From Eubacteriales bacterium (GTDB taxonomy: Bacteria > Bacillota > Clostridia > Lachnospirales > Lachnospiraceae): DNA of 38,005 bases. Under the pieces are notes generated by a model. The model had not been told where the DNA came from. It ran no database searches and saw only the letters and a list, made by a program, of their open reading frames with translations. The DNA is taken from the NCBI GenBank assembly GCA_030531555.1, contig JAUNNI010000021.1:1-38005 (forward strand). The letters run 5' to 3'. Position 1 is the stretch's first letter; the number at the start of each line of letters is the position of its first letter. Made by a program: the position numbers and the translations under genes. Below, piece after piece: positions 1-38,005 of this stretch.

Positions 1-16
1 TGATTGTTGAGTTGAC

Positions 17-61
17 CGAGAGACAGAAACAAAAAAGCCGGATCATGAATCCGGTCTCTCG
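17..61 (-). terminator. Nested terminator hairpin after ssb
   Basis: Read on the minus strand, CCGGAT (49-54) and ATCCGG (38-43) form a stem closed by a 5-nt loop and followed by a six-T tract at 31-36, the pattern of a rho-independent terminator. An outer pair of 8-base arms at 17-24 and 54-61 (CGAGAGAC/GTCTCTCG) can also form and is mutually constrained with the inner stem. It lies about 100 nt after the ssb stop codon, so it most likely ends that transcript. Confidence 0.6.
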
Positions 62-162
62 TTTCGCACCATATCATCCAGTCGGTTCTGTATGTTCTCG
101 ATCCCCGTCTGGATGCTTTTACTTCCACATCGGAACCACCCCCTTTAAATACAGTAGCTTTG

Positions 163-612
163 CTACTGATCTACTTCTGGAGTATTAGCCTGCGCAGAAG
201 AATCAGGGACAGCACCAGTTTCAGGCTTTGCCTCCAAAGCAGGCTCTTGTTTTGCTGGGCAGAGTACGGCGGGAAAATGGAGTGGAGCTGCATTTCCTCG
301 CATAGGGCGGACGATGGAAGAACGAGCTGATACCTGAAATTCCTCCGCCGTAACTTCCAGAAAAATCCCTTCATTCGTTTGCTTTTGAGAAAGGTATCCT
401 TTGATACTGACGTGGGAACCTGGTTTGACAAGCTCCACCATGCGTCGGGCGATTCCTCGCCATGCGCTGACAGGGTATTCTTCCTTTTTTTCTACCCCAG
501 CCGCGGTACGGTGAGATACGGCCAGTCTCATAACCGCATGCGGCGTCTTTTCTACCCCTGACACCATATCAGGAGCCGAGACAACGATACCGGACAAGAA
601 TACATGATTCAT
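163..612 (-). CDS. ssb: Single-stranded DNA-binding protein (SSB), element type
   Basis: This 149-aa protein is an OB-fold SSB that would coat single-stranded DNA during transfer or replication of the surrounding element. Residues 1-105 show the SSB pattern: start MNHVFLSG, then AVSHRTAAGVEKKEEYPVSA, VKPGSHVSIKGYLSQKQ and ITAEEF-like strands. The C-terminal tail after residue 105 is low complexity and lacks the acidic DDIPF-type tip of chromosomal SSBs, as is common in mobile-element copies. The start is ATG with AAGGA nine bases upstream. The ATG overlaps the stop codon of a 44-codon gene (ATGA), so translation is probably coupled. The stop is TAG, one of few TAG ends in the window, and it lies inside a small hairpin (CAGTAG/CTACTG, 151-167). 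I am confident of the family. Confidence 0.9.
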   Translation of the reverse strand: MNHVFLSGIVVSAPDMVSGVEKTPHAVMRLAVSHRTAAGVEKKEEYPVSAWRGIARRMVELVKPGSHVSIKGYLSQKQTNEGIFLEVTAEEFQVSARSSIVRPMRGNAAPLHFPAVLCPAKQEPALEAKPETGAVPDSSAQANTPEVDQ

Positions 613-743
613 TTTCGATCCTTCTTTCTGTTTTTTCTGCAGTTCGGGAAGTATTCAGCCCTCCTTTCCGCACGAAAAAACGCTTCTTCGGAAATAGACG
701 AATTTTCTGTCACATGCAAGCCGTCGGGCTTGCCTGAGCACAT
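609..743 (-). CDS. Small 44-aa protein upstream of and coupled to ssb
   Basis: The gene starts at ATG 743 with AAAGG eight bases upstream and ends in TGA at 609-611, overlapping the ssb start by four bases. That ATGA overlap is typical of translationally coupled genes. The product begins MCSGKPDGLHVTENSS and ends in a strongly basic stretch, CRKNRKKDRK. I do not recognise a family and see no membrane segment or signal peptide. It lies between a strong promoter (844-872) and ssb, with nothing else on that transcript. It could be a real small protein or a leader ORF whose main task is to deliver ribosomes to ssb. Confidence 0.5.
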   Translation of the reverse strand: MCSGKPDGLHVTENSSISEEAFFRAERRAEYFPNCRKNRKKDRK

Positions 744-804
744 GTATTCGCCTTTCCCCGAGGGAAGCGTTATTTGCTTATGCTGTTTTCCCGATTTGCC
801 ACAA

Positions 805-838
805 AAGAAAAGGAGATGGTAGCCCCAACTCCTTTCTC
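805..838 (-). promoter_or_regulatory. Hairpin at the start of the ssb transcript
   Basis: Just after the predicted transcription start, AAAGGAG and CTCCTTT can pair across a 13-nt loop and are followed on the minus strand by TCTTTTG. This could act as an attenuator or as a stabilising 5' hairpin. The T tract is interrupted by a C, so termination is uncertain. Confidence 0.35.
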
Positions 839-843
839 ATTTT

Positions 844-872
844 ATCATAACATTTGTGAAATCCTTTGTCAA
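844..872 (-). promoter_or_regulatory. Strong sigma-A promoter for the ssb transcript
   Basis: On the minus strand there is TTGACA (867-872), a 17-bp spacer and TATGAT (844-849), a near-consensus sigma-A promoter. It reads into the 44-aa gene and ssb. Immediately upstream, at 885-910, three TTGCAA-type half sites (TTGCAT, TTGCAA, ATGCAA) are spaced ten bases apart, suggesting a regulator bound on one face of the helix. Confidence 0.8.
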
Positions 873-884
873 GGGCGCATTCTG

Positions 885-910
885 TTGCATTTCGTTGCAA
901 ATTGATGCAA
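885..910. promoter_or_regulatory. Three helically phased TTGCAW half sites
   Basis: TTGCAT (885-890), TTGCAA (895-900) and ATGCAA (905-910) repeat with a 10-bp period, the last in inverted orientation. They sit 12 bp upstream of the -35 box of the ssb promoter, where an activator or cooperative repressor would bind. No regulator was identified for them. The stretch 911-1079 beyond it holds no gene I can support. Confidence 0.4.
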
Positions 911-1079
911 TTTGGTAAAACGGCAGGAGAAAATGTCTATTTCCACACCATCGTCCGCAGAAAAACAAACGGCAACCGCCAATAACCAGTCGCTTACCGT
1001 GTTGAGCGTTATTCAGTCTTCTACTCTGTAGACGGCAGTATCATAAACCGTCAGATAAATAAATCGGTTGGCTCACACA

Positions 1080-1994
1080 TCATTCATCAAAAACGCCGGA
1101 ATCCACGATCTGGTTTATTGCTTCAATTGACACTTCATACGGAATTTGTTCCTCAAGGATTCGAGTTGTAACGCTTTCATAATCCGCTTTATAAACATCC
1201 TCTTTGACCAATCGGATCAGAATCTCTGACACATTCACTCCTGGCTGCGCGGAATGACAAATGCTGGTATTCTTAGCCCTGACTTCTCTTACTTCCTTAA
1301 CGAGACTTCTGAAATTACCGTCAATGGGAATGAGCGGAAGCAGTTTATATATATCGTAGATGTGACGGGAATGCCGCCGTACATTCCCTTTCATGTAATA
1401 ATCGCAGATAGCGAAAACCTTATCCGCCATCGTTCTGTCGATTCCCTGCACCTTCATAGAAAAGGGCGTCAAGCTGAATTCTTCAACGATGTCCGCCGCC
1501 TCTGTCTGCAGCATATCCCCAATATAGCTGTGAACAGGAAGAACTACGATTGGAAACGATACTTCCGCGAATGATGTTTCCAAAATTACCATGGGCTGTA
1601 AATCGCCATTCAGCTTCTCCGTAACCGTTTCATAATTAAGTATATATTTATTGTAACTTCTGTGGCTCCTTGTTTCATCAATATTTGGAATTGTCATGCC
1701 AAGGCTCCTCGCGACATCCTGAATTGTTTCTTTCACTTTTCCCATTTGACCCTGCGAAAGCTTAGTGTCGATTGTCACGTCAATATCTTCAGAAAACCGC
1801 TTGATAACCTTATGACACTTTGACAAAGACGTGCCGCCCTTGAACACAATAAACGGAAGTTTTTCAGCTAAGCCCTTCAATATGAGCGTGACATAATAGT
1901 CCTTTTCCACCACCGCGGGCGTAATCCCTTCTTGGTTCGCAGTAAAATGCACAGCATTCGCAAATTCATTTTTGATCTCATGTAGCCACGCCAT
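1080..1994 (-). CDS. abiEii: AbiEii-family nucleotidyltransferase toxin
   Basis: The 304-aa product matches the AbiEii/AbiGii toxin family of nucleotidyltransferases. Around residues 50-75 it has the pattern FKGGTSLSKC followed by RFSEDIDVTID, which gives the GG-T-S motif and the two catalytic aspartates of DNA polymerase beta-type nucleotidyltransferases. A C-terminal helical part with KVFAICDYYMKG and RHSRHIYDIYKL is also typical. Family members transfer nucleotides to RNA targets such as tRNA ends and cause growth arrest after phage infection. The start is ATG 1994, 17 bases inside the end of the antitoxin gene, so the two are translated as a unit. It appears full length. The function in this host is inferred from the family. 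Confidence 0.85.
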   Translation of the reverse strand: MAWLHEIKNEFANAVHFTANQEGITPAVVEKDYYVTLILKGLAEKLPFIVFKGGTSLSKCHKVIKRFSEDIDVTIDTKLSQGQMGKVKETIQDVARSLGMTIPNIDETRSHRSYNKYILNYETVTEKLNGDLQPMVILETSFAEVSFPIVVLPVHSYIGDMLQTEAADIVEEFSLTPFSMKVQGIDRTMADKVFAICDYYMKGNVRRHSRHIYDIYKLLPLIPIDGNFRSLVKEVREVRAKNTSICHSAQPGVNVSEILIRLVKEDVYKADYESVTTRILEEQIPYEVSIEAINQIVDSGVFDE

Positions 1995-2622
1995 TGATCA
2001 ATCCCACCTCATACATATTTCTGTAGATACGATCCGGATAATACGGAAGGTACGGTTCTAAGTTTTTAAATCGCAGATGATTCGCGTTCATATAACCCAG
2101 AAGCCGATCTGTCAACGCTGTTCCATTCAGTTCCGAAATGTCCATTACTTCTTTCAGCAGATCGAGGAACTGAAGGATTACAGCATTTTTATCATCTATT
2201 TCCACATATGGGCGTCTGACGATCATACGCTGCTTGCCAAGCATGGTGTCCCGATAATCCGTTGTCGCTTTATTGGTATAGATTTCATACACTGCGGGAA
2301 CCTGCGTGGTCAGCCCAAGTTGATTCGCGAAAAGCATCCCGCTTACATAACCGCAGCGTTTATTCTCATTAATCAAGTATTTCTTCCGTATGACTTCATC
2401 CACAGAAAGCATTGATCCAAATTGAAATATGGATTTTGCTGGACGGTAATAGATTCCAGCATCAAATCGCCTCATCCTGCCATCCTCTGTCAGTTTTTTT
2501 AGCTGCTGTCGGACGGAAGCTTCTTTCAACCCAGGAATACGGATTTCCGACAAGAAAATTGGTTCATTTTCTTGATAGTTTTTACACAGAAAATCATATA
2601 CAGTGTTTATTTGCGCCATCAT
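1978..2622 (-). CDS. abiEi: AbiEi-type antitoxin (winged-helix transcription repressor)
   Basis: This 214-aa protein pairs with the AbiEii toxin downstream. Residues 1-60 form a winged-helix DNA-binding domain (VYDFLCKNY, EASVRQQLKKLTEDGRMRRF, DAGIYYRP), followed by a C-terminal antitoxin domain of the DUF6088/AbiEi_4 kind. Such antitoxins repress their own promoter and neutralise the toxin in type IV fashion. An ATG seven codons earlier is open, but GGGAGGAGG lies directly before ATGATGGCG, so I place the start at 2622. The promoter at 2671-2699 is 49 bases upstream. The gene overlaps the toxin gene by 17 bases. Confidence 0.8.
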   Translation of the reverse strand: MMAQINTVYDFLCKNYQENEPIFLSEIRIPGLKEASVRQQLKKLTEDGRMRRFDAGIYYRPAKSIFQFGSMLSVDEVIRKKYLINENKRCGYVSGMLFANQLGLTTQVPAVYEIYTNKATTDYRDTMLGKQRMIVRRPYVEIDDKNAVILQFLDLLKEVMDISELNGTALTDRLLGYMNANHLRFKNLEPYLPYYPDRIYRNMYEVGLINGVAT

Positions 2623-2670
2623 GTCCTCCTCCCTCAAAAACATTTTAGAAAATTAAATTTCACATTTGTT

Positions 2671-2699
2671 ATTATACGCCGTCTGCAGCTACAATGCAA
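2671..2699 (-). promoter_or_regulatory. Promoter of the AbiE operon
   Basis: On the minus strand, TTGCAT (2694-2699), a 17-bp spacer and a perfect TATAAT (2671-2676) lie just upstream of the antitoxin gene. The family is autoregulated, so an operator is expected here, but I see no convincing inverted repeat. Confidence 0.75.
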
Positions 2700-2903
2700 G
2701 AAGTTTTAAAAAAAATAAGTGGATTCAAATACAAGGAAAAAGCATGACCGAAAAGGCAAGAACAAAGATTCAATGTTCACCATGTTTCGATCATGCTGTA
2801 TTGGTTCTCTATCATGTTCTCCCCAAAAAACGATCGATCCACCCTCTTCATTCGGTCATATTTCTTGAAACAGATCGTCCTGATATTTTTGACTGCCGCA
2901 GCG

Positions 2904-3356
2904 CTAAATCTTTATAATTCGTTTCGCATTCCAAGGGCCAACAGTTTTTATTATAGATTCCCTTTTTCTTTGCGGACAGTGCAGGAATAAGTGTTTGCTG
3001 TATAACACAAGATATTTTAATGCATCCTCCAATGGGAAAATGCATTGTACAAAGATATCGGACTGGTCAATTCTTTGGAGGATACGGTTTTGAATATGAC
3101 CGGGGAAGGATTGGTACCAATCATAATTTCCAAATGTGACAATACGATATAAAGGAAAATCACCCTGAAATCTCTCTAAGCATTCTCCCAGAAGCGCGGA
3201 CGTTTCGTCTGTCAGACAATAGGCAATATAGCGGATACGTGGAATCTTATTGATTAATGATACCATTTTCTCTGATGACAAGGGCCTGAATGGTTCAATC
3301 CATATTCCACAAATTGAATACTGAAAAATCAATTCTCCTGCTTCCATCTCTGTCAA
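2904..3356 (-). CDS. Hypothetical 150-aa protein, TTG start
   Basis: I do not recognise the family. The product is a soluble-looking mixed alpha/beta protein with aromatic-rich segments such as FGNYDWYQSFPGH and YLVLYSKHLFLHC. AGGAGGG stands six bases before a TTG at 3356, better placed than the ATG nine bases further in or an upstream ATG that would overlap the ribosome site. It is divergent from the Xre gene at 3563 and has its own strong promoter (3495-3523). Its stop is TAG. The frame stays open for 15 more codons, up to a TGA, with plausible protein-like content, so the true end is uncertain (see the TAG finding). Confidence 0.6.
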   Translation of the reverse strand: MTEMEAGELIFQYSICGIWIEPFRPLSSEKMVSLINKIPRIRYIAYCLTDETSALLGECLERFQGDFPLYRIVTFGNYDWYQSFPGHIQNRILQRIDQSDIFVQCIFPLEDALKYLVLYSKHLFLHCPQRKRESIIKTVGPWNAKRIIKI

Positions 3357-3494
3357 AATAATCCCTCCTGTCAATCACTGTGCTTGCTCTTTTACCCTAT
3401 CGGGTTTGAATGTTGCCATTGATCATCGGGTTTACTCTCTACATTGCCGTTCTTCTTCCTTTCAAAAATTTCTTTATTAGGCATTATTGGGATA

Positions 3495-3523
3495 ATTATA
3501 GTTTCTTTCTTTGATAAAGTCAA
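3495..3523 (-). promoter_or_regulatory. Promoter of the 2904-3356 gene
   Basis: On the minus strand, TTGACT (3518-3523), a 17-bp spacer and TATAAT (3495-3500) form an excellent sigma-A promoter. A TGGGAT half site at 3488-3493 abuts the -10 box and matches the arms of the palindrome at 3530-3545. Transcription should start near 3488, only a few bases before an ATG at 3484 that opens a 30-codon ORF, so a leaderless peptide is possible. Confidence 0.7.
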
Positions 3524-3529
3524 TCTAAA

Positions 3530-3545
3530 ATCCCATCTTTGGGAT
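3530..3545. promoter_or_regulatory. Palindromic operator ATCCCA-N4-TGGGAT
   Basis: A perfect 6+6 inverted repeat lies between the divergent genes, 18 bp upstream of the Xre start, with a further half site at 3488-3493. The size and position fit the binding site of the Xre protein encoded at 3563, which would control both directions. Confidence 0.5.
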
Positions 3546-3562
3546 AAACTGGAGGATAATGC

Positions 3563-3817
3563 ATGAAGATTTATGGCTTTGAGGGGAAATGCAACACGTC
3601 GGGAGAAAGAGTGAAAATGGCGCGAGAGCATTTGGGCATCAGCCAAAGCCAATTAGCAGCGCGGTTGCAGGTTGAAGGTATTCAACTAAACCAGAAAGCA
3701 ATAAGCAGAATAGAAACCGGTGATCGGGTCATTGCCGATTATGAACTGATTTTTCTGTCAAAATCACTGAAAGTTGACCTTGTTTGGCTATTGATGGGAG
3801 ATCAAACGAAAAAGTAA
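3563..3817 (+). CDS. Xre-family HTH regulator
   Basis: The 84-aa protein is essentially one helix-turn-helix domain of the Xre/Cro type: GERVKMAREHLGISQSQLAA, then NQKAISRIETGDR and the helix YELIFLSKSLKVDLVWLL. The ATG is preceded by GGAGG at eight bases. Divergent placement relative to the 2904-3356 gene, with a palindrome between them, suggests it represses that gene and itself. There is no C-terminal sensor domain, so the signal it responds to is not evident. Confidence 0.85.
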   Translation: MKIYGFEGKCNTSGERVKMAREHLGISQSQLAARLQVEGIQLNQKAISRIETGDRVIADYELIFLSKSLKVDLVWLLMGDQTKK

Positions 3818-3819
3818 AA

Positions 3820-3912
3820 AATCATTACTGTGCATCCTGCGGAGCAGCAGCAAAACAAGCCAGACTCAGGGAAAAGCAGCGCCGCTACCGGGAACGCCAG
3901 AAAGCAGCCCTT
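3820..3912 (+). pseudogene. C-terminal remnant of a zinc-ribbon protein
   Basis: Directly after the Xre gene and in a different frame, an open stretch without a start codon reads HYCASCGAAAKQARLREK and continues as a basic helix to a TAG at 3910-3912. A CxxC pair followed by a basic coiled tail resembles the end of small clostridial zinc-ribbon proteins. Reading through the TAG continues as RYRLERKKSRKINAS to a TAA. It looks like a fragment left after recombination. Confidence 0.35.
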
Positions 3913-3970
3913 TAGCGTTACCGTTTAGAAAGAAAAAAGTCCAGGAAAATCAACGCTTCCCGGCTACCCA

Positions 3971-4008
3971 ATCGGGGCAGGACGATATAATGGTCGCCCT
4001 GCCCCGAT
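3971..4008. repeat. 11-bp perfect inverted repeat
   Basis: ATCGGGGCAGG (3971-3981) and CCTGCCCCGAT (3998-4008) pair perfectly around a 16-nt loop. No T tract follows on either strand, so it is not a standard terminator. It lies in the 300-nt gap between two HTH genes that is otherwise occupied by the zinc-ribbon remnant and the next promoter. Confidence 0.5.
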
Positions 4009-4069
4009 AACGGCCTTGAATGAAGCTGAAAAAGTCAATCAAAAGATTGTGCATTTTTCTTTCGATGCG

Positions 4070-4098
4070 TTGACATTATAACGGTATGCCGGTATAAT
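4070..4098 (+). promoter_or_regulatory. Promoter of the HTH/nucleotidyltransferase pair
   Basis: TTGACA (4070-4075), a 17-bp spacer and TATAAT (4093-4098) give a consensus sigma-A promoter 24 bases before the GTG start of the HTH gene. The direct repeat CGGTAT-GC-CGGTAT occupies the spacer and -10 region and is a likely operator for the HTH protein. Confidence 0.85.
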
Positions 4099-4121
4099 AT
4101 TATTGAAGGGAGTGACGCGCA

Positions 4122-4691
4122 GTGTATCTGGATCATCAGCTTCAGCAAAAAAACATGACCATCTATCGCCTATCGAAAGAAAGCGGTGTTCCCTATGCTA
4201 CGCTGAACGATATTTGCAATGGCAAGACACGGCTGGAAAAATGCAGCGCTGAAACAGTGTATCGTATTGCTCACGCTTTGGATACCCCGATGGACAATCT
4301 GTTGGCTCCTTTTTTGGAGAAAAGAAGCAGCTTTGAACTGTTCAAAAGCAGCGTTTGCCACCGTTTGAAGGAGCTTGGTGATATTGATTTTATCCTGGAT
4401 ACCTTGCAGCGTGATGAAATCCGCGCTTACTATCAGCGCAAATGGTATCCCGAAAGCCTGTATCTGCTGGCCATGCTGGATTATATCAGCCGTTTGAATA
4501 ACGTGCCGTTGTGCAAAGAGTATGACGATTTGCGAAGCGCAAAGCTCGACCATACCATTTATCCCGCAAGCGTATTGGCAATGTGCGCCGTAAGGGAAGA
4601 TACACAAGCGAAAGAGAAAGCCAGAAGAGAAGCGATTCCTGAATTCCTGAAATACAACATTATTGAAAACGAGGTACGAAATGTCATCTGA
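4122..4691 (+). CDS. HTH antitoxin-like protein of a nucleotidyltransferase pair
   Basis: The 189-aa product has an N-terminal Cro/Xre-type HTH (MTIYRLSKESGVPYATLNDI, residues 12-60) and an alpha-helical C-terminal half with a LFKSSVCHRLKELGDIDF region. The start is GTG 4122, preceded by GAAGGGAG. Its end overlaps the next gene by 11 bases. HTH proteins translated together with a nucleotidyltransferase are typical of AbiE-like and MNT-like toxin-antitoxin pairs, so I infer an autoregulating antitoxin. I have no direct evidence for toxicity of the partner. Confidence 0.7.
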   Translation: MYLDHQLQQKNMTIYRLSKESGVPYATLNDICNGKTRLEKCSAETVYRIAHALDTPMDNLLAPFLEKRSSFELFKSSVCHRLKELGDIDFILDTLQRDEIRAYYQRKWYPESLYLLAMLDYISRLNNVPLCKEYDDLRSAKLDHTIYPASVLAMCAVREDTQAKEKARREAIPEFLKYNIIENEVRNVI

Positions 4692-5493
4692 ACAAAGAAT
4701 CGAATTTACCAAGGACAATATTGACTTATATCTGAAAGAAGTGGCGAAGGCATACAGAAAACTGGTGGGCAAAGATTTTCCTGCTGAAATCGTATTGATC
4801 GGCGGAGCATCCATCCTGGTCAATTATGGTTTTCGCGGCATGACCACAGACGTGGACGTATTGATCCATGCTTCATCCGGCATGAAAGACGCGATCAACC
4901 GGGTGGGCGATAAATTCGATTTGCCCAACGGTTGGCTAAACTCTGACTTTACAAAAACGCACTCCTACACCCCGAAGCTGTATCAATACGCAGTGTATTA
5001 CAGGACGTATGCCAACGTGCTGACAGTCCGAACCATAGCGGCTGAATACCTGATCGCCATGAAGCTGTGTTCCGGCAGGCAGTACAAAAACGATTTGTCT
5101 GACGTACTGGGAATCTTGGCAGAGCACGAAAAGAGAGGCACGCCCATCACCATGGAGCAAATACAAGCTGCCGTTCAAAATTTTTATGGAGCATGGGATT
5201 ATCTTCCCGAAAGCTCCCGCCAATTCATTGAACGCACCATGACAAATCCCCACCTTGAAGCCCTCTACAATCAGATTGCAGCCGCTGAAAAAGAAACGAA
5301 AGAATCCCTGATCGACTTTGAACAGAAATATCCTGGTGTAACAAATGAAGCGAATGTCAACGATATTATCAAGTCATTGAAGGAAAGGAAATGTATTCCG
5401 CTGAAAGAGCAGTTGAGCCAAGCGCAGCCGGAAAACGAGAAAAACATCCAGGCAAAGAAAACAAAACGCAAAAGAAACGCATCCGAACTGTAA
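4681..5493 (+). CDS. Nucleotidyltransferase, probable toxin (DUF6036-like)
   Basis: The 270-aa protein has the polymerase-beta nucleotidyltransferase signature near residues 40-62: IVLIGGASILVNYGFRG followed by TTDVDVLI, giving the GG-S motif and the D-x-D metal ligands. The rest is helical, ending in a lysine-rich tail (KKTKRKRNASEL). DUF6036-type proteins share this layout. I chose ATG 4681 because it overlaps the end of the HTH gene and has a GAGG upstream; an ATG 18 bases earlier is inside the HTH gene. Together with the HTH gene it forms a second nucleotidyltransferase pair only 2.7 kb from the AbiE pair. A terminator follows at 5545. Confidence 0.75.
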   Translation: MSSEQRIEFTKDNIDLYLKEVAKAYRKLVGKDFPAEIVLIGGASILVNYGFRGMTTDVDVLIHASSGMKDAINRVGDKFDLPNGWLNSDFTKTHSYTPKLYQYAVYYRTYANVLTVRTIAAEYLIAMKLCSGRQYKNDLSDVLGILAEHEKRGTPITMEQIQAAVQNFYGAWDYLPESSRQFIERTMTNPHLEALYNQIAAAEKETKESLIDFEQKYPGVTNEANVNDIIKSLKERKCIPLKEQLSQAQPENEKNIQAKKTKRKRNASEL

Positions 5494-5544
5494 CAAAGCA
5501 TAATTTAATAAACCATGCACATGAATGACTGTGTGTGTACATTG

Positions 5545-5572
5545 CGTCACTCTTACATCGAGTGGCGTTTTT
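5545..5572 (+). terminator. Terminator after the nucleotidyltransferase gene
   Basis: CGTCACTC (5545-5552) pairs with GAGTGGCG (5560-5567), with one G-T pair, around a 7-nt loop and is followed by TTTTTATTT. This is a standard rho-independent terminator for the HTH/nucleotidyltransferase transcript. Confidence 0.8.
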
Positions 5573-5590
5573 ATTTAAGGAGGGATGAAC

Positions 5591-5782
5591 GTGGAAATTA
5601 CAATGATTTCAAACAGTAGAAATGAAGCAAATCAGCCAGCAGCCACTTTTTACAAGGTGATTGATGGCAAGCCATTTATGGTTCAGGTTTTCTTTCCGTC
5701 TGCCAATGCTGAGTTGATGCAGAACAAGATAGAACGTATGTTGAGAATGGACATTTTGAGAGATATGAGAAAAATGTCATAA
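5591..5782 (+). CDS. Small TnpW-like element protein
   Basis: The product is 63 aa from a GTG at 5591. An ATG six bases earlier lies directly against the AGGAGGG site, which is too close. The pattern TFYKVIDGKPFMVQVFFPS followed by a helix rich in M and K resembles the small TnpW-type proteins encoded in clostridial integrative elements, but the match is by eye and weak. It lies between the terminator at 5572 and the broken sigma gene. The function of this family is unknown. Confidence 0.55.
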   Translation: MEITMISNSRNEANQPAATFYKVIDGKPFMVQVFFPSANAELMQNKIERMLRMDILRDMRKMS

Positions 5783-5833
5783 GTATCGGGTAACAATGGC
5801 AAATACGCCAGGTTAAATAACGAAGAAAAAACT

Positions 5834-5846
5834 TTGAAAATTTCAA
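5834..5846. promoter_or_regulatory. Short palindrome TTGAAAATTTCAA
   Basis: A 13-bp perfect palindrome lies about 75 bases upstream of the truncated sigma gene. It could be an operator, but AT-rich palindromes of this size are common. Confidence 0.25.
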
Positions 5847-5921
5847 GAAATACTATTGCATTTGAGTGTACAAATCCGGCTTTCCATTCGTCTTAATTAG
5901 TGAAGGAAGGAGGTGATCGGT

Positions 5922-6085
5922 ATGGAGCGTGCTGCGGTACCCAGCATGACCCGAGAGCAGATATTGGAAACATGGGTTCACACCTATGCAGGAGCAATCC
6001 TAAAAACCTGCTTTATTTATTTGGCCGATCATGATCTTGCACAAGACGCGATGCAAGATACGTTTATGAAAGCATGGGAATACAA
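5922..6085 (+). pseudogene. Truncated ECF sigma factor (region 2 only)
   Basis: AAGGAGG eight bases before ATG 5922 gives a good start. Residues 13-52 match sigma-70 region 2: ILETWVHTYAGAILKTCFIY then LADHDLAQDAMQDTFMKAW. After AW the sigma pattern stops abruptly, and region 4 is absent. The reading frame runs on to 6287 only by chance composition. This looks like a deletion junction joining the start of an element-borne ECF sigma gene to unrelated sequence. The product could not bind -35 elements. Confidence 0.6.
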
Positions 6086-6086
6086 G

Positions 6087-6355
6087 GGGTGGGAGCTATT
6101 AAGGAGATCAAAAAGTCGTTCGGAGAAAAGTCCTTGGATTCTCTTAGCAAATATAAGATTGGCTATCTTCACAAACGGATTGCTGATACTGATAATCTTA
6201 ATACCTTACTTCAGTGGGATTCCATTATTACTACAGACACAGAATTCCTTTCCGATGGTTATAGGGTTCAGTTTACTCAAATCATAAATAATGGCATTAT
6301 GACCGATGAAATCTTTGACTTAGTAATCGAGACGGCAAATATTGGCAACGGATAA
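6087..6355 (+). pseudogene. C-terminal fragment of an unknown protein fused behind the sigma remnant
   Basis: In the frame that opens at ATG 6074, the stretch AIKEIKKSFGEKSLDSLSKY onward looks protein-like, with balanced composition, to the TAA at 6355. The first 5-6 codons belong to the sigma gene read out of frame. I do not recognise a family. It is most simply the 3' end of a gene whose front was removed by the same deletion. A strong terminator follows at 6396-6445. Confidence 0.35.
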
Positions 6356-6395
6356 CAGTCAATCACAATTCCACGACAATATAAATCCCTATGCA

Positions 6396-6445
6396 AAAAG
6401 ATCTGACCCGCTCAACCTAAAAGATTGAATCGGGGCAGATCTTTT
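6396..6445. terminator. Bidirectional terminator-type hairpin
   Basis: AAAAGATCTGACCCG (6396-6410) and CGGGGCAGATCTTTT (6431-6445) pair over 15 bp with one mismatch around a 20-nt loop. The A/T ends of the stem give a U tract in either direction. It closes the plus-strand region that contains the sigma remnant. Confidence 0.75.
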
Positions 6446-6633
6446 GTCAATATAGTAACACCTTAGGCATCATAGACAGCGTATTAAATTCTCTTTCTAA
6501 ACTTGTCCCTGAAACTACGTCTGACCATCCACTATTTTCTTACCGTTGAAGTGTTAGGTGGATTGCGAGGGTGTCGACGTAAACGAGTTGTAAATCATGT
6601 TTCCGTTTTAAATATGAATAATCATTTTTTAGT

Positions 6634-6657
6634 CAAAATGTAATTAATTACATTTTG
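6634..6657. promoter_or_regulatory. Perfect 24-bp palindrome, probable operator
   Basis: The arms CAAAATGTAATT (6634-6645) and AATTACATTTTG (6646-6657) are perfect reverse complements. The site lies 18 bp upstream of a -35-like TTGACT at 6676 in an otherwise gene-poor stretch (6446-6906). A dimeric repressor such as TetR or MarR type would fit a site of this length, but no cognate regulator is encoded next to it. Confidence 0.5.
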
Positions 6658-6675
6658 GTATGTGCCATTATAGAC

Positions 6676-6703
6676 TTGACTGCACTATATTTAATAGAAT
6701 AAT
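6676..6703 (+). promoter_or_regulatory. Probable promoter of a small ORF
   Basis: TTGACT (6676-6681), a 16-bp spacer and AATAAT (6698-6703) precede the 37-codon ORF at 6743 and follow the large palindrome, so this looks like one regulated transcription unit. Confidence 0.4.
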
Positions 6704-6742
6704 ACTTGAAATTATGATACTACAAGAGAAAGAGGCATATTA

Positions 6743-6856
6743 ATGGCTTGCTACGCTGTCCAAGATGGGGCAAGCATTAATGAGCGTCTTTTTAAAACAC
6801 AACCCGACCACAAGGACATAAACAAAGTGGCAACAGAGAAAGATAAAAAAATATAA
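6743..6856 (+). CDS. Candidate 37-aa protein
   Basis: ATG 6743 is preceded by AGAGG at seven bases and by the promoter-like sequence at 6676-6703. The product starts MACYAVQDGASINERLF and ends in a lysine-rich tail. No family is recognised and there is no membrane segment. The start codon lies in one arm of an imperfect inverted repeat (6739-6751 with 6770-6781), which could mask it in the mRNA. It is the only coding candidate in the 460-nt gap between the terminator at 6445 and the ABC operon. Confidence 0.35.
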   Translation: MACYAVQDGASINERLFKTQPDHKDINKVATEKDKKI

Positions 6857-6860
6857 ATTT

Positions 6861-6888
6861 TAAAAATCACTATTGCTTACTTAATAGC
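6861..6888 (-). terminator. Weak terminator at the end of the ABC operon
   Basis: On the minus strand, CTATT and AATAG (6870-6887) pair and are followed by GATTTTTAAAATTT. The stem is only 5 bp, so this is a tentative call. Confidence 0.3.
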
Positions 6889-6906
6889 AGCGGCTACATT
6901 TCCTTG

Positions 6907-7539
6907 TCATCGTCGTACATAAAGTTTCCCTTCCATCAATTCAAAGACAAATTCACAAAGATATTCAATGTCCTGGGAATGATGGCTTGCCAAGATAATT
7001 ATTTTACCTTTATCTTTTAACTGCTTAATCAATTCATAAGTTTTTTGAACAGCATTTTTATCTAAACCATTAAAAGGTTCATCAAGCAAAAGAATTGGCG
7101 GATCGTCCATCATGGCCTGAGCAATGCCAAGGCGTTGACGCATTCCCAAAGAATACTTACCTACTCTTTTCCGTATGTCTTGCGACAAACCAACATCATC
7201 CAGCAGATGAAAAATTTCTTGTTTTGTCACTTTTCGCCGCAAAGACGCAAGCATCTTTAAATTGGAATATCCAGAGAAATTCAACAAAAATCCAGGTGCC
7301 TCGATAATTACACCGAACGTGCCTTTGGGAGGAGCTTTTCTTTGCTCATTGAATCGCACAGTTCCTTGATCCACAGGCAGAAGGTCGCACAGACATTTCA
7401 TAAAAACAGTTTTACCGCTTCCATTTTCTCCAATTATTCCGTAGACGTTTCCTCCGTAAAATGTTTGAGAAATATTGTTAAAAACGACCTTTCCCTTAAA
7501 GGTTTTCGATAAATTCTCCACTTTCAATACATTAGTCAC
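6907..7539 (-). CDS. ABC transporter ATP-binding protein
   Basis: The 210-aa ATPase has all core motifs: Walker A GENGSGKT, signature YSLGMRQRLGIA, Walker B ILLLDEP and the switch histidine in ASHH. The short length without an extra C-terminal domain is typical of ABC-2-type exporters of peptides or of bacteriocin immunity. The best start is GTG 7539, eight bases after AGGAGG. A GTG nine bases upstream overlaps that site. It overlaps the end of the permease gene at 7532 and is the last gene of the operon. It would power export or membrane clearance of a substrate, presumably linked to the exported proteins encoded upstream. Confidence 0.9.
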   Translation of the reverse strand: MTNVLKVENLSKTFKGKVVFNNISQTFYGGNVYGIIGENGSGKTVFMKCLCDLLPVDQGTVRFNEQRKAPPKGTFGVIIEAPGFLLNFSGYSNLKMLASLRRKVTKQEIFHLLDDVGLSQDIRKRVGKYSLGMRQRLGIAQAMMDDPPILLLDEPFNGLDKNAVQKTYELIKQLKDKGKIIILASHHSQDIEYLCEFVFELMEGKLYVRR

Positions 7540-8410
7540 TGTATTCACCTCCTATGTTCATTTCGCTTTCAAAACGCTTATTTGATTGAATCAACACAAT
7601 ATAGGCGAGAAGAAAAAGAAGCAAAAAGGAGCAGAAAGGAGCCAACAAACAATATAGCTCAGATGGACGGCTTGGATGGAAGGATGCTGTTTTGATTATT
7701 TCCAATCTGCACCAGGAAATTGGCGATATATAGTATAATGCATCCGGTAAACCCATATATCCAATAGCAGAATCCAGTATTGCTATCACACCCGCAATGG
7801 ATAAGACGATTCTTTTTCCGATAAATGCAGTGCCTATTAGCATTAGGCTCCCCAAAGCGGATAAAGAACAGACCAAGAGGGCGCTTGCCAATAGCCATGC
7901 CTGAAGAGGCGTATATGATGACAAAATCACAGCAGGCGTGTAAAGATAACTATTGCCTACCGCATTACCGTAAGACATAGTATTTAATGCCTTGTCCCAT
8001 GTAAAAGGATGCATGAATGACGCATTTTCTATGATGGCAATCAAAATAAAAACAAACAGGACGTAGAGAATGCTTGTTATTAAAATATAGATCATTCTTG
8101 CCATCCACGATTGCCGTTGGGTAATTCTGATGTGTACAAAGAGAGAAAGATTGGTAACGAACGGAACATCAGAAATCAACACAAAGTAACCGAGCACGAC
8201 CCAGAGCATAAGATAATTATAAGAAGTTAAGCAGGCAAATGACCCATACGCATTCACGTGAATGTTGTACTGCGCAACGATCTGGCGGGCAGATCCAATC
8301 AGCGTATCCAGGATTATGACCAGCAAAGCAACTACCAAATATAATTTAGGCTGCTTTATCAGTCTTTTCAGAAGAATGATTACCGTATTCCAGATGCCCC
8401 GATTACACAT
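7532..8410 (-). CDS. ABC-2-type permease subunit
   Basis: The 292-aa protein has about six hydrophobic segments: near residues 22-40 (LYLVVALLVIILDTLIG), 60-85, 108-130, 170-195, 198-220 and 265-285. There are no large extracytoplasmic domains. The ATG at 8410 follows GAGGAGG by seven bases and overlaps the end of the previous permease gene by eight bases. With the 8403-9167 product it probably forms a heterodimeric membrane channel for the ATPase encoded at 6907. The substrate is unknown. Confidence 0.75.
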   Translation of the reverse strand: MCNRGIWNTVIILLKRLIKQPKLYLVVALLVIILDTLIGSARQIVAQYNIHVNAYGSFACLTSYNYLMLWVVLGYFVLISDVPFVTNLSLFVHIRITQRQSWMARMIYILITSILYVLFVFILIAIIENASFMHPFTWDKALNTMSYGNAVGNSYLYTPAVILSSYTPLQAWLLASALLVCSLSALGSLMLIGTAFIGKRIVLSIAGVIAILDSAIGYMGLPDALYYISPISWCRLEIIKTASFHPSRPSELYCLLAPFCSFLLLFLLAYIVLIQSNKRFESEMNIGGEYSD

Positions 8411-9167
8411 GTCGAAGCCTCCTCTTCTGAAGAAAATAAAATGCCAAAAAACAAATCATCGCTATGAGTATAAAAATTCCACCAGATTTATAAAAAACAT
8501 CTGTTCTGGAAGCTTCATCAATTCCTCCCATTGCCAAAACGACAACATGAGGTAAATTGAAGGTGAAAAGTATTTTGCATAACACTTCCATTGAAAGCAC
8601 CACGGATAGATAGATCAATTGGGAGCTATTTACAATACTGGAGATAACCATCCCAACACTTGCCCACATCATGCCAGACAGCCCTTGCAGCAAAGCATAA
8701 AATCCAAAATATAGCCCCCATTGTTTTTTTTGAACAAGATCTCGCATGTATTCATAAACTGGTTCTGCCTCCTGCATTTTCATCTTCAATACCAACGGAT
8801 GGCTGATCGGCAAGATTGTCAGAAACAATAGCATTCCCAAAGCGGTGGCCAAAGCGCCAAGAAAAGCGGTCGCGAGAAAGCGAATTGTCAAATACTGGCG
8901 GATCGTTGCGCGCTGCAAGATGAAGTTACTATATCCGCTTTTTATATCTTCCAGCATGCTGCAACCTAACGGCAAGACGGCGGCGACGGGAAATAACTCG
9001 GTAAAGGAGCTGAACGCAACAGACGCATCAAGAATATATAAAATATCTCCTGAACCTTTTTCTGGCAAGGCACCGAGCATGTATACAGTGGTGCATAGAA
9101 GAATAGCCCCCAGAAAGCGCCAACTTAGCAATCCGCGCTTTAGATCCACTTTCAATTGATACAGCAA
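8403..9167 (-). CDS. ABC-2-type permease subunit
   Basis: The 254-aa membrane protein starts at TTG 9167, seven bases after GGAGGT. It has roughly six membrane segments, including FLGALATALGMLLFLTILPI and a C-terminal GGIFILIAMICFLAFYFL, and ends in an arginine-rich cytoplasmic tail. It overlaps the second permease gene by eight bases. It starts 14 bases after the exported-protein gene, so all four are one operon. Confidence 0.75.
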   Translation of the reverse strand: MLYQLKVDLKRGLLSWRFLGAILLCTTVYMLGALPEKGSGDILYILDASVAFSSFTELFPVAAVLPLGCSMLEDIKSGYSNFILQRATIRQYLTIRFLATAFLGALATALGMLLFLTILPISHPLVLKMKMQEAEPVYEYMRDLVQKKQWGLYFGFYALLQGLSGMMWASVGMVISSIVNSSQLIYLSVVLSMEVLCKILFTFNLPHVVVLAMGGIDEASRTDVFYKSGGIFILIAMICFLAFYFLQKRRLRHV

Positions 9168-9181
9168 GTTGATTACCTCCG

Positions 9182-10321
9182 TTACTCTCCTTGCCCAAAT
9201 GTGTGAGGGATATACTCACCAGTAATGGCATGGATGTAATCCGTATGATACCAGAAATCCCGAAACTTTTTGTAGTCCTCTTTGTAATATTCTTTATAAT
9301 AAAAACACCAGACTGGAATCATTTGATATGAATGCGACTTGCGGGTAGTATCTTTCAAAACCAGCCATTCCAACAGGATCTTGTCGACAACAATGGGTTC
9401 TGCGCTGTCCCAAATCGTGCTGGAAAGATGCTGTCTGTACCTTTCAATGGCCTCTTCCAGAGGGAGAATGGTCTGGGGGGTAGACCGTGCCTTTTCATTT
9501 TGAAAGAAGCAGTCTACTGCCTGAAACTCCAAAATTCTTTCCGGATTAATTTCACAGCAGATTCCCGCATCGCAAACCTTCAATCCTCTGCAGACATCAC
9601 GGCCCCCCCGATGCAAACGGATTCCCTGGTAGTAAACTGGTATCTCGAGATAATATACTTCCTCATCCTCTGTCCAGTCAAGTTTCACAAGTTGATCTGG
9701 AAATTGTTCAAGCCATCCCTGCGATTTCTCCATCAGTGTTTCCACGTTCCAGGCATCCACATAGGATGGTTCTCCTACCACATAGTTGAGATGTCGGAAA
9801 ACGGGTTCGATTCGGGACAGGGCCGTTTGATAATCGAACCGCGCAAGGATGGGAACACTTAACTGCTCCTGCTCGTGGCAACGGAAATAATAGCCTGTGG
9901 AGTACGCTTCGGCACGGGCTTGAGAATAAAACTTGGAATCCTCATAATGCGCGAAACTAAGGATACCGGGTTCTGACCCCGCATGAATTTTCCGTTCATC
10001 ATTAGATAAGGCAATTTCTCCATGCAGCATTTTTGTTCTTTTTATGGTTTCGTCACCGGGAGACCCCACGGCAAGAAGGCGACGCACCTCATCTTCTGAG
10101 TACCGGTATACTTCTGCTGTCCACTCGTTGCATTCTGTAGGAATAGCGATGTCAGTTAAAGCATCTATTCTTATAACACATCCACCGCAATCCAGCGTTT
10201 TTTGTACCGCTTTCCACTCTGCTGCAGCCCATTCTGCCTTTCCTTCCGACATTAAGAATAAGGGAGACCACAGCATGAAGGAAAGCAAAAGACAGGGCAA
10301 TCGTAACATGCACTTTTTCAC
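9182..10321 (-). CDS. Large exported protein, module B
   Basis: The start is GTG 10321, six bases after AGGAGG. This gives a 379-aa product with an N-terminal signal sequence (KK, then CLLLSFMLWSPLFLM). The mature part is soluble and acidic, with cysteines in LDCGGCV and VCDAGICCEI. Its C-terminal third (ILPLEEAIERYRQHL, IPVWCFYY, HAITGEY) clearly resembles the 10941-11966 product (ILSLDQAIEALNKHL, KPVWSFYI, IDAYTGEP), so the two are paralogues. I know of similar clostridial exported proteins but no activity. It sits between the small exported protein of module B and the ABC transporter genes. Confidence 0.7.
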   Translation of the reverse strand: MKKCMLRLPCLLLSFMLWSPLFLMSEGKAEWAAAEWKAVQKTLDCGGCVIRIDALTDIAIPTECNEWTAEVYRYSEDEVRRLLAVGSPGDETIKRTKMLHGEIALSNDERKIHAGSEPGILSFAHYEDSKFYSQARAEAYSTGYYFRCHEQEQLSVPILARFDYQTALSRIEPVFRHLNYVVGEPSYVDAWNVETLMEKSQGWLEQFPDQLVKLDWTEDEEVYYLEIPVYYQGIRLHRGGRDVCRGLKVCDAGICCEINPERILEFQAVDCFFQNEKARSTPQTILPLEEAIERYRQHLSSTIWDSAEPIVVDKILLEWLVLKDTTRKSHSYQMIPVWCFYYKEYYKEDYKKFRDFWYHTDYIHAITGEYIPHTFGQGE

Positions 10322-10394
10322 AGAAAACCTCCTTGGGAGAAGGCTGGCCATATGTGCCTTTCACGTATGGCCCGCCGAGTTATCGAATCATGGA

Positions 10395-10799
10395 TTAGGG
10401 GTTCCAAGTGCCGCCAGTAGATCCGGCCGATACGCTCGAGTATTGACTGTGTGTCACGGCAAGATAATAACTCACCCCTTTCCATAACCGAGGTTGTCCA
10501 TTTCCGTCATATAGTGTCGTCATGGTAACATGTCCGGTGCCTGTCTTTCTTACACCGTTAGAGGCCTGCCACACAGGACTGCTTTTCCATACACGAAAAT
10601 GGAATGTGGCGTTGGTAGTTATATAAGAAACATCTGCACCCGCGGCAACACCATTACCTGTGGTTTTTGTGACTGCGGAGGTGTTGTAGACACCATTTTT
10701 CGAAAGTGTCGGTGTAGAGAATCCTGCAGCGCTCGCCGATGAAATGGTAATGCACAGAAGCATGACTACAGCCAGTAGCATTGATACGAACCTTTTCAT
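10395..10799 (-). CDS. Small exported protein, module B
   Basis: The 134-aa product starts at ATG 10799, preceded by AAGGAGG at seven bases. It has a clear Sec signal peptide: MKRF, then a hydrophobic core MLLAVVMLLCITI, then SSASAAG with likely cleavage after ASA. The mature 110 residues are rich in S, T, G and aromatic residues with alternating beta-strand pattern, as in small beta-sandwich secreted proteins. It resembles in size and place the 11995-12405 product, though sequence similarity is slight. It directly precedes the large exported protein of module B. Confidence 0.7.
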   Translation of the reverse strand: MKRFVSMLLAVVMLLCITISSASAAGFSTPTLSKNGVYNTSAVTKTTGNGVAAGADVSYITTNATFHFRVWKSSPVWQASNGVRKTGTGHVTMTTLYDGNGQPRLWKGVSYYLAVTHSQYSSVSAGSTGGTWNP

Positions 10800-10940
10800 G
10801 ATAAATCCTCCTTTTTCGATGTCTCAACTTTGAAAGGAAACAGCGTGTTTGCAATTACATAATCAATTTCACCACCCCCTTTTTTATCGCAAGGAATGAA
10901 TAGAAAACAGTTTTGTGCCCGCTATATCATCGATGCCTGC

Positions 10941-11966
10941 TTATACCACCGGTTCCCCTGTGTAAGCATCAATGCATATCACTTGGCGATCTTCATCTCG
11001 CAAGTAGTTGATATAAAAACTCCAAACGGGTTTCAAGTCAATGTCCAAGCAATCAATTGTCGCAGGAAATGGAATATACTCAAGCGCAATGAAATCTATT
11101 ATCATTTTCGACTCAAACGTAGGGAAAATAAGTGATTCCAGATGTTTATTCAAAGCTTCGATTGCTTGATCCAATGATAAAATCTCTTTTGGGGATGACT
11201 TTTCGCTGGTTTCAAAAACCAAGGGAACAAGAATATTGGATACACCCTCTGCGTCAATATACATTGTTATATAGGACTTAGGTGTGATCTCTTTCCGTCG
11301 AGTTTCCTGCCCCCACGGAATAAGGCGTATTTCATCAATCAACCGCTCAAAGGCTATTTCAATAAAGGCAGGCTCATACTTAACAGGCGGTCGATCCTCT
11401 TGAAATACGGAATAAATGGTCATTTGCAATGGCTCTCCCACCTCTATTCCAATACCCTCCAGCGCCTTTATTGCCCTCTGTACAAAATCATGCAACTTGG
11501 AGTTGGGGGATAGAAATGCAGATAATTGGTTTTTATCATATGTATCTTGCGTATATATCCCCTCCATTGCATTCACATAGCAGGCTTCTGCACGTCCGTT
11601 CATATAACGCCACGTAGTATTTGGATCAATCAGGAATACAATACTTTCATAGGTCACCTCATCAAAGAGCAACGCGCATCCGTTTCCCAAATCGAATATC
11701 TGAGGAGAATTGTCACTTTCCAATAATTCAAAATCAGAGAACCGTTCTATCGCATCAAATTTCCATGTCTGAAGGTGTGTGATATAAGAGGACGCCTGCT
11801 CGCATACATTGCACTCTATATCAGCATCAATACTTATGGGAACATCAGCATTTTCTGGCATCCACTGGATATGAAGCTGGATTTCTTCTGCGAACACCAT
11901 CTGGCCGCCAAGAAGGAGCGAGAGGAGCAGCCATACAAGAAAAAATAACCAATGCATCCTCTTCAC
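10941..11966 (-). CDS. Large exported protein, module A
   Basis: The product is 341 aa from GTG 11966, with AGAGGTGG just upstream. The N-terminus is a signal sequence (MKRM, then LFFLVWLLLSLLLGG, then FAEE). The mature part is acidic, and its C-terminal third is homologous to module B's large protein (see 9182-10321). A CxxC-like pair sits in ECNVCEQ. It lies 28 bases after the small exported protein of module A. The role is unknown. Position behind an ECF sigma operon suggests a response to envelope stress or to a stage of growth. Confidence 0.7.
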   Translation of the reverse strand: MKRMHWLFFLVWLLLSLLLGGQMVFAEEIQLHIQWMPENADVPISIDADIECNVCEQASSYITHLQTWKFDAIERFSDFELLESDNSPQIFDLGNGCALLFDEVTYESIVFLIDPNTTWRYMNGRAEACYVNAMEGIYTQDTYDKNQLSAFLSPNSKLHDFVQRAIKALEGIGIEVGEPLQMTIYSVFQEDRPPVKYEPAFIEIAFERLIDEIRLIPWGQETRRKEITPKSYITMYIDAEGVSNILVPLVFETSEKSSPKEILSLDQAIEALNKHLESLIFPTFESKMIIDFIALEYIPFPATIDCLDIDLKPVWSFYINYLRDEDRQVICIDAYTGEPVV

Positions 11967-11994
11967 AAGACCACCTCTTATTGGTAAACCCGTA

Positions 11995-12405
11995 TTAATA
12001 TGATTTGATAGGACTTATTACAGTGGTTGTTTCTAACAAAACTCCTGTAGGAGACAATATCTTTCCCTGAGAGACAACGCGGTAATCATACCCCGCAGTG
12101 ACGGTACGCAAACCCCCAGCTTGCACGGTCTGACCATTGGTTCCCGTGCCCAGCCAGATCGCAATTGTTTGCCAGGTGTTACCTGTTTTTCTTTGTAAGC
12201 GAACAATAATCCTCGCTTGATTTTCAGAACCAGACGGCTTTAGGATTCCTCCGCATCGTGCAGAGCCATTGATGATGGACAATTTTGCAGTAATTAAATC
12301 GGTATGCGAATACCGCAACGGCGTTTCACAGATTTCTGAATGACCGGTTGCTATCGAAACGGCGAATATGGTCAGCAAACAAATTACCAAACCCATTCTT
12401 TTCAT
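11995..12405 (-). CDS. Small exported protein, module A
   Basis: The product is 136 aa from ATG 12405. A GTG one codon earlier is only five bases from AAGGAGG. A short signal peptide (MKRMGLVICLLTIFAVSIAT) precedes about 115 mature residues with beta-strand character, such as ARIIVRLQRKTGNTWQTIAI. It looks like an interaction or matrix protein rather than an enzyme. The ribosome binding site lies in one arm of a 13-bp perfect inverted repeat (12414-12455), so its translation or transcription is probably regulated separately. Confidence 0.65.
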   Translation of the reverse strand: MKRMGLVICLLTIFAVSIATGHSEICETPLRYSHTDLITAKLSIINGSARCGGILKPSGSENQARIIVRLQRKTGNTWQTIAIWLGTGTNGQTVQAGGLRTVTAGYDYRVVSQGKILSPTGVLLETTTVISPIKSY

Positions 12406-12413
12406 CACAAAAA

Positions 12414-12455
12414 CCTCCTTTTGTTGATTCTACTTATAAAGACAACAAAAGGAGG
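12414..12455 (-). promoter_or_regulatory. 13-bp perfect inverted repeat covering a ribosome binding site
   Basis: The arms CCTCCTTTTGTTG (12414-12426) and CAACAAAAGGAGG (12443-12455) are perfect complements around a 16-nt loop. In minus-strand mRNA the hairpin would lock the AAGGAGG of the 12405 gene. The loop contains TTTATAAG, so it could instead be an operator surrounding a -10 box. A second short palindrome, GAAAAGT-GCA-ACTTTTC, lies next to it at 12455-12471. Confidence 0.55.
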
Positions 12456-12485
12456 AAAAGTGCAACTTTTCACTTTAAAAAAAAG

Positions 12486-13253
12486 TTATCTGACTCTTTT
12501 TACGCTTCGAGCAACAGTGATGGCCTGCGATAATTCACCATCAATTACCACAATAAAACATTTATTGTACTCCGTCCATGATATCGTTGATTTTCCTGTC
12601 TTTTCAACAGCTAAAGCATCCGCATCATGAATGGTCAAAACAGAGATTTTCGCATTCTCTGTATCGATGTTTATTCGTGAATCTACATCTAGTTCAAAGA
12701 ATGCCATCCGCCGTTGTTCCGAATTTGTATATTCTACAAAGAAAGAGGATGCGGTTTCATCACCAGTTTGATCCAGCACATATCCTTCCGGAATATAAGA
12801 AGGAAAATAATCACCGGTCCAACTATCGGGAATATTAATTAAATAATTGGGATTCAGGTCAACACTAATTTCTGTATATTTCCCTGTCATATTAATCAAT
12901 AGTCCACGTACATTTGATTGAAATTCAGGGACAAGCGCAAAGCAACTTGCTGCACTAATCGTGACGATAGCTATAACAACGAAAACAAACATTACTACGG
13001 ATTTCATACGACGCAGCAATTCAATTGATGTTTTTTTTATCTTCGTGCTTCTAATTCTATGGCGAATCAGCTCAAATACCTTCGGCTTTGAATATTCAAA
13101 TAACTGCTGCAATTCCTCATCCTGTTCGAAAGCAAGTTCCATTCTTTGTATTTCTGTTTCCTGAAAATCAAAGAATGCAAGTTTCAGTTTGGCAGCTTCA
13201 CATTGTTGAAGAAGTAATTCGCGAGTATTAAAGCTTTCTGCTTTTTCCATCAT
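12486..13253 (-). CDS. Membrane anti-sigma factor
   Basis: The 255-aa protein has an N-terminal cytosolic helical part, a single membrane segment near residues 87-108 (VVMFVFVVIAIVTISAAS) and an extracytoplasmic C-terminal domain with INIPDSWTGDYFPSYIPEGY. That domain is the DUF4367-like form found in clostridial anti-sigma factors. It overlaps the ECF sigma gene by 26 bases, the classical arrangement for co-produced sigma and anti-sigma. ATG 13253 follows GGAGG at six bases. It should hold the sigma factor at the membrane until an external signal is sensed. Confidence 0.75.
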   Translation of the reverse strand: MMEKAESFNTRELLLQQCEAAKLKLAFFDFQETEIQRMELAFEQDEELQQLFEYSKPKVFELIRHRIRSTKIKKTSIELLRRMKSVVMFVFVVIAIVTISAASCFALVPEFQSNVRGLLINMTGKYTEISVDLNPNYLINIPDSWTGDYFPSYIPEGYVLDQTGDETASSFFVEYTNSEQRRMAFFELDVDSRINIDTENAKISVLTIHDADALAVEKTGKSTISWTEYNKCFIVVIDGELSQAITVARSVKRVR

Positions 13254-13803
13254 TTTTATCCTCCAGTATGGATAGCAAGCAACGCCGTGCTCTCGTTAAA
13301 TATTGCCTTACGCTGTTTTTCCCTATTCCCATGGCATATGCAATTTCTTCATCAGATAAATCGTCAAAGTATTTCCAACGCAATAAGTCTCTTTCTCGTT
13401 GGGGCAGGCGTTTCAATCCGTTGACCAACTCCTCGTTCGTGAATGCGACCAGAACGATATCTTCTAAAGAAATTTTCTCATCTTTGAAAGATTCCAGCAC
13501 TTCTTTTTCCACAACAACCGCCTTTTTGCGAGTGGACTTAATGTTGAAATTGATGGATGTCCTTATAATAGTACTGACAATGTAACTTCGCAAAACGCTA
13601 CTATCTTTTTGACGCAATAAAGGGATTTTATCAATCAGCCGGATAATAGCATCATGGATAACATCCTGAGCATCTTCACTGTTTTTAACTCTGGAAAGAG
13701 CAACAGTATACATAAGTTTGTAATAATTAATATAAAGCTTTTCCATAAAAGCACGATCACTATCGTTTTCAATCAAAAGAATTGAACTTGGGATAATAAT
13801 CAA
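13228..13803 (-). CDS. ECF RNA polymerase sigma factor
   Basis: The product is 191 aa from TTG 13803, eight bases after GGGAGG. Region 2 is at about residues 20-60 (YINYYKLMYTVALSRVKNSE, DAQDVIHDAIIRLI). Region 4 is at about 125-180 (LKRLPQRERDLLRWKYF, EIAYAMGIGKNSVRQYLTRA). Full length and intact. It is the first gene of a nine-gene minus-strand unit ending at 6907, which is its likely regulon and includes itself. I see no clear ECF-type promoter upstream. The 840-nt region before it is AT rich and holds only small ORF candidates. Confidence 0.85.
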   Translation of the reverse strand: MIIIPSSILLIENDSDRAFMEKLYINYYKLMYTVALSRVKNSEDAQDVIHDAIIRLIDKIPLLRQKDSSVLRSYIVSTIIRTSINFNIKSTRKKAVVVEKEVLESFKDEKISLEDIVLVAFTNEELVNGLKRLPQRERDLLRWKYFDDLSDEEIAYAMGIGKNSVRQYLTRARRCLLSILEDKNDGKSRKL

Positions 13804-14284
13804 GGATATGCCTCCCTTCTTTTAATGTAAATGATGTCAATTGAGTTGGTATGCGGGCAAATGTAGAGTTTAAAGATTCTTCCAAGAGAATAGTTTTGAC
13901 AGTCTCTAGCTTTCAAACGATATTCACAGGATAGCCCAAGGCATTTGAAAATGGTTAATTTGGGTTTTCTTTGGAGAAATGCTTTATCGGCTATCAGGAT
14001 GCCTTTATTTCCATTATTGTTTAAGCAAAACGGGTGTTTTCTATCAACTGTCTTATAAAAAAATGCTCTGTTAATGGAAAAAGAAAGTAGAAGTAAATAC
14101 TGCTGCGCAAAGTAATAAATGATGGTTAATGAACGGAATTTTCCCATGAGCATAATATTATTTTATTATGTAGAAGTCAGGTTAGTGTATTCTCTGAAAA
14201 CGCGCAAAAAAGTGGATCTGTTTGTATATCCTACTTGTTAAATAATGGAATGAGCAGTCAGACTCGTTACCTTTAATAGCTTCA
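13804..14284. other. AT-rich gap without a supported gene
   Basis: A minus-strand reading frame of 117 codons (13800-14153) lacks a ribosome site and shows no recognisable pattern, so I do not call it. No terminator, repeat or strong promoter stands out. The minus-strand part next to 13803 must carry the leader of the sigma operon. Confidence 0.4.
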
Positions 14285-14407
14285 TCACATGATAAACAGC
14301 CAATACTGTATCTCGTAGACGAAAGAGAAATTTAGCAGAATCAACGTGAAGGGGATCGATAGAACTACGGGCATGAAGAATAAAGACGTCAAAAAAGTAC
14401 GCTTCAA
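14285..14407 (-). CDS. Candidate 40-aa membrane peptide, TTG start
   Basis: GAGGAGGG stands five bases before TTG 14407, the same start type as the sigma gene. The predicted peptide begins MKRTFLTSLFFMPVVLSI and is almost wholly hydrophobic to its end, with KR at the N-terminus. This is the profile of a single-pass membrane peptide, small toxin or signal sequence. A promoter-like TTGATA/TATCAT pair lies upstream near 14460-14490. A longer overlapping frame (14238-14573) has no ribosome site. The evidence is the ribosome site and composition only. Confidence 0.35.
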   Translation of the reverse strand: MKRTFLTSLFFMPVVLSIPFTLILLNFSFVYEIQYWLFIM

Positions 14408-14644
14408 TATTTCCCTCCTCTCTTTCCATTGATACATAAAAGTATCCTTGCTTACTACATAATGATAGCACAAAAAAGAAATTTATCAAGCTCAAGGAAA
14501 ATTGAAATAGCTGTGTTTCTGACAGAATTATTGCTTCCCCCAAAAAATGTGAATCAAGCTGCATGTTTTGCAAGAAAAACCGAGAAGAAAGAAGCGATGA
14601 GGTAGGGGTATTGGAAAGATAATCAAGCCGATTCTGATATTATT

Positions 14645-15745
14645 TTACGTATTTCGTTTTTTTTCCCATTGTAATAGATTATAGGCAAATTCATCTTGTC
14701 TTGGTTTAAAAGAGAAACACAATGGGACATATTCGCCATAATTATTTTTGCTCCTGTTAGTACACCATGTGCATGCGGTCAAATCATGATCAATCAATTC
14801 ATTTGTTTTCCCATTGTTCCAACAAATCTTTCCGTCATAATAGTTGGCAACGCCATAAGCGGTTCCTAACAATCCAGAGCATATTCTAATAATGCCATCA
14901 GGATGAACTAAAACTCTCTCACCTAATTTCGCTGGACAAAACCCATAGTAATTTGGATTATTAAGAAAATCATGTCTTGTTATGAATGATTGAGGTAGTC
15001 TAACCGATATCGGGTATTTTCCTTCGCTGATTTTCAAAGATATCTCATTATAAGCTTTTACCCAATCATCTGGATGAACTTGTAAATCAGAAGACCATAG
15101 GTCAATTGGCGTGCCATCTTTTATTAGTGCATGAAAATTCACTCTACTAACGCCTAAACCAGCTGTATAATATATCAATCTCTCCATATAGTAGTTTCCA
15201 TCCGTATCTTTTTCTAATAGTTCCTGGTATACACAACACGTAACATCAACTCTATATCCGAGAGAAATCGCACGGTTTATATTATCAATTTCTTTTCGAA
15301 AAACTCCTTTTCCACGAATCAAGTCACAGGATTTCTCGTCATAACCATCCATACTAAATGAGATTTCATCGATCTGTCTAAAGGAGTCGAGTTCCAGAAT
15401 TTCTGATGAGAAAGTACCATTTGTATCGATTCTCACATGTTCATATCCAATTTTTTTTGCTATGGCAATTAAATCTCCCAGCAGAAGTGGATTCTTTTGA
15501 TATTTGCCATATAGTGTTGGCTCACCTCCGAGTAGAGTTAGCTTTCTTGCTCCAAGTTCATAAAAATCAGTTATCAGTTTAACAGCCTCATCATAGTCGA
15601 TTTCTTTCTTACCAATACAAAAATAATTGTTTGGTTTATAAATGCATTGAGGGCAGTTCAAGTTGCATTCATTTATTACATATAAAAAAACTTGCTTCAA
15701 ACCTTTAAAATGGTTTCGGAATTTCTCATCAATATCGTAGTACAT
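14645..15745 (-). CDS. Radical SAM enzyme with SPASM-like C-terminal cysteines
   Basis: The 366-aa protein has the radical SAM cluster motif C27-x3-C31-x2-C34 (ECNLNCPQC), a GGEP SAM-binding motif in LLGGEPTLYG near residue 75, and RIDTNGT. The C-terminal region holds further cysteines (GFCPAKLGE, RICSG, CTWCTNRS, PLCF) that could bind auxiliary iron-sulfur clusters, as in SPASM/twitch maturases. SPASM enzymes usually modify peptides, but no precursor peptide gene is visible here. Its ATG shares a base with the TAA of the CYTH gene (TAATG), so the two are tightly coupled. It probably acts on the CYTH product or on a shared nucleotide or RNA target. That is inference. Confidence 0.85.
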   Translation of the reverse strand: MYYDIDEKFRNHFKGLKQVFLYVINECNLNCPQCIYKPNNYFCIGKKEIDYDEAVKLITDFYELGARKLTLLGGEPTLYGKYQKNPLLLGDLIAIAKKIGYEHVRIDTNGTFSSEILELDSFRQIDEISFSMDGYDEKSCDLIRGKGVFRKEIDNINRAISLGYRVDVTCCVYQELLEKDTDGNYYMERLIYYTAGLGVSRVNFHALIKDGTPIDLWSSDLQVHPDDWVKAYNEISLKISEGKYPISVRLPQSFITRHDFLNNPNYYGFCPAKLGERVLVHPDGIIRICSGLLGTAYGVANYYDGKICWNNGKTNELIDHDLTACTWCTNRSKNNYGEYVPLCFSFKPRQDEFAYNLLQWEKKRNT

Positions 15746-16323
15746 TACATCTCCCCCTTATATGTTTTTTCTAAAACCAAAAACGGATACCCTCTTCGAT
15801 CTCTCTTCCCAATCTTTGCATGTAGCATTAATAGAATTTTATTAAAATGATCATAAACATTTTCTATCGCGTCATCACTCACTTCGTCCATTGCTTCTAA
15901 CTCAATATACCAGCCTAAAACTTCCACAAAATCTATGCTTATCTCAACATGTTCAAAAATCCACGAATTTCTCGTTTTGTTAACGTCGATAATTATTTGA
16001 AAATCCATGGCCTCTAATATCTTTTTAACAGCATACGCATCTTGAATAACCGTTTCATATTCGTTGCAATAATTCTGAATTACAGCACCAATAGGAAGAA
16101 ACTGTTTATAGTTAATACTACATTTTTGGCTTGTTTCTCGAACTCTTAGCCATTCTGAAACAATTTCTTCTGACAAAAAATTTCTGTGAGAGGGAGTGTA
16201 ATATGTATCATGTTGCACTTCATTTATTCTCTTCTGTTCCAGATTTAAACGTTCAATATACTGAAATACTTCTTCAGCATTATGTAATGGATATTTAGCT
16301 TCAACTTCTTGATATTTACTCAT
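15745..16323 (-). CDS. CYTH-domain protein (class IV adenylate cyclase / triphosphatase-like)
   Basis: The product is 192 aa from ATG 16323, nine bases after AAAGG. The CYTH signature ExExK is present as EVEAK at the N-terminus. The charged strands that line the tunnel also fit: EWLRVRET, INYKQF, YETV, VNKTR and IDFVEVLGWYIELEAM. Length and the LGxYxExE segment are closest to CyaB-type class IV cyclases and archaeal relatives. Characterised family members make cAMP or hydrolyse thiamine triphosphate or inorganic triphosphate; which applies here cannot be told from sequence alone. Co-translation with a radical SAM gene and a nearby 2-TM protein is unusual and suggests nucleotide-based signalling or modification. 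Confidence 0.8.
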   Translation of the reverse strand: MSKYQEVEAKYPLHNAEEVFQYIERLNLEQKRINEVQHDTYYTPSHRNFLSEEIVSEWLRVRETSQKCSINYKQFLPIGAVIQNYCNEYETVIQDAYAVKKILEAMDFQIIIDVNKTRNSWIFEHVEISIDFVEVLGWYIELEAMDEVSDDAIENVYDHFNKILLMLHAKIGKRDRRGYPFLVLEKTYKGEM

Positions 16324-16481
16324 CGAACTCATCCTTTCAAAGTCAGTTGCTGAATTATTTACTTCTTATTTTAGGACTTAAGACAGACCTCTGCACAATA
16401 TTTGATTGTAGTACCACTCCCCCATCCAATCCTTATCGTAGCTTATCTTCTGTATTCTCCAAATACTAGCAAAAGACCCTA

Positions 16482-17492
16482 TTATGATCCTTCATTCATT
16501 CCATCATTCGCTGTTCTCCATATCTTCTTATAGAACTCCACAAAAACGCTAAATAGTTGTTTGTTGTCTACTTTTGTAATTTCAAACAAAACCTTATATT
16601 GGGTAAAAGGAAGGTGAAATTCCACAATCATTTTTCCTTCTTCGGTATCAGCATCTGCAATTGTCATGCTCATGGGTATAAATGCATTAGACACCGCCAG
16701 CTTAAATGATTCTTGACCGCTTATCTGTATAATGTGATTTTTAATATTTTTCAGATCTCCATAAGACCTAACTACTTTTTCCCGATAATCTGTGGATGTG
16801 TCATAAAATTTATTAAAATGTGCAACATCAATAAGGATATTGTATATCTGTAATAAACTCTTGTACTTATCCTCCCTATCTAATTCTCTTTTGATTTCAT
16901 CCATACTCAATGAACCGTTTTTTATTTTTTCAAATAATTCAGATAGCACACAGTTTTTTTCCTTAAAGCATTGTGAACAAAGATTTTTTACTGCAATGCT
17001 GGGATTCATCATGCATATTTGTATTTTAACCCCCTTTTTTGCCATTGATTTTAGCGTTGCTTCTCTTTCAACCACAGAAGTTAAGCTGACACCTAATACC
17101 CAATAAGTTTTTGTAACACTTTCATATATTTGGTTAAACTTTTCATCTCGTGACTTTTCATCTTGCTTAACAATAAATGCGTCTATCTCCCCTTTTGGTA
17201 AGCTTTCTTTTCTTTTCTTTTTGGAAAAAAAATAGAACATTGAAATAGTGATTAGAGATACTATATAAAGACCTAAAACCACCAAAGCTACCAATTTGAA
17301 AGTATTTGATATGTGTAAAATGTACTCTTTCTCTTTGGATAATTCAGGATTTGAAATAAGTTTATAATAAGCAGAGAATCCAGCACCAAATACAAAAAAA
17401 AGCACTCCAGTAGCAATAATATATGGCGCAGGAACGTTTTTCTTTATCAGATCCCAAACATGGCGGCTTCTTGCTTCTTTCTCGTCACTCAT
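16482..17492 (-). CDS. 2-TM membrane protein with PLD-like cytosolic domain
   Basis: The 336-aa protein has two membrane segments, at about residues 24-43 (IIATGVLFFVFGAGFSAYY) and 66-88 (LVALVVLGLYIVSLITISMF), then a long cytosolic part. Residues about 125-160 (YWVLGVSLTSVV, then LKSMAKKGVKIQICMMNPS) follow the strand-helix-strand pattern of PLD-superfamily domains that sense ligands, but no HKD catalytic motif is seen. A cysteine group follows (LCSQCFKEKNC). The layout of membrane anchor plus sensor resembles effectors of phage-defence signalling systems. The gene is 150 bp upstream of the CYTH gene on the same strand. Confidence 0.65.
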   Translation of the reverse strand: MSDEKEARSRHVWDLIKKNVPAPYIIATGVLFFVFGAGFSAYYKLISNPELSKEKEYILHISNTFKLVALVVLGLYIVSLITISMFYFFSKKKRKESLPKGEIDAFIVKQDEKSRDEKFNQIYESVTKTYWVLGVSLTSVVEREATLKSMAKKGVKIQICMMNPSIAVKNLCSQCFKEKNCVLSELFEKIKNGSLSMDEIKRELDREDKYKSLLQIYNILIDVAHFNKFYDTSTDYREKVVRSYGDLKNIKNHIIQISGQESFKLAVSNAFIPMSMTIADADTEEGKMIVEFHLPFTQYKVLFEITKVDNKQLFSVFVEFYKKIWRTANDGMNEGS

Positions 17493-17502
17493 AGATCATT
17501 TT

Positions 17503-17518
17503 CCGAGAATTATCTCGG
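17503..17518. promoter_or_regulatory. Palindrome in the leader of the 2-TM gene
   Basis: CCGAGA (17503-17508) and TCTCGG (17513-17518) pair around a 4-nt loop, ending 11 bases before the ATG of the 2-TM gene. A TATAAT-like box lies just upstream, near 17550. It could be an operator or a translation-masking hairpin, since the ribosome site of this gene is weak. Confidence 0.35.
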
Positions 17519-17887
17519 CACTCCTTCCAAAGCATTCTCTTATTACATTATAGTACATACAAGATTCATTCAGCATACACTTTTAAGAAAAATGTCGAAA
17601 ACAAATATTTAGCGCTTCAAGCCACTAACAGAGAGTTATTAATGCCTAAGAATCGCCCAAAAAGAACTATTAGAAGGTTTTGCAAACCTGTAGATAAAAG
17701 TAAAGAGAGAAAAACGAAAACATTTCACCCACAATTATCTGTACAGCAAACAAGCCTGCAACAAAGGGTTTTTGTAGATAAAAATAGCGCAGTCGCCTCC
17801 GCAGCCAAGCGTAAGCGGCTGTTCTGCGCTTGCGGCGCTCTTGACATCGCTGGAGGGCTGTGCTCGTCAGGAATCAAGAAAGGCTTC

Positions 17888-17918
17888 GCCTCCCTCTGCT
17901 CTAGGGAGCCTTTTTTCA
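17888..17918 (+). terminator. Terminator-type hairpin at the IS110 3' end
   Basis: CTCCCT and AGGGAG pair around a 7-nt loop and are followed by CCTTTTTTC on the plus strand. It overlaps the last codons of the transposase and could insulate it against transcripts entering from outside. Confidence 0.5.
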
Positions 17919-19162
17919 TGTTAGCAATGCAGTCAATGGTGCATCCTCCAGATGATTGAGGTATTGCTTCACCCTGGCATAATAGATCCGCAGGAATTTC
18001 GCCGCGCCTGCGACCATATACACATAGAAGTGCTTTCCTTCGGTTCGCTTTTTGTCCATGAAGCAAAAGACAGGATCATTCGGATCGGCACGGCATAAGC
18101 TCATTCCGCAAACCAGGAACAGCGTCCTGCGGAGCCGGGATGATCCTCGTTTGGACATATGCCGGGACTTGGCCTCAAAGTCGCCGGATTGAAAAGGCGG
18201 AGCGTCCACACCGGCAAATGCGACCAAAGCCCCTTTGTGGGTAAAGCGCCGCACGCCGCCAATTTCAGCCATGAGTTGCGGACCGGTGATCCGTCCGGCT
18301 CCCTGCATGGCCATGACCACTTCATACTCCGGCAGCAGAGAAGCGAGCCGAAGCATTTCCCCACGGATGACCTGAAGCGATTCATAGATCGTGTTCAGCG
18401 TATGAACCGCTTGCATGATCAGCAATTTTGTACTATCATTCTTAGGGAGCGTGGCGACCGCATTCCTGGCTTGGGCGTGGATATACTCCGCGTCCGAGGA
18501 GCTGTAACGGTATCCGTTTCTTTTGCACCATTTTTCGAGGGTGATGGCAAAGGAACGGAGGGATACGGCCGCCACGCAATCTTTATGCCAGAAACGTTCC
18601 ACAAAATCGATCCACTTGTGATGGCCGTCTTTGGCAGGCGGGCTTGACGAGAAGAATTGATTGGCGTTTGGGAATGTCTGATCCAGAAGGGAAATCAGGC
18701 CGTTGCGCAGGGCGGTGCTTGACTGAAGTGTACGCTGATACAGCCTGGACTGAAACTTCAATTGCTGCCTTGTTTCATCCTCCTGATCATATCTTTTCAA
18801 TTCATCCCAGTATGCCAGAGCATAACTGGCCAGCTTGAGAGCGTCGGCCTTATCCGTTTTTACCTTGCGCAGGGAATTGTCACTGAACTGATGCGTCAGA
18901 ATGGCGTTCACCACGCTGATGAAAAAGCCGGCCTGATGCAGCACCGACGCAACAGGCCGCCAGTACAAGCCCGTATGCTCCATAACGATCCGGATCTCTC
19001 CTCCGACTTCCCGAAGCGTTTGAACGAGCTGCTGAAGCCTGGTTGGTCATGTCGGACGTCAAAAGGCTTTCGCACGATTTCGCCGCCCGGACGCCGGATG
19101 GCCACGGTGCTTTTGCCTTTTGAAACGTCGATACCAACCGCGGTGATGAGGTTTGGGTTCAT
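17916..19162 (-). pseudogene. IS110-family transposase, frameshifted
   Basis: The first 40 codons from ATG 19162 (NPNLITAVGIDVSKGKSTVA) give the DEDD-type N-terminus with the first catalytic aspartate. Near 19040 the frame changes by one base. The continuation LQQLVQTLREVGGEI, IVMEHTGLYWRP is in the frame that runs to the TGA at 17916 and includes the C-terminal transposase domain (VMAMQGAGRITGPQLMAEIGG, FAGVDAPPFQSG). The frame would be restored by adding one base in the CCAGGCTTC stretch. Either the copy is dead or this is a sequencing error; IS110 transposases are not normally frameshift-expressed. Confidence 0.85.
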
Positions 19163-19395
19163 GGGCAGACCCCCTTCGTATTGTTTGCCGGTGGCCGCCG
19201 CTGCTCATGACCGATTCAGCTTGCTTGGTTACTCGAATGTATGGGATGATCCCCAGCTTCAACCTGCATCAATCGAACGCTGCAATGAGGAGGCGGCTGA
19301 CAGTTTGCACCTTCGAGCGTTTCATCTCATGCAATGCGTCGTCAGTCCGGCTTCCTCCCCATTGTAGCTTAGGTATGAGCCAGCGCATAGAGTTT
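19163..19395 (-). ncRNA. Possible bridge RNA region of the IS110 element
   Basis: IS110 elements encode, in the non-coding part upstream of the transposase, a structured RNA that guides recombination. Here about 220 nt lie between the transposase start and the left part of the relaxase region, with no other gene. I did not fold it and cannot name the binding loops, so this is assigned from position and family knowledge alone. Confidence 0.35.
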
Positions 19396-19429
19396 TGGAC
19401 ACTCTATTTACCGGTCAAACATATTGTAG

Positions 19430-19467
19430 CAAGCAAGGCAAAGTGCCTCCACTTTGCGATATGCTTG
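19430..19467. other. Two-tier hairpin next to the relaxase gene, candidate oriT
   Basis: An inner 8-bp stem (GCAAAGTG 19438-19445, CACTTTGC 19450-19457) with a 4-nt loop is enclosed by an outer 6-bp stem (CAAGCA 19430-19435, TGCTTG 19462-19467). Compact inverted repeats next to a relaxase gene are typical of transfer origins. The sequence TTGGTGAGCG follows on one side. No nic consensus could be assigned. Confidence 0.35.
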
Positions 19468-19545
19468 TTGGTGAGCGTCCTCCCCAAGCCCCTCCCTTTA
19501 CGCATGGTGTCCCATGCGGCTGCGCGTTTCTGCGAAACACTTCCA

Positions 19546-20985
19546 TCAGAACCGGACACGCCGGTGAGAAAGACCCTGATCCTGCTGCGGCTCGGTGTCC
19601 AGAATCCGACGCACGTTTTCCTGAACGATCAAAAGCTGGCGCATTTCAGCCCGATCCCGTTTGTAATCTGCATAAAGCGCGTTCTTTTCCGATTGCAGGC
19701 TTTCGTATTCTGCGTTGAGATCTGCCACCTTCGGCAGCTTCTTCACGCCCATGGCATCAAAGGCTTTCTTTGCCGCCCGGTGCATGGCGATTTCCTGTTC
19801 GTGCTGGGCCGCGAATTTGGGCGACCAGTTGGATTTCTTATATTGCGCGTATATCTCCCGTGTTTTGGAATAGTGGATGATATGCGTTTTTATTTGAGCG
19901 ATTTCCCGCTGACGATCCTCGATTTCCCGAATCCGCTTCATGGCTTTTTCCGTTTTCACGCTGGCTTCGTCGGCGCGGCGGTCAAGCTCAGCACGATCCA
20001 GGAGGCCGTGCTCCCGCAGATAAGAAAAGGTCTTTGCCATCTCTTTCAGATTGAAGCCCTTGGCCCACCGTTCATACCCGGGGCTTTTTGCTTTTTGCAG
20101 CCGCGCCTGAATATCCACCAGCAGATTGACCTTTTCCGGCGTGCCCTGCGTTATGGTATTCTTCTTTTCCTGGAAGGGCGTTTTCCGTTCCTCGCCATGA
20201 CCGGGAACAGCTAAACGATGAATCAGATCAGCCTGGGTGTACCCTTCTCCCAGTGAATCCAAACGCTTGAAGCGTTCCTGCCCTGGGCAGCGCATAGCGA
20301 TATGCTTCCCGGTTTTGACTTCCCACCCATCCGCTTGCAGCATAGAAAGCAATTCCGGTAGATTCTTCGGATGCCGCGCAAGTGCGTTTTCTATGGCGGT
20401 GCGCAGTGCGTCCCGCTGAGAAGCGGGCTTGGACACATGATGCGTTTCCATCCATTTGTTATATCGCTGCCCGCGCTTTTTCGGATGCTCGATCACGGAA
20501 TAGCCGTTCTCTATGCAGATCACATCGTTCAGGCGGCGCAGCGCGAAGGAGGAACCGATGAAATTCCGAAACTTCCGGTCGCAGTCCAGGTTCACGGCAC
20601 TGATTATGATATGATTATGGAGATGGTGGCGATCCGTGTGTGTTGCCACGATGTAGGCGTTATTGCCATGGTTGAATCGCCGGGCAAGCTCCTGGCCCAG
20701 CCGGTTCGCTTCCTCTGGGGTGATTTCGCCGGGCAGGAACGACTGCCGCATGTGATAAGCGATCACGTCATCCTTTCCCCGATATCGTCCGGTGCGGTCC
20801 AGGTATATTTTTTTCATGTACATGAACTCCGCGTCGGCCAGCGCCGGATTGCAGCCGTACCCCGTCACCAGACTTTCGCCCTGGGTCTTTTCCGGATTCT
20901 TCACATACTGAATCACCCGGGCGATGGATGATCCCGCCGTACAGTTTTTCCCCACATGCAGGGGGATGAGATTGGTTGTCGCCAT
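19546..20985 (-). CDS. MOBP-type relaxase (MobA/MobL-like)
   Basis: The 479-aa relaxase starts at ATG 20985, with GCGGAGG upstream; an earlier ATG in frame has no ribosome site. The metal-binding histidine motif is HTDRHHLHNH at residues 116-125, within the conserved VATHTDRHHLHNHIIISAVN. The N-terminal part IARVIQYVKNPEKT carries the region of the active-site tyrosine. The C-terminal half is a basic coiled coil. It would nick oriT and lead the strand in conjugation or mobilization of a clostridial integrative element. The gene looks intact. MobC, its usual partner, is 1.85 kb upstream with two unrelated genes between. Confidence 0.9.
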   Translation of the reverse strand: MATTNLIPLHVGKNCTAGSSIARVIQYVKNPEKTQGESLVTGYGCNPALADAEFMYMKKIYLDRTGRYRGKDDVIAYHMRQSFLPGEITPEEANRLGQELARRFNHGNNAYIVATHTDRHHLHNHIIISAVNLDCDRKFRNFIGSSFALRRLNDVICIENGYSVIEHPKKRGQRYNKWMETHHVSKPASQRDALRTAIENALARHPKNLPELLSMLQADGWEVKTGKHIAMRCPGQERFKRLDSLGEGYTQADLIHRLAVPGHGEERKTPFQEKKNTITQGTPEKVNLLVDIQARLQKAKSPGYERWAKGFNLKEMAKTFSYLREHGLLDRAELDRRADEASVKTEKAMKRIREIEDRQREIAQIKTHIIHYSKTREIYAQYKKSNWSPKFAAQHEQEIAMHRAAKKAFDAMGVKKLPKVADLNAEYESLQSEKNALYADYKRDRAEMRQLLIVQENVRRILDTEPQQDQGLSHRRVRF

Positions 20986-21179
20986 GATGTTTTCCTCCGC
21001 AAAAAAAGAAAAGCAAAGAGATACTGTGCACATATCGCATAGAATCCATTCGCTTCGATAGGCTATTACTTGTATATGGAATGAACTATTCCTCTAAACG
21101 GCACTGTAACAAATCTATGCCATTCTCATGTAATTCGGTAGAAATGCAATGGGGCTGAAGCTAAGTTTTTTCCCTGTCT

Positions 21180-21905
21180 TCAAGCGTTTTCAATCAAGGT
21201 TTTTATTTCGTTTTCTATTGAAATAAAACGTTTTTCGTAAGTTGAAAGCTCTCCTGCTAAATCGGGATTGCATTCTTTAGCTTCTTTAATGTATTTATCT
21301 ATTATCTGTTTTAGTTCATTAAGAGAATTAAAAACATTAACAATTCTATATTTGGCAACTCCATCACTACAACCTACACAGTCGGATTTATATAATAACA
21401 ATAAATGAGTTATATCTATTGATTTTTTATAATAATAGAATGCTTCATACAAGTAGAACTCTTTAATACTCTTTTTTTCGATCCCATCAGGGTAATCACC
21501 ATATATGTAAGTTGTCAGTGAATCATAGGCAGCAATTAAATAGTCACAAGCAATATTGTCAAATTTTGCAATGAGCTTTTTCTTTTTTGAAAACGATAGT
21601 TTTGTGTTTTTATATGATTTTCTTTCCTGATGAAAACGAATTTGCTTTAGTATCCAAGAAAATAGTTCGCGAAATACAAAATATGCAGTAGACAGTAGTA
21701 TTACAAGAGAAATGTAACTCCCTAGTGTTTTTGTAGCATTATTTGAATAGATTTCGGCAAGCAAACCAGAAATAAGCGCAGAAAAAACAGTGGATATTAT
21801 TTCAACAATCATTTCATCCTGAGAATTGCTTATTTCCTCTACACTATCATCAATTTTTTCAGTAAGATAGTGTCTTAGCAATTCAATATATTTACTATCT
21901 TTCAT
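21180..21905 (-). CDS. 2-TM protein with helical cytosolic domain
   Basis: The product is 241 aa from ATG 21905, six bases after GGAGGTGG. Two membrane segments lie at about residues 34-55 (IISTVFSALISGLLAEIY) and 63-85 (SYISLVILLSTAYFVF). They are followed by a lysine-rich stretch and a long helical domain that includes CVGCSDG. The overall form, 2 TM then a helical cytosolic part, recalls SLATT-type proteins linked to defence systems, but I cannot confirm that family. It lies 62 bases after the 21968-22615 gene on the same strand. Low GC compared with the relaxase on one side and MobC on the other marks the pair as an insert. Confidence 0.6.
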   Translation of the reverse strand: MKDSKYIELLRHYLTEKIDDSVEEISNSQDEMIVEIISTVFSALISGLLAEIYSNNATKTLGSYISLVILLSTAYFVFRELFSWILKQIRFHQERKSYKNTKLSFSKKKKLIAKFDNIACDYLIAAYDSLTTYIYGDYPDGIEKKSIKEFYLYEAFYYYKKSIDITHLLLLYKSDCVGCSDGVAKYRIVNVFNSLNELKQIIDKYIKEAKECNPDLAGELSTYEKRFISIENEIKTLIENA

Positions 21906-21967
21906 AAATCCACCTCCACTTCAATATTATATCCTAAAACAGAAAAAGCTGACCGTTCAATCAAAAA

Positions 21968-22615
21968 TTATTGCCAATGCTTTTCGACAAAGTCAATATC
22001 GTTTTGTTGCCATTTAGTCCAGTCCATCGCTAAAAGGCCATTAGTATCTAAAACTTCATCCTGTAATTTTGTGCAACGCTCAATGTACTTTATGTCACTT
22101 GTACTACCAATCAGTCTTTCCATTTCTTGTTGAATGATTAGTATTTGTTCACTGCAGAGGATTTGTCCAATACTGTTTTGATGTATTTGATTAATAAGAG
22201 AAGGGTCACTGGAAGATATTTCTGTATATTTTCTTAAAACAAAATAAATAAGAGGAATAGTAGAAAAGGGAATCCGCACTAAAAGCTCGCCATTATATTT
22301 CGTAATAGGAAAACGATAATAAGAACGAAGCAACGATGTTATTTGCCTCACGCTCATTCTTCTTTTTGAACGACGTATCCTGTTATAATGGTAATAACGA
22401 TTGTAGTCTTCCTTTAATAATCTACAAATCTTTACGATGTCCTGCGTTTGATATGTGTATTTTCCTAAAATTAATAGCAAGCTTTTTAAATTCATATTAG
22501 TAAAAGCAAAGTTATTGTTCATTAAGTAGAAATTTGCATATATCCTTTCTGGGTTAATATCATGATGATAATATATCTTCTTTGATCCATTATGCATTTC
22601 TGTATTATTGTTCAT
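21968..22615 (-). CDS. Unknown 215-aa protein paired with the 2-TM gene
   Basis: The start is ATG 22615 with AAGGAAG 12 bases before. No family is recognised. The protein is soluble and aromatic rich (tyrosine-rich N-terminus, IYYHHDINPERIYANFYLM). It has a strongly basic segment, RIRRSKRRMSVRQITSLLRS, that could bind nucleic acid, and an acidic C-terminus ending WTKWQQND, FVEKHWQ. Low GC matches the downstream 2-TM gene. The two are probably one cargo unit within the mobilization region. Confidence 0.55.
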   Translation of the reverse strand: MNNNTEMHNGSKKIYYHHDINPERIYANFYLMNNNFAFTNMNLKSLLLILGKYTYQTQDIVKICRLLKEDYNRYYHYNRIRRSKRRMSVRQITSLLRSYYRFPITKYNGELLVRIPFSTIPLIYFVLRKYTEISSSDPSLINQIHQNSIGQILCSEQILIIQQEMERLIGSTSDIKYIERCTKLQDEVLDTNGLLAMDWTKWQQNDIDFVEKHWQ

Positions 22616-22715
22616 GTAAGCTTTCTTCCTTTTCTGTAGTATTTAAACAACCACTTCAAAAAAATATAGTGCAGAAAAAGGTCAAACGTCATCCAAGGGG
22701 AAAAAAGAAAGAGCC

Positions 22716-22734
22716 AGCAGCTTTTCTGCTTTTT
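22716..22734 (+). terminator. Small terminator-like hairpin
   Basis: AGCAG and CTGCT pair around CTTTT and are followed by TTTTC on the plus strand. No plus-strand gene ends here, so it may be a remnant. Confidence 0.25.
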
Positions 22735-22786
22735 CAACGGTTTTAGAATTTACTCTCCACCATTTCATTATTCCATCATAATAAGA

Positions 22787-22833
22787 AAAGCGGAGGGACG
22801 CCATGCGCATATCACACAGCATCCCTCCGCTTT
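22787..22833 (-). terminator. Terminator after mobC
   Basis: A 12-bp perfect stem (AAAGCGGAGGGA 22787-22798, TCCCTCCGCTTT 22822-22833) ends in TCTTATT on the minus strand, directly at the mobC stop. It separates mobC from the inserted gene pair, so that pair needs its own promoter. Confidence 0.75.
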
Positions 22834-22834
22834 C

Positions 22835-23176
22835 TCATGCTTTGATTTTCGTAAGCTGCTGATACACCTTCCGCATTTCTTCCGTAAGCTGTTCCAAAGC
22901 CGCTTTGGCTTCCGACAATTCGCCGGAATACAGACGGCCCGTGCTGTTGACGCGCCGGGCAATCTGGTTCAGGCTTCCGGCACAGCGGCCTAGCAGCGCG
23001 GAGAACTGACGGAATTCAGGTACATCCAGCACCAGCACCCGCCCTTCCAACACCAGTTTCCGCATAAACGCTTCCCTGCCGGTCATACGGGACGCAGCCT
23101 GCTTCTGCTCGATGATGTCCAGTTCTTCCTGATTCACATGAAATTGAATACGGAGCGGTCTGCTTTTGTTGCTCAT
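22835..23176 (-). CDS. mobC: MobC-type relaxosome protein
   Basis: The product is 113 aa from ATG 23176, six bases after AGGAG. The N-terminal ribbon-helix-helix part (LRIQFHVNQEELDIIEQKQ) and the family pattern ALLGRCAGSLNQIARRVNST identify it as MobC, the DNA-binding accessory of MOBP relaxases that helps open oriT. An upstream ATG (23254) lacks a ribosome site. The gene is separated from the relaxase by two low-GC cargo genes, an uncommon break of the usual mobC-relaxase pair. Confidence 0.85.
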   Translation of the reverse strand: MSNKSRPLRIQFHVNQEELDIIEQKQAASRMTGREAFMRKLVLEGRVLVLDVPEFRQFSALLGRCAGSLNQIARRVNSTGRLYSGELSEAKAALEQLTEEMRKVYQQLTKIKA

Positions 23177-23218
23177 TTTTATACTCCTGATTGTTGTAGT
23201 TTTTTCTTGAGACTTGAT

Positions 23219-23246
23219 ATTATCTGCTATTTCGCAAAAAACACAA
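23219..23246 (-). promoter_or_regulatory. Probable mobC promoter
   Basis: On the minus strand TTGTGT (23241-23246), a 16-bp spacer and GATAAT (23219-23224) precede mobC by about 40 bases. The region between this and the opposing promoter at 23346 is very AT rich and could hold binding sites for relaxosome proteins. Confidence 0.4.
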
Positions 23247-23345
23247 ACAGACAATTGCAGTTCATAATATTATGTTAAAATTTTTAAGTAACGAATTAAA
23301 AGTTTACTATATAAACTATAAAATTAAAAATTTAAAATTTTGGTA

Positions 23346-23373
23346 TTGACAAGCAAAATATTTGTGATATAAT
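23346..23373 (+). promoter_or_regulatory. Strong plus-strand promoter
   Basis: TTGACA (23346-23351), a 16-bp spacer and TATAAT (23368-23373) lie 84 bases before the small gene at 23458. The transcript leader contains CTTGAAAACATCAGATA, which recurs exactly at 35715. Confidence 0.8.
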
Positions 23374-23457
23374 AAAAGCAAGGACAAAGCCATAAGGCTG
23401 CGTCCATGAACCTTGAAAACATCAGATAGTTCCTCTTTGAAATAAGGAGGAAGTGCT

Positions 23458-23712
23458 ATGAAACGAAGCAATCTTAACCCTGTGGACAACTGGCTTACCC
23501 TCGTCCAATACTGGATCGACTGGAAAAAGCACAGAGAGAACGTGTGCAAGTTAAAACAGCGCATGGAAGCAAGCGGCTTGACCAAGCGGAAAAAGTATCA
23601 AGCGAAATTGGTAAAAGAAAAAAAAGACTCCAAGAAAGCCTTTTTCCGAATGGCTAAACAGTTTGTCAGATTCCTCTGGTGTGCCGCGCTGCATCGATTC
23701 CTGAACAAGTAA
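23458..23712 (+). CDS. Small basic 84-aa protein
   Basis: ATG 23458 follows AAGGAGG by seven bases and a consensus promoter. The product is strongly basic and rich in tryptophan (NWLTLVQYWIDWKKHRE), with a lysine-rich middle and an amphipathic C-terminus (FVRFLWCAALHRFL). I do not recognise the family. Divergent placement from mobC suggests an element maintenance or transfer role, but nothing in the sequence specifies it. A hairpin follows at 23718. Confidence 0.6.
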   Translation: MKRSNLNPVDNWLTLVQYWIDWKKHRENVCKLKQRMEASGLTKRKKYQAKLVKEKKDSKKAFFRMAKQFVRFLWCAALHRFLNK

Positions 23713-23717
23713 ATCAT

Positions 23718-23751
23718 CGGGGCGCAGTTATCAGTGTGAGGACTGCGCCCC
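23718..23751. repeat. 10-bp perfect inverted repeat
   Basis: GGGGCGCAGT and ACTGCGCCCC pair around a 14-nt loop, directly after the 84-aa gene. No T tract follows. It could be a weak terminator or, given the closeness to mobC, part of a transfer origin. Confidence 0.45.
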
Positions 23752-23879
23752 TTCCCGGATTTCGTTTCATAAGCCACTTCTTCTACTAACATTCTGAAAG
23801 AGGTGGTTGCTGAAAAAACGTGATGTACGAATAGGATAATTACTTGTCCAACATTTAAAGAATAAGGAGGTAATTACCA

Positions 23880-23936
23880 ATGTCAAGTACTAGACGTATA
23901 GGAGGACATTCATTACTTGGCGAATCGGTAACTTGA
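23880..23936 (+). CDS. Candidate 18-aa peptide
   Basis: AAGGAGG stands nine bases before ATG 23880, and the ORF reads MSSTRRIGGHSLLGESVT to a TGA. The ribosome site is strong but the ORF is short, and it may be the start of a gene that was cut. The rest of the stretch 23713-24189 holds no other supported gene. Confidence 0.25.
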   Translation: MSSTRRIGGHSLLGESVT

Positions 23937-24044
23937 ATAAAATCCTAAATGTCTTTACAGATCATGATTAACAAAGAGGAACTGTCTGGTGGAGGTATTT
24001 CATTGTCTCTACTGTTTTTGGCTCTTTCTTGATAATTTTTTGCG

Positions 24045-24129
24045 GAAACACCGTTCAAAGCTATTTAGTTCAACAACGGAATGCATGTAGCATTTATTTG
24101 GTTTCGCTTAATGGCTTGGACGGTGTTTC
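24045..24129. repeat. Long imperfect inverted repeat
   Basis: GAAACACCGTTCAAAGC (24045-24061) and GCTTGGACGGTGTTTC (24114-24129) pair over 16 positions with one mismatch and one bulge, enclosing 52 nt with a smaller AATGC/GCATT stem. It lies upstream of an Xre gene and could be a structured leader or the ends of a decayed small element. Confidence 0.45.
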
Positions 24130-24189
24130 ATTTCACATCTGAATTCTGCATTCTGCTTGATAGATTATATTAAATTGGAGGGAACATTT

Positions 24190-24504
24190 ATGGATGAAAC
24201 AATTAGTAGTAAAGAAGATGAGAATACCCTGAATATTTATCGTTTGTTGAGAATTGCCCGAGATTTAAAAGTAAAGGATATTGCTGCCTCGCTTGAAATA
24301 ACTCCTTCATATATAAATTTAATTGAAAAAGGAGAAAAAACGCCTTCTCTATCTCTCCTAAAAAAATATGCGCAAGTATTGAATGTTCCTCCGGAAATTT
24401 TTCTTTCTTTTAAGCCTGAAAAAGAGAAAAAAGAAAGATTTGAAAAAACACTATTGAAATTGTTACAGTTTATCTGTGAAAGAAAAAGTAACGACCCAGA
24501 ATGA
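24190..24504 (+). CDS. Xre-family HTH regulator
   Basis: The product is 104 aa from ATG 24190, seven bases after TTGGAGGG. The HTH covers about residues 15-68: LLRIARDLKVKDIAASLEIT, YINLIEKGEKTPSLSLLKKY, QVLNVPPEIFLSF. The C-terminal 35 residues are lysine and glutamate rich. It stands alone between the inverted repeat at 24129 and the helicase pseudogene on the opposite strand. It is probably an element-borne repressor; its target is not evident. Confidence 0.8.
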   Translation: MDETISSKEDENTLNIYRLLRIARDLKVKDIAASLEITPSYINLIEKGEKTPSLSLLKKYAQVLNVPPEIFLSFKPEKEKKERFEKTLLKLLQFICERKSNDPE

Positions 24505-24665
24505 CTATATTTTTGATTTAGATATTAGAATCATTTTATAAATGTATTGATAGGGATGAAATAGATATTCACTCCAAATTGTTTTTTTATTGTGCGATCA
24601 GTTGAACAACGGCTTTGATAATTCTATTACCATCTAAATCAATATATTGTCATTATTTCTATTTC

Positions 24666-27600
24666 TTAGCGGGCTTCTTCCAGTATGCGTTTTTGTGCGG
24701 GCTTCATCTGTTCTTTCTCCAGCTCATGACGGGCATTATCCATATTCAGGGATGCGTCCAATTCAGCCAGCCGTGCGCTTTTCTGCTTAAGCTCCGCTTC
24801 CTGCGGGAAAGGCTTGCCCAATTCTGAACGGGCTATTGCCATCTGCTGATTCAGGTTTTCCAGCTTTGCTTCAATCGTTTCCATCCGCTTGGGAATGTTG
24901 CTCAACGTGTTTTCGATACGGGTCATATTTCCTACAGCGTTGGGGCCAAGCTCCACAGGATGGGACATTTCGCCTTTTAGGGTTAGAATGTATTGATTGC
25001 CGATGGGGTTGTACATCAGATACATCAGGAGGCCCCGGTACTCTCCGATGCCAAATTCCTTATCCATTTTCGCGGACTTGCAGGCTTCCAGGATCGCTTC
25101 GCCCGCTTTTTCCTTATCTGTATAGTCTTTTCCCAGGATGGTAATGCCAACAAAATCCTTTTCCGGCAGGGGATGCGCCGCCACGGTATCCTGATCCTTT
25201 TGCAGACCGATCAGGAAGCCTCGGTTCTGTTCGATCTCACGTGGAAATTGCTTGAGCAGTTTATCCTCCAATCGGTACTGATTGCTCTGGTGATCCGCTT
25301 TCATCAGGCGCAGGCGGGCCACATCCACATCCAGCGCCATCTTCTCCTTGATGCGGTCATCCCCGGCGCAGAGGGCTTTGATTTCCGCGTAGGAAAGCGC
25401 CGTTTCGTCCACGTCCTCACAGGAGCGCACAGGGGATTTTGAAGTCATGATCTGCGAGATAAAACGCTGTTTATTCTCCACGGTCTGCCACAAGTACGAA
25501 TCAAATGATCCTTCCGTAACATACCGATAAATATGGACTTTGGGATTCATATTGCCCTGCCGGACAATACGCCCTGCCCGCTGTTCCAGGTCGCCGGGAC
25601 GCCAGGGACAGTCCAGATCGTGGCTGGCAATCAGCCTGTCCTGGACGTTGGTACCGGCACCCATTTTGGCCGTGCTGCCAAGCAATACGCGCACCTGGCC
25701 GGAGCGTACCTTTGCAAAGAGTTCTTTCTTTTTTACTTCCGTATCGGCGTCGTGGATAAAGGCGATTTCCTCCCTGGGAACGCCGCGGGCAATGAGTTTA
25801 TCCCGAATATCCTCATACACGGAGAAATCATTATTCTTGGCTGCGCTGAACAGGCTTCCTTCCTGCTCATCTTCTTCCAGGGGAAAATCGCCAAATTCAT
25901 CATCCAGATCAGGCACAGGCGCTTTTTCCGCCTCTGCCGTCCCTTCTTTTGCAGTTTGCTCCGCCGTTTTTCCCGCCGCTCCCTTGGGTGTGGAAATATC
26001 GCAGAAAATGAGCTGAGTCAGCCTGTCCGCCGATCCTTCCTGCCAGATGCGGAAAACATTGTTGACGCATTGATTGACCTTGCTCCCCGGATCGTCCGGC
26101 AGCAGGGGATTGATCATTCGCTGATCCAGACCCAGCTTTCTTCCGTCGCTGGTCACCTTCAGCATATTGTCCTTCCGGGGATCAATCCCGGCGTGAATGG
26201 CGGATGCACGGCGGGAAAGCTCCTGGATCATGGCTTTCTGGTGTTCCGTAGGCTGGGCCACCACCGTTTCAAACTGCACCTCCGGCGTGGGCAGGTTCAG
26301 CTGATCCGCCGTTTTTATATCAGCAATCTCCTTGAACATCGTCATAAGCTCCGGGAGATTGAAGAATTTGGCGAAGCGGGTGCGGGCGCGATAGCCGGTT
26401 CCCTCTGGGGCCAATTCGATGGCTGTGACGGTTTCCCCGAAGGTACTGGCCCAGCAATCGAAATGGGTCATGTTGTTTCGCCGCAGGGTATCATATTGCA
26501 GATACCGCTGCATGGTGTACTACTCCGTCATGGAATTGGAAACGGGCGTACCTGTGGCGAATACCACGCCCCGGCCACCCGTGATCTCATCCATATACCG
26601 GCATTTCAAAAACATGTCCGTGGACTTCTGCGCTTCGCTGGTGGAAAGGCCCGCCACATTGCGCATTTTCGTCAGCAGGAACATGTTTTTATAGTTGTGC
26701 GCTTCGTCCACGAACAGCCTGTCCACACCCAGCTGCTCAAAGGTCACAACATCGTCTTTTTTCTCCTGTGCCTGCAATTTCCGCAGGCGGCCTTCCAACT
26801 GCTTCTTGGTGCGCTCCAACTGCTTGATGGAAAACTGCTCACCGCGGGTCATTTTCAGTTCCTGAATGCCTTTGGTCAATTCGTCAATCTGATCTTGGAG
26901 CAGCATTTCCTGCCTTCCCATGGATACGGGGATACGCTCAAATTGGGAGTGGCCGATGATCACGGCGTCGTAATCTCCGGTGGCGATTCGGGCGCAGAAC
27001 TTTTTGCGGTTGGATTTTTCAAAATCCCGTTTCGTCGTTACCAGGATTTTGGCAGAAGGATAGAGCCGTAGAAATTCCGCCGCCCACTGTTCCGTTAAGT
27101 GATTGGGCACCACGAACATGCTTTTCTGACAAAGGCCCAGGCGCTTGGATTCCATAGCGGCACCGGCCATTTCAAAAGACTTGCCTGCCCCTACCACATG
27201 AGCAAGCAGTGTGTTCCCGCCGTACAGAATGTGCGCGATGGCATTCCGCTGGTGCTCCCGCAGGCTGATTTCAGGATTCATGCCGGAGAAGGTGATGTGC
27301 TGCCCGTCGTATTCCCGGGGACGGATGGAATTGAAAAGCTCGTTGTACCGGGTGACCAGGGTTTCTCTCCGCCGAGCGTCCTTCCATATCCACTCCCTGA
27401 AAGCGTCTTTGATGGCCTGCTGCTTCTGCTGGGCCAGGGTGGTTTCCCTTTGGTTCAGCACGCGCTTTTCTTTTCCGTCCGCGTCCTCGATGGTGTCATA
27501 AATACGCACGTCCCTTAGATTCAGGGTATCTTCCAGGATTCTGATGCCGTTGGCCCGATCCGTGCCATAAGTCAGGTTCACAGGCACGTTGCTGTAGGAA

Positions 27601-28286
27601 AGCGCGTTTTTATTGGTAATGTGCCATTCCGAGGTGTATTCGGAAAACTGCACCTGAACGGCGCGGCGCTGATAAAGAGGGATTTCAAACAATTCTTCCA
27701 TGAACTGCTGGATGTATTCTTTTCCTACCCAAGTTGCCCCCAAACGCACATCGATTTCCGAAGCCTCCAAATCCTTGGGCTGGGCTTTTTCCAGGGCCTG
27801 CACATTCGGAATGAAAATGGGCGAAACATCCGCTGCCGCGTGCGCTTCCCGCAGCTTTTTCCGCACGTTACCGGAAAGGTATTCATCCGCCGTCACATAC
27901 CGGGGCTTTCCTTGATCGTCCACCGGCGCGGGGAGCCGGAAGATCACGCCGGTCAGATCGGCGGCGATTTCATCCTCGGTCTTGTATGTCAGCTCTGCCA
28001 TGTATGGCAAATCCACGCGGGCTTTTTCCGCAATGGAAACAGCCAGGGCTTCCACCGCCGTGTCCACATGATCCACGGTGCGTTGCTGCCGGATCGTCCG
28101 CTTGGTGAACATATCCGCTTTTCGGGCCAGTTCCCCGTTCTCATTGAGGATTTCCAGGGAACAAAGCAGATAGTAAGAAGAATCAGCCCGGAACACCTGG
28201 GAATTGGCGCGGCTGTTGATCAGCCCATATTTTTCGGTATAAGCGTCATAGAGCTGATTCAATTCCGCTTGCAGCGCATGAATCAA
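24666..28286 (-). pseudogene. SNF2-type helicase of a clostridial integrative element, N-terminally truncated and split by TAG
   Basis: Two reading frames, 26520-28286 and 24666-26513, are the same frame separated by a single TAG at 26520-26522. The first part contains LINSRAN, Walker A-like HVVGAGKSFEM, VVPNHLTEQW and FVDEAHNYKN near residue 525. It ends TGTPVSNSMTE, and the second part resumes YTMQRYLQYD and carries motif VI, QRAGRIVRQGN. Full-length relatives in Tn1549-like elements also have an N-terminal DNA methylase half, absent here. The left end joins an agrC-like fragment near 28286, without a ribosome site. It is therefore probably non-functional, although both helicase domains remain readable (1206 codons). 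Confidence 0.85.
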
Positions 28287-28542
28287 TCACAGTCCAGAGA
28301 GTACAGGTCAAAAGGCGCTCCTCAGTGGTCATTTTGATATAGATAAAAGGAATCACAAACATCAAGGCGTCCGGAATCGGCAGCTGCTGGGCCTGAATGA
28401 TCATCAGCCCGCCTGTCATCATAGCTATACAACCAATTTCCCACAGAATGACATGCGGTTTCTGGACAAACTGCTTTTTCAACACATAAAGGATCAGACA
28501 ACACTGATAGACCGTCATCAATCCATCGAAAATGATCATCAT
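28246..28542 (-). pseudogene. Truncated AgrC-like sensor, N-terminal fragment
   Basis: The ATG at 28542 overlaps the TGA of the response regulator (ATGA), and GGGAGGAGG lies upstream. About 85 residues with hydrophobic segments follow (GLMTVYQCCLILYVL, IGCIAMMTGGLMII, DALMFVIPFIYI), as in the membrane part of AgrC-type histidine kinases. After TCTLWTVID the sequence switches to the helicase gene read in another frame. No kinase domain remains. This junction marks the recombination that truncated both genes. Confidence 0.6.
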
Positions 28543-29279
28543 TGTCCTGTGCCGCCTCCTCCCAGATAATATTCGCGAAACTTGAGCATAAAGTCTGACT
28601 GATATTTCCTGCCGATCTGGATCACTGTCCCATCGCTCATCGTCAATTGATTGCCGGTGAGGTGGCGGACATACATCAAATTCACCACAAAGCTTCTGTG
28701 ACACTGTGCAAACAGGTCAAGCGGAAGCTTTTGTCGCAGGTAATCAATGGACTGCCGGAATACATAGGGATTCTCTCTGTCTATGGTAAACATGGAGCAG
28801 GTATGCCCTGATACCTCGGCATACAGTATGGCATCCGCAGGCAGCCGAAGGACCTGTGTTGGCAAATCCAGCACCACGCTGTTCAAATTCTACAGCGACC
28901 ACCTTCTCCAGATGATGTCCATACACTGTGATACTGCATCCTCTGTGACAGGTTTTCGAAGGTATCGCAGCGCGCTGACCTCGTAGCCCTCCTCGGCATA
29001 CTGGGCAAAACTGGTGATAAAAACAATAGGGAGATAGTCATTTGTCGCTCTGATCTGCTTGGCAGCAGAAAGCCCATTCATTTCACCTGGTATCTGAATA
29101 TCCAAAAAGAGGGTGTCAATCTGCATCCCGTGTTCCCAAGCATCCAGCATATCCTCGCTGGAGGTAAATTTACTGATCAAAATGTTGTTTACACGTCCGT
29201 TTTTCTGCGCCCACTGTCCAATCTTCTGTTCCAGTGAGGAGAGAAAGAGCGGTTCATCGTCACAAAGAATAATGTTCAC
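28539..29279 (-). pseudogene. LytTR response regulator interrupted by one in-frame TAG
   Basis: From GTG 29279 (GAGGAGGGG upstream) the frame encodes a receiver domain: NIILCDDEPLFLSSLE, phospho-acceptor region TLFLDIQIPG, FITSFAQYAEEGYEV and RKPV. It then meets TAG at 28890-28892. In the same frame the LytTR DNA-binding domain follows: NSVVLDLPTQVLRLPADAIL, YAEVSGHTC, CHRSFVVNLMYV, IQIGRKY. The total of 246 positions is the normal length of AgrA/VirR-type regulators, and both domains look undamaged, so readthrough would give an intact protein. It lies divergently from the AgrD-like gene and is followed by the sensor fragment. Confidence 0.75.
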
Positions 29280-29500
29280 AGGGTCCCCTCCTCTCATAAA
29301 ATCCCAATCTAATTATAGCTGAACATCGGGGGCATGTCTATGAGCCTTCAGCGTCGATTTTGAATTTATTCCACCCAAATAAGCTTAATTTTCTACCAGG
29401 AAGCGCTGCTGAATGTATTTCGGGACGAATTCTTTGCCTTTTGTGCAAAACAAATCTGACCAGGGAAAATTGTGCTATTCTCTCTGCGGAGGTGAGATTC

Positions 29501-29659
29501 ATGGCAATCAAGACCATGCTCAGGAAGCTCTTCACACATTACGGCATTGCTGGCGCGCAGAGCGCAAGCTTTCGCGGCTGTTACGAAGCCCCGGTTCCAG
29601 TTTCTGTAAAAAGCACTATCAGCGGTAGCCGGAAAAAAGCCAAAAAGAAGAGTAACTAA
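29501..29659 (+). CDS. AgrD-like cyclic lactone autoinducer precursor
   Basis: The product is 52 aa from ATG 29501, seven bases after GCGGAGG. It has the three parts of clostridial cyclic lactone peptides: a basic amphipathic N-terminus (MAIKTMLRKLFTHYG), a small-residue stretch (IAGAQSAS), and a core FRGCYEAPVP with a single cysteine five residues before the end of the presumed ring region. The basic tail (SRKKAKKKSN) is longer and more charged than usual. It is divergent from the response regulator. No AgrB-type peptidase is encoded in the window, so maturation would need one elsewhere. Confidence 0.55.
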   Translation: MAIKTMLRKLFTHYGIAGAQSASFRGCYEAPVPVSVKSTISGSRKKAKKKSN

Positions 29660-29661
29660 TA

Positions 29662-29699
29662 AAAAGGCAGATGAATCCTGCAGGATCATCTGCCTTTTG
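29662..29699. terminator. Bidirectional terminator between agrD-like gene and Xre gene
   Basis: GGCAGATGA-TCCTG pairs with CAGGA-TCATCTGCC with one bulged A and almost no loop. The outer A/T ends give U tracts in both directions. It ends the plus-strand peptide gene and the minus-strand Xre gene. Confidence 0.8.
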
Positions 29700-29804
29700 C
29701 CGTGTCATGATCATAAACTGCGCTGTCTTCAGTCATGGTACAGAGATGTAACGTGCGTCAATATACGCCTGAATGATATGGAACAGTTGGTTGCGCTCCC
29801 ATGG

Positions 29805-30038
29805 CTACAATGCGGGAATGCTGATCGTTTCACCTTTGTCTCTTCCCAGAAGGGAATCTGTGGTGATGTGAAAAAGATCTGCCAGTGCGCAAATATTCTT
29901 TGCATCCGGAGAGCAGTTATTGCTCTCCCAATTTTTGATTGTGGTGATGTGAACGCCGAGCCTGTTCGCGAGCTCTCTCTGGGTCCATGCATTACCCTTC
30001 CGGAGTTCGCAGAGTCGCTTGCCGAAGTCTGTATCCAT
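29805..30038 (-). CDS. Xre-family HTH regulator, possibly extended past a TAG
   Basis: ATG 30038 follows GAGGTGAT. The 77-aa product up to TAG 29805 is an HTH domain (LRKGNAWTQRELANRLGVHI, IKNWESNNCSPDAKNI, DLFHITTDSLLG). Members of this group usually end with a further helix. Reading through the TAG gives PWERNQLFHIIQAYIDARYI and a TGA at 29733, for a total of 101 positions, which matches that expectation well. It is the third gene here that looks interrupted by a single amber codon. Confidence 0.75.
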   Translation of the reverse strand: MDTDFGKRLCELRKGNAWTQRELANRLGVHITTIKNWESNNCSPDAKNICALADLFHITTDSLLGRDKGETISIPAL

Positions 30039-30189
30039 CGTACCATCACCTCATGATTATGATAGTGGATGAGGCGATGAATGCCTTGAACCAATAGGCC
30101 AAATAATGGCTGCCTCTTTCTCATTGTGATATGTTTTTCAAGTCGTTTTTTCTGCTTTTTGTGCCAGGCTCAGCTCAAAAAAATGAATG

Positions 30190-30198
30190 TGGTATGAT
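30190..30198 (+). promoter_or_regulatory. Extended -10 promoter of the leader ORF
   Basis: TGGTATGAT (TGn-TATGAT) fits an extended -10 element. No good -35 box is present, as is usual for this class. It lies 75 bases before the 22-codon ORF. The flanking stretch 30039-30189 holds nothing else. Confidence 0.45.
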
Positions 30199-30272
30199 TG
30201 CATCGTCGGCACCGTTAAACTCCGCGGGATGGACGCATTCCGCAAAATAACCAGAGTAGTAGGAGAAATACG

Positions 30273-30341
30273 ATGAAGAAGAGCCTGTGCTTGCGTAAAT
30301 ACGGTGGCTTCATGGAATTAAGGTTGTTGCACCTTAAATGA
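30273..30341 (+). CDS. 22-aa leader peptide with attenuator
   Basis: AGGAG stands seven bases before ATG 30273. The ORF reads MKKSLCLRKYGGFMELRLL and ends at TGA 30341, immediately before a terminator at 30344-30361. A second hairpin (AAGGT/ACCTT, about 30320-30335) lies inside the last codons, so ribosome position could decide which stem forms. This is the architecture of attenuated leaders of antibiotic-resistance genes. No plus-strand gene follows, so the controlled gene seems lost. Confidence 0.45.
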   Translation: MKKSLCLRKYGGFMELRLLHLK

Positions 30342-30343
30342 CC

Positions 30344-30361
30344 AGCGCTTTTGCGCTTTTT
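30344..30361 (+). terminator. Attenuator-type terminator
   Basis: AGCGC-TTTT-GCGCT followed by TTTT forms a compact terminator three bases after the stop of the leader ORF. Confidence 0.6.
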
Positions 30362-30626
30362 CAGTAAGCTCTGGAATTTGATTCAAAACCGATTGGGAAA
30401 AGCAAAATGTGGGCTTATCTGGAGATGGCATTTGTACAGTTTGTTTTATTAGATAAAATTTTTATATTCATAGTGTCATTTGTCGAATTTTAGCACTATA
30501 TAGAGAGGATGAAAAAACAGGGTTTTATTTTGCTCAAATAAATATGCGATAAAAAGGAGAGTTTTATATATGAATATTTATTATAATACTTAGCACATTC
30601 CTAACATTCCCTATAAAGTGCTCCTC
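30362..30626 (+). other. AT-rich leader-like sequence without a gene
   Basis: The stretch contains AAAAAGGAG at about 30551 followed by an ATG at 30570 that runs only seven codons to a TAG. It looks like the upstream region of a gene whose body is missing, consistent with the orphan attenuator before it. No other feature is supported. Confidence 0.35.
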
Positions 30627-30672
30627 TATAATACGAGGGAGCTGGACTAAGCCAGCTCCCAAGAGTATTATA
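30627..30672. terminator. Large hairpin at the end of the YitT gene
   Basis: GGGAGCTGG and CCAGCTCCC form a 9-bp stem with a 6-nt loop, extended outward by TATAATAC/GTATTATA with small bulges. It overlaps the YitT stop codon. The U tract is poor, but the stem is strong enough to protect or end the minus-strand transcript. Confidence 0.5.
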
Positions 30673-31363
30673 TGATTAGTGTCCCACGCAGCATCATCGC
30701 AATACTGATCTCACAGACAATGAAGATACACATTGCGTAGCGCAACTGCGGGGACATACGCTTGTACCAGCTCATCGATTTGCTGAACCATACGGGAACA
30801 GCCTTGCTGTTGACAGCCATGTCTGTCAGATCGATTGCGCTATTACACAGAATAACGGCGATGACGGAGAACAGAAGGGAGCCACCGAATGTCCAGTCGA
30901 AAAGCACAACTGCACCATCGAAGATAGTCATAATTGTACCGATGCTGAGGCGGGGCAGTCGTTTCTGAATGATAAGCGCCAGCTGGTCGCTGCCTCCGGT
31001 ACTAGTATCAGCAGAAATGACCATTCCGTATCCGACACCGCTGCATACAGAACCAATGATCATAGAGGAGGTTTTAGAAAACGTGGGCGTGACGGAAGGA
31101 TAGGGCAGGTCGAGGAGGATACCAACAAGTAGCATTGCGAGGAAAGAGCGAACCGTATAGGCCCATCCCCTTACCTTGATGCCCGCGATAAAAAGTGCGA
31201 TATTGAACACAATCAGCATCGGAGTATAGGGAATATGGAGGCTGCGGTTCAACGCAACCGCAAGTCCAGTTACACCACCAACAGAGATGGAGTATGGGTT
31301 GAGGAAAAGCACGTAGGCCAGCGTGATGATCACGCAACCGATAATAATCCGGGTGTTCTTCAT
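30668..31363 (-). CDS. YitT/DUF161-family membrane protein, short form
   Basis: The product is 231 aa from ATG 31363, with AAAGGAGG upstream. It has the family pattern in the N-terminal half: AYVLFLNPYSISVGGVTGLA, then NIALFIAG and LPYPSVTPTFSK, followed by a glycine-rich VCSGVGYGMVISADTSTGGS. About six membrane segments are present. Many YitT proteins carry a C-terminal DUF2179 cytosolic domain, which is absent here, so this is the short form. The substrate of the family is not established. An 18-codon ORF with a strong ribosome site precedes it on the same transcript. Confidence 0.85.
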   Translation of the reverse strand: MKNTRIIIGCVIITLAYVLFLNPYSISVGGVTGLAVALNRSLHIPYTPMLIVFNIALFIAGIKVRGWAYTVRSFLAMLLVGILLDLPYPSVTPTFSKTSSMIIGSVCSGVGYGMVISADTSTGGSDQLALIIQKRLPRLSIGTIMTIFDGAVVLFDWTFGGSLLFSVIAVILCNSAIDLTDMAVNSKAVPVWFSKSMSWYKRMSPQLRYAMCIFIVCEISIAMMLRGTLII

Positions 31364-31437
31364 CTTGAAGACCTCCTTTGGGGTCGATTGAGTAAACAAA
31401 GCTTGCTCGACCTTTTAGGAGTGCTGCTTGCCCCAGA

Positions 31438-31494
31438 TTAGTGAATCACAATCCCGGGGCAGTCCGAGCGAAGCAGCTTTATCTGGCTGTCCAC
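31438..31494 (-). CDS. Candidate 18-aa leader peptide of the YitT gene
   Basis: GGGAGG stands seven bases before GTG 31494. The ORF reads MDSQIKLLRSDCPGIVIH to a TAA. A TGCCCC/GGGGCA stem (about 31428-31464) overlaps its last codons. Between promoter 31575 and the YitT gene this is the only ORF, so it may be a regulatory leader peptide. Confidence 0.35.
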   Translation of the reverse strand: MDSQIKLLRSDCPGIVIH

Positions 31495-31574
31495 GACATC
31501 ACCTCCCATATTCAGGATCACATGATTTGTAATCAATGGAACCACCGCCTTTCAACATCTATTAATTCATGTAT

Positions 31575-31603
31575 ATTATACAAGATATTATTACCAGAAT
31601 CAA
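31575..31603 (-). promoter_or_regulatory. Promoter of the YitT transcript
   Basis: On the minus strand TTGATT (31598-31603), a 17-bp spacer and a perfect TATAAT (31575-31580) read towards the YitT gene. The divergent Xre gene starts 90 bp away, so this intergenic region may be shared. Confidence 0.75.
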
Positions 31604-31691
31604 CAAAGTAGACATCTGCGCGGCATGCTGATTGTCGATAATATTAGAGATGGATTAACATTTTTAGTGATAAACATTCAGGAGGTAAGCT

Positions 31692-32447
31692 ATGAATAGC
31701 AGTATCTTTGCGAGCAATGTGAAGTATTTTCGGGAAAGCGTTTTGCGTATCAGTCAGGAAAAACTTGCTGAAAAAGTTGGCGTGGGACAGCATACTATCT
31801 CTGAATATGAAAGAGGAAAAAATAGTAATCCGACGCTAAACGTATTGTCTGATTTGGCTGATGTATTTGGGATATCTGTTAGTCAACTTCTGTCTTGTGA
31901 TTATCAAGCAGGTGGCTACACATCGTTTGCTGTTCGTCAACCTAATGGTAGCAAAGAAGTATTCTCCTACTTTGAGGGGCATGTATTATTCATGTATTTT
32001 CTGGCGGTAGGTGTTAGTGGAACAATTCGCGAGGCTACGCTTACATTTGACCAAGAGTTTGATAAACGAAGGAAATACCTTCACGGCTCTTTGAATGCAG
32101 GACATGAGTATGACTGCAAGATGGTTATCGAGGGAAACACGACAAATGCTACAGTCTATATTAATGGGATTGGAAAAACTGACGAAAGACGAATCAATAT
32201 CGCTTTCTTCTACCCGGCAAGTAAAAATGAGGATAAGTTTCCGGGAAGTATAGGTGTTATTGTGAGGCTTGATGACAACAACACGTTAAAGGGGCAGCGC
32301 GTGATTCTCAGTGCAGAAAAGTTGGATTATGAAAATAATCGTGAAGCGATGTTAGGATACCTTACAAATGATGACAAGAATCACGATGTATACATTGATA
32401 GATATAATGTGAGCAGATTCCTTAATAGCATCGAGAAATTGAAGTAA
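31692..32447 (+). CDS. Xre-type regulator with unknown C-terminal domain
   Basis: The product is 251 aa from ATG 31692, seven bases after CAGGAGG. The HTH covers residues 8-65 (YFRESVLRISQEKLAEKVGV, ISEYERGKNSNPTLNV, DVFGISVSQLL). Residues about 75-245 form a beta-rich domain I do not recognise (FAVRQPNGSKEVFSYFEGHV, ATVYINGIGKTDER, SIGVIVRLDDNNTL). Its size suits a ligand- or stress-sensing module. Divergent from the YitT gene, it may control that gene. Confidence 0.7.
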   Translation: MNSSIFASNVKYFRESVLRISQEKLAEKVGVGQHTISEYERGKNSNPTLNVLSDLADVFGISVSQLLSCDYQAGGYTSFAVRQPNGSKEVFSYFEGHVLFMYFLAVGVSGTIREATLTFDQEFDKRRKYLHGSLNAGHEYDCKMVIEGNTTNATVYINGIGKTDERRINIAFFYPASKNEDKFPGSIGVIVRLDDNNTLKGQRVILSAEKLDYENNREAMLGYLTNDDKNHDVYIDRYNVSRFLNSIEKLK

Positions 32448-32544
32448 AATCCAACGATTTAGATTGGAAATAGTATCAAATCAGTAATCATATCGTTTTT
32501 CCTCTCTGTCCTCGTGACCTCCGGGGCGAGTGATTGAAAAATGG

Positions 32545-32578
32545 GTAAACAAAAACGGTACATGGGCGTGTACCGTTT
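32545..32578 (-). terminator. Minus-strand terminator
   Basis: AAACGGTACA (32553-32562) and TGTACCGTTT (32569-32578) form a 10-bp stem followed on the minus strand by TTGTTT. A second perfect 10-bp hairpin lies next to it at 32586-32615 (GGCACATCGG/CCGATGTGCC). Confidence 0.6.
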
Positions 32579-32631
32579 GGGGCTCGGCACATCGGACGTT
32601 TTTGACCGATGTGCCAATATTGATTTTGCGC

Positions 32632-32790
32632 TCATGGATTTTGCTTCTTCTGGTTCTTCCGCTGCCTGCTCTTTCTCCTGCTTTTGCCGCACATAACGGG
32701 CATGATCAGTTTGTTCAGCAGGTTATACGCTCCGCTGCGGGACAGGTGCAGCACGTCTGCCAGTTGGCTGGCATGGTAACATTGTATCAA
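32632..32790 (-). pseudogene. Excisionase-like HTH fragment
   Basis: The minus strand encodes YHASQLADVLHLSRSGAYNL, a helix-turn-helix resembling excisionase-type DNA-binding proteins of integrative elements. There is no ribosome site, and after LLNKL the sequence becomes a basic low-complexity run to a TGA. Another frame continues with a coiled glutamate-rich stretch, suggesting a frameshift. It probably is a remnant of the element's excision or control gene. Confidence 0.4.
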
Positions 32791-32797
32791 AATTTAC

Positions 32798-32816
32798 GGT
32801 TCTATCCAATAGAACC
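32798..32816. promoter_or_regulatory. Short perfect palindrome GGTTCTAT-N3-ATAGAACC
   Basis: Two 8-base arms with a 3-bp centre lie just upstream of the excisionase-like fragment, where an operator of that gene would be expected. Confidence 0.4.
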
Positions 32817-32833
32817 TACCGCGCTCGAACCTG

Positions 32834-32876
32834 CCCCAGGCTTTAAGCGATCCATCTTAAAGTCTGGGGATTTTTT
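32834..32876 (+). terminator. Strong plus-strand terminator
   Basis: CCCCAGGCTTTAAG (32834-32847) and CTTAAAGTCTGGGG (32856-32869) form a 14-bp stem with one mismatch, followed by ATTTTTT. No plus-strand gene ends nearby. The TIR gene on the other strand reads into it and ends there. Confidence 0.75.
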
Positions 32877-33394
32877 GTAAAAAGTACTTGACAAGTTGTT
32901 TTAGGTTCTGCCACCTTGTCCGCAATCGATGCAAGTGTACTACTATAACCTCTCTCACCAGCACAGGGGTCAAAAAAAATTGTTTGGTAATCACCAACAT
33001 GTTTCATAATTTCCCCATACAAAATATCATTTGGAGGCGGAGAAAAAACAACTCTCAGTCGTTCTCCCGCTTCATCGCTGCAAGCAACATATTGAACGGG
33101 CACAATTGTTTTTTCTTGATTCAGTGCTTCTTGGATTTCAAAACGGAACATATCTTCTCCATCTCTGTAATCAAGGCAGTTGGGCGAGAGAAAAAGCAAA
33201 AAGACTGAGCTCTTCGTTATTTCTTCTTTCAGTTGTTGATGCCATTTGCCTCTGTCCTGTTGTGTATCCATAAAGCAGAATCCAGCTCCATACAGGCTAT
33301 TGAGATATTCAACAACTTGATGGGCAAAGTGTATCTCATCGTGCAAATGATCCAGATTGTCATTGCGCCGATAGCTTATGAAGACATATGCCAT
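32843..33394 (-). CDS. TIR-domain protein, 3' end probably truncated
   Basis: The product is 183 aa from ATG 33394, with AAAAAGGAG upstream; the frame is open further but without a ribosome site. The TIR fold begins MAYVFISYRRNDN, followed by QQLKEEITKSSVFLLFLSPN and FRFEIQEALNQEKTIVPVQY, which contains the glutamate expected to be catalytic in NAD-cleaving TIR effectors. Bacterial TIR proteins act in phage defence and usually carry a second domain or pair with a sensor. Here the last 11 codons are terminator sequence, and no sensor gene is adjacent. The protein has probably lost its C-terminal part. Confidence 0.7.
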   Translation of the reverse strand: MAYVFISYRRNDNLDHLHDEIHFAHQVVEYLNSLYGAGFCFMDTQQDRGKWHQQLKEEITKSSVFLLFLSPNCLDYRDGEDMFRFEIQEALNQEKTIVPVQYVACSDEAGERLRVVFSPPPNDILYGEIMKHVGDYQTIFFDPCAGERGYSSTLASIADKVAEPKTTCQVLFTKNPQTLRWIA

Positions 33395-33448
33395 TGTACT
33401 TCTCTCCTTTTTCTGCTTTAAAAATTCGAAAAAATCTTCAACAAACAT

Positions 33449-33878
33449 CTTATAAAGTATAGTACATTACATTTAATTCTGACACATGAAAATTGTTTTG
33501 TTTCATATGTAGTGTCTCCTACTAATGACCGAACCACGAAAAAGCACAACGTCCAGAGATTATTTTTTGGCATCATAGGGGCAATATTTTCAACGCAAAT
33601 ATGCATTCCCCCTTGCTCAAATTTTTACCATGAACCAGACTACATCCGTTGTCTTTCTTATGGTTCAGGAAGGGATTCGCAGGAAGCACTAAATATATGG
33701 CGATTACTCTGGCATTTTTGAAATTAATATGCCGTTATGATTTTATTTGCACTATATAAATATGTAGTTGCTAAATCAGGAAAAAAACTAAGGAAAAAAG
33801 AAATGATGTATGTATTGGAAAAGGAAGGAGAAATGGTGTATTAGAAGACTCACACACAAAAGAAAGGATCTGCTTGAT
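33449..33878. other. Intergenic stretch without a supported gene
   Basis: An imperfect inverted repeat (ACACATGAAA with TTTCATATGT, about 33482-33511) lies upstream of the TIR gene. A plus-strand frame of 69 codons (33512-33721) has no ribosome site. A 13-codon ORF from 33803 has none of the marks of a gene either. Confidence 0.4.
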
Positions 33879-34148
33879 ATGAAAGAAAGAAACTACACGA
33901 GAGTTTTAGTGAATGCCCTCGAAAAGCAAGCGCCTCGCCTTACTTCGAAATCGATAATAATGCATACTACTTGCCCAATAGAAAACTATTCCTTAATACT
34001 AAATGATGATGACACTCGAGAGACTATCCACGATATGTTAGGTGAAATTGTTATAAAAAGACCATCCATTTTGGAAGCAAGTTCATTGAGAAGAAATGAA
34101 CGAACGATTGATATGTCTCGTTGTTTGATCGACAGCGTAAGAAGGTGA
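33879..34148 (+). CDS. Small protein paired with a 2-TM protein gene
   Basis: The product is 89 aa from ATG 33879, with AAAGGAT 11 bases upstream. It begins MKERNYTRVLVNALEKQAPR and is hydrophilic, mostly helical and without a signal peptide. No family is recognised. Its stop lies six bases before the start of the 2-TM gene, whose ribosome site overlaps its last codons, so the two are a unit. It may be a regulator or antitoxin-like partner, by position only. Confidence 0.5.
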   Translation: MKERNYTRVLVNALEKQAPRLTSKSIIMHTTCPIENYSLILNDDDTRETIHDMLGEIVIKRPSILEASSLRRNERTIDMSRCLIDSVRR

Positions 34149-34153
34149 TATAC

Positions 34154-35206
34154 TTGGAACAAAAACAACTTGTACGGAATAGTTTCAGATCTTTTTCGAT
34201 TAACTTAGCTGATTATTTCAATCAAAAAATATGGTTAAAAGTCATTTTTCAATCGTTTCCTATAGTATGGTCAACTATAGTCCTTCAATGCTTTAAATCT
34301 GTTTTTTATGATAGTTCAACAGGTAATCTTCACTGGTGGGCGGGTTTAATTGCTGGCTTGTCTACCCTTCTGTCGATCATTGTATTAGTATTGACAGGAA
34401 TAAAAAGTAAAAGGGATTATGAAAAAAGGAAAGAACTTGATAAAGATATTAACGCCTATGCCAATGAGAATGCTTTACGGAACACCATGTCTGTGGCAGA
34501 AGCGGAACTTGAGAAACAGTGCAATCGTCTTTTTAGACATTGGCTTGAGCGGAAAGATGAAGGGGAAAAGAGAGCGAAAAATATAATATTAGATGGATTT
34601 GCCGTTAAAGAAAGGCTTAATTTGGTAATGGATGCGCTTCGCGAGTGCCTTCATGATATTTCTGGGATTACATCTGATCATGTTTATATCTCTGCCGCTT
34701 GGTGCATTTATAATCCAAACAGTACGAAAAAGGCATACGAACAGAAGTGGGAGTGGATTTCAAATCCGCCAGCAGCAGGAACAATGAGTCTTGATCAACT
34801 CTTAAACAATCCTAAAACAATGTTTCGCAAGGTAGTTGATGGAATGCCCTTTATTTATGAAAATGACAAAGCAACGGCTGCAGAAAAAGGAAAATATGTC
34901 CTAGATAAACTAGACGAAGTAAATAATAAAAAAGGGTCAATTATATGTTTAGAAATAGCTGAAGATATTGAAAAATTGAAAATTAGAATGATTATTAGCA
35001 TTTCAACATATGTTAGAATTGTTGAATCTGATGATGAAGATGTAATTAAAAAGTCATATGAGGACCGAATTAAAACAGTGGTAATAGACCAGTTTGCAGG
35101 CGAAATACGTGAAGACCTGCTTCTGCTTGTTACCCAAGAGCTCATGAAGGGTGAAAAATTCATTCGCAAAGATTTAAAATCCTTAAAACCGATTGAGGCA
35201 AATTGA
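34154..35206 (+). CDS. 2-TM membrane protein with GAF-like cytosolic domain
   Basis: The product is 350 aa from TTG 34154, four bases after AAGGTGAT; an in-frame ATG further up lies inside the previous gene. Membrane segments are near residues 26-47 (VIFQSFPIVWSTIVLQCF) and 61-83 (WWAGLIAGLSTLLSIIVLVL), followed by a charged coiled stretch. The domain from about residue 160 (DHVYISAAWCIYNPN, GMPFIYENDK, GSIICLEIAEDIEKLKIRMI) has the strand order of a GAF-type small-molecule sensor. I infer a membrane-anchored sensor or effector. A terminator follows at 35228. Confidence 0.6.
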   Translation: MEQKQLVRNSFRSFSINLADYFNQKIWLKVIFQSFPIVWSTIVLQCFKSVFYDSSTGNLHWWAGLIAGLSTLLSIIVLVLTGIKSKRDYEKRKELDKDINAYANENALRNTMSVAEAELEKQCNRLFRHWLERKDEGEKRAKNIILDGFAVKERLNLVMDALRECLHDISGITSDHVYISAAWCIYNPNSTKKAYEQKWEWISNPPAAGTMSLDQLLNNPKTMFRKVVDGMPFIYENDKATAAEKGKYVLDKLDEVNNKKGSIICLEIAEDIEKLKIRMIISISTYVRIVESDDEDVIKKSYEDRIKTVVIDQFAGEIREDLLLLVTQELMKGEKFIRKDLKSLKPIEAN

Positions 35207-35227
35207 TGCGTGTTTTTTTCTACATAG

Positions 35228-35259
35228 CCTGCTTCGTTCAGGGAAGCAGGTATTTTTTT
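35228..35259 (+). terminator. Terminator after the 2-TM gene
   Basis: CCTGCTTC (35228-35235) and GAAGCAGG (35243-35250) pair and are followed by TATTTTTTT. A second small GC hairpin with a T tract (CGCCGA/TCGGCG) follows near 35285-35305. Confidence 0.85.
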
Positions 35260-35349
35260 AGTTTTTTTGACCCCTCCTCAAAGCGCCGAGGTTTTCGGCG
35301 TTTTGAAGAATATGATGGGATATATGCGAGAGAAAGGGGGGATGCAGAG

Positions 35350-35697
35350 ATGATCGCATTTGAAAGGCGATTTGATATCATTGTATATATCATAAAAAAT
35401 GGATTCGTAACCTCGAGGGAACTGTGTATACGCTTTGGTGTTGCTGACAGTACCATTCGGCAGGATATGAATACATTATCTCAGCATTACCCCATTACCC
35501 CAATGCGTGGAAATGGAGGTGGCTTTACCTTTAGCGGAAAAAAACCAGTATTCATAAATCACGCAGATATGCTTATGAGACTATCGGAAAGCATACAAAA
35601 AACGGGCGGTATTGATGGATACGATGATTTACTAATGAAGGAGACCATCAGAGTACTTCTGGCAATTGAAGTTCATAGTAATCGCGTATTCCTGTAA
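35350..35697 (+). CDS. DeoR-like HTH regulator, C-terminally truncated
   Basis: The product is 115 aa from ATG 35350, behind a GGGGGG ribosome site. Residues 5-55 give a winged HTH: FDIIVYIIKNGFVTSRELCI, RFGVADSTIRQDMNTLSQHY, followed by a glycine-rich wing (RGNGGGFTF). The frame ends at TAA 35697, but another frame continues with a protein-like VIELAEHLENIRYDITGTVP. The original gene was therefore probably longer and is frameshifted near its end. It lies in the control region of the recombinase end of the element. Confidence 0.6.
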   Translation: MIAFERRFDIIVYIIKNGFVTSRELCIRFGVADSTIRQDMNTLSQHYPITPMRGNGGGFTFSGKKPVFINHADMLMRLSESIQKTGGIDGYDDLLMKETIRVLLAIEVHSNRVFL

Positions 35698-35985
35698 TAG
35701 AACTCGCTGAGCATCTTGAAAACATCAGATACGATATCACAGGTACAGTTCCCCATGGGGTGGAGCGGCAGTAGGACGGCGCGATGATGGGATAACCGGA
35801 GCGATCAAAACGTACCTGCTGACCTTGCTGTGGCAAGCAAGGCGCGACGATTCTCTATGGGCTGATAATGATACTTCCTCACGGCCCCTCACCAGACTGG
35901 AAGGGGAGTTCCTGCTTTACTCGTCAGTTGAGGGCAACAACGGTACAGTGGGACTATGATGCGGAAAAGCTGACCGCAGCCTGTG
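35698..35985 (+). pseudogene. Decayed coding sequence
   Basis: Two open fragments in different frames look protein-like. One is the end of the HTH regulator (35690-35760). The other is 55 codons at 35792-35959 without a start (IKTYLLTLLWQARRDDSLW, LTRLEGEFLLYSS). Both resemble element backbone genes broken by small deletions. The 17-mer CTTGAAAACATCAGATA here is identical to one at 23412. Confidence 0.4.
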
Positions 35986-36047
35986 GTATGCCCGTTTTTA
36001 CCTCTTTATGAGTTAAACTGCCGGGGGGCGTGGCATAATACGGCAAA

Positions 36048-36094
36048 CTGAAGGATAAGGAGCGTTACGTTACCGTAGCGCTCCAAACCTTCAG
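36048..36094. other. Large nested hairpin upstream of the recombinase genes
   Basis: CTGAAGG (36048-36054) pairs with CCTTCAG (36088-36094). Inside it, GGAGCGTTACG (36059-36069) pairs with CGTAGCGCTCC (36074-36084) with one G-T pair and a 4-nt loop. No T tract follows. It could be a structured RNA, a recombination or transfer site, or a regulatory cruciform. Confidence 0.55.
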
Positions 36095-36105
36095 TGGAAT
36101 CATTG

Positions 36106-36134
36106 TTGACATACTTAATTGGTATCTATATTAT
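36106..36134 (+). promoter_or_regulatory. Promoter of the TnpW-like/recombinase transcript
   Basis: TTGACA (36106-36111), a 17-bp spacer and TATTAT (36129-36134) lie 20 bases before the GTG of the small gene and 12 bases after the large hairpin. Confidence 0.85.
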
Positions 36135-36153
36135 GATAAAGGGAGTAGTGCCC

Positions 36154-36375
36154 GTGAATCTTGACAATCGAATAAGCGCTGCTACTTCTGTACAAATGCC
36201 TCACGAAATAATAACACCAAACGGATGCCATATAAAGCTGATCTTTTCCAATAAAAGAATTACAGGAGTTCGGGAAGGAATAGCTCAGTTATTGCTGGCT
36301 GCGTTTGAGCACAGTAGTGAGGTGAATACTCAACATGAAACGTGTCCTGTGTTTATACAGAGTATCGACTCTTAA
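36154..36375 (+). CDS. TnpW-like small protein upstream of the recombinase
   Basis: The product is 73 aa from GTG 36154, eight bases after AAGGGAG. The core NGCHIKLIFSNKRITGVREG, then IAQLLLAAFE, matches the small TnpW-type proteins that commonly precede serine recombinases in clostridial integrative elements. The gene overlaps the recombinase gene by 41 bases in another frame, so the two are co-translated. Its function is not established; a role in recombination control is inferred from position. Confidence 0.65.
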   Translation: MNLDNRISAATSVQMPHEIITPNGCHIKLIFSNKRITGVREGIAQLLLAAFEHSSEVNTQHETCPVFIQSIDS

Positions 36376-37945
36376 ACAAGTTGACAATAAAGACGATATA
36401 CCCATGCAGCGTCGAGAATGCAAAGATTTCATTGATAAAATGGATGATTGGGTATTTTACGACGAGCGCATGGAAAAAGGCGTCTCTGGCTACAAGGTTT
36501 CTGCCAATAACCGTGATATTATCATAGAAATCAGGGATATGGCGGAGCAAAAATTGTTTGATGTTTTGCTGGTATTTATGTTTGATCGTCTTGGAAGAAA
36601 AGAGGATGAAACGCCATTTCTTGTTAAGTGGTTCATTGACCACGGCATCGAGGTATGGAGTACCCGCGAAGGTCAGCAAAGACTTGATAACCAAGTTGAT
36701 CGTCTGATGAATTATATGCGGTTTTGGGCAGCCAGTGGTGAAAGTGAAAAGACTTCCATGCGTGTCAAGGCAGCTCATACGCAGATGACGGAGGATGGCG
36801 TTTGGCGCGGTGGAGCCTGTCCATATGGTTACAAATTGGAACACCTTGGTCGAATTGGAAAAAAGAACCGCCCCTTATTTGATCTGGTGATAGATGAAAT
36901 TGCAGGCCCAATTGTTCAGGAAGTCTTTGACTTAGTCGTTCATCAAGGTTTTGGGACATTAAGAGCTGCCAACTTTCTCAACGCTAAGTACCCTGATCCG
37001 AATAAGGTGTGGACTGCACAAACTGTCCGAACTATGGTAAGAAATCCGATTTACACCGGCAGGCTTCACATGAACAGTACAACTTCCAATCCTATTGAAC
37101 GATTACGTCTTGTTAGTGATGAGGATTTGGAATTTGGTACCTATGCCATTGCTAAACGTATCCCACGAAATTATTTTGACCAGCGAGAATCTGAGAATAA
37201 CGAGGTAAAAGATGGAAAAACAAAAACCTCTGTATTTGGAGCATATCTATTATCTGGAATCCTGTATTGCGCACACTGCGGCAAAAAACTGATTGGTAGC
37301 TACCATACACGGCAGTTACCTACACACGCCTATCATCGTCCTGTTTACCGTTGCTACAATGGAGCAGTAATTGCAAAACACTGTGATGGACCAAGAACAT
37401 ATTCAGGAAGAAAGGTAGATGAAGCTGTTTTGTCTGTTGTGCATCGATATTTTTCAACCATCAATGGGGCTGTCAACGATCTTTGGAAAGAAAAAGCGAA
37501 ACGTCAAATGAAGCTAGGTAGCAAAACCAAAATCCGACAGCTTACCGCTGCTTTGGAGCGTTTGCAAAGGGAACAAGATGCACTAAAAAAGGAGATTGTT
37601 AAATCAATTTCCGATGAAGGTGTTTTTGATCGAGAATTGTTGAAATCACTTTTAAATGAAAATCGCCAAGCCCAGGCAGAAACGGAGGAAGAATTACTGC
37701 AGGTAAAGCAAGAAGCATGTTATGAGGATGATCGTGTCAAGAAAATGGAAATTCTGTTTCATCAAATCGTGGATTGGTCTGATCAATTTGATACAGCGCC
37801 CGTTGATACACAGAAAATGATTCTGGCGCGGTTAATTGAAAGAATTGATATTAGCCGTGGTTACGAAATAACAATCAAGTTCTTTGTTACCCTAGAGGAT
37901 TTCTTTGGAGAACCAACAACTGAGAGGAATGAAGGGACTGAATAA
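36335..37945 (+). CDS. Large serine recombinase
   Basis: The 536-aa protein has an N-terminal resolvase-type catalytic domain with the serine at position 11 (VLCLYRVSTLKQ) and the conserved arginines in FMFDRLGR and SGESEKTSMRVKAAH. The recombinase domain follows (GACPYGYKLE, VWTAQTVRTMVRNPIYTG), then a zinc ribbon (CAHCGKKLIG and the downstream CYN, HCDG cysteines) and a coiled-coil region at about 385-470. It would catalyse integration and excision of the element between short att sites. No att core could be identified within the window. The gene appears full length and ends 60 bases before the window edge. Confidence 0.95.
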   Translation: MKRVLCLYRVSTLKQVDNKDDIPMQRRECKDFIDKMDDWVFYDERMEKGVSGYKVSANNRDIIIEIRDMAEQKLFDVLLVFMFDRLGRKEDETPFLVKWFIDHGIEVWSTREGQQRLDNQVDRLMNYMRFWAASGESEKTSMRVKAAHTQMTEDGVWRGGACPYGYKLEHLGRIGKKNRPLFDLVIDEIAGPIVQEVFDLVVHQGFGTLRAANFLNAKYPDPNKVWTAQTVRTMVRNPIYTGRLHMNSTTSNPIERLRLVSDEDLEFGTYAIAKRIPRNYFDQRESENNEVKDGKTKTSVFGAYLLSGILYCAHCGKKLIGSYHTRQLPTHAYHRPVYRCYNGAVIAKHCDGPRTYSGRKVDEAVLSVVHRYFSTINGAVNDLWKEKAKRQMKLGSKTKIRQLTAALERLQREQDALKKEIVKSISDEGVFDRELLKSLLNENRQAQAETEEELLQVKQEACYEDDRVKKMEILFHQIVDWSDQFDTAPVDTQKMILARLIERIDISRGYEITIKFFVTLEDFFGEPTTERNEGTE

Positions 37946-37963
37946 AGACGCTTTGGAGGGAAA

Positions 37964-38005
37964 ATGTTTATGGGAGATTGCAATGAGAAAAGACTACTTT
38001 GGTAG
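37964..38005 (+). CDS. Start of a further ORF at the window edge
   Basis: GGAGGG stands four to five bases before ATG 37964. The frame MFMGDCNEKRLLW meets a TAG in the last three bases of the window. A second frame from an ATG at about 37983 is open beyond the edge. Serine recombinase genes in such elements are often tandem, so another recombinase gene may begin here. Confidence 0.3.
   Translation: MFMGDCNEKRLLW

Follow-up and report, generated by a model that had tools for sequence, protein, structure and literature searches.

The window, by which we mean the whole 38,005-nucleotide stretch of DNA that was analysed, contains three same-strand ORFs encoding a radical SAM (rSAM) enzyme, a CYTH protein and a protein with two hydrophobic stretches (2-TM), and our study found all three where the first-pass annotation had placed them (Table 1). 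The CYTH stop codon and the rSAM ATG had also been described as sharing one base, and this was borne out (base 15745, a 1-base overlap), while the third ORF lies upstream of the CYTH gene, at a distance of 149 bp. Scanning positions 14200-17800 for promoter and terminator sites gave a count not above that of shuffled sequences, and the scan therefore neither joins nor splits the three genes.

Table 1. Genes of the locus and their positions in the window
Gene	Position	Strand	Product
rSAM gene	14645-15745	-	366 aa radical SAM enzyme; CxxxCxxC and four conserved C-terminal Cys
CYTH gene	15745-16332	-	195 aa triphosphate tunnel protein; ExExK, WxRxR and ExE, no HF
Third ORF	16482-17492	-	336 aa, two N-terminal hydrophobic stretches; putative member of the unit

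The hydrophobic stretches of the 336-aa protein span residues 20-43 and 57-90. Its earlier description as PLD-like found no support, as no Pfam family scored above its cut-off, neither HxK nor the phospholipase D motif HKD/HxKxxxxD occurs in the 336 aa, and the structure model (pLDDT 45.6) was too poor to use, including for a degenerate PLD fold. The protein was found at 0 of 22 other rSAM loci and in 1 of 61 relatives, this being its own genome; it had no match in plasmids and nothing better than E 0.05 in the PDB. Among 291 genomes of the class, it matched its own genome and nine others weakly and partially (E 6e-4 to 9e-3, 22-40 % identity), and these nine were not counted as relatives. The failure to find it at any other rSAM locus, together with the lack of a convincing relative, leaves the proposed three-gene unit unsupported, and the 2-TM protein would sit beside the CYTH-rSAM pair as an optional neighbour. 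The first-pass annotation had named a lack of conserved linkage in other genomes as grounds against its proposal; this applies to the trio, but not to the pair.

Recurrence of the CYTH-rSAM pair

The CYTH-rSAM pair is real and recurs in several distant genomes. Across 23 loci carrying this rSAM family (the window and 22 others), a CYTH gene was found within about 3.3 kb of the rSAM gene at 16, in four types of neighbourhood, and the tight coupling noted earlier was thereby upheld. These loci were the window, L017 (in the order rSAM, CYTH, Nudix, HAD), L028 (CYTH, rSAM, pyruvate-kinase barrel) and 13 of 17 loci from Clostridia, in which LysR is followed by an rSAM that ends in a receiver-like tail. 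The 17 Clostridia loci are for the most part closely related and hence represent few independent cases. The organism's own genome, used as a control, gave 2 CYTH and 33 rSAM matches, 31 above the cut-off, and only the window pair was adjacent; this control and the recurrence rule out chance adjacency. Within the collection of papers searched, none dealt with the CYTH-rSAM pair.

The window CYTH gave no significant BLASTP alignment to the CYTH of L008, and the divergent CYTH of the LysR-rSAM Clostridia group was recognized by profile (probability 96.5) and by its match to the PDB CYTH 2een (4.6e-7). The N-terminal ExExK is lost in this large group, so catalysis is not general to the rSAM-linked CYTH proteins. 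The phylogenetic tree grouped the window with L028 (96/97), which is a long, partial row, and its main-branch order is not settled.

Nucleotide enzymes other than CYTH (Nudix, thymidylate-synthase-like, deaminase-like and kinase-like) lie beside the rSAM gene at three loci without CYTH, with TMK-like and three DCD-like genes at L010/L020 and Nudix, ThyA and dCMP-deaminase-like genes at L022 and L025. Clustering, by which rather than by Pfam the other neighbours were assessed, revealed neither CYTH nor any other nucleotide enzyme at 4 of the 23 loci (L019, L021, L023 and L024). At L051, a member of the same Nudix family, with 38 % identity to the L017 protein and 35 % to the L025 protein, lies near a 27 %-identical, actinobacterial-looking rSAM and a PfkB kinase. 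The presence of CYTH at 16/23 loci and of nucleotide enzymes at the three CYTH-less loci supports a nucleotide link of the rSAM family, and the nucleotide theme of the first-pass annotation was thus strengthened.

The rSAM family is rare. The rSAM query matched 2 of 291 genomes of the class and 2 of 246 of the order, own genome included in both, and the rSAM profile matched 1 of 398 genomes of the phylum (the own genome) and a single, already known genome both among the 38 of the family of G978 and among the 6 of the order of G669. The window CYTH query found 4 of 150 genomes of the family, comprising its own and three weak matches, 1 of 398 of the phylum (its own) and no match in plasmids. 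Searched singly, none of the three proteins matched viral contigs, and phage records returned one weak rSAM match (25 % identical).

Motifs and profile matches of the two enzymes

The window CYTH matched Pfam CYTH above its cut-off (3.1e-16) and carries ExExK at residues 9-13, WxRxR as W61-L-R63-V-R65 and ExE as E144-L-E146, which is the CYTH triphosphatase motif set (ExExK, W/YxRxR of the ThTPase type and ExE); the CYTH of L017 has ExExR, WLRLR and EVE. Passages of Vogt et al. 2021 (PMC8233210) separate class IV cyclases from triphosphatases by HFxxxxExExK, ExA and a change in xRxR. The window CYTH had no match to HFxxxxExExK, residues 3-4 being S and M, and showed neither the cyclase-type ExA nor a small residue for the first xRxR Arg, having ExE and the Arg instead. 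The ExExK reported by the first-pass annotation was therefore present, but the class IV cyclase tunnel residues were not. By its motifs, the protein points to a predicted organic triphosphatase, and the lack of HF alongside WxRxR and ExE makes a cyclic product unlikely.

A four-row CYTH profile found its best solved matches in the triphosphatase Saci_0718 (8.8e-22) and in PH1819 (2.9e-21), with weaker matches to class IV cyclases of solved structure (3n0y, 7.3e-11; 2fjt, 9.2e-11). The archaeal triphosphate tunnel metalloenzyme Saci_0718 (SaTTM) and the thiamine triphosphatases share the CYTH family by profile, ExExK, xRxR and ExE with the window CYTH, and the thiamine triphosphatases also share the W of WxRxR; however, the term 'radical SAM' occurs 0 times in PMC8233210, whereas the window CYTH has an rSAM partner and a substrate that is only proposed. 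CyaB class IV adenylyl cyclases belong to the same CYTH superfamily and the window CYTH passed NCBIfam TIGR00318 cyaB (66.4 versus 57.95 bits), but it lacks the HF and ExA of CyaB. This pass is not decisive, because a CYTH protein may carry a cyclase annotation and yet be a triphosphatase, as passages of PMC8233210 report for Saci_0718, and the original reading of a class IV adenylyl cyclase making cAMP or another cyclic nucleotide is highly improbable.

The window rSAM passed Pfam Radical_SAM (4.5e-15; 56.7 bits, cut-off 29.5). Its CxxxCxxC (C27, C31 and C34) is kept in 9 of 9 non-gap rows of a 10-row alignment and the further cysteines C171, C270, C289, C328 and C343 in all 10 rows, so that the extra C-terminal cysteines noticed earlier are conserved. 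We take this four-Cys C-terminal region to resemble that of SPASM or twitch enzymes, and it would hold a twitch-like auxiliary iron-sulphur cluster. The top solved-structure match of the rSAM profile was MoaA (1.2e-11), a GTP 3',8-cyclase and thus an rSAM enzyme that acts on a nucleotide and has a C-terminal cluster. However, despite this match, the window rSAM reached only 49.2 bits against the MoaA cut-off of 284, and no molybdenum-cofactor genes were present among the neighbours scanned, which differs from the setting of MoaA. The NCBIfam viperin model NF038283 gave 40.5 bits, below its cut-off of 180. As with pVip, the radical SAM enzyme of the window lies in a mobile setting that carries defence genes, and the nucleotide kinase beside some rSAM relatives recalls kinase-associated pVips (PADLOC model names), whereas the window rSAM differs in its extra conserved C-terminal cysteines and in having CYTH in place of the kinase.

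Candidate functions of the pair

We consider it about an even chance (roughly 0.5) that the CYTH-rSAM pair forms a nucleotide-tailoring module carried by a mobile element, in which an organic triphosphatase acts after the rSAM nucleotide chemistry or guards it. The pair probably makes or clears an unusual nucleotide. With the substrate and step order that we propose, the rSAM and its auxiliary iron-sulphur cluster would make a radical change to a nucleoside, a nucleotide or a close organic-phosphate relative. The CYTH tunnel may hold an aromatic head group (WxRxR), and the CYTH would dephosphorylate the substrate or product in its triphosphate form, which could be a step of the pathway or could prevent the triphosphate from entering RNA and DNA.

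The first-pass annotation had favoured signalling-based phage defence, with a modified or cyclic nucleotide sensed at the membrane. In a nucleotide-signalling defence of this kind, phage infection would lead the pair to make a modified nucleotide, and the effector sensing it would be a membrane protein or a protease; in the window this would be the 2-TM protein. The contig is mobile and carries AbiE, a relaxase, a serine recombinase and a partial DrmD-like helicase match, and the position of the 2-TM gene is consistent with this reading, as are, at L022 and L025, trypsin proteins close to the rSAM whose EAD7 matches fall below threshold and, at L022, a weak PADLOC '2TM effector' match upstream. 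However, PADLOC, run on the three proteins, gave only pVip matches of ~22-41 bits for the rSAM, no match for the CYTH or 2-TM proteins, and no model match among the three for a CBASS-like nucleotide-cyclase synthase and sensing effector; the scan of the remaining contig covered part of it. The window CYTH is not cyclase-like, the 2-TM protein was not found beside other rSAM copies and the largest group of loci has LysR and Spo0A-like neighbours that do not look like defence. The TIR protein that had been cited in favour was not recovered, with no TIR model among the 21 window ORFs (a subset) given to Pfam. A defence function of the unit is circumstantial, and signalling of this kind is unlikely. 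Doubtful, too, is an immune or conflict module of new chemistry, in which a radical-modified (not cyclic) nucleotide would act as alarm or poison, the CYTH triphosphatase would set its level, and loci would swap nucleotide enzymes (CYTH, Nudix, ThyA/deaminase and TMK/DCD) and effectors (the window 2-TM protein; EAD7-like/trypsin proteins at L022/L025).

A secreted nucleoside-like natural product, from which CYTH, Nudix and HAD would strip phosphates at the end, is an equally doubtful reading. It would suit L017, where these three genes stand in a row, L008, where CYTH-rSAM lies beside ABC-2 transporter genes, and L010, where two methyltransferases, a carbamoyltransferase and two HisRS-like proteins surround the rSAM with the TMK-like and DCD-like genes; rSAM relatives on Nocardia and Kitasatospora plasmids also lie beside GluRS-annotated and nucleotidyltransferase genes. 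However, no transporter gene adjoins the window pair, and these actinobacterial plasmid relatives are only 26-29 % identical to the window rSAM.

We find it improbable that the rSAM matures a RiPP with the CYTH gene as a bystander. The four-Cys region is compatible with such a role, peptide maturases occur among the NCBIfam families near the window rSAM, and PqqD, CPBP protease and ABC transporter genes lend L008/L028 a peptide-like look, so that assignment to peptide maturation, which the first-pass annotation had held would count against its proposal, finds weak backing at one locus. However, no maturase cut-off was reached or approached among the best 25 of 49 NCBIfam families, inspection by eye of the 20-120 aa ORFs in three stretches of the minus strand that flank the window genes showed no obvious precursor, PqqD occurs in one neighbourhood type (with neighbours elsewhere partly scanned) and CYTH recurs beside the rSAM.

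Few radical SAM enzymes are known to act on nucleotides, and these have been rewarding (viperin and MoaA). This compact rSAM family has highly conserved residues and, in Clostridia, is tied to CYTH, Nudix, thymidylate-synthase-like and deaminase-like genes, with a Nudix partner also on the actinobacterial-looking contig; it offers a concrete place to seek an undescribed nucleotide. CYTH proteins, many of which lack a clear cellular role, gain a testable partner.

As a separate observation, CGGN seems to be read as one residue, mostly Gly, in related gut Clostridia, and this may matter more than the CYTH-rSAM finding.

Recurrence of the CYTH–radical SAM gene pair

An ORF check recovered all three genes proposed by the first-pass annotation, on the minus strand and at the positions given in the table below, with base 15745 common to the CYTH stop codon and the radical SAM ATG. 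These genes are A+T-rich, with a GC content of 0.32–0.35 against a window mean of 0.43; values elsewhere were 0.42 in 8403–13803 and 0.53–0.54 in the IS110, relaxase and helicase stretches.

Scanning a three-row radical SAM alignment against genome contigs revealed 22 loci, or 23 with the window, two of which (L028 and L020) are the same contigs as those of the first two relatives (L008 and L010), with matching gene content. The first relative is 43 % identical, has a frame interrupted near the N-terminus and lies downstream of a different CYTH gene; the second is 50 % identical and adjoins a thymidylate-kinase-like gene and three dCTP-deaminase-like genes. By gene clustering and profile tests, a CYTH gene was found near the radical SAM gene in 16 of the 23 loci, namely the window, L017, L028 and 13 of 17 Clostridia loci, the latter 17 having a LysR gene that precedes a radical SAM gene with a receiver-like C-terminal tail. 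The two genes are 83 bases apart in L017; in 12/13 of the Clostridia cases the LysR gene separates them and their starts lie 1.6–1.7 kb from each other (3.2 kb in L032). Identity to the window CYTH protein was 27 % in L017, 17 % in L008/L028 and about 16 % in the Clostridia group (profile alignment). Four loci were without CYTH by clustering (L019, L021, L023 and L024), which also identified their LysR and Spo0A-like neighbours; L020, L022 and L025 also lacked it, and all three carry other nucleotide enzymes.

Many of the Clostridia loci are near copies, three radical SAM proteins being identical over the 400 residues used, and the loci were therefore counted as six neighbourhood types rather than 23 independent cases. 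The window's genome contains 2 CYTH and 33 radical SAM matches (31 over cut-off), which are adjacent in the window pair only; its second CYTH gene, about 19 kb from the nearest radical SAM gene on its contig, is probably a chromosomal housekeeping copy. Estimated roughly from this genome, the chance of a CYTH gene within 3.3 kb of a given radical SAM gene is ~0.4 %, a rate at which finding one in three of the five types other than the window's would be very unlikely by chance. We conclude that the two genes form a genuine coupling that recurs and has a nucleotide theme. No description of it was found in the literature, most subscription papers and bioRxiv preprints being outside the search, and within the same scope nothing joined CYTH, radical SAM and a conflict system, or radical SAM and class IV adenylate cyclase. 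In that scope, CYTH and radical SAM occur together in a phage isolation report (PMC10473537) only, and CYTH domain and anti-phage only in a study of wasp gut bacteria.

Linkage in other genomes holds for the pair, but the proposed three-gene unit is not supported: when the stretches around the other 22 radical SAM loci, some cut short by contig ends, were clustered by BLASTP, the third gene was found beside none of them. The description of its product as PLD-like was likewise not upheld, since the protein contains no HxK motif and passed no Pfam model. No relative was detected in 60 other near genomes, viral contigs or plasmids, and matches in 9/290 other class genomes were weak and partial. 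Its single-sequence structure model was too poor for use; at a guess from position, it may be an effector.

Nature of the two proteins

According to Vogt et al. 2021 (PMC8233210), class IV cyclases proper require HFxxxxExExK and have ExA, triphosphatases have ExE, and thiamine triphosphatases carry a W/YxRxR motif. The window CYTH protein lacks HF and contains EVEAK, WLRVR and ELE, with ExE and WxRxR both present; by these motif rules it is predicted to be an organic triphosphatase bearing an aromatic residue of the ThTPase type, rather than the class IV adenylyl cyclase initially suggested. Against this, it exceeds the cut-off of the NCBIfam cyaB model, and solved class IV cyclases are also among the matches of the CYTH profile. 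These match less well than Saci_0718, which was itself annotated as a cyclase yet formed no cyclic nucleotide (PMC8233210), and the cyclase reading is not supported. The corresponding motifs are EVEIR, WLRLR and EVE in L017, and ENELK, TLRIR and ELE in L008.

The one Clostridia-group CYTH protein scanned matched no Pfam model. A nine-row profile of this group nevertheless matched the CYTH proteins of the remaining loci with probability 96.5 (E 9.3e-10) and, among solved structures, 2een (4.6e-7) and class IV cyclases (about 9e-4). E-I-T is invariant at the ExExK position in 9/9 aligned members, and catalysis may have been lost.

The radical SAM enzyme was aligned in ten rows picked for diversity from the available loci. 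Eight cysteines are kept: C27, C31 and C34 in 9/9 non-gap rows, and C171, C270, C289, C328 and C343 in 10/10. No NCBIfam cut-off was approached among the best 25 of 49 families, the MoaA, sactipeptide maturase and viperin models matching far below threshold; MoaA was the best solved-structure match of the profile. The ten-row structure model (pLDDT 74.4, pTM 0.79) was weak around the CxxxCxxC loop. In L011–L016, L018, L019, L021, L023 and L024, the enzyme with the receiver-like tail is encoded next to LysR and to a Spo0A-like gene on the opposite strand. Judged by receiver motifs, the expected acceptor Asp looks replaced, and the tail is therefore perhaps a pseudo-receiver.

Nucleotide enzymes and a possible defence setting

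Features of the window and of related loci
Feature	Location	Content or evidence
Radical SAM gene	window 14645–15745 (−)	passes Pfam Radical_SAM
CYTH gene	window 15745–16332 (−)	passes Pfam CYTH
Third gene (336 aa)	window 16482–17492 (−)	two hydrophobic stretches
AbiEi/AbiEii toxin–antitoxin pair	window 1080–2643	strong PADLOC matches
615-aa and 588-aa ORFs	window 24666–28286	DrmD-like and weak BrxH-like helicase matches, both partial
Second CYTH gene of the window's genome	G000:C31:21512–22036 (L002)	convergent with phosphate-acetyltransferase-like gene (product named by eye)
Radical SAM gene with receiver-like tail, example	L015:9851–11362	Response_reg E 6e-4, below cut-off (tested in L015 only)
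Radical SAM partners, L017		CYTH, Nudix, HAD (Pfam)
Radical SAM partners, L022		ThyA 6e-64, dCMP deaminase (Pfam); Nudix by clustering with that of L017
Radical SAM partners, L025		dCMP deaminase (Pfam); other L022/L025 cassette members by clustering
Radical SAM partners, L010		TMK, three DCD (Pfam)
Radical SAM partner, L008		pyruvate-kinase barrel (Pfam)
Cassette	L022:8587–14876; L025:8143–14856	radical SAM, Nudix, thymidylate-synthase-like, EAD7-like/trypsin, dCMP-deaminase-like
Gene cluster	L010:2279–12863	two methyltransferases, carbamoyltransferase, two HisRS-like, exo/endonuclease-phosphatase-like, radical SAM, TMK-like, three tandem DCD-like

The L022/L025 cassette appears to be of an undescribed kind, for conflict or nucleotide tailoring; upstream of it are a weak 2TM-effector match (L022) and a sub-threshold DUF2971 match (L025). 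The L010 cluster is apparently of nucleoside biosynthetic type. L051, an actinobacterial-looking contig of the viral collection that also carries a PfkB kinase, has a Nudix protein 38 % identical to that of L017 and 35 % to that of L025, encoded some 1.6 kb away from a radical SAM enzyme of 27 % identity. L008/L028 is a counter-case, its PqqD, CPBP and ABC genes having the look of a peptide pathway.

The window contig also carries a relaxase, an IS110-type transposase and a serine recombinase, and its 615-aa and 588-aa ORFs might be the split helicase of a defence system. Both L022 and L025 encode, three genes from the radical SAM gene, a trypsin protein that matches EAD7 below threshold. EADs mark conflict systems (PMC7159879), and the passages covered of that paper name one other radical SAM association and no CYTH. 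A conflict role for the pair is possible because of the AbiE, helicase and mobile genes on the contig and these EAD7-like neighbours.

CGG words in related gut Clostridia

Six loci from gut-Clostridia MAGs (L026, L027 and L029–L032) carry radical SAM, LysR, receiver-like and Spo0A-like genes, several of which shift to the +1 frame exactly at CGG, the pattern expected were CGGN read as a single four-base codon. In the radical SAM gene of this group, each of the nine uncompensated insertions that lie clear of the alignment end is a C preceding GGN. Among words preceded by 60 or more open codons, 16/21 CGG words stood at a frame junction, compared to 2/10 in ten sibling loci; among control triplets, 14 of 15 gave 0–5 junctions and AGG 10/120. 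In alignments with siblings (top three matches), a single residue faces 15 of the 16 junction words: G in eight, a G/A mix in three and P in four (one LysR site). No tRNA was found within the six loci, and no title on a natural quadruplet code was among the literature matches listed. On this sequence pattern, a natural quadruplet code is possible in these loci; reading CGGN as Gly leaves the radical SAM genes of L029 and L031 open throughout.
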